A stretch of DNA of 64,000 nucleotides from Leucobacter sp. cx-42 (GTDB lineage: Bacteria; Actinomycetota; Actinomycetes; Actinomycetales; Microbacteriaceae): NCBI RefSeq assembly GCF_014529985.1, contig NZ_JACVMU010000007.1, positions 186,001 to 250,000 on the forward strand. The letters are read 5' to 3'. The position numbers were made by a program, and so were the translations under genes. How positions within the stretch are numbered: the first letter of the stretch is position 1; each line of letters starts with the position of its first letter. The notes beneath the pieces were generated by a model, which searched no databases, was not told where the DNA came from, and was given only the letters and a program-made list of their open reading frames with translations. Of this stretch, positions 1 through 64,000 are shown piece after piece.

Positions 1-1
1 A

Positions 2-742
2 GTAGGCGAGGTGTTCGCAGATCGCGGCGGCGTCATCGACTCTATGGTGCCCGTGAGCCTCACCCCCGGCTGGCACACCGTCACATTGCAGACCGACGAG
101 GCCGAAGCGGCACATGCCCCGGTCAACATTCTTGACCCGAAAGCCACGCTCGGCGTCATCTCTGACGTCGACGACACCATCCTGATGACGACCCTCCCCA
201 AGCCGCTTGTAGCAGCCTGGAACAGTTTCGTTCTCGACGAGCATGCGCGCACGGCCATCCCCGGTATGCCCGTCATGCTCGATCACTTCACCGCTGCACA
301 CCCGGGCGCGCCGGTGATCTATTTGTCGACCGGCGCCTGGAACGCGGCCCCCGCGCTCAGCCGTTTCCTGGAACGCAATCTGTACCCCATGGGTCCGTTG
401 CTGCTGACCGACTGGGGTCCCACGCACGATCGTTGGTTCCGCAGCGGCAAGGAGCACAAGCGCCGCGAGCTCCGACGTATCACCAAAGAATTCCCCGGCG
501 TGAAGTGGCTCCTCATCGGCGATGACGGCCAGCACGACGAGACGCATTACCACGAGTTCGCAACTGAACACCCTGAGAGCGTGGCCGCTGTGGCGATCCG
601 CCAACTCTCGGTGGGCGAGGCCGTTCTTGCGGGAGGCCGTTCAAAGGCGCGTCTGCACCGAAATACCAGCGGTGTGCCCTGGGTCTATGGACCTGATGGG
701 GCAACGCTGCGCGAAGAACTCAGGAACATCGGACTGCTATGA
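2..742 (+). CDS. APP1-family phosphatidate phosphatase-like protein (5' partial)
   Basis: The frame is open to the window edge, so the N-terminus is missing; an internal GTG at 11 is not likely to be the true start. The visible part holds a DUF2183/APP1-type, HAD-like phosphatase domain: GVISDVDDT (DxDxT catalytic motif), then YLSTGAW, a conserved lysine region (SGKEHKR) and LIGDDGQHD. The yeast APP1 family dephosphorylates phosphatidate; bacterial substrates are mostly untested, so the substrate is inferred only. The stop overlaps the next gene's ATG (ATGA), which points to co-translation with the membrane protein that follows. Confidence 0.8.
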   Translation, partial: VGEVFADRGGVIDSMVPVSLTPGWHTVTLQTDEAEAAHAPVNILDPKATLGVISDVDDTILMTTLPKPLVAAWNSFVLDEHARTAIPGMPVMLDHFTAAHPGAPVIYLSTGAWNAAPALSRFLERNLYPMGPLLLTDWGPTHDRWFRSGKEHKRRELRRITKEFPGVKWLLIGDDGQHDETHYHEFATEHPESVAAVAIRQLSVGEAVLAGGRSKARLHRNTSGVPWVYGPDGATLREELRNIGLL

Positions 743-1812
743 CCATCAATCAGGGCCGCATGGACTGGCGAGGTGCGCCAAAGCGCATCACCGGACGATT
801 CACCGTTTCACAGCGGCAATCAATCCTGCAGCCCCTGAAAGCGGCCGCTGCCGCCATTACCACCTGGCTGGTGTGCACGACGTTCCTTGATTCGCATCTC
901 CCGATCTTTGGCGCCATTGCGGCGCTGCTCGTGATGCAGGAGAACGTTGACCAGTCCCTCACTCGCGGTATCGAACGCGTCGTCGGTGTGGTCGTTGGTA
1001 TTTCCGTTGCTCTCGGCGCAGCGGCCATCTTTGGCCCGCATCCTTGGCTCTTTATCGCCGCGATCATCGTCGCGATGCTCCTCGGCTGGATACTGCGCAT
1101 GTCCCAGTCTTCAGCAAACCAGATTGCCATCAGTGCACTGCTGATGATTGCGCTCGGCGGCCTCTCCATGGACTACGGCGTCGAACGACTCCTGGAGACC
1201 GCTATCGGCGCCACCATCGGCGTCCTGTTCAATGCGCTCATCGTCGCCCCGGTGCGCACGCCGTCGTTGCGCGCGGCGATCACTGACCTCACACAACAGT
1301 CTGCCGACGCGCTGATTCGCCTCGCTGAGGCGCTCGAAAGCCCCCGCGACGAGGCTTGGCTTCAGAACATGTACAACCAGGCGCGTTCGCTCAATGCCGA
1401 TCGCGCACGCGTACACACGCTGCTGCGCCAGGCGCGTGAGAGCCTGCGCCTGAATCCGCGGAGCCGGCGCTATCGCGCGGATCTCATCGAGGACGACGAG
1501 CTGTTCCAGCAGCTCCAGCCCATCATCACCCAGGTCATTGGCATGTCACGCACGACGTTTGATCTGTACGACGTTGATGTGGTGAATGATCCCGCGGTAC
1601 CCGGCATGGCCGATGAGATTCGCCGCGCTGCGCACGACCTGCGCCTGCTCTCAGCTGGTGACTCTGAGTGGATCTCCCATCATGAGCTGCCAGCGCTGAC
1701 TGCGCCGTATGTGATTCCGCGTGCCAACCCTGACCACTGGATCCTCATTGGTTCATTGATGGCGGATCTCGGCCGCGTGCGCGGCCGCATCACTGGCGGC
1801 CTCGACCTCTAA
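739..1812 (+). CDS. FUSC-type membrane protein (aromatic acid exporter-like)
   Basis: This 357-residue protein has an N-terminal cluster of about five to six hydrophobic segments (residues ~30-175), including the paired short helices typical of FUSC/ArAE proteins, followed by a long soluble helical region (residues ~180-345). Half-size relatives occur in actinobacteria and are usually annotated as FUSC family or aromatic acid exporter; substrate and direction are not known here. The ATG overlaps the preceding phosphatase stop, so the two form a pair. The gene ends 51 bases before a strong hairpin that separates it from convergent trmD. Confidence 0.75.
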   Translation: MTINQGRMDWRGAPKRITGRFTVSQRQSILQPLKAAAAAITTWLVCTTFLDSHLPIFGAIAALLVMQENVDQSLTRGIERVVGVVVGISVALGAAAIFGPHPWLFIAAIIVAMLLGWILRMSQSSANQIAISALLMIALGGLSMDYGVERLLETAIGATIGVLFNALIVAPVRTPSLRAAITDLTQQSADALIRLAEALESPRDEAWLQNMYNQARSLNADRARVHTLLRQARESLRLNPRSRRYRADLIEDDELFQQLQPIITQVIGMSRTTFDLYDVDVVNDPAVPGMADEIRRAAHDLRLLSAGDSEWISHHELPALTAPYVIPRANPDHWILIGSLMADLGRVRGRITGGLDL

Positions 1813-1863
1813 GCGCAGCTCACACCACGGAGGTAGAGCGCTCCCCCATTTCCTGAGACGACA

Positions 1864-1893
1864 AACGCCCCGTGACCAACGTCACGGGGCGTT
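1864..1893. terminator. Bidirectional hairpin terminator between the FUSC gene and trmD
   Basis: A perfect 13-bp inverted repeat (1864-1876 with 1881-1893) with a CAAC loop lies between two convergent genes. The outer AA/TT of the stem gives short U-rich ends in either direction. Position and symmetry suggest it serves both transcripts. Confidence 0.8.
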
Positions 1894-1898
1894 CATAC

Positions 1899-2633
1899 TT
1901 ATTCTGCGGCGTACCGACCCTTGCGGTCTGCACGTTCACCTGGCGGAAGCAGGTCGGGTCGCACCTTCCGAGTGCGCTCGACGCGCTGTTCCTGGCGCCA
2001 CTTGGCGATTGCCGCGTGATTGCCACTGAGAAGCACGTCAGGGACCGAGCGATCACGCCAGGTAGCCGGCTTGGTGTAGCTCGGGTACTCGAGCAATCCA
2101 TCTTCCTCGTGCGATTCCTCGACGAGACTCTCGGGGTTACCGACGACACCGGGAACGAGGCGACCAATCGCCTCGATCATCGCGATTGAGGCGACTTCGC
2201 CGCCATTCAAGATGTAGTCACCAATGCTGACCAGGCGGATCCGCGCACGGGACTCGTACTCATCAAACACGCGATGGTCAATACCCTCGTAGCGACCGCA
2301 TGCGAACACCAGGTGCTCTTCGTGAGCGAGCTCACGTGCCATGCGCTGCGTGAAGACATCACCGGCGGGCGACGGGAAAATGATGAGCGGAGCCGAGTCG
2401 TCAGCGTCCTCGATAATGCCATCGAGTGCCGCGCCCCAGGGCTCGGGCTTCATCACCATTCCAGCGCCGCCGCCGGTGGGTGTGTCGTCTACCGTGCGGT
2501 GCTTATCGTGCGCATGGTCGCGCAGATCGTGCACGTTGAGGTCAATGAGTCCCTTGCTCTGTGCCTTGCCCATGAGCGAAAGCTCGAGCGCGTCAAAGTA
2601 GCCAGGGAAGATCGAGACGACGTCGATTCTCAA
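1899..2633 (-). CDS. trmD: tRNA (guanine-N1)-methyltransferase TrmD
   Basis: TrmD methylates G37 of tRNAs using S-adenosylmethionine and limits frameshifting. The 244-residue product matches the family's usual length and has the trefoil-knot SAM site residues ([11 protein letters not shown]) and the [13 protein letters not shown] region. Its ATG overlaps the rimM stop by four bases, so the two are translationally coupled in the rpsP-khpA-rimM-trmD operon. The rplS gene that follows trmD in many bacteria is not here; a terminator and a convergent unrelated gene follow instead. Confidence 0.97.
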
Positions 2634-3244
2634 GAGTGATCTGCCTCCGCAGTGTCAGATTCCGAGTCTTCGAAAAGACCCGCGGGCGGGGTGATGAAGA
2701 TCTTGCCACCTGCAATGTCCACCCGGGGAACGATTGCTTCCACGAAGGGAACCAACACTGGGCCGTTTTCGGTCTTCACCGTAAGCAGGTCCTGTGCGGG
2801 GAAATGCTGCACTTCGGTGACCTTGCCGACGACTACGTCGCCGTCTTCAGTCTCACGAATGACCTCGAGTCCATTGAGCTCGTGGTCGTACCAGGCGTCA
2901 TCCTCAGCACCGGCGTTGACGGTTTCTTCATCGATCCAGAGGATCGCACGAACGATCGATTCTGACGCGTTGCGATCAGGAACCTCGTGGAAGAAGCCAA
3001 CGGGCGAGTCGTTGAACCAACGCAGTTCGCGCAGCTCAATCGTCTTGCCAAACCACTCAGACTCGGTCGGAACCTGGAGGTGGAACACCGCACCAGGAAC
3101 GAACCGGAGTTCGGGGTTATCCGTGAAGAGCTCGAGCTTAACGCCGCCCTTCAGGCCGTGAGGCTTCGTGAGCCTACCGACGCGCAGGCTCCCCGCCCCA
3201 CAATCGGGACGGGGAGCCTGCGCGCGACGTGGAGCGTCTGCCAT
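2630..3244 (-). CDS. rimM: 16S rRNA processing protein RimM
   Basis: RimM binds ribosomal protein S19 and assists maturation of the 30S subunit head. The N-terminal RimM domain starts at [19 protein letters not shown] (residues ~21-39) and the PRC-barrel half carries VGKVTEV and [20 protein letters not shown] 20-residue basic N-terminal tail precedes the domain, and the last ~15 residues are acidic. The start codon overlaps the KH-protein stop by one base (TAATG) and the stop overlaps trmD, giving a tight operon. Confidence 0.95.
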
Positions 3245-3498
3245 TAGCGAGCGCTCCGATCGCCGTCGGTATCGATGACGTCAACGCGAATACGCTCGCC
3301 AGAAGCAAGAGCGGAAATCACGGTGCGAAGCGCCTGTGCGGTACGCCCACTGCGTCCGATGACGCGACCGAGATCTTCGGGGTGCACACGCACCTCGAGA
3401 ACCTCGCCGCGACCGGAGCTCTGTGCGTCCACGCGAACATCGTCAGGGTGATCTACGATCCCGCTAACGAGGTGCTCGAGCGCCTCAGCAAGTGCCAT
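3244..3498 (-). CDS. khpA: KH-domain RNA-binding protein KhpA
   Basis: This 84-residue protein is a single KH domain with the GxxG loop (VIGRSGRTAQALR), matching KhpA/YlqC, an RNA-binding protein encoded between rpsP and rimM in many Gram-positives. In some species it pairs with KhpB/Jag and affects cell division and elongation. The frame opens with TTG at 3507, but the ATG at 3498 fits the family start better; neither has a strong ribosome binding site, so coupling to rpsP just upstream is likely. Confidence 0.9.
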   Translation of the reverse strand: MALAEALEHLVSGIVDHPDDVRVDAQSSGRGEVLEVRVHPEDLGRVIGRSGRTAQALRTVISALASGERIRVDVIDTDGDRSAR

Positions 3499-3512
3499 CT
3501 GAGCCAAAGGAC

Positions 3513-3920
3513 TTAGGCCTCGGTGGTCTCAGCTGCAGCCTCTTCAGCTGCGGGAGCCTCAGCAGGCTTTGCTGCCTTGGGGCGAACAACGCTCTTCTTT
3601 GCTGCGTCAGCCTCGAAAGCAACCTTTGCCTCGGGTGCGAGGACCTTCGACTCGGTGTTGCCCTCGCCCGAGAACTTGCCCCAGTCGCCGGTGAGCTTGA
3701 GGAGTGCTGCAACCTGCTCGGTGGGCTGTGCGCCAACCGAGAGCCAGTACTGTGCGCGGTCCGACGAGATGTCGATCAGCGAGGGGTTCTGGGTGGGATC
3801 GTACTTGCCGATCTCCTCGATGACGCGGCCGTCACGCTTGGTGCGCGAGTCTGCAACGACGACGCGGTAGAAGGGTGCGCGGATCTTACCGAAGCGCTTG
3901 AGGCGAATCTTTACTGCCAT
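3513..3920 (-). CDS. rpsP: 30S ribosomal protein S16
   Basis: The first ~85 residues ([20 protein letters not shown] onward) are a canonical S16. A 50-residue Ala/Glu/Lys-rich tail follows, a common actinobacterial extension of no known role. It is the first gene of the rpsP-khpA-rimM-trmD operon and has a clear AGGAG ribosome binding site eight bases before the ATG. The stop lies 14 bases before the ATG of khpA. Confidence 0.97.
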
Positions 3921-4070
3921 GAGTAACTCCTAAAAAGTGAAGTGTGCCGCACCGAAAGCCAGTGCGGAAGCCTGAATACGCGGTAACCGCGAACTCAACA
4001 ATTCTTCCACAAACAAGGGGTGAATTGCAATTTTTGCTGCGACCAGGGGTTTTAGCAGCAACCTGAAGAT
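3921..4070 (-). promoter_or_regulatory. rpsP leader region with inverted repeats
   Basis: This 150-base gap separates ffh from rpsP, both on the minus strand. It holds three inverted repeats: 3947-3952 with 3962-3967 (CCGCAC/GTGCGG), an almost perfect palindrome at 3979-3991 (six-base arms around one base), and 4034-4040 with 4055-4061 just after ffh, which could be a weak terminator although no U-run follows. I see no convincing -35/-10 pair, but an rpsP promoter is expected here. Confidence 0.4.
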
Positions 4071-5630
4071 TTAGAGCTTGCCGCCGAGCATCTGCTGCAG
4101 CTTTGCCATGTCTTCTTCGGTGGGTGCAGCACCCGCGCCACGTCCCAACCCGAAGCCTGAACCAGCCGCAGCGGACTCTGCCTTCGCGGCGATGCCCGCC
4201 TGCTCCTGGGCACGCTTTGCCGGGTTACCCGACTGCTTCTTGCCCTTGCCCTTGGCCTGCTGCTTCTTCTTGCCGCCGTGGCTCATGCCAGGCATGGGAC
4301 CCATGCCAGGAATCTGGGGAACGCCACCGCGTGCAACCGTCTTCATCATCTTTGCAGCCTGCTCAAAGCGCTGCACGAGGGAGTTCACGTCGGTCACGGT
4401 CATGCCCGAGCCCTTCGCGATACGCAGACGACGCGAGCCGTTGAGGATCTTCGGGTTGGTGCGCTCTTCCTTGGTCATCGACTGAATAATGGCCTCGGTA
4501 CGAACAATCTCACGCTCGTCAAAGTTCTCGAGCTGATCCTTCATCTTGCCCATGCCCGGAAGCATGCCCATCATCTTCTTGATGGAGCCAGCCTTACGCA
4601 GCTGCTGCATCTGACCGAGGAAGTCGTCGAGCGTGAACGCATCCTTCGCGATCTTCTCGGCAACCTTGCGCGCCTCATCCTCATCGAAGGCCTGCTGAGC
4701 CTGCTCGATCAGGGTAAGGATATCGCCGAGGTCAAGAATTCGGCTCGCCATACGGTCGGGGTGGAACGGCTCGAAATCGCCGAGCCCCTCACCGGTCGAC
4801 GCGAACATGATCGGACGGCCGGTAGCCGAACGGATCGAAAGCGCAGCACCACCGCGTGCGTCACCGTCGAGCTTGGTGAGGACAACGCCGGTGAAGTCAA
4901 CGCCTTCCTGGAACGCCTTCGCGGTTGCCACCGCGTCCTGACCGATCATCGCATCGATGACGAAGAGTACCTCGTCGGGATCGATTGCCTTGCGGATGTC
5001 AGTAGCCTGCTGCATGAGCTCAGCGTCAACGCCGAGGCGGCCAGCGGTATCGACGATGACGAAGTCATGCTGCTTACTCTTTGCTTCAGCGATACCGGCC
5101 TTTGCGACCTTGACGGGGTCGCCGACGCCGTTGCCAGGCTCGGGAGCGAAGATTGCCGCGCCAGCCTGCTCGGCAACAACGCCAAGCTGGGTCACTGCAT
5201 TCGGACGCTGAAGGTCACACGCGACGAGCAGCGGGGTGTGGCCCTGGCCCTTGAGCCACTTTGCCAGCTTGCCTGCGAGGGTGGTCTTACCCGCACCCTG
5301 CAGACCGGCGAGCATAATGACGGTCGGCGGGTTCTTCGCGAACTCGAGACGGCGCTGCTCACCACCGAGGATCTCAACGAGCTCCTCGTTCACGATCTTG
5401 ACGACCTGCTGCGCAGGATTCAGCGCATTGTTGACGTCATCGCCCAGGGCGCGCTCGCGCACCTTGCCGGTAAATTCCTTGACGACGTCAAGCGAGACGT
5501 CGGCCTCGAGCAGTGCACGGCGAATCTCGCGGACTGTCCCATCAACGTCAGACGCCGAGAGCTTGCCCTTAGAGCGGAGATTCTTGAGCGAGTCAGTCAG
5601 CCGCGCCGACAGGTTTCCAAAAGTAGCCAT
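4071..5630 (-). CDS. ffh: Signal recognition particle protein Ffh (SRP54)
   Basis: Ffh is the GTPase that binds SRP RNA and signal sequences and delivers ribosomes to FtsY at the membrane. The 519-residue product has the N domain, the G domain with GLQGAGKTTLAGKLA (P-loop), VDTAGR, TKLDGDARGG and GEGLGDFEPF, and a methionine-rich M domain (KKMMGMLPGM ... MGPMPGM). A Lys/Gln-rich linker and a glycine-rich tail close the protein. It lies 54 bases downstream of ftsY, its receptor gene, on the same strand. Confidence 0.97.
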   Translation of the reverse strand: MATFGNLSARLTDSLKNLRSKGKLSASDVDGTVREIRRALLEADVSLDVVKEFTGKVRERALGDDVNNALNPAQQVVKIVNEELVEILGGEQRRLEFAKNPPTVIMLAGLQGAGKTTLAGKLAKWLKGQGHTPLLVACDLQRPNAVTQLGVVAEQAGAAIFAPEPGNGVGDPVKVAKAGIAEAKSKQHDFVIVDTAGRLGVDAELMQQATDIRKAIDPDEVLFVIDAMIGQDAVATAKAFQEGVDFTGVVLTKLDGDARGGAALSIRSATGRPIMFASTGEGLGDFEPFHPDRMASRILDLGDILTLIEQAQQAFDEDEARKVAEKIAKDAFTLDDFLGQMQQLRKAGSIKKMMGMLPGMGKMKDQLENFDEREIVRTEAIIQSMTKEERTNPKILNGSRRLRIAKGSGMTVTDVNSLVQRFEQAAKMMKTVARGGVPQIPGMGPMPGMSHGGKKKQQAKGKGKKQSGNPAKRAQEQAGIAAKAESAAAGSGFGLGRGAGAAPTEEDMAKLQQMLGGKL

Positions 5631-5684
5631 AGTGGCTAAATTCTACCCTTATTCTGCGGCGCGACTCACGCGGAAACTCGGGTG

Positions 5685-6560
5685 TCAGCCGATGAGCTGT
5701 GCAGCGAACACGTGCGGGGTGAAGCCCGTCAGGTCGCCAATGCCCTCACCCTGACCCACGAGCTTGATGGGAAGCTTCGTGTTCTCCTGTACGGAAAGCA
5801 CGAATCCGCCCTTTGCCGAGCCGTCGAGCTTGGTGAGCACAAGCCCGGTCACGCCAGCGTGCTCAATGAAGGCTTCCGCCTGCGCAAGACCGTTCTGACC
5901 GGTGGTTGCGTCGAGCACGAGAAGCACCTCAGAGACGGGCGCAAGCTTCTCGATGACGCGACGCACCTTGCCCAGCTCATCCATCAGGCCGCCCTTGGTC
6001 TGCAACCGGCCTGCGGTGTCAATGATGGCAATGTCGTACGACTCGTCGATCGCCTTCTGCACGGTCTGGAATGCGACCGACGCCGGGTCCTGGCCCTGCT
6101 GCTGTGGCTTGACAATTGCGACGCCTGCGCGATCCGCCCACGTAGCCAACTGCTCAACAGCTGCCGCGCGGAACGTGTCGGCCGCGCCAACGATGATCTT
6201 CTTATCGAAAGCCTGGAGGTAGTTCGCAAACTTACCAATGGTCGTGGTCTTACCGACGCCGTTGACGCCAACCACGAGGATCACCGCGGGTCGCTCCGAC
6301 AGGCGCAGAGTCGGATCGAAGGCCGCGAGGCGCTCCTCGATCGCGTCCTGGAGCATGCGGCGCATCTCCTTGACCTCGGTCACACGGTGGCGTTCGACCT
6401 GCTCGCGCAGCTCGTTGAGGATCGACTCCGCGATATCGGGGCCAAAATCGGCAGTGATGAGCGCAACCTCAAGGTCGTCCCAGGTCTCATCGGTGATGAG
6501 CTCGGGTCCGCTGAAGAAGTTGCGGAACGCCTTTGAAAACGACCAGGATTTCTCTGCCAT
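5685..6560 (-). CDS. ftsY: SRP receptor GTPase FtsY
   Basis: FtsY docks SRP-ribosome complexes at the SecYEG translocon. The 291-residue product has the N domain, then GVNGVGKTTTIGKFA (P-loop), DTFRAAA, DTAGRLQTK, TKLDGSAKGG and GQGEGIGDLTGF. It lacks the long acidic A domain of Escherichia coli FtsY and starts with a short helix (MAEKSWSFSKAFRNFF) that probably serves for membrane contact. It sits between smc and ffh, a common actinobacterial order; 45 bases separate it from smc. Confidence 0.96.
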   Translation of the reverse strand: MAEKSWSFSKAFRNFFSGPELITDETWDDLEVALITADFGPDIAESILNELREQVERHRVTEVKEMRRMLQDAIEERLAAFDPTLRLSERPAVILVVGVNGVGKTTTIGKFANYLQAFDKKIIVGAADTFRAAAVEQLATWADRAGVAIVKPQQQGQDPASVAFQTVQKAIDESYDIAIIDTAGRLQTKGGLMDELGKVRRVIEKLAPVSEVLLVLDATTGQNGLAQAEAFIEHAGVTGLVLTKLDGSAKGGFVLSVQENTKLPIKLVGQGEGIGDLTGFTPHVFAAQLIG

Positions 6561-6605
6561 GCAGATAAGACTACCGACTACGGGGCGCGGATCGTGATTC
6601 GGCCG

Positions 6606-9600
6606 CTATTCAGCCGAGGTTTCGGCCACTTCCCCGTCTCGAGCGAGGCGCTGGCCAACAACCGCTGAGATACCGTCCTTGCGCATCGAGACACCGTAGA
6701 GCGCGTCAGCAATCTCCATCGTGCGCTTCTGATGCGTAATGACGATGAGCTGCGAGTTCTCACGCAACCGTTCGAAGACCTCAAGCAGGCGGCCAAGATT
6801 CGCATCGTCGAGCGCGGCTTCCACCTCATCCATAATGTAGAACGGGCTCGGGCGGGCCTGGAAGATTGCGATCAACCAGGCGACCGCTGCGAGCGAGCGT
6901 TCGCCACCCGACAGCAGCGACAGGCGCTCGACTTTTTTGCCGGCCGGGCGAACCGAAATCTCAATGCCCGTCGTGAGCATGTCATCCGGATTCGTGAGGA
7001 TGACCTCGCCCGCACCACCCGGGAACAGGATCGGGAACACCTCACTGAACGCCGCCTTGGTGTCGGCAAACGCTGCAGCAAAGATGTCCTTCATCTTGTC
7101 ATCGAGTTCGGTGATGATGCCTCGGAGATCCGCGCGGGTACGGGTGAGATCTTCGAGCTGCTCGACGAGGAACTTATGGCGCTGCTCAAGCGCCGCAAAC
7201 TCCTCAAGCGCAAGCGGGTTGATGCGGCCGAGCGCAGCGAGACGCTGCTCAGCCCGCGCCAGGCGCGCCTCCTGCTCGGCACGAATGTACGGGACCCCAG
7301 ACACTTCAGCTGCAGGAGCCGCTTCGGCCGAGGTGCCCTGAGCGGTCGGGCCGGTAGTGCCCGCAAGCTCGTCAGCGAGCGCCGCCTCGAGCGACCCTTC
7401 GTCGACACCAGCGTCCGGCGTCTCCCCCAGTTCGGCAGCCAACTGCTCTTCGAGGCTGAGCTCGCGCGGAGCCTCGCGATCCGCCCCCGCCGTGCCATCG
7501 GCGCTCTCACCGTCAGCATCGGACGCGATGGGAATCAAGACGCTCGGGCCGTACTCCGCGAGGAGCACCTCTTCCCGCAAACCAAGTTCATTCGCGGCAC
7601 GCTCGACGAGCGAGGTGAACTGAATGCGACGCTCGTGGCTCTTCATCTCAGAGCCGTGCACGAGATTCGTGACCTCTTGGAGCCTGGCGCGCAGCTCCGC
7701 TTCTTCGGCACGCAGCAGCGTGAGCTCCTGCGTATTGCGTGCACGCACCTGTTCTGCACGCTGTTGCGCGACCCGAGCCTCGATGAGCGATCGGTCGCAC
7801 GCCTCAAGAATCATGGGAATACGTGCCGCAACGCGCTCGGCCTGGGCCGTCTGACGCGCTCGCAACACGGCGCGGCGAGCGGCTTCTTCAGCCGCAATGC
7901 GCTCTGCCTCGAACTGCCGCTCGATCGACTGCGCCTGAGCGTGTGCCGCCCTGGCGCGCTCGCGGGCAGTCTCGAGCGCGAGACGCTTGTCGAGCTCGAC
8001 CTGGCGGCGCTCGTCGAGTGCGCGCTGGGCGCCCTCGCGCCGGGTCACGTCAAGCACAGGGCGCGGATCCGCAAGCGCTTCAGCCAACAGCTCTGCCGCG
8101 CGCTCAGCCTCAGCCTGAGCGGCCTCGCCATTTCCTGCGACACCTTCGTATGCGGTTTTGGCGCGCTCAGCCTCGGCGCGGCCGGCCTCGGCGCGCGCGA
8201 CCAACCGGTTGCGATCGTTCTGGAACGCCGCCACGCGGGCATCGGCCTCACGCATCTCTTCGAAAATACGCTTTGCGTCGGCCTGCGTTTTCGAGACGAG
8301 CGCGCGCAAATCACCAAGCTCAATCTCGACGCCCGCGAGCAACTCAGACACCTCTGCACGACGTGCGCGGGCCTGGTCGAGCTCACCCGTGAGTTCAATG
8401 CGGGACGGTGCCTGGCCTGATCCGCCGGCGAGGGTGTGCGCAGTGATGACGTCGCCGAGCTCGGTCACGACCGTGAAATCGGGTGCACCAGGAAGCGCGC
8501 GGAGTGCAACCGCACCCGTCTGTGCCGCGGCAAGATCCGTAGCGATGTACGTCGTCTGCAGCAGCGCCCGCACGCCAGCAGGAGCTTCAAGAATTACTTC
8601 GCTCGCGTGCGTGAGACCCGCGATCTCAGGAGCTTCGGCACCGATCGCGGCGCTCGAAGCACCCGCGACCACAGCACGCAAGCGGCCGAGTTCGCCATCG
8701 TGGGCTTGGCGGATCGCGGCTACCGCCGAATCCTCATCCTCGGCGAGCAGTGCATCTGCGAGCGAGCCAAGCGCCACACCGATCGCGGCGGAGGCCCCTT
8801 CCTGCACACGGAAGTGGTCAGCGACGCGGCCGAGTACGCCGGAAGGTGCCTCCGCGAGGATGGCAGCTGAGGCGTCCTGAGCTTCGAGCGAGCGGGCAAG
8901 CGCGGAGATACGGGCATCAAGGCCCGAACCCTCACGCTCAAGTTCGTGAAGACGATCGCGGGCTTCGTCGCGGGCCTGTTCTGCTGCGACCTGCGCGTCT
9001 TGGGCGGCCCGGTAGATGGCGTCGCGATCCGCGCCAGATCCAGTGTCGTCAGCGAGATCACCCGCGCCAGCCGCGGCAGCACGCTCCTCGAATTCCGTGA
9101 GTTCCCGTTCAACGGCCGTGACGCGCTCGTCAGCTTGAGTGAGCGCAGTTTTGCGGCGTTCGATCTCGGCGGTCACGGCGTCGCGTTTCTGCTCTGCCGC
9201 TGAGACAGATCCGCGCAGCTGCGAAACCCGCAGGTCGTATGCCGACACAGCCGCGCTCTGCGCTGCGACCTGTTCGTCGATGGCGTCAAGTGCGGCCTGC
9301 GCCGTGCGGGTCTGCAGACGGGCCTGCTCCCAGACTTCTTCCGCCTGCGGGATCAGCTGGTCAAGCTCGGTGGCCTCGGTTTCCGCGTCACTCACGGTGC
9401 TCTTCGTAATGCGATGCGCCGGGGTGTCTGGATCAGCCTGCGTTGCAAGGAAAGTCAGGCGCTGTTGTGCCTGGGTGTAGAGACCGCGAAGCTTCGACTG
9501 CGCGGCCTCCAGCGACATCGTGACACGACGTGCCTCGTCGAGTGCGTCGCCCTGCTGTTCAGCTTCGAGGTGGGTGATGCGGAGTCGCTTCTGCTCGGAC

Positions 9601-10382
9601 TGCTCCTGCAGTACAACCTGCTCCTGGTGCCGCTCAGCTTCGTTGCGCGAGAGGTCTTCGAGTTCGCGTTTGAGGCGCGTGACGTCGTCAGCGATCAGAC
9701 GCGCCTTGGCATCTCGCACTTCGGCCGCGATGCCCTGTGCGGCGCGGGCTACCTCCGCTTGGCGACCAAGCGGCTTCAGCTGACGGCGCAGCTCCCCCGC
9801 AAGGTCGTTCAGGCGGGTGAGGTTCGCCTCCATGCCGTCAAGTTTGCGAAGGGTGCGCTCCTTTCGGCGGCGATGCTTGAGGATGCCCGCGGCTTCCTCA
9901 ATGAACCCGCGGCGCTCCTCAGGGGTGGCACGGAGCACGGCATCGAGCTGCCCCTGACCCACGATGACATGCATTTCACGGCCGAGACCGGAATCGCTCA
10001 GGAGTTCTTGCACATCGAGCAGGCGGCAGCCCTCGCCGTTGATGGCGTACTCGCTTGCGCCGCTGCGGAACAGCGTGCGGCTAATCGTGACTTCCGAGTA
10101 TTCAATTGGCAGTGCGCCGTCACTGTTATCGATCGTGAGGCGAACCTCCGCGCGGCCAAGCGGCCCGCGCGTCGACGTGCCAGCAAAAATGACGTCTTCC
10201 ATTTTGCCGCCGCGCAGGTTCTTGGCGCCCTGCTCGCCCATGACCCAGGCGAGCGCGTCGACGACGTTTGACTTGCCAGATCCGTTCGGACCGACGATCG
10301 CTGTCACGCCAGGCTCAAACTGGAAGGTGGTGGGCTGAGCGAAAGACTTGAAGCCGCGCAACGTCAAACTCTTGAGATGCAC
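6606..10382 (-). CDS. smc: Chromosome segregation protein SMC
   Basis: SMC is the core ATPase of condensin. The N-terminal head has Walker A GPNGSGKSN (residues ~31-39); two long Ala/Glu/Arg-rich coiled coils flank a hinge near the middle (~500-660); the C-terminal head has LSGGERSLAA and the Walker B region YIMDEVEAALDD. At 1258 residues it is longer than the usual ~1180. Most of the excess is an acidic, coil-breaking insertion of about 70 residues before the C-terminal head (roughly residues 960-1030, encoded near 7300-7510). ScpA and ScpB genes are not in the window. Confidence 0.97.
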   Translation of the reverse strand: MHLKSLTLRGFKSFAQPTTFQFEPGVTAIVGPNGSGKSNVVDALAWVMGEQGAKNLRGGKMEDVIFAGTSTRGPLGRAEVRLTIDNSDGALPIEYSEVTISRTLFRSGASEYAINGEGCRLLDVQELLSDSGLGREMHVIVGQGQLDAVLRATPEERRGFIEEAAGILKHRRRKERTLRKLDGMEANLTRLNDLAGELRRQLKPLGRQAEVARAAQGIAAEVRDAKARLIADDVTRLKRELEDLSRNEAERHQEQVVLQEQSEQKRLRITHLEAEQQGDALDEARRVTMSLEAAQSKLRGLYTQAQQRLTFLATQADPDTPAHRITKSTVSDAETEATELDQLIPQAEEVWEQARLQTRTAQAALDAIDEQVAAQSAAVSAYDLRVSQLRGSVSAAEQKRDAVTAEIERRKTALTQADERVTAVERELTEFEERAAAAGAGDLADDTGSGADRDAIYRAAQDAQVAAEQARDEARDRLHELEREGSGLDARISALARSLEAQDASAAILAEAPSGVLGRVADHFRVQEGASAAIGVALGSLADALLAEDEDSAVAAIRQAHDGELGRLRAVVAGASSAAIGAEAPEIAGLTHASEVILEAPAGVRALLQTTYIATDLAAAQTGAVALRALPGAPDFTVVTELGDVITAHTLAGGSGQAPSRIELTGELDQARARRAEVSELLAGVEIELGDLRALVSKTQADAKRIFEEMREADARVAAFQNDRNRLVARAEAGRAEAERAKTAYEGVAGNGEAAQAEAERAAELLAEALADPRPVLDVTRREGAQRALDERRQVELDKRLALETARERARAAHAQAQSIERQFEAERIAAEEAARRAVLRARQTAQAERVAARIPMILEACDRSLIEARVAQQRAEQVRARNTQELTLLRAEEAELRARLQEVTNLVHGSEMKSHERRIQFTSLVERAANELGLREEVLLAEYGPSVLIPIASDADGESADGTAGADREAPRELSLEEQLAAELGETPDAGVDEGSLEAALADELAGTTGPTAQGTSAEAAPAAEVSGVPYIRAEQEARLARAEQRLAALGRINPLALEEFAALEQRHKFLVEQLEDLTRTRADLRGIITELDDKMKDIFAAAFADTKAAFSEVFPILFPGGAGEVILTNPDDMLTTGIEISVRPAGKKVERLSLLSGGERSLAAVAWLIAIFQARPSPFYIMDEVEAALDDANLGRLLEVFERLRENSQLIVITHQKRTMEIADALYGVSMRKDGISAVVGQRLARDGEVAETSAE

Positions 10383-10460
10383 CCGCCGTCCCTTCGCTTC
10401 CGATCAGCCGATCCGCCTACGTATTTCATAGGCCCGATATATACGACAAGCCTAGTCGCA

Positions 10461-10492
10461 GAAAAGCCTCCCGCCACGGTGTGACGGGAGGC
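10461..10492 (-). terminator. Rho-independent terminator after the DUF4260-like gene
   Basis: An 8-bp perfect G+C stem (10466-10473 with 10485-10492), extended past one mismatch, is followed on the minus strand by TTTT. It lies 14 bases past the stop of the gene at 10507-10899 and insulates smc from it. Confidence 0.8.
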
Positions 10493-10506
10493 CTCGACGT
10501 GTCGCT

Positions 10507-10899
10507 CTAGGCGAGCACCATCTGCACGATCGTGCCATCGGCGGCGCGAGGTCCGAAACCGAGGGTGCGGTCGATCGCGATGTGCACGAACCAGGCAAGA
10601 CCTGCGAGGGCAAGCGCGTAGAAGCCACCGGGGAACGCTCCGGTGAGGAAGAACAGAATGACACCCACGATGAGCATGATCACGGGGATCGTCATCGTAT
10701 GCATCGTGTTGTAGAACTTCACGCGGCTCGGCTTCAGACGCCCCTTCTCAGCGAAGGCCCCGATGAGTGAGATGTCGGGCAGCAGGCCGAACACAATCGC
10801 AATCGCAACGGCAGGTACACCCCACATGACGCAGCACAGAATGATCATGATGAACCAGACCGCAGCACTCATGCCCCAGGTCAAACGCAAGAAACCCAT
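10507..10899 (-). CDS. DUF4260-like small membrane protein
   Basis: A 130-residue protein with about four hydrophobic segments. The block ISLIGAFAEKGRLKPSRVKFYNTMH and the end LAWFVHIAIDRTLGFG resemble DUF4260 proteins (conserved D, YN.xH and H.xDR.LG.G), whose function is unknown. It is a single gene with its own terminator. Confidence 0.6.
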   Translation of the reverse strand: MGFLRLTWGMSAAVWFIMIILCCVMWGVPAVAIAIVFGLLPDISLIGAFAEKGRLKPSRVKFYNTMHTMTIPVIMLIVGVILFFLTGAFPGGFYALALAGLAWFVHIAIDRTLGFGPRAADGTIVQMVLA

Positions 10900-10960
10900 G
10901 CCTGAATTGTATCGGGGCAGCGCACAGGCTTCCTGGCGCTCCCCCGAGTGTGGGATTCGC

Positions 10961-11518
10961 TTAGACCTTTGCGACGCTCACGGATACCGGGGTGGGGTTC
11001 ACGAAGAGGTCGTAGACCGGGCAGTTCGCATCGACGGCGACGCGCAGCTCCTCATAGCGTTCGAGGGATTCCGGGCCAGAGATCTCCACACGCAGACGAA
11101 TGTCGCTGAAACCTGCACGAACCGAGGGATCCTTACCCAACAGGCGGGCAGCGTCGAGGTCACCCTCAGCGATGACCTTGATGTCGTCGACCTGGATGCC
11201 GAGCGCATCTGCGTACAGGCGGTAGACCACCGTCTGGCAGCCGATGAGCGCGCCGAGGGCGTACTCAACCGGGCTCGGCGCAACATCGTCACCCGCGAGC
11301 GGTGCAGGCTCATCGATCACAAACTCGTGCTTGCCCGAACGGACACGGGTAGCAACGCTGCCCTCACCAACACCGGTGGTACGGAAGGTGAGCTTCGACG
11401 AGTTTCGGTTCGCATCGATGCGGTCGCTCCAGGCAGCGCCAGCGGTACGCAGACGCTCGGTGCGCTCCTCGGCGGTGATCTCGGGGATTACGGTTGCGGG
11501 TGCAATTGCAGTAGTCAT
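10961..11518 (-). CDS. OsmC family protein
   Basis: OsmC/Ohr proteins are thiol peroxidases that reduce organic hydroperoxides. This 185-residue protein has the two reactive cysteines in family context (ALIGCQTVVYRLYAD and VDANCPVYDLF) and the conserved PVEYALGALIGC helix. The ATG at 11518 is preferred to an upstream in-frame start because it begins a normal MTTAIAP N-terminus. Oxidative or osmotic stress function is inferred from the family. It diverges from the XRE membrane regulator gene across 250 bases. Confidence 0.85.
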   Translation of the reverse strand: MTTAIAPATVIPEITAEERTERLRTAGAAWSDRIDANRNSSKLTFRTTGVGEGSVATRVRSGKHEFVIDEPAPLAGDDVAPSPVEYALGALIGCQTVVYRLYADALGIQVDDIKVIAEGDLDAARLLGKDPSVRAGFSDIRLRVEISGPESLERYEELRVAVDANCPVYDLFVNPTPVSVSVAKV

Positions 11519-11768
11519 GTCCGAGACAGTAGCCCGACCGATCCGCGCCCCGCATCTGCGGGTGAAACGTACCGACACCGGGAGTCATTCGGCGTCACAA
11601 AGCGGCGAATGTTTGCCCAAATCCGTGCGCTGTGATTCGATGCGCGGCCAGAGAAAGCGCGCTGAAAATTCCGGGAAACTGAGGCAGGCATTGGGGTGGC
11701 CTGATGGTCGAGTGGTCATTTCGGTCAGAATCTTGGCCGTCATTCATCTGCGCTGCTTGGATTGAAGC

Positions 11769-12812
11769 ATGCACAGCACAAAACAAGACTTCGGTCGCTT
11801 CGTCTCCGAGCATCGCAAGAGTCAGGGACTCACCCAACGCGAACTCGCAACGGCACTGCACGTGACCGAATCCGCAATCTCAAAGTGGGAACGCGGACTC
11901 TCCTACCCTGACATCACCGTGATCCCCTCGCTCTCGCGAGCACTCGGTGTCAGCGCAGATGAACTCATGAACGCCAGCGAAGATCAGGACGCCCGCGAAG
12001 AAAAGCGCGAGGCGCGCAGCTACCGCAAGTGGCGCACTGCGATCCTGTGGAGCACATCACTGGCATATGCCGCGGCACTCATCACATGCTTCATCGTGAA
12101 TATTTCGGTCTCGCACCGACTCGACTGGTTCTGGATCGTGCTCGCCGCCGTCGCACTTGCGGCGAGCCTCACGACACTGCCGCTGTTCAACCTGCCCGCG
12201 AAGGGATGGCTGGTACTGGGAAGCGCAACGGTTTCGCTGCTTGCGCTCCTCGGAATCACGGCGCTCGTCGTAGGGTCCGGCGCCGGCACCTGGCTCCCCA
12301 TCACGCTCACCGCAATTCTGCTGGGGCTCGTCATCTGCTTCGGGCCGATTTGGCTTTCGTCGGCCGCACCTCCTCAGCCGGCCGCCTCACACAAGATGGT
12401 GATCTCGCTCGCGCTCGATACGGTCGCGCTCCTGCTCTTCATCACCGTCACCATGCTTGTGCTCGACCGGGGCGACGCACTCGTCATGCCGACCCTCGCG
12501 CTCGTGGCGATTGGCCTCATCCCGTTCTGGATCTGTGCACTCGTGATCCGCTACGTCCCCCTCCACGGGCTCACCCGTGCCGGCATTGTCCTCGGCATTC
12601 TCGGCGCCCTTTCGTTCTCCATGAACGACTGGATCTCTGCCGTACTCGACTCCCCCATCACCGAGCGTAGGTTTGACCTTGCGCGGTGGGACGGCGCGTA
12701 CCTCGACGGCAACATTGCCGTGCTCGTAAGCGCAGGACTGATCGCACTCGCGGTGATCTTCATCCTCGTCGGCATCGTCCGAGGTGCACAGCGGCGTCGC
12801 CAACGTCGCTAG
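11769..12812 (+). CDS. XRE-type regulator fused to eight membrane segments
   Basis: Residues ~7-65 form a Cro/C1-type helix-turn-helix (LTQRELATALHVTESAISKW). After a charged linker the rest of the 347 residues holds eight hydrophobic segments and ends in an arginine-rich tail. This looks like a membrane-tethered transcription regulator, a type seen in Firmicutes and Actinobacteria whose signal is mostly unknown. No target is evident; the divergent osmC-type gene and its own promoter are the nearest candidates. A hairpin follows the stop. Confidence 0.8.
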   Translation: MHSTKQDFGRFVSEHRKSQGLTQRELATALHVTESAISKWERGLSYPDITVIPSLSRALGVSADELMNASEDQDAREEKREARSYRKWRTAILWSTSLAYAAALITCFIVNISVSHRLDWFWIVLAAVALAASLTTLPLFNLPAKGWLVLGSATVSLLALLGITALVVGSGAGTWLPITLTAILLGLVICFGPIWLSSAAPPQPAASHKMVISLALDTVALLLFITVTMLVLDRGDALVMPTLALVAIGLIPFWICALVIRYVPLHGLTRAGIVLGILGALSFSMNDWISAVLDSPITERRFDLARWDGAYLDGNIAVLVSAGLIALAVIFILVGIVRGAQRRRQRR

Positions 12813-12826
12813 TACACCGTCCACTT

Positions 12827-12861
12827 CTGTGGGCCCGGGCATACCCTGCTCGGGCCCACAG
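12827..12861 (+). terminator. Hairpin terminator after the XRE membrane regulator
   Basis: An 11-bp perfect stem (12827-12837 with 12851-12861) with a 13-base loop starts 15 bases after the stop and is followed by a T-rich stretch (TTGGTTGTTC). Confidence 0.75.
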
Positions 12862-12925
12862 TTGGTTGTTCATTGGCGCGGATCGATGTCCTCGCTCGAC
12901 TTGGCAGCTTTCTATACTCGAAGAC

Positions 12926-13435
12926 ATGCACCTGGAAACTGAACGCCTCGTTCTTCGCGAGATGTCCGCGGCTGATTTGCCTGCATTGCGCGCGATCTTG
13001 CAGGACGAAGAAACCATGACCGCTTACGAAGGCGCATTCACCGAGGCGATGGTGCAGGACTGGCTGCAACGCATGCTCGATCGGTACGTGACGACTGGTT
13101 TCGCACTGTGGGCAGTCGAACTCAAATCGACCGGCGAGGTCATTGGCCAGTGCGGGCTCACCAGGCAGCACATACTCGACGAAGATGTCATCGAAGTTGG
13201 GTACCTCTTCAACCGCGCACACTGGCACCACGGCTACGCGACCGAGGCCGCGGCGGCCTCGCGCGACTACGGCTTCAACACACTCGGTCTCGACCGCATC
13301 TGGGCTCAGGTGCGCGATACCAATATCGCATCAATGAATGTCGCGATCCGCCTCGGAATGACCGTGCGCGGCCGCTTCGTGAAGCACTATCGCGGGATCG
13401 AAATGCCGCACCTTGCATTCGCCGTGGATCGGTAG
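12926..13435 (+). CDS. GNAT family N-acetyltransferase (RimJ/RimL-like)
   Basis: A 169-residue protein of the Acetyltransf_3 type: N-terminal LETERLVLREM, the central VGYLFNRAHWHHGYATEAA (acetyl-CoA loop in the RimJ/RimL style) and C-terminal NIASMNVAIRLGM. The family acetylates ribosomal protein N-termini, antibiotics or small amines; the substrate cannot be told. The ATG at 12926 matches the family start, although the frame is open further upstream. The stop lies eight bases from the convergent surface-protein gene. Confidence 0.85.
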   Translation: MHLETERLVLREMSAADLPALRAILQDEETMTAYEGAFTEAMVQDWLQRMLDRYVTTGFALWAVELKSTGEVIGQCGLTRQHILDEDVIEVGYLFNRAHWHHGYATEAAAASRDYGFNTLGLDRIWAQVRDTNIASMNVAIRLGMTVRGRFVKHYRGIEMPHLAFAVDR

Positions 13436-13443
13436 CCAGTTAA

Positions 13444-15168
13444 TTATCGCTTCGACGCCCGATAGCCCGCTGCAACCGCAGCTGCCGTCGTGCGGAAGCA
13501 CTCCTCGGGGTTCGTTCGGTTGTAGTACGCGCCACCGGGGACGTGGTAAATCATGGAGCTCGCATTGCCCTTGATGGGCGCCCATGCCGGGCAGCTGCCA
13601 CCGGAGACCGTCACGCGGTTGGGATAGGTCACCGTGGCAGTCTGAGCCGAGGTTCGTGTGGCCGAGCTGTACCCCGACTTCGCGCCCGTGATGCGCACCG
13701 AGATCTTCTTGCCGGCATCGCTCGCGGTGAGCTTGTAGTTCGCGCCAGTCGCGCCCTTGATGGCAACACCGTTCCGCAGCCACTGGGTTGAGAGGCTGCT
13801 GCCTGCGGTCCAGGTACCGCGGTCGACCCTCAACGTCGAGCCAACCTGCTTCGTGCCAGAGATTGCGGGCGCGGCAGTTTTCAGCACTCGCGGGACGCTC
13901 TTGCTGGCCGAAGTCCGAGCAACCGACGCGTAACCAGTCTTCTTGCCGGTCACACGTACGCTGATCTTCTTGCCTGCGTCGCTCGAGGTGAGTCTGTAGC
14001 TTGTCTTGGTTGCACCCGCGATCGCGGATCCATCCCGCAGCCACTGGTACGACAGCCCAACCTGGGCGGGCGACCAGGTTCCGGTCTTCACCGAAACCGT
14101 CGAACCTACCTTGACCGTGCCCGAAACGGTCGGCGTCGGGGTTGCGGTCAGCGCACGGAGCACGGACCCAGTCGCCTTCGAAGTCGACGATTTCGCGGTG
14201 TAGCCAGCATTCGTGCCGGTCACGCGCAAGCTGATGTTCTTCCCGGCATCGCTCGAAGTGAGCTTGTAGGTCGACTTGGTCGCGCCAGGAATTGCGGCGC
14301 CGTTGCGTAGCCACTGGTAGCTGAATGTCGTTCCCTTGGTTGACCACGTGCCAGGTGCACCGGTCAGGGTTTTCCCAACGATGGCGGATCCGGAGACCGT
14401 CGGAGTCGCGCTCCCGAGCGTGCCCGCGACCACCTTGGAGGTGCCGCGCGATGTAACGGTCGCAGGCGCGTCTCCGCCATGAGTCCCCGTCGCGCGTACG
14501 CTCAGCACCTTGCCAAGATCCGCCGCGGTGAGCGTGTATTTTGCGGAGGCACTGCCAGCGATCGCCGAGCCGTTGCGCAGCCACTGATACGTGAAGTGCG
14601 TGGCAGCAGGCTTCTGACCCGCATGAGTAGCCAGCAACGTCTTGCCGACAGCAGCTACTCCTTCAACCGAGACGCTGCCAAGTGCGAGCGTTCCCGGACT
14701 CACTTGCACAGCGTTTGCGGGAAGCGGAAACGGCGGGAGTTCGCCAGAATGCAGCCAAACAATGAGTCCAAGACGCGAACCAGCGTGCTCAACACCCGGC
14801 ACAAAGGTCTCGCTCGTTTCACCAGGCACGGCAACGTCGTCAACCAGCCACTCAATGGTGGTCGTAATTCCTTCCCCGCCGTCCCACGCGCCGAAGCTTG
14901 CTACAACAGGGACCCCGACCTGAGCCGTGCGAATCTCTGGCAGTTTCGTGATCGTCGGGAAGGTGGGAGCGGGCGGATTCACTTCGTCGGGACCACCAGG
15001 GAACTCGGGTAGCACCGGAGTGACCGGCGTTGCGGGTGGCTCCGGCGTCACCGGAGCGACTGGCGAAGCCACGTCCTCCGCAAATACAGGACCCACCGGG
15101 CCAAGTGTCGTCATTCCGCCACCCAGCAATAGCGCAGTCGTGAGCATAAGCCCGGCTGCTTTACGCAT
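13444..15168 (-). CDS. Secreted protein with Ig-like repeats and a C-terminal sunset domain
   Basis: The ATG at 15168 is chosen because GGAGG lies five bases before it and a signal peptide follows (MRKAAGLMLTTALLLGGG ... PVFAED). A Pro-rich stretch and a diverged module come next, then four Ig-like repeats of about 87-90 residues, each with YQWLRNG/D or TQWLRNG, AI.GAT or AGSAS, Y.LT..D.GK.IS and R.TG. Their QWLR motifs are encoded near 14585, 14313, 14045 and 13783. The last ~50 residues (CPAWAPIKGN ... YHVPGGAYYNRTNPEECF) match the short Cys/His 'sunset' domain found at the ends of actinobacterial exported proteins. No LPxTG anchor is present. It diverges from the sortase-anchored CAP protein, so a joint role at the cell surface is plausible. 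Confidence 0.8.
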   Translation of the reverse strand: MRKAAGLMLTTALLLGGGMTTLGPVGPVFAEDVASPVAPVTPEPPATPVTPVLPEFPGGPDEVNPPAPTFPTITKLPEIRTAQVGVPVVASFGAWDGGEGITTTIEWLVDDVAVPGETSETFVPGVEHAGSRLGLIVWLHSGELPPFPLPANAVQVSPGTLALGSVSVEGVAAVGKTLLATHAGQKPAATHFTYQWLRNGSAIAGSASAKYTLTAADLGKVLSVRATGTHGGDAPATVTSRGTSKVVAGTLGSATPTVSGSAIVGKTLTGAPGTWSTKGTTFSYQWLRNGAAIPGATKSTYKLTSSDAGKNISLRVTGTNAGYTAKSSTSKATGSVLRALTATPTPTVSGTVKVGSTVSVKTGTWSPAQVGLSYQWLRDGSAIAGATKTSYRLTSSDAGKKISVRVTGKKTGYASVARTSASKSVPRVLKTAAPAISGTKQVGSTLRVDRGTWTAGSSLSTQWLRNGVAIKGATGANYKLTASDAGKKISVRITGAKSGYSSATRTSAQTATVTYPNRVTVSGGSCPAWAPIKGNASSMIYHVPGGAYYNRTNPEECFRTTAAAVAAGYRASKR

Positions 15169-15268
15169 CGCATCCTCCATCAGAGGCGCAGCGGCCATCG
15201 CTGCGCAACCTTGCAAGGTTATGGGAGCAAACGTCCCAAAACTCAACGACACGTGCTGCACATCTGCA

Positions 15269-15296
15269 TTGCCTTAGCCACGCTGCGTCCTATAAG
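15269..15296 (+). promoter_or_regulatory. Candidate promoter for the LAxTG surface protein
   Basis: TTGCCT (15269-15274) and TATAAG (15291-15296) are separated by 16 bases and lie about 150 bases before the chosen ATG. The 280-base gap between the two divergent surface genes should also hold the minus-strand promoter, which I could not identify. Confidence 0.5.
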
Positions 15297-15448
15297 TGGC
15301 AAAGCCCTTTCTTTGCAACATCTATCTGGCTACGATGATTTGGGGGCTATCTATGAGAATGCCCGTAGTTGTCGCGGTGAGAGCTTTGCCCAATGCCTCC
15401 ATCTGCAACTCCTTAACTTGTTTCCGTCGCATGAAGGATGTCGCTTAC

Positions 15449-18319
15449 ATGAAGAAGCCCATGAAGATCGCTGGTACGGCACTCATTGCCGCAGTTGGCC
15501 TCTCTGCGCTCCCCACGCAAGCATTCGCCGCCCCCACACTTCTGTCGGAATCAAGCGCTTCGCAGCAGCCCACACTTGCTGAACTACAGCAACGCGTCGC
15601 TGAAGCAGCGGCAGCCGTTGCCGCAGCAGAGGAGCGAGTCTCACGTGCTTCAACGGCGGCGGACCTCATGCGCGATGCGCACGGCACAGCGCTCGCCGAT
15701 CTGGCAGCTGCTGAAGCGGCACTTCGCGAGGTGAACGACGAAGACGCCATCGCCGACGCCACGGCCGCAGCGGCCGCAGCGGCCGATAGTCTCGCTGCCG
15801 CCAAAGACGCAGAAACGCAGGCAGCTGCAGACTTGCAAGCTCAAGTCGCAGTTCATGAAGCCTCCCAAACGGCACTCTCACAGGCAGCCACCGCCTTGAA
15901 AGCCGCTGAAGAGGATGCCCAGGCAAAGCAGGCGCAGGCCGATACACACGACTACGCAGCACTCGAGTCTGCAACACAGGCCGCAACACAGGCGGAGAAT
16001 GACGCCACAGCCGCTCATGCCGACGCAACCGATGCGCTCACCGCAAAGCAAGCCGAGGCGGTCGCCGCCAAGGAGGCCCTCGAGAAGGCAGAAAAGGATG
16101 CGGTCGACGCCACAGATCCTGACAAGTACGCTCAGGCGGAGGCTGCCGTTGCGGCCGCCAACAAGGTGCTACAGGAAGCCAATGCAACCCATTCTGATGC
16201 GAAGAACGTTCACCAAGCAGCGACCACAGCACACACGGACGCCAAGGACGCGCGAGACACCGCTGTCGCCAATGAGACAGCAAGCCAGGCTGAGGTCGAT
16301 CGTTTGAAAGTCGCCGTGGAAACCTCAAGCACCGCAGTTGCAAGCGCCACGACTGAGCAAGCGGCAGCCACAACCGCAAAGAATGACGCACAAACAGTAA
16401 AGACCGCGGCTGATTCCGCTGACGCCACAGCGCAGCAGGAGAAGACCGCAGCCGCGACCGCACTCGGCGCAGCTCAGCAGAAGAGCGATGACGCCGAGAG
16501 TGCTCGCCTCGCGGCCGTAGCGGAGGAAGCTCGCCTCAAGCACCTTGCCGAGGAAGCCGATCGCCTACTTCCCATGGGAGCCGCCGGATACTTCGAAAAT
16601 CGTGGTGCCACTGATGCGCTGAGAGTGTTGACTGATTCCACGTTTACCCTCAACCAAAGCTACGTAAAAGTCGGCAATGACAATAGCGCCACGAGCCTCG
16701 ACAATTTCAAGCAGTCCCTCGAGTATCTCAAGGAGGCGAACAGCATCCGACAGCTTCGCGGGGTGCCCACCGTCAACGTTTCTGACGCTTACATGGCTAT
16801 CGCTATGGCGAATGCTGACTACGCAGCCACCGAAGGCAAGGCAGTCATGCAGTTCTCTAACTATGGAACCGAGAACCTTGCCTTCGGCAGCGGTTCACCC
16901 TTTAACGAGTGGTACTACGACGCGCAGGATGGCGCCATTCCGAAAACCATCTTGTTGCAGCAGGACCTTCGTTTCATGGGATTCGCGATCTCTGGGCTTG
17001 GTCCACAACCTGCATACGTCAATACCTTCTACACGACAGATTCGGTGACCAACCACACTGGTACGCCGGTCACCTCTCGAACAACTGCACCGTTTACCGT
17101 CGAGGACTACGAGGAAGACCTCGACTCATACATCTACGATCAGATCTGGGCGGGCGTCCGGCACGAAGAGTCTGCTGACGCACTCATGCTCGCCACGCAA
17201 GCAGCAACGGCTGCAGCGAGCGAACTCACTGCAGCAGAAAAGCGACACACAGATGCGATTGCAGCTGCTGAGCTGACCGCAAGCGCCAAGCAGGAAGCAG
17301 ATGAGGCTTTCAACGCTGCTTCGACTGCGCTCACGAACGCTGACGATGCACTCGCTGCAGCACAGTCAGCGCACACTCAGAACACCACCGACCTGGCAAC
17401 GGCCGAGGCAGAACTCGAAGATAACCAGGCGCTCGCAGCGACTGCGGTCGAAACAGAGAAGTCCGCAGCCGCCCACCTCGCGAGCGCAAATGCGGCCGTC
17501 ACAGACGCTGAAGCTGCTGTCGTTGCTGCACAGCAGAAAAAGACTACGGCCGACGTCGCACTCGCTGCGCTCGACAATGCCCTCGAAAACCTTCAGCAGG
17601 CTCAGGATGCATCTGATGCTGCCCAGCAGGCAGAAGAGATCGCACAAGGCGCGGTCGACGCGGCGCTCGCAGATCTGAACGACGCCCGCGCAGCACGCGA
17701 GGCAGCAGAAGCAGCAGAAGCGAGTGCACTGGCGGATCTCGCGGCTGCGGAAGCAGCCCAAGCGGCGTTGCTCGATGCACAAGACGCACATCGCGATGCC
17801 GTTGCGGCTGAAGCCGCTGCGAGCGAAAAGCGGGATGAACTCAAGGCCGCAGCCGACGCCGCCACTGCCGCAGTAACAGTTGCCCAGGAAGCACAGGACG
17901 CAGCTGCCGACACGCTTGATCGCTTGCTCGCGGCAGTCGCTGAGGCTGAAGAAAGGGTCGCGGAAGCGCAGGCCGCACTGGACAAGGCGGCTGACGCACT
18001 CGATGCTGCCGAGCAGGAGTTGGCTGCCGCGAACCAGGCGTTGAAGGATGCACGCGAGGCCTACGAGCGAGCGCTCGCAGCTCTTGAGGCCTTCGAGGAG
18101 GGTTCCGTGACGCCTAAGGATCCCGCTGTCGACGACCTCATCACGAATGGCACGGGTGGGGACGCTGGTACAGCTGGCAAGCCCGGGCTTGCCAACACCG
18201 GCAGCGCGGCAACCCTGAGCATCGCAATTGGCACCGCATCAGCGCTCGCCCTCGCGGGCGCTGGCGTGACACTCGCCGCACGCCGCCGATCCACGCAACA
18301 TTCAGTGCCCAGCGAATAG
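15449..18319 (+). CDS. Sortase-anchored coiled-coil surface protein with a CAP-like domain
   Basis: The frame is open from 15296, but ATG 15449 follows AAGGA and starts a signal peptide (MKKPMKIAGTALIAAVGLSA ... AFA). Of 956 residues, ~30-375 and ~575-885 are Ala/Glu/Asp-rich with almost no glycine or proline, as in long coiled coils. Between them, residues ~380-560 form a compact region with SIRQLRG, a GTENLAFGSG.PFNEWYY block and YVNTFYT, which resembles a CAP/SCP domain. The C-terminus has LANTG (residues 914-918), a hydrophobic segment and AARRRS, fitting a LAxTG signal of the kind used by class E sortases. Wall-linked adhesin or structural role is inferred; no sortase gene is in the window. 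Confidence 0.85.
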   Translation: MKKPMKIAGTALIAAVGLSALPTQAFAAPTLLSESSASQQPTLAELQQRVAEAAAAVAAAEERVSRASTAADLMRDAHGTALADLAAAEAALREVNDEDAIADATAAAAAAADSLAAAKDAETQAAADLQAQVAVHEASQTALSQAATALKAAEEDAQAKQAQADTHDYAALESATQAATQAENDATAAHADATDALTAKQAEAVAAKEALEKAEKDAVDATDPDKYAQAEAAVAAANKVLQEANATHSDAKNVHQAATTAHTDAKDARDTAVANETASQAEVDRLKVAVETSSTAVASATTEQAAATTAKNDAQTVKTAADSADATAQQEKTAAATALGAAQQKSDDAESARLAAVAEEARLKHLAEEADRLLPMGAAGYFENRGATDALRVLTDSTFTLNQSYVKVGNDNSATSLDNFKQSLEYLKEANSIRQLRGVPTVNVSDAYMAIAMANADYAATEGKAVMQFSNYGTENLAFGSGSPFNEWYYDAQDGAIPKTILLQQDLRFMGFAISGLGPQPAYVNTFYTTDSVTNHTGTPVTSRTTAPFTVEDYEEDLDSYIYDQIWAGVRHEESADALMLATQAATAAASELTAAEKRHTDAIAAAELTASAKQEADEAFNAASTALTNADDALAAAQSAHTQNTTDLATAEAELEDNQALAATAVETEKSAAAHLASANAAVTDAEAAVVAAQQKKTTADVALAALDNALENLQQAQDASDAAQQAEEIAQGAVDAALADLNDARAAREAAEAAEASALADLAAAEAAQAALLDAQDAHRDAVAAEAAASEKRDELKAAADAATAAVTVAQEAQDAAADTLDRLLAAVAEAEERVAEAQAALDKAADALDAAEQELAAANQALKDAREAYERALAALEAFEEGSVTPKDPAVDDLITNGTGGDAGTAGKPGLANTGSAATLSIAIGTASALALAGAGVTLAARRRSTQHSVPSE

Positions 18320-18328
18320 GCTCAACCT

Positions 18329-18769
18329 ATGTCAATGAACTTTGCGCTCGGTTTCGCGCCAGACACGACCGTGCCCTCGGCCGCTGACACGTTGAGTTTC
18401 GGCGAGGCCGCAAGCAGCATGTCTGGCCAGCCCGCCGCAGCCCAGCACGGGCCGCACACGCTCCTCATCGATCCGACGATGCAGATGCTCGAGTACAGCC
18501 TTCCGGGGATCCCTGACGCGTTGCTCGTCACGCTCGCGGGCGTTGCCGACACCTACGTCGTGCAGGCGTTCGGTAATCCCGGTCGCCTCCGCGTGTTCAG
18601 CGAAGGTGCAGTCATCGAAGAAGAGGGCGATCCACTCCCGACCGAATCCATTCTGAGCATGGGCGCGGATCCTGAAGACGCACACCTCGACTTCTTCTGC
18701 CAGGCTGCAGGCATCACCCCAGAAGCACTGTTTGCACTGCGCTGGTCACCTCTGACCGCGCAGGGCTGA
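18329..18769 (+). CDS. Uncharacterised 146-residue protein
   Basis: I do not recognise this protein. It is acidic, has no signal peptide or membrane segment, and shows an alternating beta-like central part (LLVTLAGVADTYVVQAFGNP) and an acidic C-terminal half. It starts ten bases after the surface-protein stop, with a second ATG two codons in (18335) and a weak ribosome binding site. Normal codon use supports a real gene. Confidence 0.65.
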   Translation: MSMNFALGFAPDTTVPSAADTLSFGEAASSMSGQPAAAQHGPHTLLIDPTMQMLEYSLPGIPDALLVTLAGVADTYVVQAFGNPGRLRVFSEGAVIEEEGDPLPTESILSMGADPEDAHLDFFCQAAGITPEALFALRWSPLTAQG

Positions 18770-18798
18770 TCCGCCGCTGTCTCGTGCAGCGAGTGCGG

Positions 18799-19629
18799 CT
18801 AGCCGCAGGCCCAATCGAAGGTGTCTGACTCGAGGTCGATCTGGGCGTTGCCATCTCCGCCGAAGTTGAGGCCGACGATCTCTTCGAGTTCGAGGTACCA
18901 CGGGGTCAGACCATCAGGAAGCCCTTGCACAGGGAACGTCGTTCCGCCGAGGTGACTCATGCCCAGCAGCGGTTCTGCCCATGGCTGGAAGTTTGACTGC
19001 GCATCAAACGGGTTCGAATACCCCGCGATTGCTGGCTCGTCGTCGGAGAATTCCTGCGGGACGATGCCAGCGTTGGGGTCGGCGCGCGGGACCAGCCAGA
19101 CATCCGAGCGCGGAGCCCGCTCATCCCAGGCGTTGCAACCTTCACTGTCGTCAATCCAGGTTCCAGCGGCTCGCAGGTCGGGACTGGGCGCGGTTGGACC
19201 GCCAGCCAGCGCTTCTGCGGTGAGCCAGAGCAGCGCGAATTCGCCGTCGATAAGATCGCGCCTGCGATGCAACGCGGGGTGCTCGATCGCGGCCGCGAGG
19301 TCACGGAGGAATGGATCCGCCGATGACGCGTCGCCCTGAATTGGTTCTGGAGCAAACTGCCCCTCCCCTGCGAAGAATGAAATCGCCGGGTACTGCTCAC
19401 CCTTGCGACGGTACTCAGCTGGAAGCACCAACGTGATGACGTGCATCATCGGGAGGCCGGTGGCGGCACTGCGGGGCCAGTACTGCCACGCGATTCCAGG
19501 CCCTTCGTGGCCGACCCATCCTGAGGGTGCGTAGGTGGGCGTCTGGAAGGTTGCGGGGCCTCCGGGCCTGGGCGCGACGCCGTTCTCGGTGGCGAAGAGC
19601 AAGTTCCAGGCGATGTGCGGGGAGGACAT
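18799..19629 (-). CDS. Uncharacterised protein, possibly YwqG/DUF1963-like
   Basis: About 277 residues, Trp- and Pro-rich and cytosolic in appearance. The layout (WQYWPRS.xxGLPM.H.I.L, then AISFFAGEGQ, and near the end GGTTFPVQGLPDG and FGGDGNAQIDLESDTFDW) faintly recalls YwqG/DUF1963 proteins, but the match is too loose to rely on. ATG 19629 is chosen over GTG 19635; neither has a strong ribosome binding site. It converges on the 18329 gene and is followed upstream by an unrelated membrane protein gene. Confidence 0.6.
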   Translation of the reverse strand: MSSPHIAWNLLFATENGVAPRPGGPATFQTPTYAPSGWVGHEGPGIAWQYWPRSAATGLPMMHVITLVLPAEYRRKGEQYPAISFFAGEGQFAPEPIQGDASSADPFLRDLAAAIEHPALHRRRDLIDGEFALLWLTAEALAGGPTAPSPDLRAAGTWIDDSEGCNAWDERAPRSDVWLVPRADPNAGIVPQEFSDDEPAIAGYSNPFDAQSNFQPWAEPLLGMSHLGGTTFPVQGLPDGLTPWYLELEEIVGLNFGGDGNAQIDLESDTFDWACG

Positions 19630-19653
19630 AGCCACATCGTAGCTATTTTTTCG

Positions 19654-20193
19654 TCAGGACGAACGCACCAAACGTTGCCCGAGATTTGAGCACCACAGCG
19701 CCAGTCCATAACTCATCACCGAGACCAAGAACACAGGAAGCGCGCTGACCAGAGCCACGACCATTGCTCCTTCACCCGAACTGGCGCATTCGGTAGCCGG
19801 GGCGCAGGCGACAACGGCTCGGTACATGAGCGCGATCACGCCGAGCAGGATGCTCCAAACGGCGACCATGAGGCCACCGAACAGCAGCGATTGTGAGAAC
19901 GGAAAGAATCGACACAGCCTTCCTCCGACCAGGGAAGCCACGCACGCCGCCAACGAGGCAAGGCCTGCAATTGCGACCCAGGTTCCAAGTTGCGCCGCCA
20001 GGGCGGGTGAGTCTTGCTGCACAAGTGCATCTGCCGAGAAGAGCACAGCAGCAAGTCCAGCGACGACGATCGTCCACACGAACAGACGCCAGCCAATGCC
20101 CCAACGCGTCTTTTCGAGCCAAGCGTGCCCGGCAGGCAAGCCAGAGAGATCCGAGCCATCACTTTGATCGTTCGCAAGCCCCTCTGCTTTCAT
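19654..20193 (-). CDS. Small four-segment membrane protein, unknown
   Basis: A hydrophilic N-terminus of about 35 residues is followed by four hydrophobic segments (around FVWTIVVAGLAAVLF, WVAIAGLASLAACVASL, LMVAVWSILLGVIALMY and ALVSALPVFLVSVMSYGLAL). Two cysteines (VACAPATECASS) in the loop before the last segment could form a disulfide outside the cell. ATG 20193 is preferred; the frame is open to a GTG at 20211. No family recognised. Confidence 0.6.
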   Translation of the reverse strand: MKAEGLANDQSDGSDLSGLPAGHAWLEKTRWGIGWRLFVWTIVVAGLAAVLFSADALVQQDSPALAAQLGTWVAIAGLASLAACVASLVGGRLCRFFPFSQSLLFGGLMVAVWSILLGVIALMYRAVVACAPATECASSGEGAMVVALVSALPVFLVSVMSYGLALWCSNLGQRLVRSS

Positions 20194-20261
20194 GGCCAAA
20201 GTGTAGCTCACGGTCTACGGAAGGGGTCGGAGCGTGGGTGATCCGCCGAATGGAGCAGGGA

Positions 20262-20927
20262 TTACTCGAACGAGAACTCGACCTTTGCAGTGGGATCGAC
20301 ACTCATCACGATGTTCGTGTAGAAGGTGCGCGCCTGCGATTTCAGGATGTCGAGGTTCTTGGCGACGTAGGCGTCCTCATTCTCGGCGCTGAGAATTCGG
20401 TTCGTCATCTCACTCTGATTGATCTCGCCCGCGGTGCCACTCAGGATCCCGCCAACCTCAAGCATGTCGTCGAACTGCACGTCACCGTTCCCGACGAAGA
20501 TGAACTTCGGAATCGCGATGTGGTACTCGTTCTCGTCCACCTCGGAGATGCGGACCTTCCCACCATCGATGCCAAGCTTTGCGGTGAAAGAGTAGGGCAG
20601 GAATGCCTTCTTGCCGCTGCCGGGCACAGACAGACCCCAGATTTCGCCGTGCGAATCGGTTTGCTCAAGGCCCTGGATGCCGAGACTCATCAGCACGACC
20701 TGATCCTCGCGCTGGACCGACATGACGACCTGCGAGCTGCGGCTTTCGGTGACTGTGGTTGGGGTGGGAACACCCCCTTTAACAATAATGACGGTGACGA
20801 AAGCGGTCGCCGTGATGAGAACAAGCGTTCCGAAGGCGATCAGCACAGCACGAAGAGTCTTCACGTTCAGCAGATTAACAGCAATCGCGAGAAACTTGCG
20901 TAGCAGAGGCACAGTCAACAGATTCAC
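20262..20927 (-). CDS. Single-pass membrane protein, DUF4230-like
   Basis: A 221-residue protein with one hydrophobic segment (residues ~27-50) and an extracellular beta-rich domain. The order 'membrane segment, TVTESRSSQVV, short strands, late helix with AEN..AYVAKNLDILKSQARTFYTNIV' resembles DUF4230 proteins, which have no known function. It stands alone and diverges from the SDR gene 37 bases away. Confidence 0.55.
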   Translation of the reverse strand: MNLLTVPLLRKFLAIAVNLLNVKTLRAVLIAFGTLVLITATAFVTVIIVKGGVPTPTTVTESRSSQVVMSVQREDQVVLMSLGIQGLEQTDSHGEIWGLSVPGSGKKAFLPYSFTAKLGIDGGKVRISEVDENEYHIAIPKFIFVGNGDVQFDDMLEVGGILSGTAGEINQSEMTNRILSAENEDAYVAKNLDILKSQARTFYTNIVMSVDPTAKVEFSFE

Positions 20928-20964
20928 AGACGCAACATGTCATGTGTCTGACACACTCGAGGAC

Positions 20965-21663
20965 ATGAGCATCATGGTGGTGGGCGGCAGCAAGGGCCTC
21001 GGTCGAGCAATCGTTGAAGCGCTGCGTTTAGATGGCAGCACAGTGGTCGGCGTCTCACGAAGCGCACCGAGCGACTTGGCAGGTCCTTGGATCACCGCCG
21101 ACTTCTCAACTCCAGAGGCCGCGGTCGCCACGTTGGCGGATCAGTGCCCCACAGACCTCGACACCCTCATCTGGAACTTGGGCATCTGGGAACCCACCGC
21201 ATTCACCGACGCGTACCGTTTCGACGCCGCCCCGGACACGGTGACGGCCGAGCTCATCGCAACGAACGTGACGGCACCTATCCTCGCGCTCCGAGCGCTC
21301 ATTCCGACATTGCTTGCAAGTGGCGCGCCCCGCGTGATCCTCACAGGCTCGACCTCCGCGCTTCGCCAAAGCGGTCGCCCGGAGGTTGCGTTTGGTGCAA
21401 GTAAGACCGCGCTGAATGGGATCGCTGATGCACTGCGCGAAAGCTACCGCGAGGAGGGACTGCGGGTCACCACGCTGCAACTCGGCGACCTCAACACGGA
21501 AGACGGGCTCGAAGTTGCTGCCACCGATGCCGCAAGCCGCGGAGATGGCGCGCTGGTGCCTGTTCACGATGTGGTCTCGATGATCCGCGCGCTACTCTCA
21601 TTGTCTCCGGCATCCTTCGTTCGCGAGATCGTCATGCCCGCGGTGCGTGATCCGCGGTTCTGA
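20965..21663 (+). CDS. Short-chain dehydrogenase-like protein without the catalytic tyrosine
   Basis: A 232-residue Rossmann protein with the nucleotide motif GGSKGLGRA near the start, WNLGIW in place of the NNAG motif, and the TGSTSAL serine region. The YxxxK motif reads FGASK: Phe143 (TTT at 21391-21393) replaces the proton-donating tyrosine, while Lys147 remains. It may therefore bind NAD(P) without normal dehydrogenase activity, or have a changed chemistry. ATG 20965 is chosen because it starts the nucleotide-binding strand. Confidence 0.8.
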   Translation: MSIMVVGGSKGLGRAIVEALRLDGSTVVGVSRSAPSDLAGPWITADFSTPEAAVATLADQCPTDLDTLIWNLGIWEPTAFTDAYRFDAAPDTVTAELIATNVTAPILALRALIPTLLASGAPRVILTGSTSALRQSGRPEVAFGASKTALNGIADALRESYREEGLRVTTLQLGDLNTEDGLEVAATDAASRGDGALVPVHDVVSMIRALLSLSPASFVREIVMPAVRDPRF

Positions 21664-21990
21664 ATAGCCAAATCGCATCAGGCTCCGGGGATCCATCGCC
21701 ACGTGAGAATCGAGCAACCTAGGCTCGAGATCATGAGAATCCTGCTTACATCGCTAAGCGCCCCGCCTACTTCTTCGCATCCTTCGGAAACATGAATTCC
21801 GTCTGCGACACCTTCTATAACTGGGATATTGACGCTGCGTTTGCACTCGTCAGGCCGCTGCACGTCGCGAACGGGATCGGATTCGCAGTTGTCGTGGCCT
21901 CTGTGATCGCGGGCCTACTGATTCTCAGCAATAGGCGGCGAGAACCTCAAACATTTCACCAGACACGTTGAGCAGGCCCACTGAGGGGAT
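21664..21990. other. Gap of 327 bases with a doubtful small reading frame
   Basis: Between the SDR and SAP/DUF6434 genes no established gene is seen. On the plus strand a 20-codon frame starts at 21734 and its TGA overlaps the ATG of a 59-codon frame at 21792 (ATGA). In the second frame coding likeness continues upstream of the ATG, which may mean a frameshifted remnant of a longer gene. Confidence 0.5.
21792..21971 (+). CDS. Possible small single-pass membrane protein or gene remnant
   Basis: 59 residues with one hydrophobic segment (IGFAVVVASVIAGLLILS) followed by a basic end (NRRREPQ), giving a plausible topology. The open frame extends about 70 bases before the ATG with protein-like sequence (AYIAKRPAYFFASFGN) but no usual start codon. 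It may be a decayed gene rather than an active one. Confidence 0.3.
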   Translation: MNSVCDTFYNWDIDAAFALVRPLHVANGIGFAVVVASVIAGLLILSNRRREPQTFHQTR

Positions 21991-22548
21991 CTACACCTTT
22001 CCGCGCTGATCTGTCGGACGGGAGCGGTACTCTTGCCACGCGTTGAGAAGTTCGGATCGCGCGCCTGTGGGATTAGCCTCGTGCCACGCTCGGGTAAAGC
22101 GGTTGTACTCGAACTGCGAGTCAATGGGCTTCGCCCCTTGACTGCGCGTCGAAATGTAGTGCTCGAGCGCATCTCCGAGAGTTTGCATGCCATCCACCCC
22201 CGCGAAGAAGGCACGCATCTCACCGTCGAATCCGAAGGACGGACCCACCTGATCAACGAACCACGCCCTGACGACCTGGCTGCACCGCTGGCCTACGGGG
22301 ATCACCGTTGCGGCTGTGAGTGGCGCTGCTAGCTGCTGGCCGGCATGGCGAGGTGCCCGCTGCGGCTCCACGAATGCGATGCCGTCGAGCTTCGCTGCTA
22401 TGCGCCGCGTGAGCAGGTCTTTCTCGCCCGTTGCGCGGATACCCAAGTACCTGGCGAAATCGGAGAGCTCGTCCTTGAGCCAGTACCAACGGCGCAATTC
22501 GGAACTCGTCAGGCTGTCTGTCAGCTCAGGGCGTTTCTCTCCAGTCAC
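21991..22548 (-). CDS. SAP-like / DUF6434 protein
   Basis: The N-terminus (SELRRWYWLKDELSDFARYLGIRATGEKDLLTRRIAAKLDG) has the helix-bend-helix pattern of SAP-like DNA-binding motifs. The C-terminal half, with VRAWFVDQVGPSFGF, TLGDALEHYI and IDSQFEYNRFTRAWHEANP, matches the DUF6434 arrangement. Both halves commonly occur together in small bacterial proteins of unknown function; nucleic-acid binding is inferred only. Confidence 0.65.
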   Translation of the reverse strand: MTGEKRPELTDSLTSSELRRWYWLKDELSDFARYLGIRATGEKDLLTRRIAAKLDGIAFVEPQRAPRHAGQQLAAPLTAATVIPVGQRCSQVVRAWFVDQVGPSFGFDGEMRAFFAGVDGMQTLGDALEHYISTRSQGAKPIDSQFEYNRFTRAWHEANPTGARSELLNAWQEYRSRPTDQRGKV

Positions 22549-22621
22549 GCAGCAAAATTCTACCGGAGCGAGGTGGTTCCCCGGCTACCGTGCACCACGT
22601 CGAAGGAGCGATTCGTTCCAG

Positions 22622-23656
22622 TCAGCTGCTCGGCGCGGAGGCTCGACGCTGACACTTCGGGCAGAAGTGGCTCGAACGCCCACCAAACGGAATGCGCGAG
22701 ATCTCAGCACCGCACCGCGGGCATGCTTCTCCCCCGCGACCGTACGCGTTCAGTGAGTGCGCGAAGTACCCAGCCTGGCCATTCACGTTGACGTACTGCT
22801 CGTCGAAGCTCGTGCCACCCTCACTGAGCGCCTGACCCAGCACCTCGCGCACGTGGCCAAGTAGCTCACGCACCTTGCGCGGGCCGACCGCACGCCCTGG
22901 AGTATCCGGGTGCAGACGAGCACGCCACAGCGACTCATCTGCATAAATGTTGCCGATGCCGCTCGCGACCGCCTGGTCAAGCAGCAATGCCTTCACGCCG
23001 GTTCCGCGCGATCGCACTCGCGCTGCCCAACTCACGTCGTCAAACGCGGGATCCAGCGGATCACGCGCGATATGCGCCGCCTGCGCAGGAATGAGCGCAG
23101 GCGCGACCGGCGCACCGCCGGCGCTCGCCTCACCAGCAGCCCGCAGCAGACCGTTGCCGACGAAGCCGCCGGGAGCTCCATCATCGGTCGGCACAAGCTC
23201 ATCGAGGGCGAGCGAGCCGAAGAGCCGCTGATCCGCGAAATCCAATCGCAGCTCGCCGTGCTCGGGATGATCGATCCAGATGCGGATCCGCACGTGCCGG
23301 TCATCAGCGGCCTCGTGCGCGCGCAGCAACATCTGCCCGCTCATGCCCAGATGCGCGAGAAGCGCGAGGCCTGACGCCCCGCGCTCGCTCGCGACCGGAA
23401 TCCACATGAACTTCCCGCGCCGTGCGGGTGCACCGAGCACGACACCGGTCAGCCGGCGCTCGAAGTCGGCGGCGCGGATCGCAGCAGCCTCCGAGGTGAG
23501 CGTCACGCCGTGCCCACCGCGCCCGTCGTCGCCCACCATCGGCACATGCCGTTTGAGTGCACGTCCGTCGAGCACCTCGACGCCGACGATGCGAGCGCCG
23601 TCCACCGCGGGTGCAAGCCCGGCGCGGACGACCTCAACCTCGGGAAGTTCAGGCAC
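22622..23656 (-). CDS. mutM: Formamidopyrimidine-DNA glycosylase
   Basis: MutM removes 8-oxoguanine and formamidopyrimidines from DNA and cuts at the abasic site. The N-terminal PELPEVE holds the catalytic proline and glutamate; GRGGEACPRCGAEI ... FCPKCQ is the zinc finger near the C-terminus. At 344 residues it is longer than the usual ~290, with extra segments near residues 45-50 and 165-190. It starts with GTG directly after the rnc stop, in the coaD-YceD-rpmF-rnc-mutM operon. Confidence 0.95.
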   Translation of the reverse strand: MPELPEVEVVRAGLAPAVDGARIVGVEVLDGRALKRHVPMVGDDGRGGHGVTLTSEAAAIRAADFERRLTGVVLGAPARRGKFMWIPVASERGASGLALLAHLGMSGQMLLRAHEAADDRHVRIRIWIDHPEHGELRLDFADQRLFGSLALDELVPTDDGAPGGFVGNGLLRAAGEASAGGAPVAPALIPAQAAHIARDPLDPAFDDVSWAARVRSRGTGVKALLLDQAVASGIGNIYADESLWRARLHPDTPGRAVGPRKVRELLGHVREVLGQALSEGGTSFDEQYVNVNGQAGYFAHSLNAYGRGGEACPRCGAEISRIPFGGRSSHFCPKCQRRASAPSS

Positions 23657-24436
23657 TTAGCGGCGCTTTCGCTTTGCCGCGCGCTCTTGCAGCTGTTCGA
23701 CAGCGTCGCGCGCCGCAGCGAGCTCTGCCGTCTTCTTGCTGGTGCCCTCGCCACGACCGCGAATGCCACCGAGGCTCACGCGCGCCACGAAGCGACGATC
23801 GTGATCAGGGCCAGCACCCATGGTTTCGTAGGTGGGGTGCGGTTCGCCACGCTTTGCGGCCTCCTGCTGGAGCTGCGTCTTCGGGTCGAGCGCCTTGGTG
23901 AAGCGCTTGCGATCCGCAAACAGCGGCGCAACCAGGTCGAGCACGAAGGTGTTGGCGATCGCAGGCGTGGTCGACAGGAAGACCGCACCAATCACGGCCT
24001 CAACCGTGTCGGCAAGGATCGAGTCCTTGTCGCGGCCACCGCTCTTCGCCTCGCCCTTGCCCAGGCGAAGCGATGCGCCAAGGTTCAGGCCGCGCGCAAT
24101 CTCAGCGAGTGCAACCGTTGACACCAGAGCTGAACGTCGCTTCGCCAGCTCGCCCTCAGGCAGGTCTGGGTAGTCGTTGTACAGCTTTACTGTCACCGCT
24201 TGCCCGAGGATCGAGTCCCCCAGGAATTCAAGTCGCTCGTTGTGCGGAGCATGATCATGCTCAAACGCCCACGAACGATGAGTCAGTGCAAGTTCTAGAA
24301 GCCCGGGGTCTACGTCAACGTTGAAGGGACGGAGAAAGCCGCCGAACTCACTCTGAGAGGAGTCCGACGGCTTTACACCTTCTGCGTGAGACGCAGTCTT
24401 CGCGTTCCCCGGGATCGAATGTTCTTTCCCGTTCAC
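23657..24436 (-). CDS. rnc: Ribonuclease III
   Basis: RNase III cuts double-stranded RNA, including rRNA precursors. The catalytic signature NERLEFLGDSILG is followed by the second acidic cluster (DTVEAVIGAVF), and a C-terminal dsRNA-binding domain ends in a basic tail (AAKRKRR). The open frame extends back into rpmF; the GTG at 24436, seven bases after the rpmF stop, avoids that overlap and gives 259 residues. No strong ribosome binding site is seen, so coupling with rpmF is likely. Confidence 0.93.
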   Translation of the reverse strand: MNGKEHSIPGNAKTASHAEGVKPSDSSQSEFGGFLRPFNVDVDPGLLELALTHRSWAFEHDHAPHNERLEFLGDSILGQAVTVKLYNDYPDLPEGELAKRRSALVSTVALAEIARGLNLGASLRLGKGEAKSGGRDKDSILADTVEAVIGAVFLSTTPAIANTFVLDLVAPLFADRKRFTKALDPKTQLQQEAAKRGEPHPTYETMGAGPDHDRRFVARVSLGGIRGRGEGTSKKTAELAAARDAVEQLQERAAKRKRR

Positions 24437-24443
24437 GTGAGAC

Positions 24444-24647
24444 TTAGGCGTCTGCGACCTTGCGGCCCTTGTACTCGAGGAACAGAGCGTTGCCCTGTGC
24501 GTCCTCAACTACGCGTGCGCGGTGGGGCAGGCTGTACACGGTACGGCCATTCTCAACGGTCTTTACCAGCTTGGGCGCAACAGCCTTCCATGCCGAACGG
24601 CGGTGGCGGGTGTTAGAGCGCGACATCTTTCGCTTGGGAACAGGCAT
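24444..24647 (-). CDS. rpmF: 50S ribosomal protein L32
   Basis: The 67-residue product starts with [18 protein letters not shown], the L32 signature. The zinc-binding cysteines of some L32 proteins are absent, so this is the Cys-free form. It lies between the YceD/DUF177 gene and rnc, the standard order. Confidence 0.95.
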
Positions 24648-24664
24648 GATGCTCTCTTTCCTAC

Positions 24665-25234
24665 TTAGTCAGATTCAGGCGAACCCGAACCATTTGATTC
24701 TGCAGCTTCGACGGGCTCAGTCACGGTTTCTGCGAAACCAGCCAGAGCTGCCCAGCGCGGATCTACGATCCCGCCGTGCGATCCTTCATCCTCTACATCA
24801 CGCAACTCACCAGACTCGGGATCGAGTCCCGGGCAGTCGGGGCGACACACAGGTTGAAACGGCAGTGCAAGCACTACCGCGTCTCGAAGCGTCGGTTCGA
24901 GATCTACATGATCTCCTTGAACCAAGCTTTCTTCGGCCTCACTGGGAGTATACGCGAAAAGTTCCTGGATTTCGACATGAAACGGCGTGGCGAACGTCTC
25001 AAGGCAGCGTCCACACTCAGCGTCCATCGTCGTGTTTACGTCGGCAGTTACGAGGACACCCTCGTGAACCGACTCGAGCTTGAGGTCGATCTCGATCTCG
25101 CTGCCCTCACGAACCTGGGCGAGCGCCTCGCCAAATGTTTCGGGTGCGACGATCGTAATTTCACGCTCGCGCATCTCACCGGGGCGACCCATCAGGTCGC
25201 GTACCTCAATGAGGTAGGGGTTTTTCTGAGCCAT
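24665..25234 (-). CDS. YceD family protein (DUF177)
   Basis: YceD/DUF177 proteins are encoded next to rpmF in most bacteria; plant and bacterial data link the family to 23S rRNA accumulation. The 189-residue product has the CGRCLETF block and a second cysteine pair ([14 protein letters not shown]) that together look like a metal site. Its ATG overlaps the coaD stop (TAATG). Confidence 0.9.
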
Positions 25235-25728
25235 TATGCAAGCCTTGCCTTTTCAAGGAACCGCGATACAGGTGCGGGAACATAGCCGCTGACGTCGCCG
25301 CCAAGCTCAGCTACCTGACGCACCAGCGTGCTCGATACATGTGCGTGCCCGGGTTCGGGAAGCATGAAGATCGTCTCGACGCCCGCGAGGCTGCGGTTCA
25401 TCAGCACCATCGGGGTTTCGTATGCGACGTCAATCTGCGAGCGAATGCCCTTGACGAGCACTGACGCGCCCACCTCGGTGCAGTAATCAACGAGCAGCCC
25501 AACCGACCACGAAGCAACAATGATGTTGTCTGGCATGCCAGGCGTTTCATTGAGCGACTTCTTGATAAGGTTCACGCGCTCAGCGATCGGCAGCATCGCT
25601 GCCTTACTTGGATTGTGCACGACGAGCACGTGTACCTCGTCGAACAGCTCCGCGCTTCGGCGGATCACGTCAAGGTGACCGAGAGTGATCGGATCGAATG
25701 ATCCGGGTACCACTGCAATCTTCTTCAT
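25234..25728 (-). CDS. coaD: Phosphopantetheine adenylyltransferase
   Basis: CoaD converts 4'-phosphopantetheine and ATP to dephospho-CoA. The 164-residue product begins [22 protein letters not shown], with the T/HxGH nucleotidyltransferase motif, and ends with [21 protein letters not shown]. In-frame codons upstream of 25728 are not part of the family. In related genomes coaD usually follows rsmD; here a two-component/ABC operon lies between. Confidence 0.95.
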
Positions 25729-25766
25729 ACCTAAGAGCATATGACCCCGACCATCACTCATGCTGA

Positions 25767-26459
25767 TTACAGGCCGTGATCTCGAGCGAAAATCACCGCT
25801 TGGACGCGATCACGCAGCTCAAGCTTTGCGAGAATTCGCCCCACGTGGGTCTTCACGGTCGATTCTGAGAGGAAGAGATCCGCGCCAATCTCGGCGTTGT
25901 TTCGCCCGGTCGCGATGAGCGCAAGCACATCCCGTTCACGGTCGGTCAGCACCTCGAGCGCTGACGCGTCCCCCGCGGCAGCCTGCTCTTCACCGAGGAG
26001 GACACCACCGGCGCCCGTTTGCATCTGCTCAAGCATCCGTCGAGTGACCGCCGGCGCCATGGCCGCGTCACCTGCCGCGACGCGTCGGATGGCGTCGACC
26101 AGCTCCGTCGGCCGCGCGTCCTTCAGCAGGAAGCCACTTGCCCCGGCACGAATCGCACCGATCGCATATTCATCGAGGTCGAACGTTGTCAGCACGAGTA
26201 CCCGCACGTCTGGGAATTCCTGCACGATGCGCTCAGTAGCTTCGATGCCGTTCATTCCTGGCATTCGCACATCCATGAGGACGACATCGCACGCGGTCCC
26301 CTCACTACTCAACCGCGCAAGCGTTGCGAGTGCTTCGCGCCCATCGGAGGCCTCTCCAACGACCGCGATGCCGGCCTCAGCCATGAGGACCAGGCTGAAT
26401 CCTGTGCGGATGAGCTCCTGGTCATCGACCAGCATTACGTTGATGGTGCCTTCGGTCAC
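25767..26459 (-). CDS. LuxR/NarL-family response regulator
   Basis: A receiver domain ([11 protein letters not shown], phosphoacceptor in [13 protein letters not shown], conserved LTTFD and LLKDA) is followed by a LuxR helix-turn-helix ([22 protein letters not shown] ... [14 protein letters not shown]). GTG 26459 is chosen because AAGGA stands six bases before it. It is the last gene of an operon with the sensor kinase and an ABC transporter, and probably controls that operon. Confidence 0.9.
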
Positions 26460-26536
26460 GCTATGTCCTTTGTTCGTCAGTTGTATTCTCGCAGCAGTCA
26501 CTGCATCGCGCACGGCCTGCGCAGCATGCTGCGTTG

Positions 26537-27898
26537 CTAGTTGGCGTTCTTTGCTCCGGAGTCAGCGCGGATCTCCGCGCGCACGAGCCAGCCTCGGCCG
26601 TCAGGCACCGGGCCTGCGTCAAGCGTGCCGCCGAACATGCGCGCGCGCTCCCGCAGACCCTGCAGGCCACGCCCAGAGCCAAGACCAGTGACCGGTGGCT
26701 GGGCGCCAACCGAACCGAAGTCACGCACGGCGACCTGGGCAAGGTTCGGGCTGTGTGAGATCCGCACCTCCACTTGTGCACCAGTGCCCGCGTATCGCAG
26801 CACGTTGGTGAGCGACTCTTGCACGACTCGGTAGATCGCGAGGCCCTGGCCACGGTCACCTGTTTCGGCACCCTCGGTGACGAGTGTCACGCGCAAACCT
26901 GCGTCATTAAAGTCGCGGATCAGTCCAGGCAGGTCGCTGAGCCCCGGTGTGGGGGCAAGCTCAGCTTGACCGCTGTCAGGGGTGATCGCGCCGAGTAGGC
27001 GCCGCATTTCCGCAAGCGCGGTGCGGCCAGTCTCAGCGCTGCGCTGCATGGCATTTGCCGCGGCCTCGGGCGAAGCCGTCACCGCACGGGAAGCGCCCTC
27101 TGAAAGCGCGATCATGACCGATACCGAGTGCGCTACGATGTCATGCATCTCGCGCGCGATTCGGGAGCGTTCTTCGGCGACGGCAAGTTGAGCCAGTTGC
27201 TCGCGTTCGCGTGCGAGCTGATGGGCGCGGTCGAGAATGGCATCGACGTACCGACGACGATTACCGATATTGATACCAGCGAGCAGCACCGCGAGCATCC
27301 ACGCAGCGGAGATGAGCATGAGCGTGATGAATTCACCCATGCTCTTATGACTCGGCCCCATTGCGACAACGAGCGAACCCGACGCGCTGTTCGGGTTTGG
27401 CGTGATCCAGTACTGGAGCACCGTTCCGAGCATGACAATGCCGTATCCAGCCCAGCCAGCCCGCGCACTGCGGTACACCGGAACCGCGTAGAGCAAGAAG
27501 ATCAGCGCGATGCCAGTTGCGAGCGCCTGAATTCCGTGGTCACCAAAGCTTGCCAACACACCTGCGGCGAGCGCAAGCAATGGGTACTTGCGTCGGAAGA
27601 GGAGTGCTGCCGAGATGACGGCAATGCGGAGGACCGCGAAAGGCCACCACGGCCAGGTGAGGTATCCGGGCATTGGGGAGTCCGGGACAAATTCACCTGT
27701 GGCGGGATCGGCGACGAAGGCCGCGTCGACGACATCCAGTCCGATACCCATGAGACAGCCGATGATGAACCAGACGACGATGAAGATGTCTACGGCGAGT
27801 GGGTGTGCGGCGAGCGCCCGCCGGATGAATCCTGGCGGGCGCGGGAGCCGGATCTCCTCAGTGTTGAGTGAGGTTGCGGGCTGGGGCTGTTGGGTCAC
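26537..27898 (-). CDS. DesK/NarX-type sensor histidine kinase
   Basis: About five to six N-terminal membrane segments (residues ~30-220) are followed by a HisKA_3 dimerisation region with REMHDIVAHSVSVMIA (phospho-histidine) and a HATPase domain with VQESLTNVLRYAG (N box) and GSGRGLQGLRERA (G box). No large extracellular domain exists, so the signal is probably sensed in the membrane, perhaps through the partner transporter. It lies 21 bases after the permease gene. Confidence 0.9.
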   Translation of the reverse strand: MTQQPQPATSLNTEEIRLPRPPGFIRRALAAHPLAVDIFIVVWFIIGCLMGIGLDVVDAAFVADPATGEFVPDSPMPGYLTWPWWPFAVLRIAVISAALLFRRKYPLLALAAGVLASFGDHGIQALATGIALIFLLYAVPVYRSARAGWAGYGIVMLGTVLQYWITPNPNSASGSLVVAMGPSHKSMGEFITLMLISAAWMLAVLLAGINIGNRRRYVDAILDRAHQLAREREQLAQLAVAEERSRIAREMHDIVAHSVSVMIALSEGASRAVTASPEAAANAMQRSAETGRTALAEMRRLLGAITPDSGQAELAPTPGLSDLPGLIRDFNDAGLRVTLVTEGAETGDRGQGLAIYRVVQESLTNVLRYAGTGAQVEVRISHSPNLAQVAVRDFGSVGAQPPVTGLGSGRGLQGLRERARMFGGTLDAGPVPDGRGWLVRAEIRADSGAKNAN

Positions 27899-27919
27899 AT
27901 TCTCACCTTAGTGAGTGGA

Positions 27920-28819
27920 TTATCGCGCGTCACGCTTGGCGAACAGGATGCCTGCTGGGACGAGGGTGATGGTGGCCCACCCGAACATGCAGAGGAGTGC
28001 CTTCCAGTACCCGAAGGGCTCGTAGGCGTACTCGGGGTCCTGGATACCTTGCGCGAGGGTGGAACCGAGCTGGTCAGGAAGGTAGCGGGAGAGCTCGTAT
28101 GGCCATTCCCAGGTGCTGAATCCGGCAAGGATTGCGACTGCGATAGGGAGGACGAACATGATGCCGACGACGACAACGATGCCGCCCGCAGTTGAGCGCA
28201 GGAGTGCTGCGATACCGAGCGCGAATACCGTAATGAGGGTGAGGAAGAGGGTCGTACCGAGGATGCCGGTGACGACGGGAGCCGAGAGGGCCTGGTCTCC
28301 TGCCGTGGGGAAGGAGAGGATGGCAAGGCCGAGTGATGTGATTGTGAGGATGAGTCCCATGCCCAGTGCAAGCGCTGCGGTGACGATGGCTTTGGCGATG
28401 AAGACTGCCTTGCGGCCGGGCACGGCGATCAGGGTGGAAAGGATCATTCCGCTGGAGTATTCAGATCCGATAGCGAATACTCCGAGCGCCCCGAATACGA
28501 GTGCCATGAACGGTGATGCGAAGGTCGCAACGGTGAGCAGGTAGGACTGATGCATTTCAGCCCCGGCGTTGGCGAAGTCTGTTGTCGCGTATTCAGAGCT
28601 GGCGACCAGTGCGATGAGCAGGTTGAGGGCGATGCCTCCCACCAGGGTGAGGAGCACGATGATACGGATACTCCGGAGCGAGCTGAGCTTAATCCATTCT
28701 GAGCGGATCACTCCCCCAAAGCTGAGCCGTGGTGCTTCGGTGAGCCCTTTGGCGAGTATCCCGACCGGGCGGGATACCGCGCGTGAGGCGATCGGTGCGG
28801 TACTGGTTGGTGTGGTCAT
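27920..28819 (-). CDS. ABC-2 type transporter permease
   Basis: A 299-residue protein with a cytoplasmic N-terminus and six hydrophobic segments. The start IRSEWIKLSSLRSIRIIVLLTLV and the GVFAIGSEYSSGMI motif are typical of ABC-2 permeases linked to two-component systems in actinobacteria. It pairs with the ATPase gene 60 bases upstream. The substrate is unknown; such systems often handle peptides or cell-envelope antibiotics. Confidence 0.88.
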   Translation of the reverse strand: MTTPTSTAPIASRAVSRPVGILAKGLTEAPRLSFGGVIRSEWIKLSSLRSIRIIVLLTLVGGIALNLLIALVASSEYATTDFANAGAEMHQSYLLTVATFASPFMALVFGALGVFAIGSEYSSGMILSTLIAVPGRKAVFIAKAIVTAALALGMGLILTITSLGLAILSFPTAGDQALSAPVVTGILGTTLFLTLITVFALGIAALLRSTAGGIVVVVGIMFVLPIAVAILAGFSTWEWPYELSRYLPDQLGSTLAQGIQDPEYAYEPFGYWKALLCMFGWATITLVPAGILFAKRDAR

Positions 28820-28879
28820 CGCTACATTGCTGCTTTCGTTGCTGGGTGATGCGCGTTACTGAGGGTCGCCGTGCGGGCG

Positions 28880-29797
28880 TTAGACAGTCTCGTACTCAAG
28901 GACGTCTCGGGTGATCGCGAGGTAGGCATCTTCGAGCGATGCCGTTACTGGCGTGAGCTCGTGCAACGCAATACCCGCATTCGCTGCGCAGGTGCCGACC
29001 GTCTCCGCGCTCATACCGGTAACGGTGAAGCGGTACTCGCCAAGTGAGTCAATCTGGGGCGTCTTCCCCGAAGCACTCGCATCGAGGAGCATGGCGACGA
29101 GCTTTGCCGCTTCTGGGCTCCCCACGGTGACGCGCGCCTGATGCGTTGTCGCGAGCAGAGCACCGATGGGTGCGTCTGCCACGACCTTGCCCTTGCCGAG
29201 CACAATGAGGTGATCTGCCGTCTGCGCCATTTCACTCATGAGGTGGCTCGAGAGCAGGACGGTGCGCCCCTCAGCTGCGAGCTGTCGCAGCAGGTGTCGT
29301 ACCCAGAGCACGCCATCAGGGTCGAGCCCGTTTACCGGCTCGTCCAGAATCACCGTGTGCGGATCCCCCAGCAACGCCGCAGCAATTCCGAGCCGCTGTC
29401 CCATGCCGAGCGAGAACCCGCCAACGCGCTTGTGAGCAACCTCGGTCAGGCCCGCTTGTTCGAGCACCGCGTCAACACGCGCGTCTGGAATACGATGCGT
29501 TGCGGCGAGGGCACGAAGATGGCTGCGCGCTGATCGCCCGGGATGCACACCCTTTGCGTCCAGGAGTGCACCCACCTCTGCGAGCGGAGCCGACGAGCGC
29601 GTGAAGTTCTTGCGTGCGATGGTGACGGTGCCAGAGGTTGGCCGGTCGAGCCCGAGCATGAGCCGCATGGAAGTCGACTTGCCTGCACCGTTCGGGCCCA
29701 GGAAGCCGGTCACCTGTCCCGGCCGAATGTCAAAGCTCACGTCTTCGAGCGCTGTCTTACGGCCATACAGCTTAGTGAGGCCTCGTGCTTCGATCAT
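28880..29797 (-). CDS. ABC transporter ATP-binding protein
   Basis: ATG 29797 follows AAAGGA and starts MIEARGLTKLYGRKTALEDVSF, so the longer open frame is not used. The 305-residue product has Walker A GPNGAGKST, signature FSLGMGQRLGIA (LGMGQ for LSGGQ) and Walker B HTVILDEPVNGLDPDG. The C-terminal ~80 residues are a DUF4162-like extension seen in drug-export ATPases. First gene of the ATPase-permease-kinase-regulator operon. Confidence 0.92.
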   Translation of the reverse strand: MIEARGLTKLYGRKTALEDVSFDIRPGQVTGFLGPNGAGKSTSMRLMLGLDRPTSGTVTIARKNFTRSSAPLAEVGALLDAKGVHPGRSARSHLRALAATHRIPDARVDAVLEQAGLTEVAHKRVGGFSLGMGQRLGIAAALLGDPHTVILDEPVNGLDPDGVLWVRHLLRQLAAEGRTVLLSSHLMSEMAQTADHLIVLGKGKVVADAPIGALLATTHQARVTVGSPEAAKLVAMLLDASASGKTPQIDSLGEYRFTVTGMSAETVGTCAANAGIALHELTPVTASLEDAYLAITRDVLEYETV

Positions 29798-29930
29798 CGG
29801 GTGTCCTTTCGCATGGGTGCGTAAGAGACACGTTAGGCACTGGGAGGTGGTGGGCGGATCCCCCTGAGGGATTCTGTCCGTAGTACCTGGGTACCAGGGG
29901 ATCCTGACATCCGGGCAGAGTTCTCTCTGG

Positions 29931-32120
29931 TCAGGACTTTGCGAGGTTCTCGAGCCTGCCGCTCTCGCCGTACTGCGCCAAACGGGCGGCGAGAATTGGA
30001 TGTTCCGAAAGCGCAGGGTCGGCTGTGAGCAACGCTTCGGCCACGTCTCGTGCGTGCGCGATGATGTCGCCATCCTTCGTCACCCGCAGCAACTTGAGCG
30101 TCGACCCGTTACCCGACTGCACCGTACCGAGGATGTCACCCTCGCGACGCAGATCCAGGTCAATCTCCGCGAGCACGAAGCCATCGCTCGTCGCAGCGAC
30201 AGCTTCGATCCGCTCCCTCGCCTTGGTGCCCTGCTCAGCCGTGGTCATCAGCAGGCACAGACCGGGGTGTTCGCCACGACCGACACGGCCGCGCAACTGG
30301 TGAAGCTGGGAGACGCCGAAGCGATCCGCGTCCCGCACGATCATGATCGACGCGTTCGGCACGTTCACACCGACTTCGATGACGGTCGTGGCGACGAGGA
30401 TGTTCGTGCGTCCGCTGGAGAACTCCCCCATGACGCGATCCTTTTCGTCGCTCGCCATCGCGCCCGTGAGCGCTTCGATCTGCATGCCTTCGAACTGCGG
30501 CATCGAACGGAGCCAGGCCACGGTTTCCATGACGTTGGCCATGGGCTTTGCTGCTTTGCCGTCTTCTGCATCATCGGGTGATGCCGCTTCTGGATCCTCT
30601 GCCTTGCCGCCCGGTTCGATCGCGGGACACACGACGTACACCTGGCGACCAGATGCGATGTCTTCGGCGGATCGGGCCCACACGCGCGCCGCACGCCGCG
30701 GCATCTCGAGCTCCGGCACAACAAACGTCTCAATACCCTGACGCCCAGGCGGCAGCTCACGGATCGTCAGCGTCTCAAGGTCGCCAAACGCCGTCAGCGC
30801 GATCGTGCGCGGAATGGGCGTTGCGGTCATCGCGAGGACGTGCGGCTGCGCACCCTTCTGCCGCAGCGTCTCGCGCTGCTCCACACCGAACCGGTGCTGC
30901 TCATCGACGACAATAAGACCGAGGTCGTAGAAGGACACCGTGTCACTGAGGAGCGCGTGGGTGCCGACGGCGATCCGCGCGGTGCCAGAAGCGAGGGACA
31001 ACAGCGCGCGCTTGCGTTCGGCCGCAGGCATCTTGCCGGTGAGCAACACTGGGTTGAGCTTCGCAGTGAGATCCGGGCCAAGCGCCTCGACAATCGAGCG
31101 GAAATGCTGCCCCGCCAGCACCTCGGTCGGTGCGAGCATCGCGCTCTGGCCGCCGTCCTCAGCAACCTGGAGCATCGCACGCAACGCCACCAGCGTCTTA
31201 CCCGAACCCACCTCGCCCTGGAGCAGGCGGTGCATGGGGCGTTCCGAATCCATTTCAGCGCGGATCACCTGACCCACCGCGCGCTGATCGCCCGTGAGTG
31301 AGAACGGCAGCGCATCATCGAACGCGTCGAGCAGGCCGCCGCTCACCGCGCTGCGCGCCCGGCTCTCAGCAATTTGCATCCGCATGCGTCGCGCAAGGAG
31401 CGCGAGCTGCAGGTCGAACGCCTCACGGAAACGCAGACTCTGCTGTGCGCGCTGCCAATCGGAGTCGCGTTTGGGGCGATGAATCAGCTCGATCGCCTGG
31501 CCGAGCGGCAGAATGCCCTCAGCACGCTGCACCTCGGCCGGCAGCGGATCTTCAATCGGGGCAAGCGCATCGAGCACGAGCTCGACAGAGCTCTGGATCG
31601 TCCACGTCGGCACCTGCGCTGTCGCAGGGTAAATCGGCACGGGGGTTTCCGACCATGCCTTTGCGGCAGCCTCATCGAGCAACTCTGCGCCCGGGGCTTC
31701 ATCTGGGTCATCGAACAGCTGATAATCAGGATGCTGCAGTTGCAACCGGCCCTGGTACGCATTCACTTTGCCTGCGAACGTTCCGCGCACGCCGGGCTTG
31801 AGCTTTTCCGCCTGCCACTTCTGGTTGAAGAAGGTGAGCGCGAGGGTGCCGACGCCGTCGGTGATCCGCACCTCGGTCAGCACGCCGTTCCGGCGTTGCA
31901 TGCGCCGCTCACGCGCATCGAGCACCTGCGCGACGACCGAGACTTGCTCGCCAATCGGCAACGAATCAAGCTGCGTGAGCTCGCCACGCTTCGAGTACCG
32001 GCGCGGCACATGATCGAGCAATTCACGGGCGGTGCGGATCGCGAACGCCTTCTCAAGCGCCTTCGCGGTGCGCGCGCCGACCACGTCTGCGATGCCGGAA
32101 TCGAGCGTGACGGAAACCAT
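29931..32120 (-). CDS. recG: ATP-dependent DNA helicase RecG
   Basis: RecG reverses stalled replication forks and branch-migrates Holliday junctions. The 729-residue product has the N-terminal wedge/OB domain (residues ~10-170, with VRITDGVGTLALTFFNQKW), helicase motifs GEVGSGKT (I), VVDEQHRFGVEQR (II, DEQH) and TATPIPRT (III), and a C-terminal half with QLRGRVGRGEHPG. An acidic insert (residues ~520-540, PEAASPDDAEDGKAA) interrupts the second helicase domain. It is divergent from the phosphatase-rsmD pair. Confidence 0.96.
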   Translation of the reverse strand: MVSVTLDSGIADVVGARTAKALEKAFAIRTARELLDHVPRRYSKRGELTQLDSLPIGEQVSVVAQVLDARERRMQRRNGVLTEVRITDGVGTLALTFFNQKWQAEKLKPGVRGTFAGKVNAYQGRLQLQHPDYQLFDDPDEAPGAELLDEAAAKAWSETPVPIYPATAQVPTWTIQSSVELVLDALAPIEDPLPAEVQRAEGILPLGQAIELIHRPKRDSDWQRAQQSLRFREAFDLQLALLARRMRMQIAESRARSAVSGGLLDAFDDALPFSLTGDQRAVGQVIRAEMDSERPMHRLLQGEVGSGKTLVALRAMLQVAEDGGQSAMLAPTEVLAGQHFRSIVEALGPDLTAKLNPVLLTGKMPAAERKRALLSLASGTARIAVGTHALLSDTVSFYDLGLIVVDEQHRFGVEQRETLRQKGAQPHVLAMTATPIPRTIALTAFGDLETLTIRELPPGRQGIETFVVPELEMPRRAARVWARSAEDIASGRQVYVVCPAIEPGGKAEDPEAASPDDAEDGKAAKPMANVMETVAWLRSMPQFEGMQIEALTGAMASDEKDRVMGEFSSGRTNILVATTVIEVGVNVPNASIMIVRDADRFGVSQLHQLRGRVGRGEHPGLCLLMTTAEQGTKARERIEAVAATSDGFVLAEIDLDLRREGDILGTVQSGNGSTLKLLRVTKDGDIIAHARDVAEALLTADPALSEHPILAARLAQYGESGRLENLAKS

Positions 32121-32239
32121 GTCTCCAGGCTACGCGGTCAACGAGTCAGGATATTGACAGCTTGCCGCACGCCGCAGAATCATTCTCGTTCGCTACACTC
32201 GCAATACAAGGGACAGAACAATCGAGACAAGGACGTCAT

Positions 32240-33043
32240 ATGAGCCAGCTTTCTTCCCGCACCGTCGCGCTCGCAACCGCACCGAACATGCGCACCCTTG
32301 GAGGCTTGGAAGTGTCGGGTGGGCGGATCCGCGAAGGCCTCATCTTCCGTTCGGCCACGCTCGCGCACCTGTCTGAAACCGATGGCTTGGCATTCGCAGA
32401 GCTCGGTATCAAACTGGTGTTTGATCTGCGCACCAAGGGCGAATGCGCTGCGCAGCCTGATCGACTACCAGCAGGTATTGATCTGGTGAACCTCGATGTC
32501 CTCGCCGATAGCCCGGTTGATCTTGCAGCAAGCATGGCGATGCTAGATAAGGATCCTGCGGCCACCAACGCGATGCTCGCTGGCGGCAAAGCAGTCTCGA
32601 TGCTTGAGCACTCCTACTGTGACATCGTTTCGCAGCCTTCCGCGCGGTGGGCGTATCGGACATTCTTCGAAACCCTGTCTGAGCCGGGTGAGACTCTGCC
32701 CGCACTGTTCCACTGCACGACCGGTAAGGACCGCACCGGCTGGGCAGCTGCCGCGCTGCTACTCCTTCTCGGGGCAGATGACGAGACCGTGCGCGCCGAC
32801 TATCTGCAGACCAACGTCGATCTGCTTCCTGCGCTGACCCCATTGCTTGACAAGGCATCTGCAGCAGGGATTGATCCAGATTTGCTGCTCCCGGTGCTGT
32901 CCGTACAGGAAAGCTTCCTCGATGCCGCGTTGGGCGAGGTGGAGAAGCGTTTCGGGTCCATGCAGGGCTACTTCACTGAGGGGCTCGGGCTCAGCGAGTG
33001 CCGCATCGACGCGCTGCGCGAGCGGTTCGTCGTCGCGAACTGA
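32240..33043 (+). CDS. Tyrosine/serine protein phosphatase (IphP-like)
   Basis: The 267-residue product has the P-loop HCTTGKDRTG (HCx5R) at residues ~156-165 and the N-terminal NMRTLGG and LIFRSATLAHL motifs of the Y_phosphatase3 family. Members act on phospho-tyrosine/serine proteins or phosphoinositides; the substrate is not known here. ATG 32240 is chosen because AAGGA lies just before it. It is followed 14 bases later by rsmD. Confidence 0.88.
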   Translation: MSQLSSRTVALATAPNMRTLGGLEVSGGRIREGLIFRSATLAHLSETDGLAFAELGIKLVFDLRTKGECAAQPDRLPAGIDLVNLDVLADSPVDLAASMAMLDKDPAATNAMLAGGKAVSMLEHSYCDIVSQPSARWAYRTFFETLSEPGETLPALFHCTTGKDRTGWAAAALLLLLGADDETVRADYLQTNVDLLPALTPLLDKASAAGIDPDLLLPVLSVQESFLDAALGEVEKRFGSMQGYFTEGLGLSECRIDALRERFVVAN

Positions 33044-33057
33044 AATACACTTGAGGC

Positions 33058-33699
33058 GTGACCAGAATCATCGCAGGAGCAGCCGGCTCGCTCACGCTCG
33101 ACGTCCCCAAGGCAGGCACTCGACCCACGAGTGACCGTGTACGTGAGGCGCTCTTCTCGAGCCTTGAAGCATGGGGCATGCTTGAGGGTGTCAAGGTGCT
33201 CGATCTGTATGCAGGTTCTGGCGCACTCGGATTCGAGGCAGTGAGCCGCGGGGCGGTAGAGCTCGACCTTGTCGAAAAGCACGGTCCCGCAGCGCAGATC
33301 GTTGCACGCAATGCAACAAAGATTCAGGCGTCGCTGCGCGGATCCTCTCCGCGCATTGACGTTCACCGTCAGGCAGCTGCGAACTACCTTTCCGGTTGTG
33401 CCGAGGTTCCGATGTGGGACGTGGTGTTTATCGACCCGCCGTACGACCTTGGCGAGGCAGAGCTCGTTGAGAACCTTGAGGCTGTCGCGCTGCGCCTTCG
33501 TCCGCAAGCGCTCATTATGGTGGAGCGGTCGAGCCGCTCGCCCGAGCCAGCATGGCCTGCCGGCATCGTCCTGTTCAAGAAGAAGTCGTACGGCGAGACT
33601 GCCGTGTGGTGGGCGGAGTCGGCCGAAAGCGCGGCAGCGAATGCCGCCGACGATGCGAACACTGATTCGGGTTCCGAAGGATCGGAACCCGCCGAGTAG
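33058..33699 (+). CDS. rsmD: 16S rRNA (guanine966-N2)-methyltransferase RsmD
   Basis: RsmD methylates G966 of 16S rRNA. The product starts with GTG, has the SAM motif VLDLYAGSGALGFEA and the catalytic DPPY motif in VVFIDPPYDLG. A 30-residue Ala/Glu/Ser-rich tail is dispensable in appearance; a perfect 9-bp inverted repeat within its codons (33669-33677 with 33682-33690) may fold in the RNA. Normally rsmD adjoins coaD and recG; here only recG is close. Confidence 0.94.
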   Translation: MTRIIAGAAGSLTLDVPKAGTRPTSDRVREALFSSLEAWGMLEGVKVLDLYAGSGALGFEAVSRGAVELDLVEKHGPAAQIVARNATKIQASLRGSSPRIDVHRQAAANYLSGCAEVPMWDVVFIDPPYDLGEAELVENLEAVALRLRPQALIMVERSSRSPEPAWPAGIVLFKKKSYGETAVWWAESAESAAANAADDANTDSGSEGSEPAE

Positions 33700-33767
33700 C
33701 ATTCACCCGACTGCAAGCGGACACGGGCACCGTTCGCACAGGCGCCGCAGCGAGTTGCGCGGGGAAC

Positions 33768-33962
33768 CTACCGGCCTGTTGCCCGCTCAGCTGAGGAACG
33801 ACGAATGATCTTCCGAAGCTGCAGCTTTTGAGCTGCCTTGCGCTCACGTCGCACTTCGCGCACCGTTTCGTCGAAGGTCTGGTTAAGCTTCGCCTCTCGG
33901 TTCTGCTGACGCGCGGCGAAGGTCTCTGGCGAGAGGCGATATGGCATTGGCGTGAAGGTCAT
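33768..33962 (-). CDS. Small basic protein, unknown
   Basis: 64 residues, rich in Arg, Lys and Glu and probably helical (ETFAARQQNREAKLNQTFDETVREVRRE by pattern), with no family recognised. Its ATG overlaps the stop of the GAF membrane protein gene (ATGA), and a GAGGAAG site precedes it inside that gene. The coupling supports a real gene and a shared role. Confidence 0.65.
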   Translation of the reverse strand: MTFTPMPYRLSPETFAARQQNREAKLNQTFDETVREVRRERKAAQKLQLRKIIRRSSAERATGR

Positions 33963-34798
33963 GTTCCACTTCCTCTCTGATTCAAAGCGTTACCCACAGA
34001 ATACATCCCGAGTCTAAAAAGTGCTCCCCTTCGGGTGTGAGGCTTCCGTTTCGCTGCGGCATAGTACTCAGCAAGCACGTCTGCAATAGGGATGAGGTTT
34101 GCTTCATCGACCTCGAACAGATCAGTTTCAGACGCCGTATCGACCGTGAGGATTCCGAAGACCTGATCACCCCGCGAAACAGACACTGCCGCGAAGCTGG
34201 TGTACTCGTTTCCGATCATCTTCTGCTTGCTGACGGAATCGCTCTCGCCGGTGAGTAGGCTCATCATGCCGACAAAGACTTCGTCGCCATCGTCATGTGC
34301 CCGTGGCTGATCTTTGCGCCCAGCGCTTGCAACCGGACGCATGTGCACGTTGCCCCGCCCGTCGCGCCCCAGCTCGAAGAGCGTCACTCGATAGCCAAGT
34401 TCTCCCGGGTATGCGGTCTTGACCAGCTGTGCCACGATCTCCTCGAACGCTTGGTCTCTCAATCGTTGGCGGTCGCGTAGGCCCGCAGTCTCCATCGCAG
34501 AGAGGAGCGGCACCATGCGAGAGACTAAACGCAGACTTGCTCGCTCACGGGCGTCTTGTTCATCTTGCTTCTTCTGAACGTGACGCAGAAAATACTGGCG
34601 AATTGCGAGCGGAAACGTGCCAATCGCAATGAGAGCGACACCCAGCCAGAACCAGAACGGATCGAAGGTCTCCCCGACATGGGTTGACACCATCGGGCCA
34701 CCAATGAGTGGCAACACCCAGGGTGCCATTTCGATGAACAGATAGCGGTTTGCAATGAACTCTACGGTGAGCCACCAGGCGGTTCGAATCAATCTCAT
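33959..34798 (-). CDS. Membrane-anchored GAF-domain protein
   Basis: Two hydrophobic segments in residues ~8-70 are followed by a charged helix (QKKQDEQDARERAS) and a GAF-like domain from ~100 to 255, with FAAVSVSRGDQVFGILTVDT as its core strand pair. There is no kinase, cyclase or output domain, so it may pass a signal to a partner, perhaps the coupled 64-residue protein. Ligand unknown. Confidence 0.75.
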   Translation of the reverse strand: MRLIRTAWWLTVEFIANRYLFIEMAPWVLPLIGGPMVSTHVGETFDPFWFWLGVALIAIGTFPLAIRQYFLRHVQKKQDEQDARERASLRLVSRMVPLLSAMETAGLRDRQRLRDQAFEEIVAQLVKTAYPGELGYRVTLFELGRDGRGNVHMRPVASAGRKDQPRAHDDGDEVFVGMMSLLTGESDSVSKQKMIGNEYTSFAAVSVSRGDQVFGILTVDTASETDLFEVDEANLIPIADVLAEYYAAAKRKPHTRRGALFRLGMYSVGNALNQRGSGT

Positions 34799-34843
34799 GA
34801 ACGCCCTCCTCTGTGCTCAGCCGATGGTGTGTGCGTGTTCCCC

Positions 34844-34871
34844 ACGCTACGTCTGACCACTGACATTTCAA
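34844..34871 (-). promoter_or_regulatory. Candidate promoter for the GAF-protein gene
   Basis: On the minus strand TTGAAA (34871-34866) and TAGCGT (34849-34844) are 16 bases apart and about 45 bases before the ATG at 34798. The fit is moderate. Confidence 0.4.
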
Positions 34872-35072
34872 GACGCGCTGCTAGCCACCCGCACCTCAGC
34901 ACGCTGGCGCACGCCCAACTATTTCTTGAGACTCAATCCCGCGAGATCGACCGTTTCTGCCGAAAAGACCCCTTTCATGCGTATGAAAGCATCAATCTCG
35001 GAAGAAACGGCCATGCTCGATGAGTTGGCGCCCCACCCAACAACCAGCACAACGGCACACCGCACAACAGAA

Positions 35073-35115
35073 AACGGGCGGCCCCGCATCGATACTCGAT
35101 GCAAGACCGCCCGTT
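35073..35115 (-). terminator. Terminator after gabD
   Basis: A 9-bp outer stem (35073-35081 with 35107-35115) encloses a second perfect 7-bp stem (35086-35092 with 35096-35102). On the minus strand it ends in TTTT, 14 bases after the gabD stop. Confidence 0.85.
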
Positions 35116-35129
35116 CACTAGGCGAAGAA

Positions 35130-36596
35130 TTAACGCGGGATGAGCGTGTACTTCGTTGCGAGGAACTCGTGGATGCCCTCGAAGCCACCCTCACGGCCGA
35201 CGCCCGACTGCTTCATGCCACCGAAGGGTGCTGCAGCGTTCGAGACGAGGCCAGTGTTGAGGCCCATCATGCCGCTCTGAAGCTTCTCGATCATACGCTG
35301 ACCACGAGCAAGGTTCTCGGTGAACACGTAGCTCACGAGGCCGTACTCGGTGTTGTTCGCGATCTCAACAGCCTCTTCCTCAGTGGAGAAGCGGATGATG
35401 CCGAGAACCGGGCCGAAGATCTCTTCGCGCATGATTGCCGACTGCTTGCTGAGCTTGTCGATCACGGTGGGCTGGAAGAAGTTGCCAGCACCCTCGATGA
35501 TTTCGCCACCAGCAACAACGGTTGCACCAGTGTCAACTGCGTCTGCAACGAGGCGAGCGGTGTTTGCCACTGCCTTGCTGTCGACGAGTGCGCCGATGTC
35601 GTTGCCCTCTTCAGCGCCACGGCCGATCGAGAACTTGTTGACGCGCTCTGCAATCTTCGCTGCGAACTCGTCAGCAACCGACTCGTGCACGATGATGCGG
35701 TTTGCCGCGGTGCATGCCTGGCCGATGTTACGGAACTTCGCGAGCATTGCGCCCTCGACTGCTGCATCGATGTCTGCGTCTTCGAACACGACGAAGGGAG
35801 CGTTGCCGCCGAGCTCCATCGAGGTACGAAGAACGTTCTGCGCTGCTGCTTCGAGAAGCTTCACGCCAACCGGGGTCGAGCCGGTGAACGAGAGCTTACG
35901 GAGGCGGCTGTCGCTGAGCAGTGCGCTCGACTGAGCGCTCGACTTGCTCGTCTGAACAACGTTGACAACACCTGCGGGCACGCCAGCCTCTTCGAGCAGC
36001 TGCACGAAGAAGATGGTGGTGAGCGGGGTGAGCGCTGCAGGCTTCACAACGACGGTGCAACCAGCTGCGAGTGCCGGCGCGATCTTACGCGTCGCCATTG
36101 CCAGCGGGAAGTTCCACGGGGTGATGAAGTAGCAGGGACCAACGGGCTGGTGCGAGACAACGATGTTGCCGCTGCCCTCGGGGTTCGGACGGTAGTCGCC
36201 GCGCACGCGCACTGCTTCTTCCGAGAACCAGCGAAGGAACTCGCCGCCGTAGTTGACCTCACCACGTGCCTCAGAGATGGGCTTGCCCATCTCCATCGAC
36301 ATGAGGAGTGCGAAGTCTTCCTTGCGCTCCATGAGGAGGTCGAATGCACGACGAAGGATGTTCGAACGCTCACGGGTCGAGGTTGCCGCCCATGCGTCCT
36401 GAGCAGCTACTGCAGCGTCAAGCGCGCGAACTGCATCATCAACGGTTGCGTCAGCAATGGTCTTGATGACGTCACCGGTTGCGGGATCGTGCACATCGAA
36501 GGTTGCGCCCGAGGACGATGCCTCGAACTTGCCACCGATTGCGAGACCCGAAGAAACTCGATCGAGCAGTTCCTGCTCGTTAGGCTTCAAAGCCAT
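35130..36596 (-). CDS. gabD: Succinate-semialdehyde dehydrogenase
   Basis: Oxidises succinic semialdehyde to succinate with NAD(P)+, the last step of GABA breakdown. The 488-residue aldehyde dehydrogenase has the catalytic glutamate in [12 protein letters not shown] and the catalytic cysteine in GQACTAANR, plus [13 protein letters not shown] and FTGSTPVG. Its place 31 bases after gabT and beside a PucR regulator supports the GABA role over other aldehydes. Likely co-transcribed with gabT. Confidence 0.93.
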
Positions 36597-36627
36597 AAGA
36601 ATGACCTACTTTCCTGTTGGGAAAAAG

Positions 36628-37971
36628 TTAGTTTGCCTTGATCGCGTCAACGACGACCTGGAGGCCCTCGCGAAGCAGCGCGTCAGAGATGGTGAGCGAA
36701 GGCAGGAAGCGGATGACGTTGCCGTAGGTACCGCAGGTCAGAGCGAGAACGCCCTGGTCAGCTGCAACCTGTGCAACCTTGTTGGTGAGGGCCGAGTTAG
36801 CCTTCTTCGAACCCGACTCAACGAGCTCGACAGCCATCATTGCGCCACGGCCGCGGATCTCGCCAATGCGATCGTCCGACTTCTGGAGCTCCGAGAAGAC
36901 CTCGGTGATGGTTGCTTCGATGCGCTTTGCCTCGCTGAGGAGGTCGTCCTCGAGGTAGGTCTCGATGGTTGCGAGTGCTGCTGCACATGCAACGGGGCTA
37001 CCGGTGTAGGTGCCGCCGAGGCCGCCTGCGTGCGACGAGTCCATGATCTCGGCGCGGCCGGTCACTGCCGACAGCGGGAGGCCGCCTGCGATGCCCTTTG
37101 CGGTGGTGATCATGTCGGGGACAACGCCCTCGAAGTTCGCAGCGAACATCTGGCCGGTGCGTGCGAAGCCGGTCTGAACCTCATCAAGGATGAAAACAAC
37201 CTTGTTTGCGGTTGCCCACTCCTGGATTGCGGGGAGGAAGCCCTCAGCGGGAGCGATGAAGCCACCCTCGCCCTGGATCGGCTCGATGATGATCGCAGCG
37301 AGGTTGTTTGCGCCAACCTGCTTCTCGATCTGGCTGATTGCCTGTGCTGCAGCCTCTGCGCCGGTCAGGCCGTCACGGTACGGGTACGAAGCCGGTACGC
37401 GGTAGAGCTCGGGAGCGAAGGGGCCGTAGCCCTCCTTGTAAGGCATGTTCTTAGCGGTCATGCCCATGGTGAGGTTGGTGCGACCGTGGTAAGCGTGGTC
37501 GAAGACGACAACGCCGTTCTTGCGGGTGTAGTGACGAGCGATCTTGATCGCGTTCTCTACTGCCTCAGCGCCCGAGTTGAAGAGCGCCGAACGCTTCTCG
37601 TGGTCACCGGGGGTCAGCTCGTTGAGCTTCTCTGCGACTGCAACGTAGCCCTCGTAAGGGGTAACGGTGAAGCAGGTGTGGGTGAACTGAGCAACCTGCT
37701 CCTGAACAGCCTTCACAACGCGGGGTGCCGAGTTACCAACGCCGGTAACTGCGATGCCCGAGCCGAGGTCGATGAGCGAGTTGCCGTCGACGTCAACGAG
37801 GACGCCGTCGCCGCCTGCTACGACCGAGATGGGGAGAGCTGCGCCAACGCCCGCTGCAACAGCAGCGTTCTTGCGAGCGATGATTTCCTGCGACTTCGGG
37901 CCAGGAATGCTGGTGACGAGCTTGCGCTCCTGGGGCAGCGAGGGGCCGCCGATGACGGTTGCGTCAGACAT
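36628..37971 (-). CDS. gabT: 4-aminobutyrate aminotransferase
   Basis: Transfers the amino group of GABA to 2-oxoglutarate, giving succinic semialdehyde. The 447-residue class III aminotransferase has NSGAEAVENAIKIAR, VVFDHAYHGRT, EPIQGEGGF, FILDEVQTGFARTG and the PLP lysine region TTAKGIAGGLPLSA. ATG 37971 is preceded by GGAGG; the much longer open frame upstream runs into the divergent regulator gene and is not used. It forms a gabT-gabD operon. Confidence 0.95.
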   Translation of the reverse strand: MSDATVIGGPSLPQERKLVTSIPGPKSQEIIARKNAAVAAGVGAALPISVVAGGDGVLVDVDGNSLIDLGSGIAVTGVGNSAPRVVKAVQEQVAQFTHTCFTVTPYEGYVAVAEKLNELTPGDHEKRSALFNSGAEAVENAIKIARHYTRKNGVVVFDHAYHGRTNLTMGMTAKNMPYKEGYGPFAPELYRVPASYPYRDGLTGAEAAAQAISQIEKQVGANNLAAIIIEPIQGEGGFIAPAEGFLPAIQEWATANKVVFILDEVQTGFARTGQMFAANFEGVVPDMITTAKGIAGGLPLSAVTGRAEIMDSSHAGGLGGTYTGSPVACAAALATIETYLEDDLLSEAKRIEATITEVFSELQKSDDRIGEIRGRGAMMAVELVESGSKKANSALTNKVAQVAADQGVLALTCGTYGNVIRFLPSLTISDALLREGLQVVVDAIKAN

Positions 37972-38082
37972 GTTTGAAGTGCCTCCATGTGTCAGTGATA
38001 GGCCACGCAGGGGTGCTCCCACGTAACTAGTCACAAGTGTATGCTTCCTTTCCTGAGATTCCTGGTGCCATAATGGAGATTG

Positions 38083-39324
38083 ATGAACACAGCTTTCGCC
38101 AATCCGGCAAACACACCCGCAGCTGACAGTCTGACCCACCAGCCATGGATCCCCCTTGAGGATCTCCTGCACGACTATCAGCTGGGTCTCGTCGTGATTG
38201 CTGGCGGTGGCGGTGATGCCGGCGCGCGGCCTGTGCAGTGGGTTCACCCCAGCGATCTCGTCGATCCTGCGCCGTTCCTCACCCCACGAACTGTCCTGCT
38301 GACGACCGGCGTCCAGTTCCCCGGCACGCTCTCCCCCGGCACCGCGGAAACCTACGTCACGCGTCTCGTTGATGCCGGCGTGTCTGCGCTCGGCGTCGCA
38401 GTCGGGCTGCGTTGGGACCGCATCCCCCCGACACTGATTCGCGCATGCGAGGAGCACCGTCTTCCGCTCGTCCGCGTTCCCTACGACACCCCGTTCATCG
38501 CGATTTCGCGTGCGGCAACCCGCCTCATCGAGGCTGCCGTACACGCCCGCAGCATGGATCGCACGGATAACCTTTCTCGAGCACAGCGATCCGCGCCCCA
38601 TCTCGCGCGTGTGGAATCGGCCGTGCGTTCTGCCGTGTTGCGGCTCCTCACTGCCGGTGAGATCGAACTCGCAACCTCGGTTGCTGCCGAGCTGCTCCCT
38701 CCGCTCCCGCGCGGTCAGATCGTTGTGCTGAGCCTCGATGATCGCTCCGGCGCGGTGCGCCCAGCGATCGACTCAGCCATTGACGGCGTGATTTCAGGCG
38801 ACCTCGATCATCGCTCGCTCATTGTGTGTGAGACGTCGCGGCTGGCGCCGATCCGCCGTCTGCTTGATCGTAACCAGGTCGCCGCGGGGGTATCCGAGCG
38901 CGGTCGCCACGACGACCTCACGACCCTCATTGATCAGGCGGATCGCGCGCTCGAGAACGCGCAATCGCTCGAGGCACCGAGCATCGTTGAGTATCGCCCG
39001 TCGATGCATTCTGGCGTGCTGCAGTTGCTCACGAAGAGCCGTGAGGCGCGACGTCGCGCACACGGTTTGCTCGCCCCTATCACGGCACACGATGAGCGGC
39101 ACGGCGACACCATTCTCGTGAGCCTCGAAACCTGGCTCGCGCACAACGGTCAGCTCTCACCCGCCGCGGAAGACCTCGGCGTGCACCGGCACACGCTCCG
39201 CTCACGCATCAGGACGGCCGCGAGTCTCCTGCAACGTGACATCGACTCCCCCGATACCCGTGCCGAGATCTGGACGGCACTGCGCCTCCTGCACGCCGAA
39301 CAGCAGGGCGAGAGCGCGCGCTAG
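38083..39324 (+). CDS. PucR-family transcription regulator, probable GABA-locus activator
   Basis: The 413-residue protein has an N-terminal PucR-like sensing domain (residues ~20-150) and a C-terminal PucR helix-turn-helix (SLETWLAHNGQLSPAAEDLGVHRHTLRSRIR). ATG 38083 with GGAGA upstream is preferred to TTG 38080. A PucR-type regulator (GabR) controls gabTD in Corynebacterium glutamicum; the divergent position here, 111 bases from gabT, suggests the same job. Its last four bases overlap thiL on the other strand. Confidence 0.88.
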   Translation: MNTAFANPANTPAADSLTHQPWIPLEDLLHDYQLGLVVIAGGGGDAGARPVQWVHPSDLVDPAPFLTPRTVLLTTGVQFPGTLSPGTAETYVTRLVDAGVSALGVAVGLRWDRIPPTLIRACEEHRLPLVRVPYDTPFIAISRAATRLIEAAVHARSMDRTDNLSRAQRSAPHLARVESAVRSAVLRLLTAGEIELATSVAAELLPPLPRGQIVVLSLDDRSGAVRPAIDSAIDGVISGDLDHRSLIVCETSRLAPIRRLLDRNQVAAGVSERGRHDDLTTLIDQADRALENAQSLEAPSIVEYRPSMHSGVLQLLTKSREARRRAHGLLAPITAHDERHGDTILVSLETWLAHNGQLSPAAEDLGVHRHTLRSRIRTAASLLQRDIDSPDTRAEIWTALRLLHAEQQGESAR

Positions 39325-40382
39325 TTCGACCCTGGCGGAACGACGAGGTACGGGTCCCAGCCAGCCGGCGACACCGGCGCGCCGTCAAGCAGTACGCCGG
39401 GCGTCGTGGCGGGGCCGTCAGCGGGGTTTGCGCTTGCTTCGTCCCCCTCACGCGTGACGACCTCACCGATCCGTACGAATCCTGCGGGAAGCGCGTCATC
39501 GGCAGGGAACGTCGCCAGCAGGCCATGATCCTCACCGCCGAACAGCATCGCGGGGACGCTTACAGCTTCCCCAGCCTGCTCGCCGAAGCCGGCGCACAGC
39601 AGATCCGCGCGCAGTGCCATCGTCACCCCACTCGCCGCCGCAATGCGCGAGGCATCGAGGGCAAGCCCATCTGACACGTCCATCATTGCGGTCGCACCAG
39701 CCTGCGCCGCGACGACGCCAAGTGAGATCGGCGGGACCGGAGCAAACTGCGCAGCAATCGCAGCCGGGTGGGCGGATCGCAACTCCCCCAACGTGCGCGA
39801 GTGCGCCGTGCCGTCAGCCTCGGTGGCGTCAGCAAAGAGCTGCGCGAGCCCCTGGCCCGCAAGTCCGAGCTGGCCAGCGTACGCCACCACGTCACCGACC
39901 CGCGCCCCAGAGCGCAACACCGGCGTCTGGGATCCCAGATCGCCGAGCGCGGTCACCGCGGCCATGAGGACAGGGGCGCGACCGAGATCGCCGCCCACAA
40001 CGCCGCAGCCAGGAGCCAGTTCAGCGCACGCTGCGGTGAGTCCGCGCGCAACCTCTTCGAGGTAGTGGACGGGCAGATCTCGCGGTACCGCGAAGGCGAC
40101 CGTGAGTCCGACGGGCACCGCGCCCATCGCTGCAACGTCTGAGAGGTTCGTGGCCGCGAGCTTCCACCCCAGGTCGAATCCGCTATGCCAGGCCAGGCGA
40201 AAGTCGGGTCCCTCGATCATGGTGTCGGTCGTCACGACACTCTCGCCCGCGTACCCCAGCACGGCACAGTCGTCACCGGGGCCGACACGTGCGGCTGCAG
40301 CGGGACCGAGATTCCGGAGCACACGCGCAAGGACACCGGCCTCGCCAAGTTCGCCAACTGTCACGTCTTCTGAGCCAATCAC
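39321..40382 (-). CDS. thiL: Thiamine-monophosphate kinase
   Basis: ThiL phosphorylates thiamine phosphate to the diphosphate cofactor. The product has GELGEAGVLARVL, VGPGDDCAVLGYAG (Mg-ATP site), TTDTMIEGPDF, AATNLSDVAAMGAVP, GGDLGRA and MMDVSDGLALDASRIA, all in family order. GTG 40382 gives 353 residues and fits the family start; the longer open frame overlaps the divergent DUF3515 gene. Its stop overlaps the PucR gene stop tail to tail. Confidence 0.92.
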   Translation of the reverse strand: MIGSEDVTVGELGEAGVLARVLRNLGPAAAARVGPGDDCAVLGYAGESVVTTDTMIEGPDFRLAWHSGFDLGWKLAATNLSDVAAMGAVPVGLTVAFAVPRDLPVHYLEEVARGLTAACAELAPGCGVVGGDLGRAPVLMAAVTALGDLGSQTPVLRSGARVGDVVAYAGQLGLAGQGLAQLFADATEADGTAHSRTLGELRSAHPAAIAAQFAPVPPISLGVVAAQAGATAMMDVSDGLALDASRIAAASGVTMALRADLLCAGFGEQAGEAVSVPAMLFGGEDHGLLATFPADDALPAGFVRIGEVVTREGDEASANPADGPATTPGVLLDGAPVSPAGWDPYLVVPPGSN

Positions 40383-40439
40383 ACTCGCAACTGTAGCCTC
40401 TCGGGGTTTCCTCCAGCGCGGCTCGCTAGAGTTGATGCT

Positions 40440-40946
40440 GTGTTTGATTCGCTGATCCGCCGCCCGCGCACGCTTGCCACTCTCGGTCTGATTGCGGTTG
40501 CCGCTCCGCTCGCCCTCTCGGGCTGCGCCGGCCCCGCTCCCATGCACGCGGCTGACGACGCGAACAACCCCGCCTGCGCCGACGTCATTGTGCGACTGCC
40601 CGACACGGTCGCAGACCTGCAGAAGCGTGCCACCAACGCACAGTCGACCGGCGCCTGGGGCAACCCCGCCGACGTTGAGCTGCGCTGTGGCATCGAGACG
40701 AGCGGCCCCACCACCGACATGTGCGTGAATGTCAACGACGTCGACTGGATCATCGACGAATCGCAGGCTCCCCTCTACCGCTTTGAAGCGTACGGTCGCG
40801 AGCCCGGCCTCGAGGTCTACGTGAACGGTGACAAGGTGAGTGGCACCTCGGTCGTGACCGATCTTGCGGCGGTCGCAAAGCAGCTTCCCCAGGTGCGCGA
40901 GTGCACCGGCTACGCAGACAGCATGGCGATCGCAAACGACAAGTAG
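40440..40946 (+). CDS. DUF3515 lipoprotein
   Basis: A 168-residue protein starting with GTG. The signal peptide ends in a lipobox (LALSGC), followed by the DUF3515 pattern: C-ADV, a PDTVADLQKR helix, WGNPADVELRCGIE and DWIIDE. The function is unknown, but the gene lies between ddl and thiL in many Microbacteriaceae. It is divergent from thiL and convergent with ddl. Confidence 0.88.
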   Translation: MFDSLIRRPRTLATLGLIAVAAPLALSGCAGPAPMHAADDANNPACADVIVRLPDTVADLQKRATNAQSTGAWGNPADVELRCGIETSGPTTDMCVNVNDVDWIIDESQAPLYRFEAYGREPGLEVYVNGDKVSGTSVVTDLAAVAKQLPQVRECTGYADSMAIANDK

Positions 40947-40965
40947 CCGTCACCGCAACGACGAC

Positions 40966-41009
40966 CACGCGAAAGGCCCCGGGGATCTCTCCTCGGGGCC
41001 TTTCGCGTG
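40966..41009. terminator. Bidirectional terminator between the DUF3515 gene and ddl
   Basis: A perfect 15-bp stem (40966-40980 with 40995-41009) with further pairing inside the loop. The stem contains GAAAGGCCCC/GGGGCCTTTC, so each direction has a short run near the base. It sits between convergent genes. Confidence 0.88.
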
Positions 41010-41017
41010 CGTGGCGA

Positions 41018-42127
41018 TTAGTACATCGGGCGCTTCTCGATTGCGAGCTCAACGAGCTCAGTGATGAGGTCGGTGTATCCGAGGCCTGATGCCTCCCACA
41101 GGCGCGGGTACATCGAGATCGGAGTGAACCCGGGCAGGGTGTTGATTTCGTTGAGCACGGGTCCTTCCTCGGTGAGGAAGAAGTCGATGCGCGAGAGGCC
41201 AGCGCACTGGCAGACCTCAAACGCGAGCACGGCTGCGTCGCGGATCGCCGCAAACTCCGCCTCGGTCACGTCTGCGGGCAGTGCGAGCTCGATGCCTGCC
41301 GCACCGAGGTACTTTGCCTCGAAGTCATAGAAGTCACGGCCGGTGAAGACAATCTCACCAATCACCGAGCTCGTACGCGGGCGTGCGTCGCCGCGACCCT
41401 CGAGCACAGCGATCTCAACCTCGCGACCGGTGACGCCCGACTCGATGAGCACCGTGCGGTCCTCTGCGAAGGCGAGTTCGAGCGCTGCGGGAATCTGCGA
41501 TGCCTCGGTGACGCGGCTGACGCCGACACTCGAGCCGGCGCGGGCAGGCTTCACGAAGAGCGGGTAGGTGAGACCTTCGTCGATCCGCTGAACAAACGCG
41601 GGATCGCGCTCGATCTGCTCGCGGGTCACGGTGCGCCACGGCGCGACCGCGATGCCCGCATCAGCGAGCACGGTCTTGACTGCGTGCTTGTCCATGCAGA
41701 GCGCCGAGCCAAGCACGCCGCTACCAACGTAGGGAACCCCCACGAGGTCAAGCATGCCCTGTACCGTGCCGTCTTCACCGTACGGGCCGTGCAGCATCGG
41801 CAGCACCGCATCGATGTCACCGAGGGGGCGGATCGCGCCCGCTGCGTCGATGACAGACAACTCGCGCGTCTCAGTGGAGGCGGGCCACAGCACACGGGTG
41901 CCGTTGTTCTGTACCTCAGGCAGTGCGCCAGCCTCGAGTCGGTACTCAGCAAGATCGGATTCCTGCATGAGAACGTTTGCGCCCTGCTTGGTGATACCAA
42001 CGAGGATCACATTGAACTGCTCACGATCAATCGCACGCAGCACGCCAGCAGCGGTCACACAGCTGATGCCGTGCTCGCTCGAACGTCCACCAAACAGGAT
42101 GACAACAGTGCGCTTCGCAGAGCTCAT
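41018..42127 (-). CDS. ddl: D-alanine--D-alanine ligase
   Basis: Makes D-Ala-D-Ala for peptidoglycan. The 369-residue ATP-grasp enzyme has GGRSSEHGISCVTA near the start, LHGPYGEDGTVQGMLDL, PLFVKPARAGSSVGVSRV, the RIDFFLTEEGPVLNEINTLPGFT metal site and MYPRLWEASG. ATG 42127 overlaps the gpsA stop by one base. It is the last gene of the leuC-leuD-murA-plsC-gpsA-ddl run. Confidence 0.95.
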   Translation of the reverse strand: MSSAKRTVVILFGGRSSEHGISCVTAAGVLRAIDREQFNVILVGITKQGANVLMQESDLAEYRLEAGALPEVQNNGTRVLWPASTETRELSVIDAAGAIRPLGDIDAVLPMLHGPYGEDGTVQGMLDLVGVPYVGSGVLGSALCMDKHAVKTVLADAGIAVAPWRTVTREQIERDPAFVQRIDEGLTYPLFVKPARAGSSVGVSRVTEASQIPAALELAFAEDRTVLIESGVTGREVEIAVLEGRGDARPRTSSVIGEIVFTGRDFYDFEAKYLGAAGIELALPADVTEAEFAAIRDAAVLAFEVCQCAGLSRIDFFLTEEGPVLNEINTLPGFTPISMYPRLWEASGLGYTDLITELVELAIEKRPMY

Positions 42128-43230
42128 CACTTGCTCCCCTTCAATCGGCTAATAAACCGCTTCCAGCGGCCTCCCGCCTCGACCGCGAGCTTGAGCTCGG
42201 GCTGCGGGATATCGTCTTCGGTCGCGAGATGCGGACCAAGATTGTGTGGCTTCATGGTGCCCTCAAGCACCATCTTCACCTGCTGCACGATCGGCATTGT
42301 GATGCCGAGCTCAGACGCAACCTTCAGCACCGGATCAACCGAGGTGATGCCCTCAGCAGTCTGGTTCATCTGCGCCTTCGTCTCTTCGAGAGTGAATCCC
42401 TGACCAATGAGACGGCCAGCGGTATTGTTACGTGACAGCGGCGACTGGCAAGTTGCGATGAGATCGCCAAGGCCGGCGAGGCCGGAAAGCGTGATCGGAT
42501 CCGCGCCAAGTGCGACCGCAAACTCGGTCATCTCAGCGAGACCGCGCGTAATGATCGCGGCTTTCGTGTTTTCGCCGTACCCCACGCCATCGACGATGCC
42601 GATCGCGAGCGCGATGAGGTTCTTCAGCACGCCACCCAGCTCAGTGCCAGGAATGTCAGTATTCACGAACGTGCGGAAGTACGGTGCGGCCGCAGCCGAC
42701 GCGATTTCCTGCGCGATCGCGAGGTTCGCACAGGAGGCGACAGCACCGGTGGGCTGCTCCTTCGCGATCTCAAGCGCGATGTTCGGGCCGGAGACGACAC
42801 CGATGCGCCACGGATCGAGATCGAGGGTGTCCTCAATAACCTCGGTCATCCGCATGGTCGTCGAACGCTCGAGGCCCTTCACCAGGCTCACGAGCACACT
42901 GCGCGGATCAAGGTAGGGCTCAATGTCTTCGAGGTTCTGACGCAGGGTCTGACTCGGAACCGCGAGGAATACGATCTCAGCGCCGGTCAGGACCTCTTCA
43001 AGATCTGAGGAGGCGTACAGCGACTCAGGGAGCTCAATGTCAGGCAGGTACCGGCTATTGCGGTGCTCAACATTGATCTCCTCGGCGACCTCTGGACGGC
43101 GCGCCCAGATGCGCGTCTCGGAGCCAGCATCACAGAGCACCTTCGCAAAGGTCGTGCCCCAGCTGCCCGCGCCGACGACGGCAACGCGGCGGCCGCGCTT
43201 ACCTGTTGGCGTTCGCCCGGTGTCGATCAA
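42127..43230 (-). CDS. gpsA: Glycerol-3-phosphate dehydrogenase [NAD(P)+]
   Basis: Supplies glycerol-3-phosphate for phospholipid synthesis. The N-terminal Rossmann motif VAVVGAGSWGTTFAKVL, the VLVSLVKGLE segment, the catalytic lysine region GVLKNLIALAIGI and GYGENTKAAIITRG fit the family at 367 residues. The start is TTG at 43230, overlapping the plsC stop (TTGA). Adjacent plsC uses its product, so the pair forms a lipid-synthesis unit. Confidence 0.94.
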   Translation of the reverse strand: MIDTGRTPTGKRGRRVAVVGAGSWGTTFAKVLCDAGSETRIWARRPEVAEEINVEHRNSRYLPDIELPESLYASSDLEEVLTGAEIVFLAVPSQTLRQNLEDIEPYLDPRSVLVSLVKGLERSTTMRMTEVIEDTLDLDPWRIGVVSGPNIALEIAKEQPTGAVASCANLAIAQEIASAAAAPYFRTFVNTDIPGTELGGVLKNLIALAIGIVDGVGYGENTKAAIITRGLAEMTEFAVALGADPITLSGLAGLGDLIATCQSPLSRNNTAGRLIGQGFTLEETKAQMNQTAEGITSVDPVLKVASELGITMPIVQQVKMVLEGTMKPHNLGPHLATEDDIPQPELKLAVEAGGRWKRFISRLKGSK

Positions 43231-44003
43231 AAGCGCCCCGTCTCTGTCTGCTGATGCTTACTTGGGTCCCAACGCTCCGCGGGAGCCTGCTCACCGCGGA
43301 GACCCTCAAGCAGTGCCGTGATCTCGTTCATGAGCAACACGGTCGCCTCGTTGATGGTCTTCTGGTCGTGGGGTTTGCCGTCAAACCGGCTCAGGTCAAT
43401 TGGCTGGCCGACAGCGACATGAATGGTCTTGCGCGGGAACGGATGAATGCGCTTCGCGTAGCGCGGCATGAGTTCCTGTGTGCCCCAGTGCGCAACCGGG
43501 ATCAACGGAATGCCCGACTCGAGCGCGAGGCGAACCGCGCCAGCTTTGCCGCGCATGGGCCAGAGGTCAGGGTCACGGGTGAGCGTACCCTCGGGATACA
43601 CGATGACGCCCGCGCGCTGCTCAATGAGCTGGTTTGCCGCACCCATGGGGTTGTTCTTCGTCTGCGCCGAACGCGCAGCGCCCTGACGCTCGACAGGAAT
43701 CTGACCCGACTTGCGAAGCAGCCAACCGAACACGGGAATCTTGAACAGGCTTGCCTTTGCCATGAAGCGGGGAACGCGACCGAGCTTCCAGGTTGCAACA
43801 CCCATCGCGATCGGGTCGATCTCGCTGTAGTGATTCGGCGCGAGAATAAACGGACCCTCAAGCGGAATCTTCGAGTCGGGCGTGTACCGGTAGCGCGTCA
43901 TGAGCGCCCAGATCGGAAGCACGAGCCCGGCGAGGATCCAAAACACGGATGGGCGTCGTTTTTCGGCGGAGGATCGCCCTCGTAGCTTCACCGTGTTAGT
44001 CAT
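43227..44003 (-). CDS. plsC: 1-acyl-sn-glycerol-3-phosphate acyltransferase
   Basis: Acylates lysophosphatidate to phosphatidate at the membrane. The catalytic NHYSEID (NHx4D) and the substrate motif YPEGTLTR are present, with an N-terminal hydrophobic segment (VFWILAGLVLPIWALM). ATG 44003 is chosen over an upstream start that would fall in the murA terminator. 258 residues. The frame ends in a Gln/Thr-rich tail. Confidence 0.9.
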   Translation of the reverse strand: MTNTVKLRGRSSAEKRRPSVFWILAGLVLPIWALMTRYRYTPDSKIPLEGPFILAPNHYSEIDPIAMGVATWKLGRVPRFMAKASLFKIPVFGWLLRKSGQIPVERQGAARSAQTKNNPMGAANQLIEQRAGVIVYPEGTLTRDPDLWPMRGKAGAVRLALESGIPLIPVAHWGTQELMPRYAKRIHPFPRKTIHVAVGQPIDLSRFDGKPHDQKTINEATVLLMNEITALLEGLRGEQAPAERWDPSKHQQTETGRF

Positions 44004-44025
44004 GTCCCCAATTATCCCGGAAAAG

Positions 44026-44057
44026 CATGATGGCGCGTGCATGCACGCGCCATCATG
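44026..44057 (-). terminator. Perfect 32-bp palindrome after murA
   Basis: 44026-44041 is the exact reverse complement of 44042-44057, giving a ~14-bp stem with a tetraloop. On the minus strand it is followed by GCTTTTCC. It lies 54 bases past the murA stop and would separate leuCD-murA from plsC-gpsA-ddl. Confidence 0.85.
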
Positions 44058-44110
44058 GATGAATCTTGTCAGCCCAACAACAGAGAAACTGTGTTGCTGG
44101 CCGGTCGAAC

Positions 44111-45517
44111 TTACCCTTCGAAGACGAAGTCTGCGCCGAGCAGACGAAGCTTCTCGATGAAGTTCTCGTAGCCGCGAGAGATGATTCCGAGGTTCGTCAC
44201 CTTAGTCTGTCCCTCTGCGGTGAGACCGGCGATGAGGTAGCTGAAGCCACCACGCAGGTCAGGAACTTCAATCTCAGCGCCCTTCAACGGAGTCGGGCCC
44301 GAGATCACTGCAGCCTGTTCAAACTCGCGACGCTTCACGCGACGGTTTTCGTCGTGCAGACCATCGCGGAAGACCTCGATGTTTGCACCCATCTTGTTGA
44401 GCGCGTCGGTGAAGCCGAAGCGGTTCTCGTAGACGGTCTCGTGAATCGTCGAAACGCCCTCCGCCTGGGTGAGCGCAACCACGAGGGGCTGCTGCCAGTC
44501 GGTCATGAAGCCGGGGTGCACATCAGTCTCGATGGTCACAGGCTTCAGTTCACCACCGGGGTGGAAGAAGCGAATGCCGTCGTCCTGGATGTCAAAGTCG
44601 CCGCCAACCTTACGGAAGACATTGAGGAAGGTCATCATCTCTTCCTGACGAGCGCCGCCAACGAAGACATCTCCCTTGGTCGCGAGCGCAGCCGAAGCCC
44701 AGCTTGCAGCTTCATTGCGGTCGAACAGTGCACGGTGGTCGTAGCCACGGAGCTCTTCGACGCCCTCAATGAAGATCACGCGGTTGGGCTCAACCGTGAT
44801 GATCGCGCCCATCTTCTGCAGGATGCAGATGAGGTCGGTGATCTCCGGTTCAATAGCAGCGTTGCGAAGCTCAGTCTGGCCCTTGGCGAGCACACTCGTG
44901 AGCAGCACCTGCTCAGTCGCGCCAACCGACGGATACGGCAGCTCGATGTTTGCGCCGTGCAGACCGTTGGGAGCTGTCAGGCTGATGCCGCTCGGCAGCT
45001 TCTCAACGACCGCACCAAACTTCCGGAGCGCATCCAGGTGGAAGTCAATCGGGCGATCGCCAATGCGGCAGCCACCGAGGTCAGGAATGAACGCCTCACC
45101 CAGGCGGTGCAGCAGCGGTCCACAGAACAGGATGGGAATACGCGAGGAACCGGCGTGCGCATCGATGTCTGCGTGGTGTGCAATTTCAACGTTCGACGGA
45201 TCGAAACGCCATTCGCCCGGCTCTTCACCGCGGGTCACAAGGACACCGTGCAGCGCGAGCAGGCCAGCAACCACGCGAATGTCAGAGACATTCGGCACGT
45301 TGCGAAGCACACTCGGGGTCTTGCCGAGGAGCGCAGCAACCATTGCCTTGGGGGCAAGGTTCTTGGCGCCACGCACCTCAATACGACCCATGAGCGGACG
45401 ACCACCGTTGATGATGATCTCGTCAGAGGTCAAGCCGACACGAGCGCCCGCCTTTTGGGCGTCCTTCTTGAGTCCAGAAGCTTCGCTGTTGTCGTCCTGA
45501 TGCTCTAGCTGAGTCAC
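44111..45517 (-). CDS. murA: UDP-N-acetylglucosamine 1-carboxyvinyltransferase
   Basis: First committed step of peptidoglycan synthesis: adds enolpyruvate from PEP to UDP-GlcNAc. The product has [37 protein letters not shown] (catalytic Cys, fosfomycin target) and [16 protein letters not shown] 45517 overlaps the leuD stop (GTGA), giving 468 residues with a ~30-residue N-terminal extension compared with E. coli MurA. Coupling to leuD is common in this group. Confidence 0.95.
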
Positions 45518-46119
45518 GCGTTCTCCTTCACCGGAAGCGTCTGCGGCATCCAAGCCGGACGACGCTTCTCGAAAGCGGTAATGTCTGCCTCGTTACGCAG
45601 GGTCAACGAGATGTCGTCGAGTCCTTCAAGCAGACGCCAGCGAGTGTAGCTGTCGATCTCGAAAGGAACCTGCAGGTCGCCTGCAGTAACGGTCTGATCC
45701 TCGAGGTTGACGGTGAGCTCAAGCCCGGGTGCAGCGTCCATTGCTGCCCAGAGACGCTCAACATCAGCCTCGGAAACCTGCGCGGCAAGCAGACCCTGCT
45801 TGCCCGAGTTACCACGGAAGATATCTGCGAAACGCGAAGAGATAACGACCTTGAAGCCGTAATCGCGGAGCGCCCACACGGCGTGCTCTCGCGACGAACC
45901 GGTACCGAAGTCCGGGCCTGCCACGAGGATCTGCGCGTTCTTGAACACGTCCTGGTTCAGCACAAAGTCAGCGTCTTCACGCCAGCGCGCGAAGAGCGCA
46001 TCGTCAAAGCCAGTCTTCGTGACGCGCTTCAGGTACACCGCGGGGATGATCTGATCCGTGTCGACGTTCGAGCGCTTCAGCGGCGCTGCAACACCCGAGA
46101 ATGTTTCGAATTTCTCCAT
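45514..46119 (-). CDS. leuD: 3-isopropylmalate dehydratase small subunit
   Basis: Works with LeuC to isomerise 2-isopropylmalate in leucine synthesis. The 201-residue product has [34 protein letters not shown] and the swivel-domain end. Its ATG lies two bases after the leuC stop and its stop overlaps murA. Confidence 0.96.
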
Positions 46120-46121
46120 GA

Positions 46122-47600
46122 TTACGCCTCAACCTTCTGAGCTGCGTGGTCTACACCGTTGGCCAGGTCTTCCTGGAGGTCCCAGGGGCTCGAGAGCGTG
46201 CCGCGGATCGCGGTCGCCGCTGCCACGAGCGGCGATACGAGGTGCGTGCGGCCGCCGTTGCCCTGGCGTCCCTCGAAGTTACGGTTCGAGGTCGAAGCGC
46301 AACGCTCACCGGGAGCGAGCTGGTCGGGGTTCATGCCGAGGCACATCGAGCAACCGGCAAAGCGCCATTCGCCACCGAAGTCCTTGACGATCTTGTCAAT
46401 GCCCTCGGCCTCTGCCTCGAGACGCACGCGTGCTGAGCCGGGAACCACCATGAGGCGGATCCCCTCTGCCATCTGCTTGCCCTCGATCAGACGAGCGAAC
46501 TCGCGCAGATCATCGAGGCGTGCGTTGGTGCACGAACCCATGAACACTGCGTCAACCTTGATGTCCTTCATGTCCATGCCGGGTTCGAGTGCCATGTACT
46601 CAATTGCGCGTTCTGCAGCTGCGCGCTCGTTCGGATCCGCGATTTCAGCGGGAACCGGCACGCGCTCGCTCAGTGCGACGCCCTGACCCGGGTTGGTGCC
46701 CCAGGTCACGAACGGCTCGAGCTTGTTCGCATCGATGAAGATTTCCTTGTCGAAGGTCGCGCCCTCGTCGGTGGGCAGCGACTTCCAGTACTCAACTGCC
46801 GCATCCCAGTCAGCGCCCTCGGGAGCGTGGGGACGACCCTTGACGTACTCGAACGTGGTCTCGTCAGGAGCGACCATGCCTGCGCGTGCGCCTGCCTCGA
46901 TCGACATGTTGCAGATCGTCATGCGACCGTCCATCGACAGTGCGCGGATCGCAGAGCCACGGTATTCCAGGACATAGCCCTGGCCGCCGCCCGTGCCGAT
47001 CTGAGCGATCACTGCAAGGATGATGTCCTTTGCGGTAACGCCGGGGCGAAGGTCGCCGTCAACGTTGATCGCCATGGTCTTGAACGGCTTGAGCGGGAGC
47101 GTCTGCGTCGCCATGACGTGCTCAACCTCGCTCGTACCAATGCCAAATGCCAGCGCGCCAAACGCGCCGTGCGTCGAGGTGTGGCTATCGCCACAGACGA
47201 CCGTGATGCCGGGCATCGAGAGACCGAGCTGGGGACCGACAACGTGAACGATGCCCTGCTCCTTGTCGCCGAGCGGGTGTGCACGCACACCGAACTCTGC
47301 GACGTTCTTCCGAAGGGTCTCGATCTGCACGCGGCTGGTCGGCTCTTCAATCTCACGCGTAATGTTCAGCGTGGGAGTGTTGTGATCCTCAGTAGCGATC
47401 ATCAGGTCGACACGACGCAACGGACGGTCTGCCATGCGCAGGCCGTCGAATGCCTGCGGACTCGTCACCTCGTGAATGAGGTGGAGATCGATGTAAATCA
47501 GGTCAGGATCGCCGTTTTCACCCTTGACGACGACGTGATCGTCCCACAGCTTCTCTGCCAGGGTGCGGGGCTTCGTCGAAACGTTGCTCTGCTCAGTCAT
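46122..47600 (-). CDS. leuC: 3-isopropylmalate dehydratase large subunit
   Basis: Aconitase-family large subunit of 492 residues. The 4Fe-4S ligands are in [29 protein letters not shown] and [12 protein letters not shown]. It leads the leuC-leuD-murA run. A 212-base leader upstream holds a short Leu-containing frame and a strong hairpin, so attenuation is possible. Confidence 0.96.
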
Positions 47601-47672
47601 GTTTGCTTCTCTTCATTCTCTGCATGCGCGAAAACTCATCGCCCGCGCGTGAAACCGGTCATCACAAAGACT

Positions 47673-47740
47673 CCGCGGCGGGCGACCGATATGGGCTATT
47701 CCCCGCCGCGGCAAACAAGAAGCTGTTGCCACGAACGCAT
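47673..47740 (-). promoter_or_regulatory. Candidate leuC leader peptide and hairpin (attenuator)
   Basis: On the minus strand a 14-codon frame (47740-47696, MRSWQQLLVCRGGE) contains two adjacent CTT leucine codons. Its end overlaps the first arm of a perfect 10-bp G+C inverted repeat (47702-47711 with 47673-47682). The spacing fits ribosome-controlled folding in front of leuC. No ribosome binding site precedes the ATG and no U-run follows the hairpin, so the case is open. Confidence 0.4.
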
Positions 47741-47757
47741 GTCGGGAGTCTAGCACT

Positions 47758-47789
47758 CAGGGCGCCCTACCGATTGGTAAGGCGCCCTG
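47758..47789 (-). terminator. Hairpin after terC
   Basis: A 9-bp stem (47758-47766 with 47781-47789), one mismatch, then 4 more pairs and a GATT loop. It lies 24 bases past the terC stop. No U-run is present, so termination is likely but not certain. Confidence 0.5.
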
Positions 47790-47812
47790 GAATGGCAGAA
47801 CTCTCGGAGAAA

Positions 47813-48844
47813 TTACTTCTCTGAATCGTCCTTCGGAAGCTCAGCAGCACCCAGGTGCAGACGCTCGCCGGTCTCCTTTGCGGTGCGCTTCATCTTCACA
47901 ACGCTGAAGATCGTTGCGACAGCCATCGCGAGGACGATGAAGCCGAGCGACATACCCGTCGTAATGTCGGGCACGTGAACCGGCTCACCACCGTTGATGA
48001 ACGGAAGTTCGTTCTCGTGGAGCGCGTGGAGCACCAGCTTCACACCGATGAACGCAAGAATCGCAGCGATACCGTACTTGAGGTACTCGAGCTTCTCGAG
48101 CAGGCCACCGAGCAGGAAGTAGAGCTGGCGCAGACCCATCAGTGCAAACACGTTTGCTGTGAAGACAATGAAGGGGCTCTGCGTAATGCCGAAGATCGCG
48201 GGAATCGAATCGAGCGCAAAGAGGACGTCAGTGCTACCAAGCGCAATGTAGACGAGCAACATCGGCGTAATGAGCTTCTTGCCGTCGATCTTGGTGACCA
48301 TGCGGCCGCCATCGAATTCCTCAGAGTACGGCAGGAAGCGCTTCGCAAGGCGCACCATCATGCCGTCCTTCACAGGCGCATCATCGTCATGCTTGACCTG
48401 CTGAATCGCGGTCCAGATGAGCCATGCGCCGAAGATGAAGAAGACCCAGATGTAACGCTCAATGACTGCAGCACCAGCAATGATGAGAATGCCTCGGAAG
48501 ATGAGCGCCAGCACGATGCCAACCATCAGTGCACGCTGCTGATACGCCGTCGGTACCTTGAAGCTCGCGAGAATCATCACGAAGACGAAGAGGTTGTCAA
48601 TCGAGAGACTGTACTCGGTGAGCCAACCTGCGAGGAACTCTGTGCCGTGTTGGACGTCACCCAGCACGAAGATAGCTCCGGCAAACACCAAGGCAAGCAG
48701 CACGTAGAAGCCAACCCACAGGCTTGCTTCGCGCATCGACGGCACGTGCGGTCGCTTGATGATCATCAGCAGGTCGACGACAAGGATCGTCACGAGGACG
48801 ACCATCGAGCCGACCTCGAACCAGAATGGAAGAACCGAGTTCAC
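47813..48844 (-). CDS. TerC family integral membrane protein
   Basis: A 343-residue membrane protein of the TerC/Alx/MeeF family, which exports Mn2+ and serves metalation of exported enzymes in other bacteria. Nine or so hydrophobic segments include the acidic signatures SLSIDNLFVFVMI and GSTDVLFALDSIPAIFGI. GTG start with CAGGAG six bases before it. No yybP-ykoY type leader was recognised upstream. Confidence 0.9.
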   Translation of the reverse strand: MNSVLPFWFEVGSMVVLVTILVVDLLMIIKRPHVPSMREASLWVGFYVLLALVFAGAIFVLGDVQHGTEFLAGWLTEYSLSIDNLFVFVMILASFKVPTAYQQRALMVGIVLALIFRGILIIAGAAVIERYIWVFFIFGAWLIWTAIQQVKHDDDAPVKDGMMVRLAKRFLPYSEEFDGGRMVTKIDGKKLITPMLLVYIALGSTDVLFALDSIPAIFGITQSPFIVFTANVFALMGLRQLYFLLGGLLEKLEYLKYGIAAILAFIGVKLVLHALHENELPFINGGEPVHVPDITTGMSLGFIVLAMAVATIFSVVKMKRTAKETGERLHLGAAELPKDDSEK

Positions 48845-49011
48845 TCAGACTCCTGTTTCAGTAGGCCGCGTTTTACGGCGCGGCGGATTCTGAAAGTCTC
48901 TTCCCAAACTCAAATTCGAGCCTGCTCCATGCCGGCAGCGCCACGGAGCACTACGTATTGACGACAATGAAGAAGTGGAATACTCCCCTTCGCGGGTTTA
49001 AGTGTAGCGCC

Positions 49012-49040
49012 TTGACATCTGTGCTGCGTTACCATTTAAC
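49012..49040 (+). promoter_or_regulatory. Candidate promoter for the YqhA-like gene
   Basis: A consensus TTGACA (49012-49017) is followed 17 bases later by TTTAAC (49035-49040), 28 bases before the GTG at 49068. The rest of the 223-base divergent gap (48845-49067) should contain the terC promoter, which I did not identify. Confidence 0.5.
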
Positions 49041-49067
49041 AACTTACCCACGACCGAAAGGCCGACC

Positions 49068-49829
49068 GTGTCCCGTTCTAGCCAACCCCACATTGAACGC
49101 ACTGCCGCGAAGGGACCGAGCGCTGCCTCGCGCACGCTCGCTGGCTTCATCTTTGCCAGCCGCTGGCTGCAGGCGCCCCTGTACCTCGGCCTGATCATCG
49201 CGCAGGCCGTCTATGTTGTGCTGTTCTTTGTTGAGCTGTGGCACCTGTTCGAACACGTCATCATCACGGGCCAGATCAACGAGACCGACGTCATGCTGAG
49301 CGTGCTCGCTCTCATTGACATCGTCATGATCGCAAACCTGCTCATCATGGTCATCATTGGCGGCTACGAGACGTTCGTCTCGAAGATCCGCGTCAATGGC
49401 CACCACGATGAGCCTGACTGGCTCTCGCACGTCAACGCAAACCTGCTCAAGGTCAAGCTCGCAATTTCGATCATCTCGATCTCGTCGATCCACCTACTGA
49501 AGACCTTCATCGAGGTTGGCCGCATGGAGAACGGCATCGTAAAGGACAGCGCCGGCCGCGTCATCTACTCGTCAGAGGGCGTCATGTGGGAGGTACTCAT
49601 CCACGTCGCCTTCATCGTTTCGGCACTCGCGCTCGCGTGGATCGACCGCATGAGCCAGCACGGCCACAAGGATGAGGCGCCCGCGGCTGCCCCGATCGCC
49701 CCCGTGGTCATTGCCCCGGTCGCGGCACACGGCGCTCCGGCAACGAGCGCGGATCCCGCAGGCTTCGTCACTGTCCGGCTCCCCGCCGGCGCGCAGCTGC
49801 CCGAGGGCGCTGAGGTCATCGACCGCTAG
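49068..49829 (+). CDS. YqhA family (UPF0114) membrane protein
   Basis: Residues ~20-200 match the YqhA/UPF0114 pattern: FASRWLQAPLYLGLIIAQ, IDIVMIANLLIMVIIGGYETFVSKI and KLAISIISISSIHLLKTFI, with four membrane segments. Function unknown. An Ala/Pro-rich tail of about 50 residues is added to the family core. GTG start with GAAAGG upstream. It is the last chromosomal gene before the tRNA and mobile element. Confidence 0.85.
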   Translation: MSRSSQPHIERTAAKGPSAASRTLAGFIFASRWLQAPLYLGLIIAQAVYVVLFFVELWHLFEHVIITGQINETDVMLSVLALIDIVMIANLLIMVIIGGYETFVSKIRVNGHHDEPDWLSHVNANLLKVKLAISIISISSIHLLKTFIEVGRMENGIVKDSAGRVIYSSEGVMWEVLIHVAFIVSALALAWIDRMSQHGHKDEAPAAAPIAPVVIAPVAAHGAPATSADPAGFVTVRLPAGAQLPEGAEVIDR

Positions 49830-49890
49830 GCGATCCGCCGCAAAAAACACGCGGGAATGAAGTTCACGTCTGTCCGTAAAACCCACTAGG

Positions 49891-51849
49891 CTAAAACGGT
49901 GCCCACGGGCACAACGCGCGAGTGGCGGAATTGGCAGACGCGCTAGATTTAGGTTCTAGTGTCTTCGGGCGTGTGGGTTCAAGTCCCACCTTGCGCACCA
50001 TCATGCTCTTACTAGAACTATAAGCACTAGAAAGAGCATTGGGAGAGTGAATTACATCAGCAAAGAGCCTGTCAGAAACGGCAGGCTCTTTGCTTTTCAG
50101 TGCGAATTCGTTGGCGGCGACTCGGATCTCACGCTGTCCGAGGAAGACGAAGGCTTCCGTGAACCTGGGCTCCACTGATGATTCCATTTCGCCGTGGTCG
50201 AAGAAAACATCAAGGCGTTCAAAGATGAGCTGGTTCAGCATGCGCCTGATGTGGGGTGGGGCTGCCTGGTAGCTGCGCGATAGATCCTCGACGATATCAA
50301 GTGCCAGCGTAATCAACCGATCCATTTCTTTGAGGTCTTGCATCTGCGCGTCGAGACTCCGGGTTACTGAAAGGTGTTCGGCTTCAAGACGTTGCTGCTC
50401 TTCGCGGAGCAGTTCGACAGGGATTGCATCGTTGTAGTGCGCTTCAAGCAACTTCTTCTGCTTCCGTTGAATTTGTATCTTCTCGGTCTCCAGGCGCTTT
50501 CGTTCGTCCTCGTTGTCTAGATCGACGGCTTTCAGGGCGCTACGCACCATGGCTTCCAGATTCTGTCGCAGGTCAGGATCAATGGAAATGCGCTGGTAGA
50601 TTGCTTGAATCTTGTCTTCTAGCACGTCGAATTGGATGGAGCGGAGGTCGCATTTGGTGCGTTTGGCCAGTCTGCCGGAGCAGGAGAAATATTCGTATAT
50701 CTCTCCGTTGCCTCCGGAGCGGGCCTTCTGGATGATGAGCCGTGAGCCGCAGTGTCCACAGAATACGGTGGATTTCAAGTAGTGCTCGTGCTTGCGAGAG
50801 CGTTCTCCCTTGAGCTTGCCCCGAAGCACGCTCTGTACCGTCTCGAAAGTGTCTCTGCTGATCAGTGGTGTGTGGTTGCCGGGATACTCAACTCCCTGGT
50901 AAATCACCGTCCCGGTGTAATAGGGGTTGTTGAGGACGTTATCGAGCTGCCGTTTCTGGATAGGTAGCGAGCTCATCCGGGCTGTCGGTACTGTCCTAAG
51001 GCCTCGCCTCGTCAGTTCTTGGCCGAGGGATTCCATTGTCCATTCACCGGTGGCATAGGCCTCAAATGCCCACGTGATGAGTGGTGCTCGGGTTTCGTCC
51101 ACGATGACCGTACGGGCTTCTCGTCCGTTTTCAATGGTGCGCACATTCAGGTAGCCGATCGGGGCACGGCCTGGGGTTCCACCATTCTTGGCTTTCTCGC
51201 TCATACCTTTGATGACCTCATTGGAGAGGTTCTTGGAGTAGAACTCGGCGATTGACGACATGATGCCGTGGAGCAGGAGACCGCCAGGGGTTTGGTCAAT
51301 GTTCTCACTGGTGGAGATGAGGCGAACCCCGAGGCCGTCGAGTTGCTTGTTGATCTCCACGTCATCTGCCCGGTTGCGGGCGAGCCTGTCGAGCTTGTGC
51401 ACGATGACGTAGTCAATGTGCTCGGCCTGCTCTTTGAGATACCGGAGCATCTCTTGCAGCGCCGGTCGGTTGGTGGAGGTTCCGGAGACGCCCCGCTCGA
51501 CGAACTCTTTGGAGATCATGGCCCCAATTGATTGAGCTTTCTTCTTGTTTGCTTCACGCTGTGCAGGAATCGAGAAGCCTTCTTCGAGGCCACCCTTTTC
51601 TGCCTGTTCACGAGTGGATACACGAATGTAAGAGACTGCGCGTTTCGGTGTGAAGCTTTGGGTCAGTGCCGCGAACGGGTCGGCCATCGCGGGCGGCGCA
51701 GCTGTTGCGCTTGGGGTGGATGTTGACATACTCATGTCTCCATTGACGCTTCTTTGCTCGGAAGAGTCCAGTCCATTCTGCGGCGTGATCATGCGGTTTT
51801 CCACAGGCTCTGGCGCGCCATCGGGGGTGGGGCTACTTGTAGAAGACAT
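49891..51849 (-). CDS. Large serine recombinase (integrase)
   Basis: A 652-residue recombinase. After ~65 residues of Ser/Pro/Thr-rich tail come the resolvase catalytic domain with AVSYIRVSTREQ (Ser78), DYVIVHKLDRLARN, a recombinase domain, a zinc ribbon (FCGHCGSRLIIQ ... FSCSGRLAKRTKC) and a long coiled coil (~450-530). ATG 51849 follows GGGGAGG and overlaps the upstream gene by 17 bases. The frame continues past the element boundary and reads antisense through the whole tRNA-Leu, so the last ~37 residues come from chromosomal sequence; in the excised form the C-terminus would differ. Confidence 0.93.
   Translation of the reverse strand: MSSTSSPTPDGAPEPVENRMITPQNGLDSSEQRSVNGDMSMSTSTPSATAAPPAMADPFAALTQSFTPKRAVSYIRVSTREQAEKGGLEEGFSIPAQREANKKKAQSIGAMISKEFVERGVSGTSTNRPALQEMLRYLKEQAEHIDYVIVHKLDRLARNRADDVEINKQLDGLGVRLISTSENIDQTPGGLLLHGIMSSIAEFYSKNLSNEVIKGMSEKAKNGGTPGRAPIGYLNVRTIENGREARTVIVDETRAPLITWAFEAYATGEWTMESLGQELTRRGLRTVPTARMSSLPIQKRQLDNVLNNPYYTGTVIYQGVEYPGNHTPLISRDTFETVQSVLRGKLKGERSRKHEHYLKSTVFCGHCGSRLIIQKARSGGNGEIYEYFSCSGRLAKRTKCDLRSIQFDVLEDKIQAIYQRISIDPDLRQNLEAMVRSALKAVDLDNEDERKRLETEKIQIQRKQKKLLEAHYNDAIPVELLREEQQRLEAEHLSVTRSLDAQMQDLKEMDRLITLALDIVEDLSRSYQAAPPHIRRMLNQLIFERLDVFFDHGEMESSVEPRFTEAFVFLGQREIRVAANEFALKSKEPAVSDRLFADVIHSPNALSSAYSSSKSMMVRKVGLEPTRPKTLEPKSSASANSATRALCPWAPF
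49916..50000 (+). tRNA. tRNA-Leu (anticodon UAG)
   Basis: The acceptor stem GCGCGAG/CTTGCGC closes; the anticodon stem CTAGA/TCTAG encloses the loop TTTAGGT with anticodon TAG at 49950-49952; a class II variable arm and the GGGTTCAAGTCCC T-arm follow, and CCA is encoded. It marks the left boundary of the mobile element, and the integrase frame crosses it on the other strand. Confidence 0.96.
50003..50039. repeat. Inverted repeat at the tRNA/element junction, candidate attachment site
   Basis: An 8-bp arm (50003-50010) pairs with 50032-50039, and inner CTAG tetranucleotides (50012-50015 and 50027-50030) extend the symmetry. It begins two bases after the tRNA CCA. It could be part of attL for the serine recombinase, or a terminator for the tRNA transcript. 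Confidence 0.45.
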
Positions 51850-52702
51850 ATACGCGGCCTCCCCGCTCTACCAAGTCAACCATGTCTCGTACTTCTTGCC
51901 GCAGGGCCTCCCAGTCAGGGGTGAGATAGTCGTAGTAGAGACCCTTTTCTGAAATGTATTCTTCGATCTCACGTTCTCGCTCGTCAAGGTCGCAGACCGA
52001 GCGCAGCGCATCTTCTTCGTCGCGAAACTCCGCAATATATGAGTTGTGGAAGCCTTCCATGATGTCGCCGCTGAACGCGTTCACGTTCGGGAGCGACAAA
52101 TAGGCTTGCAGGCCGATGTCTTTATCGAGCTGCAGCAACGTGAGTTCTTGCTTGAGGTCTTCGATGGCGGCGCTGTCGTAGCAGCCGGGGACGTGCACTT
52201 CCATCTCAAGATCCTCGATCTGTACTTTCGTTGGCACGAGGAGCTCCTCGAGCGTGAGCGGGTAGGGCTCGTTGGAGCTAATCGTTTCGGCCTGTGGATA
52301 CTGCTTGCGGATGATGTGGGTGCCGAGCCAAGTGACTTGCTCTGCTACCCAAGCGGGTGCTTCACTATCGATGTAGAGCTGAAGATATTCGTCGCGCATC
52401 GCCGCGTAGTCGGCTTCGCCGGTGCGGCCAAATTCAGCCAGGGCGCTCATCCTGCCGAACGCGCGCCCGAAGGTGTGCGCGATGCAGCGGGCGGTTTCGT
52501 GGTTGATGCCGGTGTGGCGTTCGGTGGCGTGGGCGATGCCGTCGGCGATGCGGTCGCCGAATCTGCGGGAGGCGACTTCAAGTCTGCGCCAGTCAAGTTC
52601 GACGGGGTCTGGCGCGAGATATGACTCCCCTGCAAGGCGGCGTTCAAGCAGCTGTTCTGGTTCACGTTGTGACCGATTGGGCGTGAGGTTGTCAATATTC
52701 AT
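51833..52702 (-). CDS. Mobile-element protein of unknown function, 289 residues
   Basis: ATG 52702 follows a strong AAAGGAGG; the open frame upstream is out of use. No family recognised. It has a helical N-terminal half with DWRRLEVASRRFGDRIADG and HTFGRAFGRMSALAEF, and an acidic second half. No membrane segment or signal peptide. The stop lies inside the integrase start region, so the two are translationally linked. Confidence 0.75.
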   Translation of the reverse strand: MNIDNLTPNRSQREPEQLLERRLAGESYLAPDPVELDWRRLEVASRRFGDRIADGIAHATERHTGINHETARCIAHTFGRAFGRMSALAEFGRTGEADYAAMRDEYLQLYIDSEAPAWVAEQVTWLGTHIIRKQYPQAETISSNEPYPLTLEELLVPTKVQIEDLEMEVHVPGCYDSAAIEDLKQELTLLQLDKDIGLQAYLSLPNVNAFSGDIMEGFHNSYIAEFRDEEDALRSVCDLDEREREIEEYISEKGLYYDYLTPDWEALRQEVRDMVDLVERGGRVYVFYK

Positions 52703-52741
52703 GGTGGATCCTCCTTTCGAGGTGAGGTGAAGATGTTTGGT

Positions 52742-52779
52742 GGTGTCGGCCAGTGGTTCGAGGGGTTCTGGCCGACACC
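52742..52779 (-). repeat. 12-bp inverted repeat between two element genes
   Basis: Perfect arms GGTGTCGGCCAG (52742-52753) and its complement (52768-52779) with a 14-base loop, 11 bases after the stop of the 52791 gene. No U-run follows. It could be an attenuating terminator, an RNA-processing site or a protein-binding site. Confidence 0.6.
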
Positions 52780-52790
52780 GGGTGCTGGTT

Positions 52791-53180
52791 CTAGCGGTCG
52801 GTGGTGATGACCTCCGGCCCGCCTTCCATGAGTTCTGCTTCGACGAAGAAGTTGTCATGGGTGTTAAACCCGAGGACGTCTTCCGACGCGGCGAACAGTA
52901 CTTGTGGGTGGGTGTTGTGCCAGAACGTGAAGAGGTCGGTGATGCCCTCGCGTTCCTCCGCCGGTGATTGCCCGCAACGGTCGATGAACTCGGCGATGAT
53001 GAGTGTTTGGGCTTCTTGCGCAAGCTGCTCAATGATTCGACGTTGTTCATCGAGTGACGGGTATTTCTCCGCATAGAGGTCAGCGACGTGATCGGCTGGC
53101 TCTTCTCGTAGGTAGGAGACCCCGAAACGGTAGGTTTCGCCCTCGTAATGGTTGGTGTAGATCGATTGATAATCGGTCAT
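52791..53180 (-). CDS. Mobile-element protein of unknown function, 129 residues
   Basis: ATG 53180 follows GGAAGGAGG. The protein is acidic and helical (YPSLDEQRRIIEQLAQEAQ, EFIDRCGQSPAEEREGITDLF) with no recognised family. Its leader resembles that of the 53363 gene (GGAAGGAGG about ten bases before ATG). Neighbours suggest an accessory role in the element. Confidence 0.7.
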   Translation of the reverse strand: MTDYQSIYTNHYEGETYRFGVSYLREEPADHVADLYAEKYPSLDEQRRIIEQLAQEAQTLIIAEFIDRCGQSPAEEREGITDLFTFWHNTHPQVLFAASEDVLGFNTHDNFFVEAELMEGGPEVITTDR

Positions 53181-53204
53181 GATGTCGCCTCCTTCCAGCG
53201 ATGC

Positions 53205-53354
53205 CCACACCCAGGGTGTGGCGCTATGTAGTTGTATTTCCCCTTCACCTGCTGGTGAAGAGCCTGTGAACCACCGCCTGCACTTGGTGCTGAGAGGTGG
53301 TGGTTGAGTTAGGGCGCGGAGCGAGCCGAGCCATTTGCGCTGGGCCCGCTCCGC
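53205..53354 (-). repeat. Cluster of inverted repeats between two small element genes
   Basis: Four symmetric blocks lie in this gap: 53205-53212 with 53214-53221 (CCACACCC/GGGTGTGG around one base), CTTCACC/GGTGAAG at about 53243-53260, AACCACC/GGTGGTT at about 53269-53305, and 53316-53323 with 53347-53354 (GCGGAGCG/CGCTCCGC). None has a U-run. Structured untranslated RNA or protein-binding sites are possible. Confidence 0.45.
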
Positions 53355-53362
53355 TGGTGGTG

Positions 53363-53806
53363 TTAGTCCTCGTACTCGACGGCGAGTGGCCTGCGGTCAA
53401 AGACGTGGACGCCCTTGATCGCGGGGATCAGCTCGTATCCCTCGGCGAGAACTTCTCGGAGTCGTGACTCGTCCCAAGGTAGGGAGGCTATGCCACCCGT
53501 GTCTCGATGAAGCGCCTGAATCGTGAGTCGCCAGCCAGATCGTTCGAGGAGTTGTTCGGTTGCGTTTTTGAGGCTCGTACCAGTGAAAAGGTATGAACGT
53601 CGGTACATGTCATGCAGGTCACCGGCGAACACTTCCTTAACTTCTGGCGCGAGCATAAACGCTGCGAACGACTCGCCGTATCGTTCCAGCCCGGTGACGA
53701 GCGCCTTCAGGCGTCCTGGTTCGTACGCGAGCATCACGATTGCCTGTGTTGCAGCGGTGAGTGCACGGTCGTACCGTTGGTCTTCTGCAGAGAGTTGATA
53801 TGTCAT
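53363..53806 (-). CDS. Mobile-element protein of unknown function, 147 residues
   Basis: ATG 53806 (MTYQLSAEDQRYDRALTAAT) follows GGAAGGAGGG. The protein looks cytosolic and mostly helical, ending with a short acidic tail (LAVEYED). No family recognised. It lies 111 bases after the Replic_Relax gene and belongs to the same gene train. Confidence 0.7.
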   Translation of the reverse strand: MTYQLSAEDQRYDRALTAATQAIVMLAYEPGRLKALVTGLERYGESFAAFMLAPEVKEVFAGDLHDMYRRSYLFTGTSLKNATEQLLERSGWRLTIQALHRDTGGIASLPWDESRLREVLAEGYELIPAIKGVHVFDRRPLAVEYED

Positions 53807-53917
53807 AGTGATTTCCCTCCTTCCAGGGTGAGTTTGTTGACCCGGGACGCCCGTCGGCAGCAGCGCGCTACCGGGGGTGAACACCGGTCTAGAAGAGATC
53901 GTGAGGACTCGGGGAAG

Positions 53918-54685
53918 CTAGGTGTTTGAGGTTGGCCCGTCGCGGACAAGTTGCTGCAGCTCCGGCATCGTGATCACCGTGAAGAGATCTTTGGGTAGAC
54001 CAGGCTCGCTGCTAATCGCTTTGACGAGTTGGTGCTTGCGCGCTTCATGTGGGACAAGCCACACCACTGCCGGGTAGACGCCGTGCTCGCGTTGTTCGGT
54101 GCCGCTGCGCTGGTAGTGGACGTAGCGCCAGCACTTTGCGATGACGCGGGCTGGGTTCTCGGTGTCTCGGTCGACTTCGATGAAGTAGCGGTCAACGTAG
54201 TCGTCGCTCGTTATTGTCGCTGCGAGGTCAGGCTTCAATGTGTTCGCACCGCCGTGTCCATCCAGGTAGCGTCGCCAACAATTCGGCTCGACCTCCACCT
54301 CAAGGCCACGGTGGAATTGCCGGGCTGCTTCGTGGAGCGTGACCCTGGTTTCAGTAATCGCGAGGTGGTGGCGTAGGAACGTTGTCGTGTGGTGGTGGGG
54401 CCTGACACGCCTGCTACTGCCGCTGAGGTGACGCAAGCCTTTGGTGGAGAGTGTCCAGATCGAAACCCCAGATCCGCCCTGCCAACCGCCGATGCGCCGC
54501 TCCAGACGAACCAGATAATGCTGTCGTTGAAGTTCGCGAAGGTGCCTGCTGGTCTGCCGAATCGCCGACCGACGGTTGCCATACCGGTGCATAGTGAGTC
54601 TCGTGAGCTGGTGGGTGTCAGCAAAACGATGCTCGTGAATCGTCTGCAGCAGTAACGCGTGAATGGGTTGCATATCGATGGTCAT
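53918..54685 (-). CDS. Replication-relaxation family protein
   Basis: The N-terminal ~95 residues form a winged-helix (LLLQTIHEHRFADTHQLTRL ... RHLRELQRQHYLVRLERR) and the rest carries the Replic_Relax (PF13814) pattern ending in a nuclease-like fold (LKPDLAATI, YFIEVDRDTENPARVIAKCWRYV). Members occur in actinobacterial and firmicute plasmids and integrative elements beside TraG-like ATPases and are thought to act in plasmid relaxation or transfer. ATG 54685 overlaps the 52-residue gene (ATGA), and its AGGAGGT site lies in that gene. Confidence 0.85.
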   Translation of the reverse strand: MTIDMQPIHALLLQTIHEHRFADTHQLTRLTMHRYGNRRSAIRQTSRHLRELQRQHYLVRLERRIGGWQGGSGVSIWTLSTKGLRHLSGSSRRVRPHHHTTTFLRHHLAITETRVTLHEAARQFHRGLEVEVEPNCWRRYLDGHGGANTLKPDLAATITSDDYVDRYFIEVDRDTENPARVIAKCWRYVHYQRSGTEQREHGVYPAVVWLVPHEARKHQLVKAISSEPGLPKDLFTVITMPELQQLVRDGPTSNT

Positions 54686-54840
54686 GGGGTACCTCCTGCG
54701 GCTCCGGCGGCGGCACCACTCTCAGCGAGAGAAGTCACCGCCACTTTCTGAGGTGTTTCGGCCACGTTCCGCGGTGCTTCAGGCTGTGAAACGCGGGCGG
54801 CATGTCTACCCAAATGTCTAGGGGTCAGGTATACGGTCAT
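54682..54840 (-). CDS. 52-residue protein coupled to both neighbours
   Basis: This gene is too short for routine calling. Its ATG (54840) overlaps the stop of the TraG-like ATPase gene and its TGA overlaps the ATG of the Replic_Relax gene, an ATGA at each end. The product is basic at the N-terminus (MTVYLTPRHLGRHAARV), then Ala/Gly/Pro-rich and probably unstructured. The double overlap is strong evidence that it is translated; function unknown. Confidence 0.75.
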   Translation of the reverse strand: MTVYLTPRHLGRHAARVSQPEAPRNVAETPQKVAVTSLAESGAAAGAAGGTP

Positions 54841-57011
54841 CGCTTGACCCTCCCTACCGGTGCACTCACATCGTCAGCCTCCGCACCTAGGTCAGGCGTA
54901 TCGGGGTAGATGAGCTGCACCAAGTCGCGCTCGGTCTGCTCAGCAGGCACCCCGTAGCGTTCCTGCGAGGCAGCGTAGGCGTCGGCGGCGTGCTGCTGCG
55001 TTGGTGTCGGTGGGAGTGTGCGAACACTCATCCAGCCGGTGCTATCGCCGTCCTGCATGACGTTGGCGTAAGCGTGATATTTCGGGAGCAACATCAGGTC
55101 TTGCTGTTCTAGCCCCGGCATGAGTTTCGCGGTTGCGGCTGCGTCGAGGCCGTTCATGCCGAAGTAGATCTTGTTCCTGGTGTTTGCCTCCACCGCTTGC
55201 ACCATCGCGGGAGACAGTTGTGATCGGTACTGGTGGGCGAGTACGAATCCTGCCCCGAGGGATCTCGCCTGTGCAAGAGCGTCAGCCAAATCGCCTGGGA
55301 GTCCGGCGATGAAGTCGTGCACCTCATCGATATAAACCCCGACCATGTGACGACGTGCCTTTGGCAAAGCTTGGCGAGCGAGCAGTCGACTCCACAGTTG
55401 CCCGAGCAGGAGCGTGCCGAGGAGTTTTGCGGCGTCGCTTCCCAGGAGGCCGCTATTGAGATTTACGATGACGATGCGTTGTTTCGAGAACAGGTCACCG
55501 ATATCGAAACGTGGCATTTTTTGCCCGAGCACGGCACGCAGCCCCGGACGCAAGATGAGCTGCCGAATTTTGTTGAGCACCGGTGCGATCTCCACCGCCT
55601 GCGCATCGGGCTTCTTTGCGTCGTACTGCCGCCAGAACGCGTCGGTACCGAGCGGGTCAGTATTCTCCTTCAGGAGCTTCTTACGAAACACCGGATTTGT
55701 GAGCAGTGGGTGCAGCCAGAGTAGATTCGCGCCGTCCAGCCGCGCCAAGGTGAGGAACGCTGCCGAGAGGACATCCGCGGTACGGATGCCCCAGTTTTCT
55801 TTGAACAGCGATTCAAACGTGGCAAGTAGTGTATCGGCGGTGACGGATGGGTCACGTTCACCCGCGTTGAGCGGATTGAAGCCAATCGGAGTGCTACTTG
55901 TCGGATCAATGACGACAACATCGCCCTGGCGAGACGCCGGGATGCGGGCGAGGACATCAGTGGCGAGGTCACCTTTCGGGTCGATCAGGAACACGCCACG
56001 GCCAGCTTTCATATCGGCTTCGATGAGGCCGAGCATGACCGTCGACTTTCCGCTGCCGGTTGGCCCCATCAGATGCGTGTGGAAGGCGGCATCGGCGAGC
56101 GGGATCGCTACCGGATCATTCCTGCCAGGGGCGATCAACTCCCCGATGACTCGCTCGCTTGGCTCCAAGTCAGACTTCGGGGTGAGGAGCCTGGGATGGA
56201 TGCTGCCAAACATCGGTAAGGGTGGTTCACCGATCGGCCAGCCCGTCAGCGCGGTTATTTCGCTTACGCGGAGGTGGAGCGGCCACCGCCAAGGCAGCTG
56301 CGGCTCCAACAATCGGATGGGGTGCTCATTCTCGAGACCGAGCGTGCTGCTGCTCGTTTCGAGCCCTCGGAGCACCCCACCGATACTGGTGATGAGATGT
56401 CGGAGCCTGCCGGGTGGGCTACCGGTCGCCCCGACCCGCACCGTCAGCGAGAAGCCATGCTCCTCGCTAGAGCGACTGGAGGTCGAGCGGGACGCGTGCG
56501 TTTTCGGCGGTGACGTGAGGAGCATTTCAAACCAGCTCGGTGCTTCCACTCGCTGCCAGCCTCCGGGAGCGATACGGCGACCAAGTAGCAGCTGGGTGAC
56601 GACACGTTCATCTCCGGTGAGGCTGGTCAGTGTGCCGTACAAGCCACGAATCACAGCGGCCACTTTTTCGGGGGCGAGAGTCAAACCTCGCCCTCTCTCG
56701 TGTAGACGTGCAGCGACATCAACGTCTGGTCGCTTCCACCTCGGTTTCACAATGCGCACCTGGAGGAGCGCGGTCAGGGTCTGCTTGAGTGTGTCGATGC
56801 GGTGACGTTCCACGCCAATGAGCCAGCGCAGATGCTTCTCGTCGGCGTGGAGTTCCAGCCCGATGACACCGAGTTCTCGGGCGGTGGCGAGGCGTTCGAG
56901 GACAGTCGTGACGGTGTTCGGGGTCAGGGTGGTGTCGAAGTGGAGTTCGCGCCACTCGAGGTTCAGGCCCCGTTTCGAAGCCACGAGTGCTTTCAGTTGA
57001 CGGTTACTCAT
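54837..57011 (-). CDS. VirD4/TraG-like conjugation ATPase
   Basis: The 724-residue product has Walker A MGPTGSGKST near residue 320, FLIDPKGDLATDVL, a Walker B region HMVGVYIDEVHDFI and the late AHQYRSQLSP and EANTRNKIYFGMN segments of TraG/TraD-type coupling ATPases. There is no N-terminal membrane segment, unlike classical VirD4; the N-terminal ~280 residues are soluble and unassigned. It would pump or guide element DNA. ATG 57011 with GGAGG upstream overlaps the preceding small gene by eight bases. Confidence 0.85.
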   Translation of the reverse strand: MSNRQLKALVASKRGLNLEWRELHFDTTLTPNTVTTVLERLATARELGVIGLELHADEKHLRWLIGVERHRIDTLKQTLTALLQVRIVKPRWKRPDVDVAARLHERGRGLTLAPEKVAAVIRGLYGTLTSLTGDERVVTQLLLGRRIAPGGWQRVEAPSWFEMLLTSPPKTHASRSTSSRSSEEHGFSLTVRVGATGSPPGRLRHLITSIGGVLRGLETSSSTLGLENEHPIRLLEPQLPWRWPLHLRVSEITALTGWPIGEPPLPMFGSIHPRLLTPKSDLEPSERVIGELIAPGRNDPVAIPLADAAFHTHLMGPTGSGKSTVMLGLIEADMKAGRGVFLIDPKGDLATDVLARIPASRQGDVVVIDPTSSTPIGFNPLNAGERDPSVTADTLLATFESLFKENWGIRTADVLSAAFLTLARLDGANLLWLHPLLTNPVFRKKLLKENTDPLGTDAFWRQYDAKKPDAQAVEIAPVLNKIRQLILRPGLRAVLGQKMPRFDIGDLFSKQRIVIVNLNSGLLGSDAAKLLGTLLLGQLWSRLLARQALPKARRHMVGVYIDEVHDFIAGLPGDLADALAQARSLGAGFVLAHQYRSQLSPAMVQAVEANTRNKIYFGMNGLDAAATAKLMPGLEQQDLMLLPKYHAYANVMQDGDSTGWMSVRTLPPTPTQQHAADAYAASQERYGVPAEQTERDLVQLIYPDTPDLGAEADDVSAPVGRVKR

Positions 57012-57213
57012 GGTGCCCACCTCCATCACTTGTCATCTGCCCAGATTTCTGCCCCTTGTTATGGACGACCGGGTTCGTTTCGTCAAGATGCATCGCAAGC
57101 ATCAGCATGATGCGAGCAAACTCTTTCTCATCAAAGGTGGTCTTCCAGACCGGGACGACCCGGTGATTTCCGTTGTCTTTTCGCACATAAGCGCGTTTCT
57201 TAGGCTTACTCAT
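57004..57213 (-). CDS. Small basic element protein, 69 residues
   Basis: MSKPKKRAYVRKDNGNHRVVPVWKT (by pattern, first part strongly basic), then a helix (FARIMLMLAMHLDE) and a polar end. No family recognised. The stop overlaps the ATPase start (ATGAGTAA), which supports translation. Nucleic-acid binding is possible from charge only. Confidence 0.7.
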   Translation of the reverse strand: MSKPKKRAYVRKDNGNHRVVPVWKTTFDEKEFARIMLMLAMHLDETNPVVHNKGQKSGQMTSDGGGHHE

Positions 57214-57241
57214 GACCAGCCCCTGCGAGTGCGGCGCACCG

Positions 57242-57451
57242 CTACCGATCGCCGTCCCACCGCTTCTTCTGTCGCAGAATCCACCGCCAGGCGATGCCCA
57301 CGATGACCCCGATTGTCAGTAGCGCGAGGAGCCACCAGATCTGCTTCGCCAGTTCCACTGCGAGCATCAGCAGGACGACGCCGATGAATAGCGACAACGC
57401 GAGGTTCACAAAGTTCCCCCCGAAGGGCGTCTTCCCGCCACCGTCGGACAT
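57242..57451 (-). CDS. Small two-segment membrane protein, 69 residues
   Basis: Two hydrophobic segments (LALSLFIGVVLLMLAVELA and WWLLALLTIGVIVGIAW) join a short loop, with a basic C-terminus (RQKKRWDGDR). AAAGGGG precedes the ATG. It could anchor the soluble TraG-like ATPase encoded just downstream, which lacks its own membrane segments; this is inference. Confidence 0.75.
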   Translation of the reverse strand: MSDGGGKTPFGGNFVNLALSLFIGVVLLMLAVELAKQIWWLLALLTIGVIVGIAWRWILRQKKRWDGDR

Positions 57452-57466
57452 GCTTGACCCCTTTCA

Positions 57467-58219
57467 TTACTTGGGCTCCTGGGCTACCGCCTCTGCCAGC
57501 GTCAGCAGCGAGGAAGGTGCAGCAGCGTTTCGGGCGACGTCGTTAGTGGGGTCGACAACCGGGTCGCCCGGCACCGGGTACCCCCACTGCTTCAGCGAAA
57601 TCAGCGACGGTTCAGATCCTGGAAGTTCATTTCCCCAGACATCCCAGTCACCCCGCGTCGGCGCTGGCCGCCGCGCAAATAGCTCCAGGTACGGGCCGTC
57701 GCCAACTACCCTGGACACCATGGAGTGAATTTCCTCGGGCTTGTGCGAGTGCTGCTGGAGAGCATGGAAGCCCCAGTTGGGTTGTGACCGGAAGGCAAAC
57801 TTCGTGCCCTTCCCGCGTACCCCAAGGAGGAGCAGCTCTCCAGCGTTGCGGAAGGTATTGCCGAGTGTGAACCGTGGCTTCGCCCAGAAATAGAAGTTCG
57901 TGTAGCGGAACCCCCACCGGGTGAGCACCTGGATGCCCAGCGGTAAGGTGGCGGCGGTGACCCAGAGGAAGCAGAAGCTCTGCTCGGCCGAGATCTCCTG
58001 GATGGCGTCGCCTAACCCAAGGATTCTTTCGTCGGTCATGAGTGGGTAATGGTCGGCTGCGGCTGCGTAGCCGGAGGAATTTTTTGACCGCTCCTGGAAG
58101 AGACTCCAGGGCGGATCGGCCAGGATCGCCCGGTAGGTGCAGGGCTTCGGGGTGCGGTCGGGGTTGAGCCGCTCGTCTCGGCTGCTTTCGGTGGCGATCG
58201 TAGTGGTGGGTTCAGGCAT
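57467..58219 (-). CDS. MT-A70 family DNA adenine methyltransferase
   Basis: The 250-residue product has YRAILADPPW (DPPW at residues 35-38), the SSGYAAAADHYPLMTDERI block, FLWVTAATLP, GFRYTNFYFWAKPRF and a final SAM-site segment with PYLELFARRPAPTRGDWDVWGNEL. Phage and element members of MT-A70 methylate adenine in DNA and can protect against host restriction. ATG 58219 with AAAGGAG upstream is used; the open frame beyond lacks family similarity. No cognate nuclease lies beside it. Confidence 0.88.
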   Translation of the reverse strand: MPEPTTTIATESSRDERLNPDRTPKPCTYRAILADPPWSLFQERSKNSSGYAAAADHYPLMTDERILGLGDAIQEISAEQSFCFLWVTAATLPLGIQVLTRWGFRYTNFYFWAKPRFTLGNTFRNAGELLLLGVRGKGTKFAFRSQPNWGFHALQQHSHKPEEIHSMVSRVVGDGPYLELFARRPAPTRGDWDVWGNELPGSEPSLISLKQWGYPVPGDPVVDPTNDVARNAAAPSSLLTLAEAVAQEPK

Positions 58220-58421
58220 GGTGGTGTCTCCTTTGTTGGTGGTGAACGATGGTGAAAATTGGGTGCGGTCAGAACCGTCGGGTTCGGCTGCGGTGGCCTT
58301 ATTGAGGACTACTTCGCAACATTTGTGAAGAGTTGGCAAGCGCTCTTGCTCCCGCGATTGACCATCCAAATAACAGAGGTCGGGCGAAAATAAGTGGCTA
58401 CCGGAGCTGTTGCTGTGCTTT

Positions 58422-59153
58422 TTACAACGCCCCATGAGAACCACCCCGTTTCGGTACTGGTGAGAGCGGTTCCAGCCGGTAGCTGGGCTGTCCCGCGCCT
58501 GGCCGATACCGTGTCAATGAATGCGTAAGTGCAGCTGCCAAACGACCCGGTGGATCGAGGGAGCTGACCTGCGTAATGAGGACATTTGGAAGGGCCAGTA
58601 GCTCGGCAGGAGGGGCGGCGTTCATGACGACGGCATGCACGAGGCCCGGAAACGAAGCGATCTCTTCATACGGTTGAGCCGGGTTAAGATCGAAGAGTTC
58701 GAAGTCGGAGAAGATCACCGCCACATGGTCGGCATCGGGATGCTTCTCGGCGGCCCGGTTCATGGCCATCATCGCCGGAGTCAGAGTGCTCGCCCCCGTG
58801 ATGCCCACGGGTGGATCGACCGCCGTCAGGAGTTCAGTCAGCGGCTCCTTCTTGTGCAGTGGCAGCGGCCCTACTTGCGGTACGTTGGGGTGATCGAATC
58901 GGTAGATAGTGACTTGCTGCATGTTGCTTCGTGAGCTGTTCGCAATGTGCCGGAGAGCTTTTTTGGCTTCTTCGTAGCGGGCACCGATGGGGTCGTTCCC
59001 GTGCGAGAGTGACCCGGAATCATCGAAACAGCACTGCACATAGACCGGGGAGCTGGGGTCGTGACCAGCAGCCCCGAGGGTGATACGCCGCTGCATAGTG
59101 GGTGCCGGGCGAGCTACTGCCGGGGGAAGCATCTGGCTCGGGAGCAATGTCAT
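58422..59153 (-). CDS. VWA-domain protein (cytosolic)
   Basis: The 243-residue product has a MIDAS-like motif DDSGSLS (residues 44-50), a later TGASTLTP (conserved Thr) and VAVIFSDFELFDL (Asp of the third MIDAS loop), so a metal-bound VWA fold is likely. No signal peptide. The ATG lies two bases after the stop of the membrane protein gene, whose last codons provide the AAAGGGAGGG site. Probably one unit with the two genes upstream. Confidence 0.75.
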   Translation of the reverse strand: MTLLPSQMLPPAVARPAPTMQRRITLGAAGHDPSSPVYVQCCFDDSGSLSHGNDPIGARYEEAKKALRHIANSSRSNMQQVTIYRFDHPNVPQVGPLPLHKKEPLTELLTAVDPPVGITGASTLTPAMMAMNRAAEKHPDADHVAVIFSDFELFDLNPAQPYEEIASFPGLVHAVVMNAAPPAELLALPNVLITQVSSLDPPGRLAAALTHSLTRYRPGAGQPSYRLEPLSPVPKRGGSHGAL

Positions 59154-59155
59154 GG

Positions 59156-60247
59156 CTACTTCCCTCCCTTTCGGGGCGCACGGCCCACGGCGTCGTCAGG
59201 ACGAGGACCGTGACCGGCCACACTCGGGTTGCCGCGGAGGATCCGCCATTTCAGGGCTTGCACCTGCCGAGTGGCCGCATCGCCGCGAGCCGTGAACTCT
59301 TCTCGCAGGCTGGCTTCCTCGGCACCGTGCTCTGCCCAGGCCTGCCAGTTGGTATCAGCGGCGAGCTTCAGGTGACGCTGCTGCTGCGCGTCATAGTCGG
59401 CCTGGTGGAGATCGATAAGGTCAGCGACCTCGTCAGCCCCGGCATACGAGACAAGGAATGAGCCGCCCGCGACCGCGAAAGCAACACCTGCGAAGATAAA
59501 GCCAACGAGCGGATCGTCGACTGCCCCGCGCAGCGCCCCAATCCCTACCCCGACCGTCAGCGCTGTCACGAGCGATAACAGCAGCACTCGTTTGACGATC
59601 TGTGCTCCGGAGTCGGTGTCAGTAAACAGGTGCGCGAAGGGGCGCTCCTCCGGGGTGAGAGCTTCCAAATCACGTTCGCGAAGCTTCCGTCGCCGCATGT
59701 CCGAATACTCGGTGCCGACGAGACCGGCAACGACCGTGGCTACGGCAGCACTGGCCGCCAACGTGACCGCGATAAATGGCGGTTCCCCGAGCCACATAGC
59801 CGCGGCCGCGAACCCCGCCATATCACCCACAAAGATGAGTACTTTCGCTAACTGATACCAGCGCTTACTACCAACCGCGCGACGCCGAAATAGCGACAGC
59901 ACCGCCAAGACTTGCTGGAGTCTCGTCCGCGACTGGTCGAGAAGCTCCCGACTACCAGTCACTGCATGGGTTAGCTCAGTTGCCTGTAGTTCAAGGCCTG
60001 CTTGTGCAACACTGGGCCGCCGGGTTTCGCTGGCGGCAGTGGACTCCCAGAGGGCAACCTGCTCGCTGGTCAAGTCGTCATATTCCACCTCGACCCAGAG
60101 ATACGCGACCTCTTTCGGGCGAGGCAGGACGCCTCCGGAATCGGCAGGCTGGAGTGTCACACGCTCTGCCACAGTGGCAGCGTCACCAGCCGCCTGGAAC
60201 GGATCGAGCAGGGCCTGCGGCGCACCCATAACGTTTGGGTTCGTCAT
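59156..60247 (-). CDS. Four-segment membrane protein, unknown
   Basis: About 363 residues: a soluble N-terminal third with a coiled coil (ELTHAVTGSRELLDQSRTRLQQ by pattern, residues ~85-115), two membrane segments (~130-185), a charged cytosolic loop (MRRRKLRERDLEALTPEERPFAHL), two more segments (~220-275), and a helical C-terminus. No family recognised. It lies between two VWA genes with gaps of two and five bases, suggesting it is the membrane core of a VWA complex. Confidence 0.7.
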   Translation of the reverse strand: MTNPNVMGAPQALLDPFQAAGDAATVAERVTLQPADSGGVLPRPKEVAYLWVEVEYDDLTSEQVALWESTAASETRRPSVAQAGLELQATELTHAVTGSRELLDQSRTRLQQVLAVLSLFRRRAVGSKRWYQLAKVLIFVGDMAGFAAAAMWLGEPPFIAVTLAASAAVATVVAGLVGTEYSDMRRRKLRERDLEALTPEERPFAHLFTDTDSGAQIVKRVLLLSLVTALTVGVGIGALRGAVDDPLVGFIFAGVAFAVAGGSFLVSYAGADEVADLIDLHQADYDAQQQRHLKLAADTNWQAWAEHGAEEASLREEFTARGDAATRQVQALKWRILRGNPSVAGHGPRPDDAVGRAPRKGGK

Positions 60248-60252
60248 GATGC

Positions 60253-60993
60253 TCAGCCCTGCCACTGGGTTGCGACAGTGCAGGAAGCAGCGCCCGTGCG
60301 TTCGCAGACGCGCTGCCAGAATGCCGTCACCAGTTCAATAACCGATGAAGGCACCGACGTAGTCGTCCGCCCGATCCCCACGAAAGTCAGCTTCACACCG
60401 GAAAGATCCGGCACTGCAACCTGATCCGCCAGCGCCACTGCAGCCTCCGTGCTGGCCACTGCTGCCGGATCCACGCCGACGTTCGTGAAACCGTCCGTCA
60501 GGATGAATACCTCATGCGCCGCATCTGGGTGCTGCGCTTTGGCTTCCTCAATAAGCCGCAGGAGACCCAGGACGTCAGTGGCTGAGGCCGGGGTGCGGGC
60601 CGCGGCTTCGCCGAGCTTGTCACGAACGGTCGAGGTGGCGTCTTCTGCAAGCTTCTCCCGCTTGCGGCGTGCAGCATTCTCCGTCGGGGCTTCGACCTGG
60701 AACGACCGCTCCAGCAGCGTCACTGTCTGACCGGATGACTCCCCGAAGGTCGCCACCCACAGGTCACCGCCACAGGCGGCGGTGTGACGAGCGAGTTTTG
60801 AGATTGCCGTTTCGTAGTCCTCACCGCTGTTGCTCGCGAAGCTGGAGCCGGTGACATCAACGAGACTAATGCTCTTCAGTGGCGCATCCGGGCAGGCTTC
60901 GGTTGGTGCTGAACCGGTCGGAGCGGTGCAGCCAGTGAGTGCCAGGAGTGCCACTGCGGAAAGAGTGACACTACGCATAAAGGGTCGGGACAT
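60253..60993 (-). CDS. VWA-domain lipoprotein
   Basis: The 246-residue product has a signal peptide with lipobox LALTGC and an extracytoplasmic VWA-like domain: LVDVTGSSFAS replaces the usual DxSxS (Asp-x-Thr-x-Ser), with FILTDGFTNVG as the later metal loop and LTFVGIGRTT. ATG 60993 follows AGAAAGG. It would face the outside while the second VWA protein faces the cytosol. Confidence 0.75.
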   Translation of the reverse strand: MSRPFMRSVTLSAVALLALTGCTAPTGSAPTEACPDAPLKSISLVDVTGSSFASNSGEDYETAISKLARHTAACGGDLWVATFGESSGQTVTLLERSFQVEAPTENAARRKREKLAEDATSTVRDKLGEAAARTPASATDVLGLLRLIEEAKAQHPDAAHEVFILTDGFTNVGVDPAAVASTEAAVALADQVAVPDLSGVKLTFVGIGRTTTSVPSSVIELVTAFWQRVCERTGAASCTVATQWQG

Positions 60994-61061
60994 GTGCGTA
61001 CCTTTCTGAAATGAGTTCTGGGGAAAGAAGTGGAGCTGTGGGGGCCAGGACGCGCGCATCA

Positions 61062-61913
61062 TCACGTGCCCGGCATTTTCGTCCGCTCAGGCGGAGACTC
61101 CGTGAAGATCTGCTGGCAGATACCGCACCCGATCGTGCCAGCACGCCACCAGCCACGAGCCATGCGAATAGTGCGCTTGCGGCCCTGCTCGTTTCTGCAG
61201 CCACACTGCGCGAACACGTACTTCTGTACCGCGACCTCAAGCGCAGCCTCTGGGGTCGACTCGGCCTCGGCTGGCGTGGACGGTGTGAAGTTCGGGAGCA
61301 GTCGCAGCTCACGCTCTACCTGCGAGATGAGGTCCGCGTAGGTTTCTGCGCCCTGTTCGGTGAAGCCGGTGGTCTGGAACCCGATATGGCTGCGTCCGCT
61401 GCGCTCCACCCGAAGCTCCAGACGCCGAGCAAGGTCAGCGAACCGCTTGTTGTGGTAGCGGTTCCCGCGGCCCGATGTGTCTCGGATGTCGTTCGCTTTG
61501 GCGTAGAGATGGACGAGTTCGTGGCAGATCGTGAGCACGATGTCCGAGGCAATAGCCGCAGTGCTGCTACCGGCGTAGACCCCGTGCCCGATATTGATGT
61601 GGATCTCATCGAAGGGTTGCTCGTTATAGGCCCATTTCTCTGGCGCGTAGAAGCCGAGCGCGCCAGAGCGCTGACCGTTTACGACAAGCAGTGCCTGGTC
61701 AAGGTAAAGATCGGGAAGACCGGGGAGCTGTAGCGCGCACCGCTGGGCTACTTCACGACCAACGAAGTAGCACGTCGCAGAGAGTCGGAGAAAACTCTCC
61801 TGGGCCTGCGTCCCGCTTGGTAGCTTTGAGCGTCCCGGGTTGGTATTTTCGTCCAGATGGGCGGAGACTCTCGCTGCGGATTCAACCGAAACGATGTCAT
61901 TTTGAGCGGTCAC
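61062..61913 (-). CDS. SprT-like zinc metallopeptidase
   Basis: The 283-residue product has HELVHLYAKAND (HExxH at 131-135), a downstream HNKRFADLARRL segment typical of SprT-like proteins (third histidine), and a C-terminal zinc ribbon (FAQCGC ... IGCGICQQIF). Spartan/SprT relatives cut DNA-protein crosslinks in eukaryotes; bacterial element members are unstudied, though adenine- or transfer-linked roles are imaginable. GTG start with AAAGGAGGGG. First gene of the minus-strand train, directly after paired operators. Confidence 0.8.
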   Translation of the reverse strand: MTAQNDIVSVESAARVSAHLDENTNPGRSKLPSGTQAQESFLRLSATCYFVGREVAQRCALQLPGLPDLYLDQALLVVNGQRSGALGFYAPEKWAYNEQPFDEIHINIGHGVYAGSSTAAIASDIVLTICHELVHLYAKANDIRDTSGRGNRYHNKRFADLARRLELRVERSGRSHIGFQTTGFTEQGAETYADLISQVERELRLLPNFTPSTPAEAESTPEAALEVAVQKYVFAQCGCRNEQGRKRTIRMARGWWRAGTIGCGICQQIFTESPPERTKMPGT

Positions 61914-61925
61914 AGTACCCCTCCT

Positions 61926-61959
61926 TTCAGGCTTGAACTTGGGCTACTTCAAGCCTGAA
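61926..61959 (-). promoter_or_regulatory. Paired operator / 13-bp inverted repeat before the SprT gene
   Basis: 61925-61937 is the exact reverse complement of 61948-61960. Each arm is itself close to a palindrome of the form TTCA-N4-TGAA (61926-61937 and 61948-61959), with centres 22 bp apart, two helical turns. The sites fall just downstream of the likely promoter, and one arm touches the SprT ribosome binding site. A dimeric repressor or a translational hairpin would both fit. Confidence 0.6.
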
Positions 61960-61968
61960 AGCAGAGCG

Positions 61969-61996
61969 GTTTTACTGAAACTCAATGATGGGTCAA
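61969..61996 (-). promoter_or_regulatory. Candidate promoter of the minus-strand element operon
   Basis: On the minus strand TTGACC (61996-61991) and TAAAAC (61974-61969) are 16 bases apart. The -35 lies in another palindrome, GGTCAA-N3-TTGACC (61991-62005). Transcription would start close to the paired operator. Confidence 0.5.
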
Positions 61997-62061
61997 AGCT
62001 TGACCTAATATTGAACAGTTGGAGTCGTCTGTCGTGACTCCCTATTCCAAAGAGGGGACGT

Positions 62062-62994
62062 ATGGCGAGTGTCTTACCGCAGGATCAGCTCTTTGACCTT
62101 TGCGCTCGCGAGGGTGCGACTCCAAAGAACATCAGAGAGCGTGCACCCTTCTTAGAAACACTTCCGGCGACCCAGCACGCCCTCAGTTTGCTTCCCGTGG
62201 AAGGTTGGGGTGAGGCAGCCCGAGCGCTGCTAATTTGCGTTACGAGACCAGGTGGGGCTGGTGGGTTTGATGAGAGAATTTCCCTTTTCGTTGTGACGTG
62301 CCTCGCATTAGACGGGTCCATTGCTCCGCTCGGTCAGCGGCTCGATAATTTAATCGAGAGAAGAATCGAGAACTATCCCACATCTAGAAATACTTGGACG
62401 AAGATGCGACAGGTCGCCATGACCAAGCTCGCCGTCTCACTTCAAACCCTGCAGGAATACCCTTGCGGGTCTGAAGACTCTCTACGGGGTATAGCCCGTT
62501 TGATCGCAGCAAATGCTGCGTTGATCCGAAAGCACATGGCCCCGAAGCTCAGCAAAGACGAAGTGTTGCAGCTTCACCAGTTGGTCTTCGAAGAGTTGCC
62601 GAGAGTCAATGAATACTTCGAGTCCATCCGTATCGCGCCAACCGCATATGTAAAGAAACTGCAATGGGTTATCAGCGCGATTTCAAGAGGAGCCTACGCG
62701 CGACTGTACGAGGACCTCGGGCCAAGTGCCGCTGAGATCCTCGTTCCACCACGCTATGTCACGTCCTTTTTTGGGGATGTGCTGGGGAGCTATGACCCAG
62801 ACGCCGAGGAGATTCAACTCATGGTGCGCGCGATCTCAGTGATCATGTTGGACACGGAAGGCCACGACCTCTGGAGGGAGGCATTCCATAGAGAGCGGCG
62901 AAGTGAGAGCCTGTCTCCCGGCATGCTCGAGCAACGGCGCCGAATCGCAAGCTATTTTGAGTCATGGATGTTCGCTAAGCCTTCAATGGTCTGA
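62062..62994 (+). CDS. Uncharacterised 310-residue protein
   Basis: I recognise no family. The protein is almost wholly alpha-helical by pattern, has no signal peptide, membrane segment or clear catalytic motif, and contains acidic helices (LSKDEVLQLHQLVFEELPRV). AGAGGGG precedes the ATG. Codon use is less G+C-rich than the chromosome. It diverges from the operator-controlled train, a position often held by regulators, immunity or defence genes. Confidence 0.7.
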   Translation: MASVLPQDQLFDLCAREGATPKNIRERAPFLETLPATQHALSLLPVEGWGEAARALLICVTRPGGAGGFDERISLFVVTCLALDGSIAPLGQRLDNLIERRIENYPTSRNTWTKMRQVAMTKLAVSLQTLQEYPCGSEDSLRGIARLIAANAALIRKHMAPKLSKDEVLQLHQLVFEELPRVNEYFESIRIAPTAYVKKLQWVISAISRGAYARLYEDLGPSAAEILVPPRYVTSFFGDVLGSYDPDAEEIQLMVRAISVIMLDTEGHDLWREAFHRERRSESLSPGMLEQRRRIASYFESWMFAKPSMV

Positions 62995-63076
62995 GCTGTG
63001 CTGCTATCGAACCTTCGCGGGACGTTTGACGCAATGTACACCAAGAGGGGCTATCTGAACTGTGTAGCGCTCATGC

Positions 63077-63105
63077 TTGCGTTCTTGCGCACATGCGTTT
63101 ATAAC
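63077..63105 (+). promoter_or_regulatory. Candidate promoter for the 88-residue protein gene
   Basis: TTGCGT (63077-63082) and TATAAC (63100-63105) are separated by 17 bases, 82 bases before the ATG at 63187. A good match for a sigma-70 type promoter. Confidence 0.6.
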
Positions 63106-63186
63106 AAGGGTTAGCTCGGATCGAGCGCATCTAGTTGGTGGTGCGCTCTCAGAGCAGCACTTCCCTGTCTTGCACGGAGGTGCACC

Positions 63187-63453
63187 ATGTCAGTAAAGCG
63201 GATTTTCGTAAGAATTGAACGGCCAATTGTATTTGAGGTCGAGATTGCGCCGGAGAAGCTTGGGCTTTTCGGAGACGCGATTGACCTGCTCAACAAGGGG
63301 GTTTGTGACGATGAATTCCCGACGGCCCTCACAGAAGCTGAGATTGTAGAGATGCTCGGGCTTCCAGGCGAAGAACAGCTTGACACCCAAAACTTCTCGG
63401 TCACTCGAGGGTATCTGGCACCGTTCACTCTTCACGTTGTTCCCGAAGAATAA
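63187..63453 (+). CDS. Uncharacterised 88-residue protein
   Basis: No family recognised. A beta-like start (KRIFVRIERPIVFEVEI) leads into a helix (LGLFGDAIDLLNKG) and an acidic remainder. A GGAGGTG site precedes the ATG, a good promoter lies upstream and a clear terminator follows, so it is an independent small transcription unit between the unknown 62062 gene and hsdM. Confidence 0.7.
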   Translation: MSVKRIFVRIERPIVFEVEIAPEKLGLFGDAIDLLNKGVCDDEFPTALTEAEIVEMLGLPGEEQLDTQNFSVTRGYLAPFTLHVVPEE

Positions 63454-63468
63454 TCGCCTGACAGCTAC

Positions 63469-63500
63469 TGCCCGCCACCCTCAGAATGAGGGGGCGGGCA
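63469..63500 (+). terminator. Terminator after the 88-residue protein gene
   Basis: Arms 63469-63476 and 63493-63500 pair, extended after one bulged A by six more pairs, with a GAA loop. It is followed by GCTTTCATTTC. It starts 15 bases past the stop. Confidence 0.85.
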
Positions 63501-63670
63501 GCTTTCATTTCTAATGCTGGTTCCAGATCCAGCTATCAAGCCCTTATGTCTCGCCTAGGTCTTCACGAAAACACCTGTTCATGGGATAATCAAAGACAGA
63601 TCGCAGTGTTTGGTCGCAGCGCATATGCTCCCGGCTGCATCAACTCGTCGACCGAGTGTCGGTGGCAACA

Positions 63671-63707
63671 GGTAACTTTGTTACCAGCGCGAGAGCAACG
63701 ATATTAA
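63671..63707 (+). promoter_or_regulatory. Candidate hsdM promoter overlapped by a palindrome
   Basis: TTGTTA (63678-63683) and TATTAA (63702-63707) are 18 bases apart. The palindrome GGTAAC-TTT-GTTACC (63671-63685) covers the -35, a typical repressor or control-protein position. Confidence 0.5.
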
Positions 63708-63739
63708 TGCGCCCTGAGCGCAGAGGAGAACATCACCAG

Positions 63740-63796
63740 ATGAGCAGTACAGTCCGAGCGAACAATACGAAGACTCACGCGAGGGTGGTGGCGTGA
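63740..63796 (+). CDS. Possible short frame coupled to hsdM
   Basis: An 18-codon frame (MSSTVRANNTKTHARVVA) starts after GAGGAGAAC and its TGA overlaps the GTG of hsdM (GTGA). A longer version starts at 63707. It may be a leader that couples translation of hsdM. Confidence 0.35.
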   Translation: MSSTVRANNTKTHARVVA

Positions 63797-64000
63797 CGGT
63801 GGCTCTCAAGAAGTCGGATCTTTACTCGTCATTGTGGGCGAGCTGTGACCAACTCCGCGGCGGTATGGATGCGTCGCAGTACAAGGATTACATCCTCACG
63901 CTCCTTTTTGTGAAGTATGTCTCCGACAAAGCTAAAACTGACCGGAACTCGCTCATTGATGTTCCCGAGGGCGGCTCGTTCGATGACATGCTCAAGGCCA
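63793..64000 (+). CDS. hsdM: Type I restriction-modification methylase subunit HsdM (3' partial)
   Basis: The 69 visible codons start with GTG (63793; GTG 63799 is an alternative) and read SSLWASCDQLRGGMDASQYK followed by DYILTLLFVKYVSDKA, the HsdM N-terminal domain signature. The catalytic NPPF region, and any hsdS and hsdR genes, lie beyond the window. It probably makes a defence or stability module at the right part of the element. Confidence 0.88.
   Translation, partial: MTVALKKSDLYSSLWASCDQLRGGMDASQYKDYILTLLFVKYVSDKAKTDRNSLIDVPEGGSFDDMLKA

What the first reader, a model, noticed from the sequence alone, without database searches (positions are those of the whole stretch)
58422..61913. 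Four-gene cassette: cytosolic VWA, membrane protein, VWA lipoprotein and SprT-like protease
Seen: gaps of 2 and 5 bases between the VWA, membrane and lipoprotein genes, with SprT 68 bases upstream of the lipoprotein start, all one strand. Two VWA folds would face opposite sides of the membrane around a four-segment protein with a coiled coil, plus a DNA-protein-crosslink type peptidase. I know of no named system with this layout. It may serve transfer (a substitute for missing VirB-like parts), cell contact or defence; that is inference.
Basis: partly seen in the sequence, partly recalled or inferred. Interest (0 to 1): 0.75.

Follow-up and report, generated by a model that had tools for sequence, protein, structure and literature searches.

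The report
Exchangeable VWA–membrane–VWA module of mobile elements
Three co-transcribed genes (a metal-binding lipoprotein, a four-span membrane protein and a second metal-binding protein) form one of two unrelated, repeatedly swapped membrane modules carried at a fixed spot in the DNA-transfer region of integrating mobile elements of soil actinobacteria, and probably help that region work at the cell membrane.

Summary
VWA lipoprotein, 4-TM protein and cytosolic VWA occur in the same order and strand in 14 independent elements of Microbacteriaceae and relatives. The SprT-like gene is optional: 2 of 14, and once in an element without the trio. The trio sits in a 28.6-kb element integrated at the 3' end of tRNA-Leu, with an 8-bp core repeat and an empty site in a relative. 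Its conserved backbone is MT-A70 methyltransferase, a TrwB/HerA-type coupling ATPase, a MOBC-type relaxase and a serine recombinase; the host genome has no VirB4. Eleven further elements with that backbone lack the trio. Ten of them carry, in the same slot, small unrelated genes, one a single-TM coiled-coil protein; no element has both. On the ATPase+relaxase tree the two modules swapped at least six times. The coupling ATPase has no N-terminal membrane domain in any element, so I infer that the trio, like the two-gene module, is the membrane part that docks or gates the transfer complex (about 0.4). Exclusion or defence, or a T4SS-independent pore, remain open. A sister chromosomal operon pairs the lipoprotein and 4-TM protein with an OmpA-domain protein.

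The parts
60253..60993 (-). VWA lipoprotein (246 aa), module gene 1
   Evidence: lipobox LTGC; AF2 model with VWA fold, Foldseek to BatB/TRAP/CMG2 VWA domains; homologue directly upstream of the TM gene in 14 elements plus two chromosomal sister operons
59156..60247 (-). four-TM membrane protein (363 aa), module gene 2; weak SLATT_1 similarity over residues 114-178
   Evidence: AF2 helices at 127-152, 157-190, 214-243, 246-270, long helices at 51-120 and 273-339; SLATT_1 below cut-off in 6 of 10 members; intramembrane D142 and D272 invariant and an acid at E155 in 16/16
58422..59153 (-). cytosolic VWA protein (243 aa), module gene 3
   Evidence: Pfam VWA_2 in 5/10 homologues; MIDAS residues in 14/14
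61062..61913 (-). SprT-like putative metallopeptidase, optional gene at the head of the operon, not part of the module
   Evidence: HELVH motif; Pfam SprT-like 16.6 bits, below cut-off; homologues in trio element L034 and in trio-less element L077, none in the other 12 trio loci
57467..58219 (-). MT-A70 adenine methyltransferase, first backbone gene after the slot
   Evidence: Pfam MT-A70 77.7 bits; present in 12 of 13 trio loci whose contig reaches it and in 11/11 trio-less elements
54837..57029 (-). TrwB/HerA-type coupling ATPase (T4CP-like), no N-terminal TM domain
   Evidence: TrwB_AAD_bind 31.2 bits, above cut-off; no N-terminal TM in the 14 copies scanned (13 elements; L039's single call lies in a 5' ORF extension); PDB hits TrwB, HerA-like YjgR, DotL
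53918..54685 (-). Replic_Relax (MOBC-type) relaxase candidate
   Evidence: Pfam PF13814 119.4 bits, cut-off 25.3
51833..52702 (-). conserved backbone protein of unknown function (D270), co-varies with the trio
53363..53884 (-). 173-aa protein, weakly D270-related, with relatives inserted inside the trio of L028
49891..51849 (-). large serine recombinase whose 3' end reads through the tRNA-Leu gene
   Evidence: Resolvase/Recombinase/Zn_ribbon_recom above cut-offs
49916..50000 (+). tRNA-Leu, integration site; core GCGCACCA at 49993-50000, second copy at 78614-78621 in window numbering (beyond the window)
62062..62994 (+). divergent gene of unknown function bordering the module slot
   Evidence: position; in several other trio and duo elements this border is held by a gene family they share; the window's own gene is not shown to belong to that family

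Best explanation
Shown: the trio is one of two unrelated, mutually exclusive modules occupying one fixed slot in the operon of a family of serine-recombinase integrative elements with a MOBC-type relaxase and their own coupling ATPase but no T4SS. Inferred: the module is the membrane partner of that transfer apparatus. The coupling ATPase has no membrane domain of its own. The 4-TM protein would hold it, or gate the passage it feeds, at the cytoplasmic membrane. The cytosolic VWA would bind on the inner face, and the lipoprotein VWA would lock onto acidic outer-loop residues (E155, D244) through its metal site, as a regulated clamp or contact sensor. DNA would then leave through a helper's T4SS, or a channel not yet recognised. 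The two-gene module would do the same job with a single-span coiled-coil protein.
For: Trio in 14 elements, in line with MT-A70, coupling ATPase, relaxase and serine recombinase wherever the contig allows, apart from a missing MT-A70 in L039. Same backbone with the gA/gB duo (gA in 10, gB in 9), and no trio, in 11 further elements; no gA/gB in any trio element. Slot borders are the same families on both sides, e.g. divergent gene 54-73% identical between some duo and trio elements. Window versus duo element L083: MT-A70 69%, ATPase 57%, relaxase 63%, recombinase 62% identical, yet unrelated slot modules. At least six trio/duo changes forced by starred branches. The slot holds essentially two module types while the cargo end is highly variable, which argues for a backbone job. 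No TM domain in the ATPase of the trio elements. No VirB4 above cut-off in the host genome. Precedents: T4CPs without a TM domain that pair with a separate membrane protein (TraJ/TraI of pIP501), and the MobB TM domain essential for CloDF13 mobilisation (PMC7431656; PMC12857230); putative IMEs with own VirD4 plus MobC (PMC5704250).
Against: No interaction was tested. The ATPase N-terminal domain does not track the module type (6 changes, as many as the ATPase domain), so there is no sign of co-adaptation. Trio distances correlate only moderately with the ATPase (r 0.45-0.60), against 0.74-0.83 within the trio. Three proteins with two metal sites are elaborate for an anchor. Relatives of the lipoprotein and 4-TM protein form a chromosomal operon with an OmpA-domain protein and no transfer genes, so the core activity is not tied to transfer. 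Transfer of these elements is not demonstrated.
Confidence: 0.42

Rival explanations
1. The slot encodes an exclusion or immunity function: the module blocks entry of a second related element or of phage, and the two module types are two specificities. The SLATT-like membrane protein would be the pore or effector, the VWA proteins its sensors.
For: SLATT_1 similarity in 6 of 10 members, best E 4.1e-6; SLATT proteins are predicted pore-forming effectors in conflict systems (PMC7159879); frequent exchange of two types; the elements carry other defence genes such as type I RM and a GajA-like protein.
Against: SLATT score below the curated cut-off (21.6 v 41 bits) and four spans, not two; no PADLOC hit for the trio; the slot shows two recurring types, not the variety of the cargo end; the defence cargo lies outside the slot, beyond the divergent gene.
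Confidence: 0.22
2. The trio is itself the export channel: a T4SS-independent DNA conduit driven by the coupling ATPase, comparable in role to the TraB route of actinobacterial dsDNA transfer.
For: No VirB4 in the element or host; 4-TM protein with an invariant intramembrane Asp (D142) and invariant D272; adjacent ATPase of the FtsK/HerA/TrwB superfamily.
Against: The duo, two proteins of about 100 aa with one clear TM helix between them, replaces it; the 4-TM protein's outer face is short loops; nothing is known to cross the thick wall.
Confidence: 0.12
3. General envelope-stress or ion-responsive complex (lipoprotein VWA, 4-TM protein, third partner) recruited by the elements for host fitness or maintenance, not for transfer.
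For: Sister chromosomal operons with an OmpA-domain partner in a distant actinobacterial family; trio genes co-vary as their own unit.
Against: Fixed position between the divergent gene and MT-A70 and co-orientation with the transfer genes; mutual exclusion with the duo.
Confidence: 0.15
4. The reader's four-gene VWA-membrane-VWA-SprT functional system.
For: Gene order in the window and in L034.
Against: SprT-like gene missing in 12 of 14 trio loci and present in a trio-less element.
Confidence: 0.03

Closest known systems
MOBC mobilisable elements with their own coupling protein (CloDF13 MobB-MobC; putative IMEs of Streptococcus, PMC5704250)
   Same: own T4CP-like ATPase plus Replic_Relax/MOBC protein, no T4SS genes; the IMEs are also integrative
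   Different: here the ATPase has no TM domain, the integrase is a large serine recombinase, and an extra exchangeable membrane module and MT-A70 gene precede it
Two-protein coupling systems, TraJ/TraI of pIP501 (PMC7431656, PMC12857230)
   Same: TM-less T4CP encoded in one operon with a candidate membrane partner
   Different: pIP501 has a complete T4SS and TraI is a small two-TM protein; the trio has two VWA proteins and a 4-TM protein
SLATT-domain proteins (NCBIfam NF033634)
   Same: helix plus 2-TM hairpin similarity at residues 114-178
   Different: two hairpins (4 TM), score under cut-off, no nucleotide-signalling partner genes
vWA-MoxR conflict systems (PMC7159879)
   Same: VWA proteins in operons with possible membrane effectors
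   Different: no MoxR ATPase here; one VWA is an exported lipoprotein
Chromosomal VWA lipoprotein-4TM-OmpA operon (L030, L056; found here)
   Same: homologous lipoprotein and 4-TM protein, same order
   Different: third gene is a TM-anchored OmpA-domain protein; no cytosolic VWA and no mobility genes

Membership tests
Integrative and mobilisable element (IME) | integrase and defined attachment sites | tested here: met
   serine recombinase; 8-bp core at both ends and an empty site in relative G1194
Integrative and mobilisable element (IME) | encodes a relaxase | tested here: met
   PF13814 Replic_Relax 119.4 bits, cut-off 25.3; nicking not testable
Integrative and mobilisable element (IME) | no own mating-pair apparatus | tested here: met
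   no VirB4 (TIGR00929) above cut-off anywhere in the host genome; sole sub-threshold hit is the element's own coupling ATPase
Integrative and mobilisable element (IME) | transfer with a helper | not testable with these tools
   needs mating assay
Type IV coupling protein | TrwB/VirD4-type nucleotide-binding domain | tested here: met
   TrwB_AAD_bind 31.2 bits and T4SS-DNA_transf 24.8 bits, both above cut-off
Type IV coupling protein | N-terminal transmembrane domain (canonical VirD4 type) | tested here: not met
   no N-terminal TM in any copy scanned; one scan call (L039) lies in a 5' ORF extension
VWA domain with MIDAS (cytosolic protein) | VWA profile match and DxSxS...S/T...D | tested here: met
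   Pfam VWA_2 in 5/10 homologues (window protein itself no hit); residues in 14/14
VWA domain with MIDAS (lipoprotein) | VWA fold | tested here: met
   AF2 model and Foldseek E down to 8.6e-6; MIDAS-like residues mostly kept
SLATT family | curated NCBIfam score | tested here: not met
   21.6 bits v 41
SLATT family | two-TM architecture | tested here: not met
   four TM helices
SprT/Spartan-like peptidase (61062-61913) | curated Pfam score | tested here: not met
   16.6 bits v 25.6; HExxH motif present
Known anti-phage defence system | match to a PADLOC model | tested here: not met
   no trio hit

The most novel reading that the evidence does not exclude
The trio is a new kind of membrane machine for DNA export: a metal-clamped, possibly ion-conducting 4-TM complex (invariant intramembrane Asp) that lets a soluble coupling ATPase move element DNA out of the cell without a type IV secretion system. 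Its chromosomal cousin, with an OmpA cell-wall anchor, would work in the envelope.
Probability: 0.12. Interest if true: 0.9.

Novelty: new variant of a known kind. Interest (0 to 1): 0.62.

Why it matters
How integrative elements with a relaxase and coupling ATPase but no secretion system move in actinobacteria is open. A fixed slot in which two unrelated membrane modules have replaced each other at least six times between closely related elements is a natural swap experiment: whatever job the slot does, both modules should do it. That makes the function testable with a small set of deletion and swap strains, and it gives gene boundaries to families that Pfam, NCBIfam, PHROGs and PADLOC do not cover.

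Tried and rejected
Four-gene cassette with SprT: rejected by distribution. Trio as an obligatory part of the backbone: rejected, 11 backbone elements lack it. Co-adaptation of the coupling ATPase N-domain with the module: no signal. Remote similarity between the duo and the trio: none by profile comparison. MotAB/Zorya-type motor: considered because of the OmpA partner in the sister operon and the intramembrane Asp, but by reading the sequences the OmpA partner has no acidic residue in its TM helix, and the 4-TM model gave no such match (absence of a match is not proof). D270 as an ArdA antirestriction protein: a resemblance from memory only; Pfam and PDB searches gave nothing. Plasmid and viral collections: no relatives of the 4-TM protein, nor of the two VWA proteins in plasmids. 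L031 (G1110), a weak hit, gave no module homologue and was dropped. Literature: no paper held was found to describe this combination.
Full report
OBSERVATION. The cytosolic VWA is a genuine VWA: Pfam VWA_2 in 5 of 10 homologues, best E 2.1e-6, although the window protein alone gives no hit. The lipoprotein gives no useful profile hit, but its predicted structure is a VWA fold. The membrane protein has four helices of TM type between long helices. It matches nothing convincing in the PDB and shows only sub-threshold SLATT_1 similarity, repeated in 6 of 10 family members. The 'SprT' label is weak: below the Pfam cut-off, HExxH present.

THE ELEMENT. A tRNA-Leu gene at 49916-50000 is overlapped by the 3' end of a large serine recombinase gene. 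In relative G1194 the chromosome runs uninterrupted through this tRNA. The homologous flank resumes in the window's contig at position 78614 in window numbering. The 8-bp core GCGCACCA is at 49993-50000 and again at 78614-78621. The element is therefore about 28.6 kb, and the window holds its left half. From that end it carries: serine recombinase, D270 and a related small protein, a Replic_Relax (MOBC-type) protein, a TrwB/HerA-type coupling ATPase, MT-A70, the trio, and the SprT-like gene. Divergently follow an unknown gene, a type I restriction-modification operon with YgjP, AAA and DUF6414 genes, an ATPase with an N-terminal P-loop, and a type IV prepilin-like gene. No VirB4 is found in the host genome; the single sub-threshold hit is the element's own coupling ATPase.

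THE TRIO IS A UNIT. Homologues were collected by searches of the order, family and phylum and of a species-genome collection. They give 14 independent element loci in Microbacterium, Planctomonas, Herbiconiux, Arthrobacter, other Microbacteriaceae and one actinomycete MAG. All 14 have lipoprotein, 4-TM protein and VWA in that order and strand, followed by the backbone as far as contigs reach; L039 gave no MT-A70 match. Pairwise distances among the three genes correlate at r 0.74-0.83, and the ATPase-relaxase pair at 0.88. Trio against ATPase or relaxase is only 0.45-0.60: two sub-modules that travel together but are partly reassorted. The SprT-like gene occurs in 2 of the 14.

THE SLOT IS EXCHANGEABLE. 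A search with the coupling ATPase found it in 17 of 300 family genomes. Eleven trio-less elements could be read. All have MT-A70, ATPase, relaxase and recombinase. In the trio's place, ten have a protein of about 100 aa (gA), and nine of these also have a protein of about 96 aa with a TM helix and a coiled coil (gB). One element (L084) has neither, but an ORF with predicted TM segments lies there. gA and gB occur in none of the 14 trio elements, and they show no profile similarity to the trio. The divergent gene on the far side of the slot is the same family in duo elements L074, L081 and L083 and trio elements L028, L032 and L033 (54-73% identity). On a well-supported tree of ATPase plus relaxase the label changes at least six times on starred branches, and the window is the sister of duo element L083. 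MT-A70 is 69%, ATPase 57%, relaxase 63% and recombinase 62% identical between those two. The labels are barely more clustered than shuffled labels (41-51 of 500 shuffles as low). This is the main finding: two unrelated modules are alternatives for one position. The exchange is shown; that they do the same job is inferred.

MECHANISM. The coupling ATPase lacks an N-terminal TM domain in every copy scanned (the one call, L039, lies in a 5' ORF extension). T4CPs of this kind are known to pair with a separate membrane protein (TraJ/TraI of pIP501), and the TM domain of MobB, the T4CP of the MOBC plasmid CloDF13, is essential for mobilisation (PMC7431656; PMC12857230). The simplest reading is that the slot supplies the membrane component. 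For the trio, metal-site residues are kept in both VWA families. The 4-TM protein has an acid in each outer loop (E155 or Asp in 16/16; D244 or Glu in 15 of 16 as aligned), an invariant Asp inside TM1 (D142) and D272. I propose that the outer acids are ligands for the lipoprotein's metal site; this is a prediction, not a result. Against direct anchoring, the ATPase N-domain tree shows no better fit to module type than the rest.

ALTERNATIVES. Exclusion or defence fits the swapping of types and the SLATT-like signal. It sits less well with a slot that has only two recurring types while variable defence cargo lies elsewhere in the elements. A T4SS-independent pore is possible but hard to reconcile with the tiny duo. 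A general envelope role is suggested by the chromosomal operon of lipoprotein, 4-TM protein and OmpA-domain protein in two genomes of a distant family.

VERDICT. Real, conserved and apparently undescribed. It is a new variant module of a known kind of element, with function inferred and not shown. Limits: no experiment; only monomer models; the swap count rests on 24 elements; several contigs end inside the elements; genes outside the fetched stretches were not examined.

Noticed in passing
76053-77300 in window numbering (L015:2053-3300); also L013:4575-5717, L033:5806-6792, L036:4281-6331, L037:247-1269, L077: Type IV prepilin-like genes (N_methyl motif, some with a Fib_succ_major domain) recur upstream of the module in these elements, including just inside the right end of the window's element; the host has one strong T2SSE-type ATPase match.
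   Followed up: partly
L030 and L056:8591-11398: Chromosomal operon of VWA lipoprotein, 4-TM protein and OmpA-domain protein in two genomes of another actinobacterial family: a sister system without mobility genes.
   Followed up: partly
63793-73865 in window numbering (L014): Type I RM operon followed by YgjP-like peptidase, AAA ATPase and DUF6414 gene inside the element; HsdM/HsdR-like genes also in several related elements (L076, L084; L078 and L081 look similar by size and sequence).
   Followed up: partly
L029:673-2385 and L027:12036-13973: A GajA-like protein and a dCTPase-model protein lie upstream of the module in related elements, suggesting a defence-gene cargo end; element ends were not mapped there.
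   Followed up: partly
49891-51849: The serine recombinase ORF reads through the tRNA-Leu gene on the opposite strand, so its C-terminus would change on integration.
   Followed up: no
window:51833-52702 and 53363-53884: D270 and the 173-aa protein recall ArdA antirestriction proteins by eye, but Pfam and PDB profile searches did not support this.
   Followed up: yes
L028:10708-11774: Two genes related to the window's 173-aa protein are inserted between the 4-TM and VWA genes, the only split trio seen.
   Followed up: no
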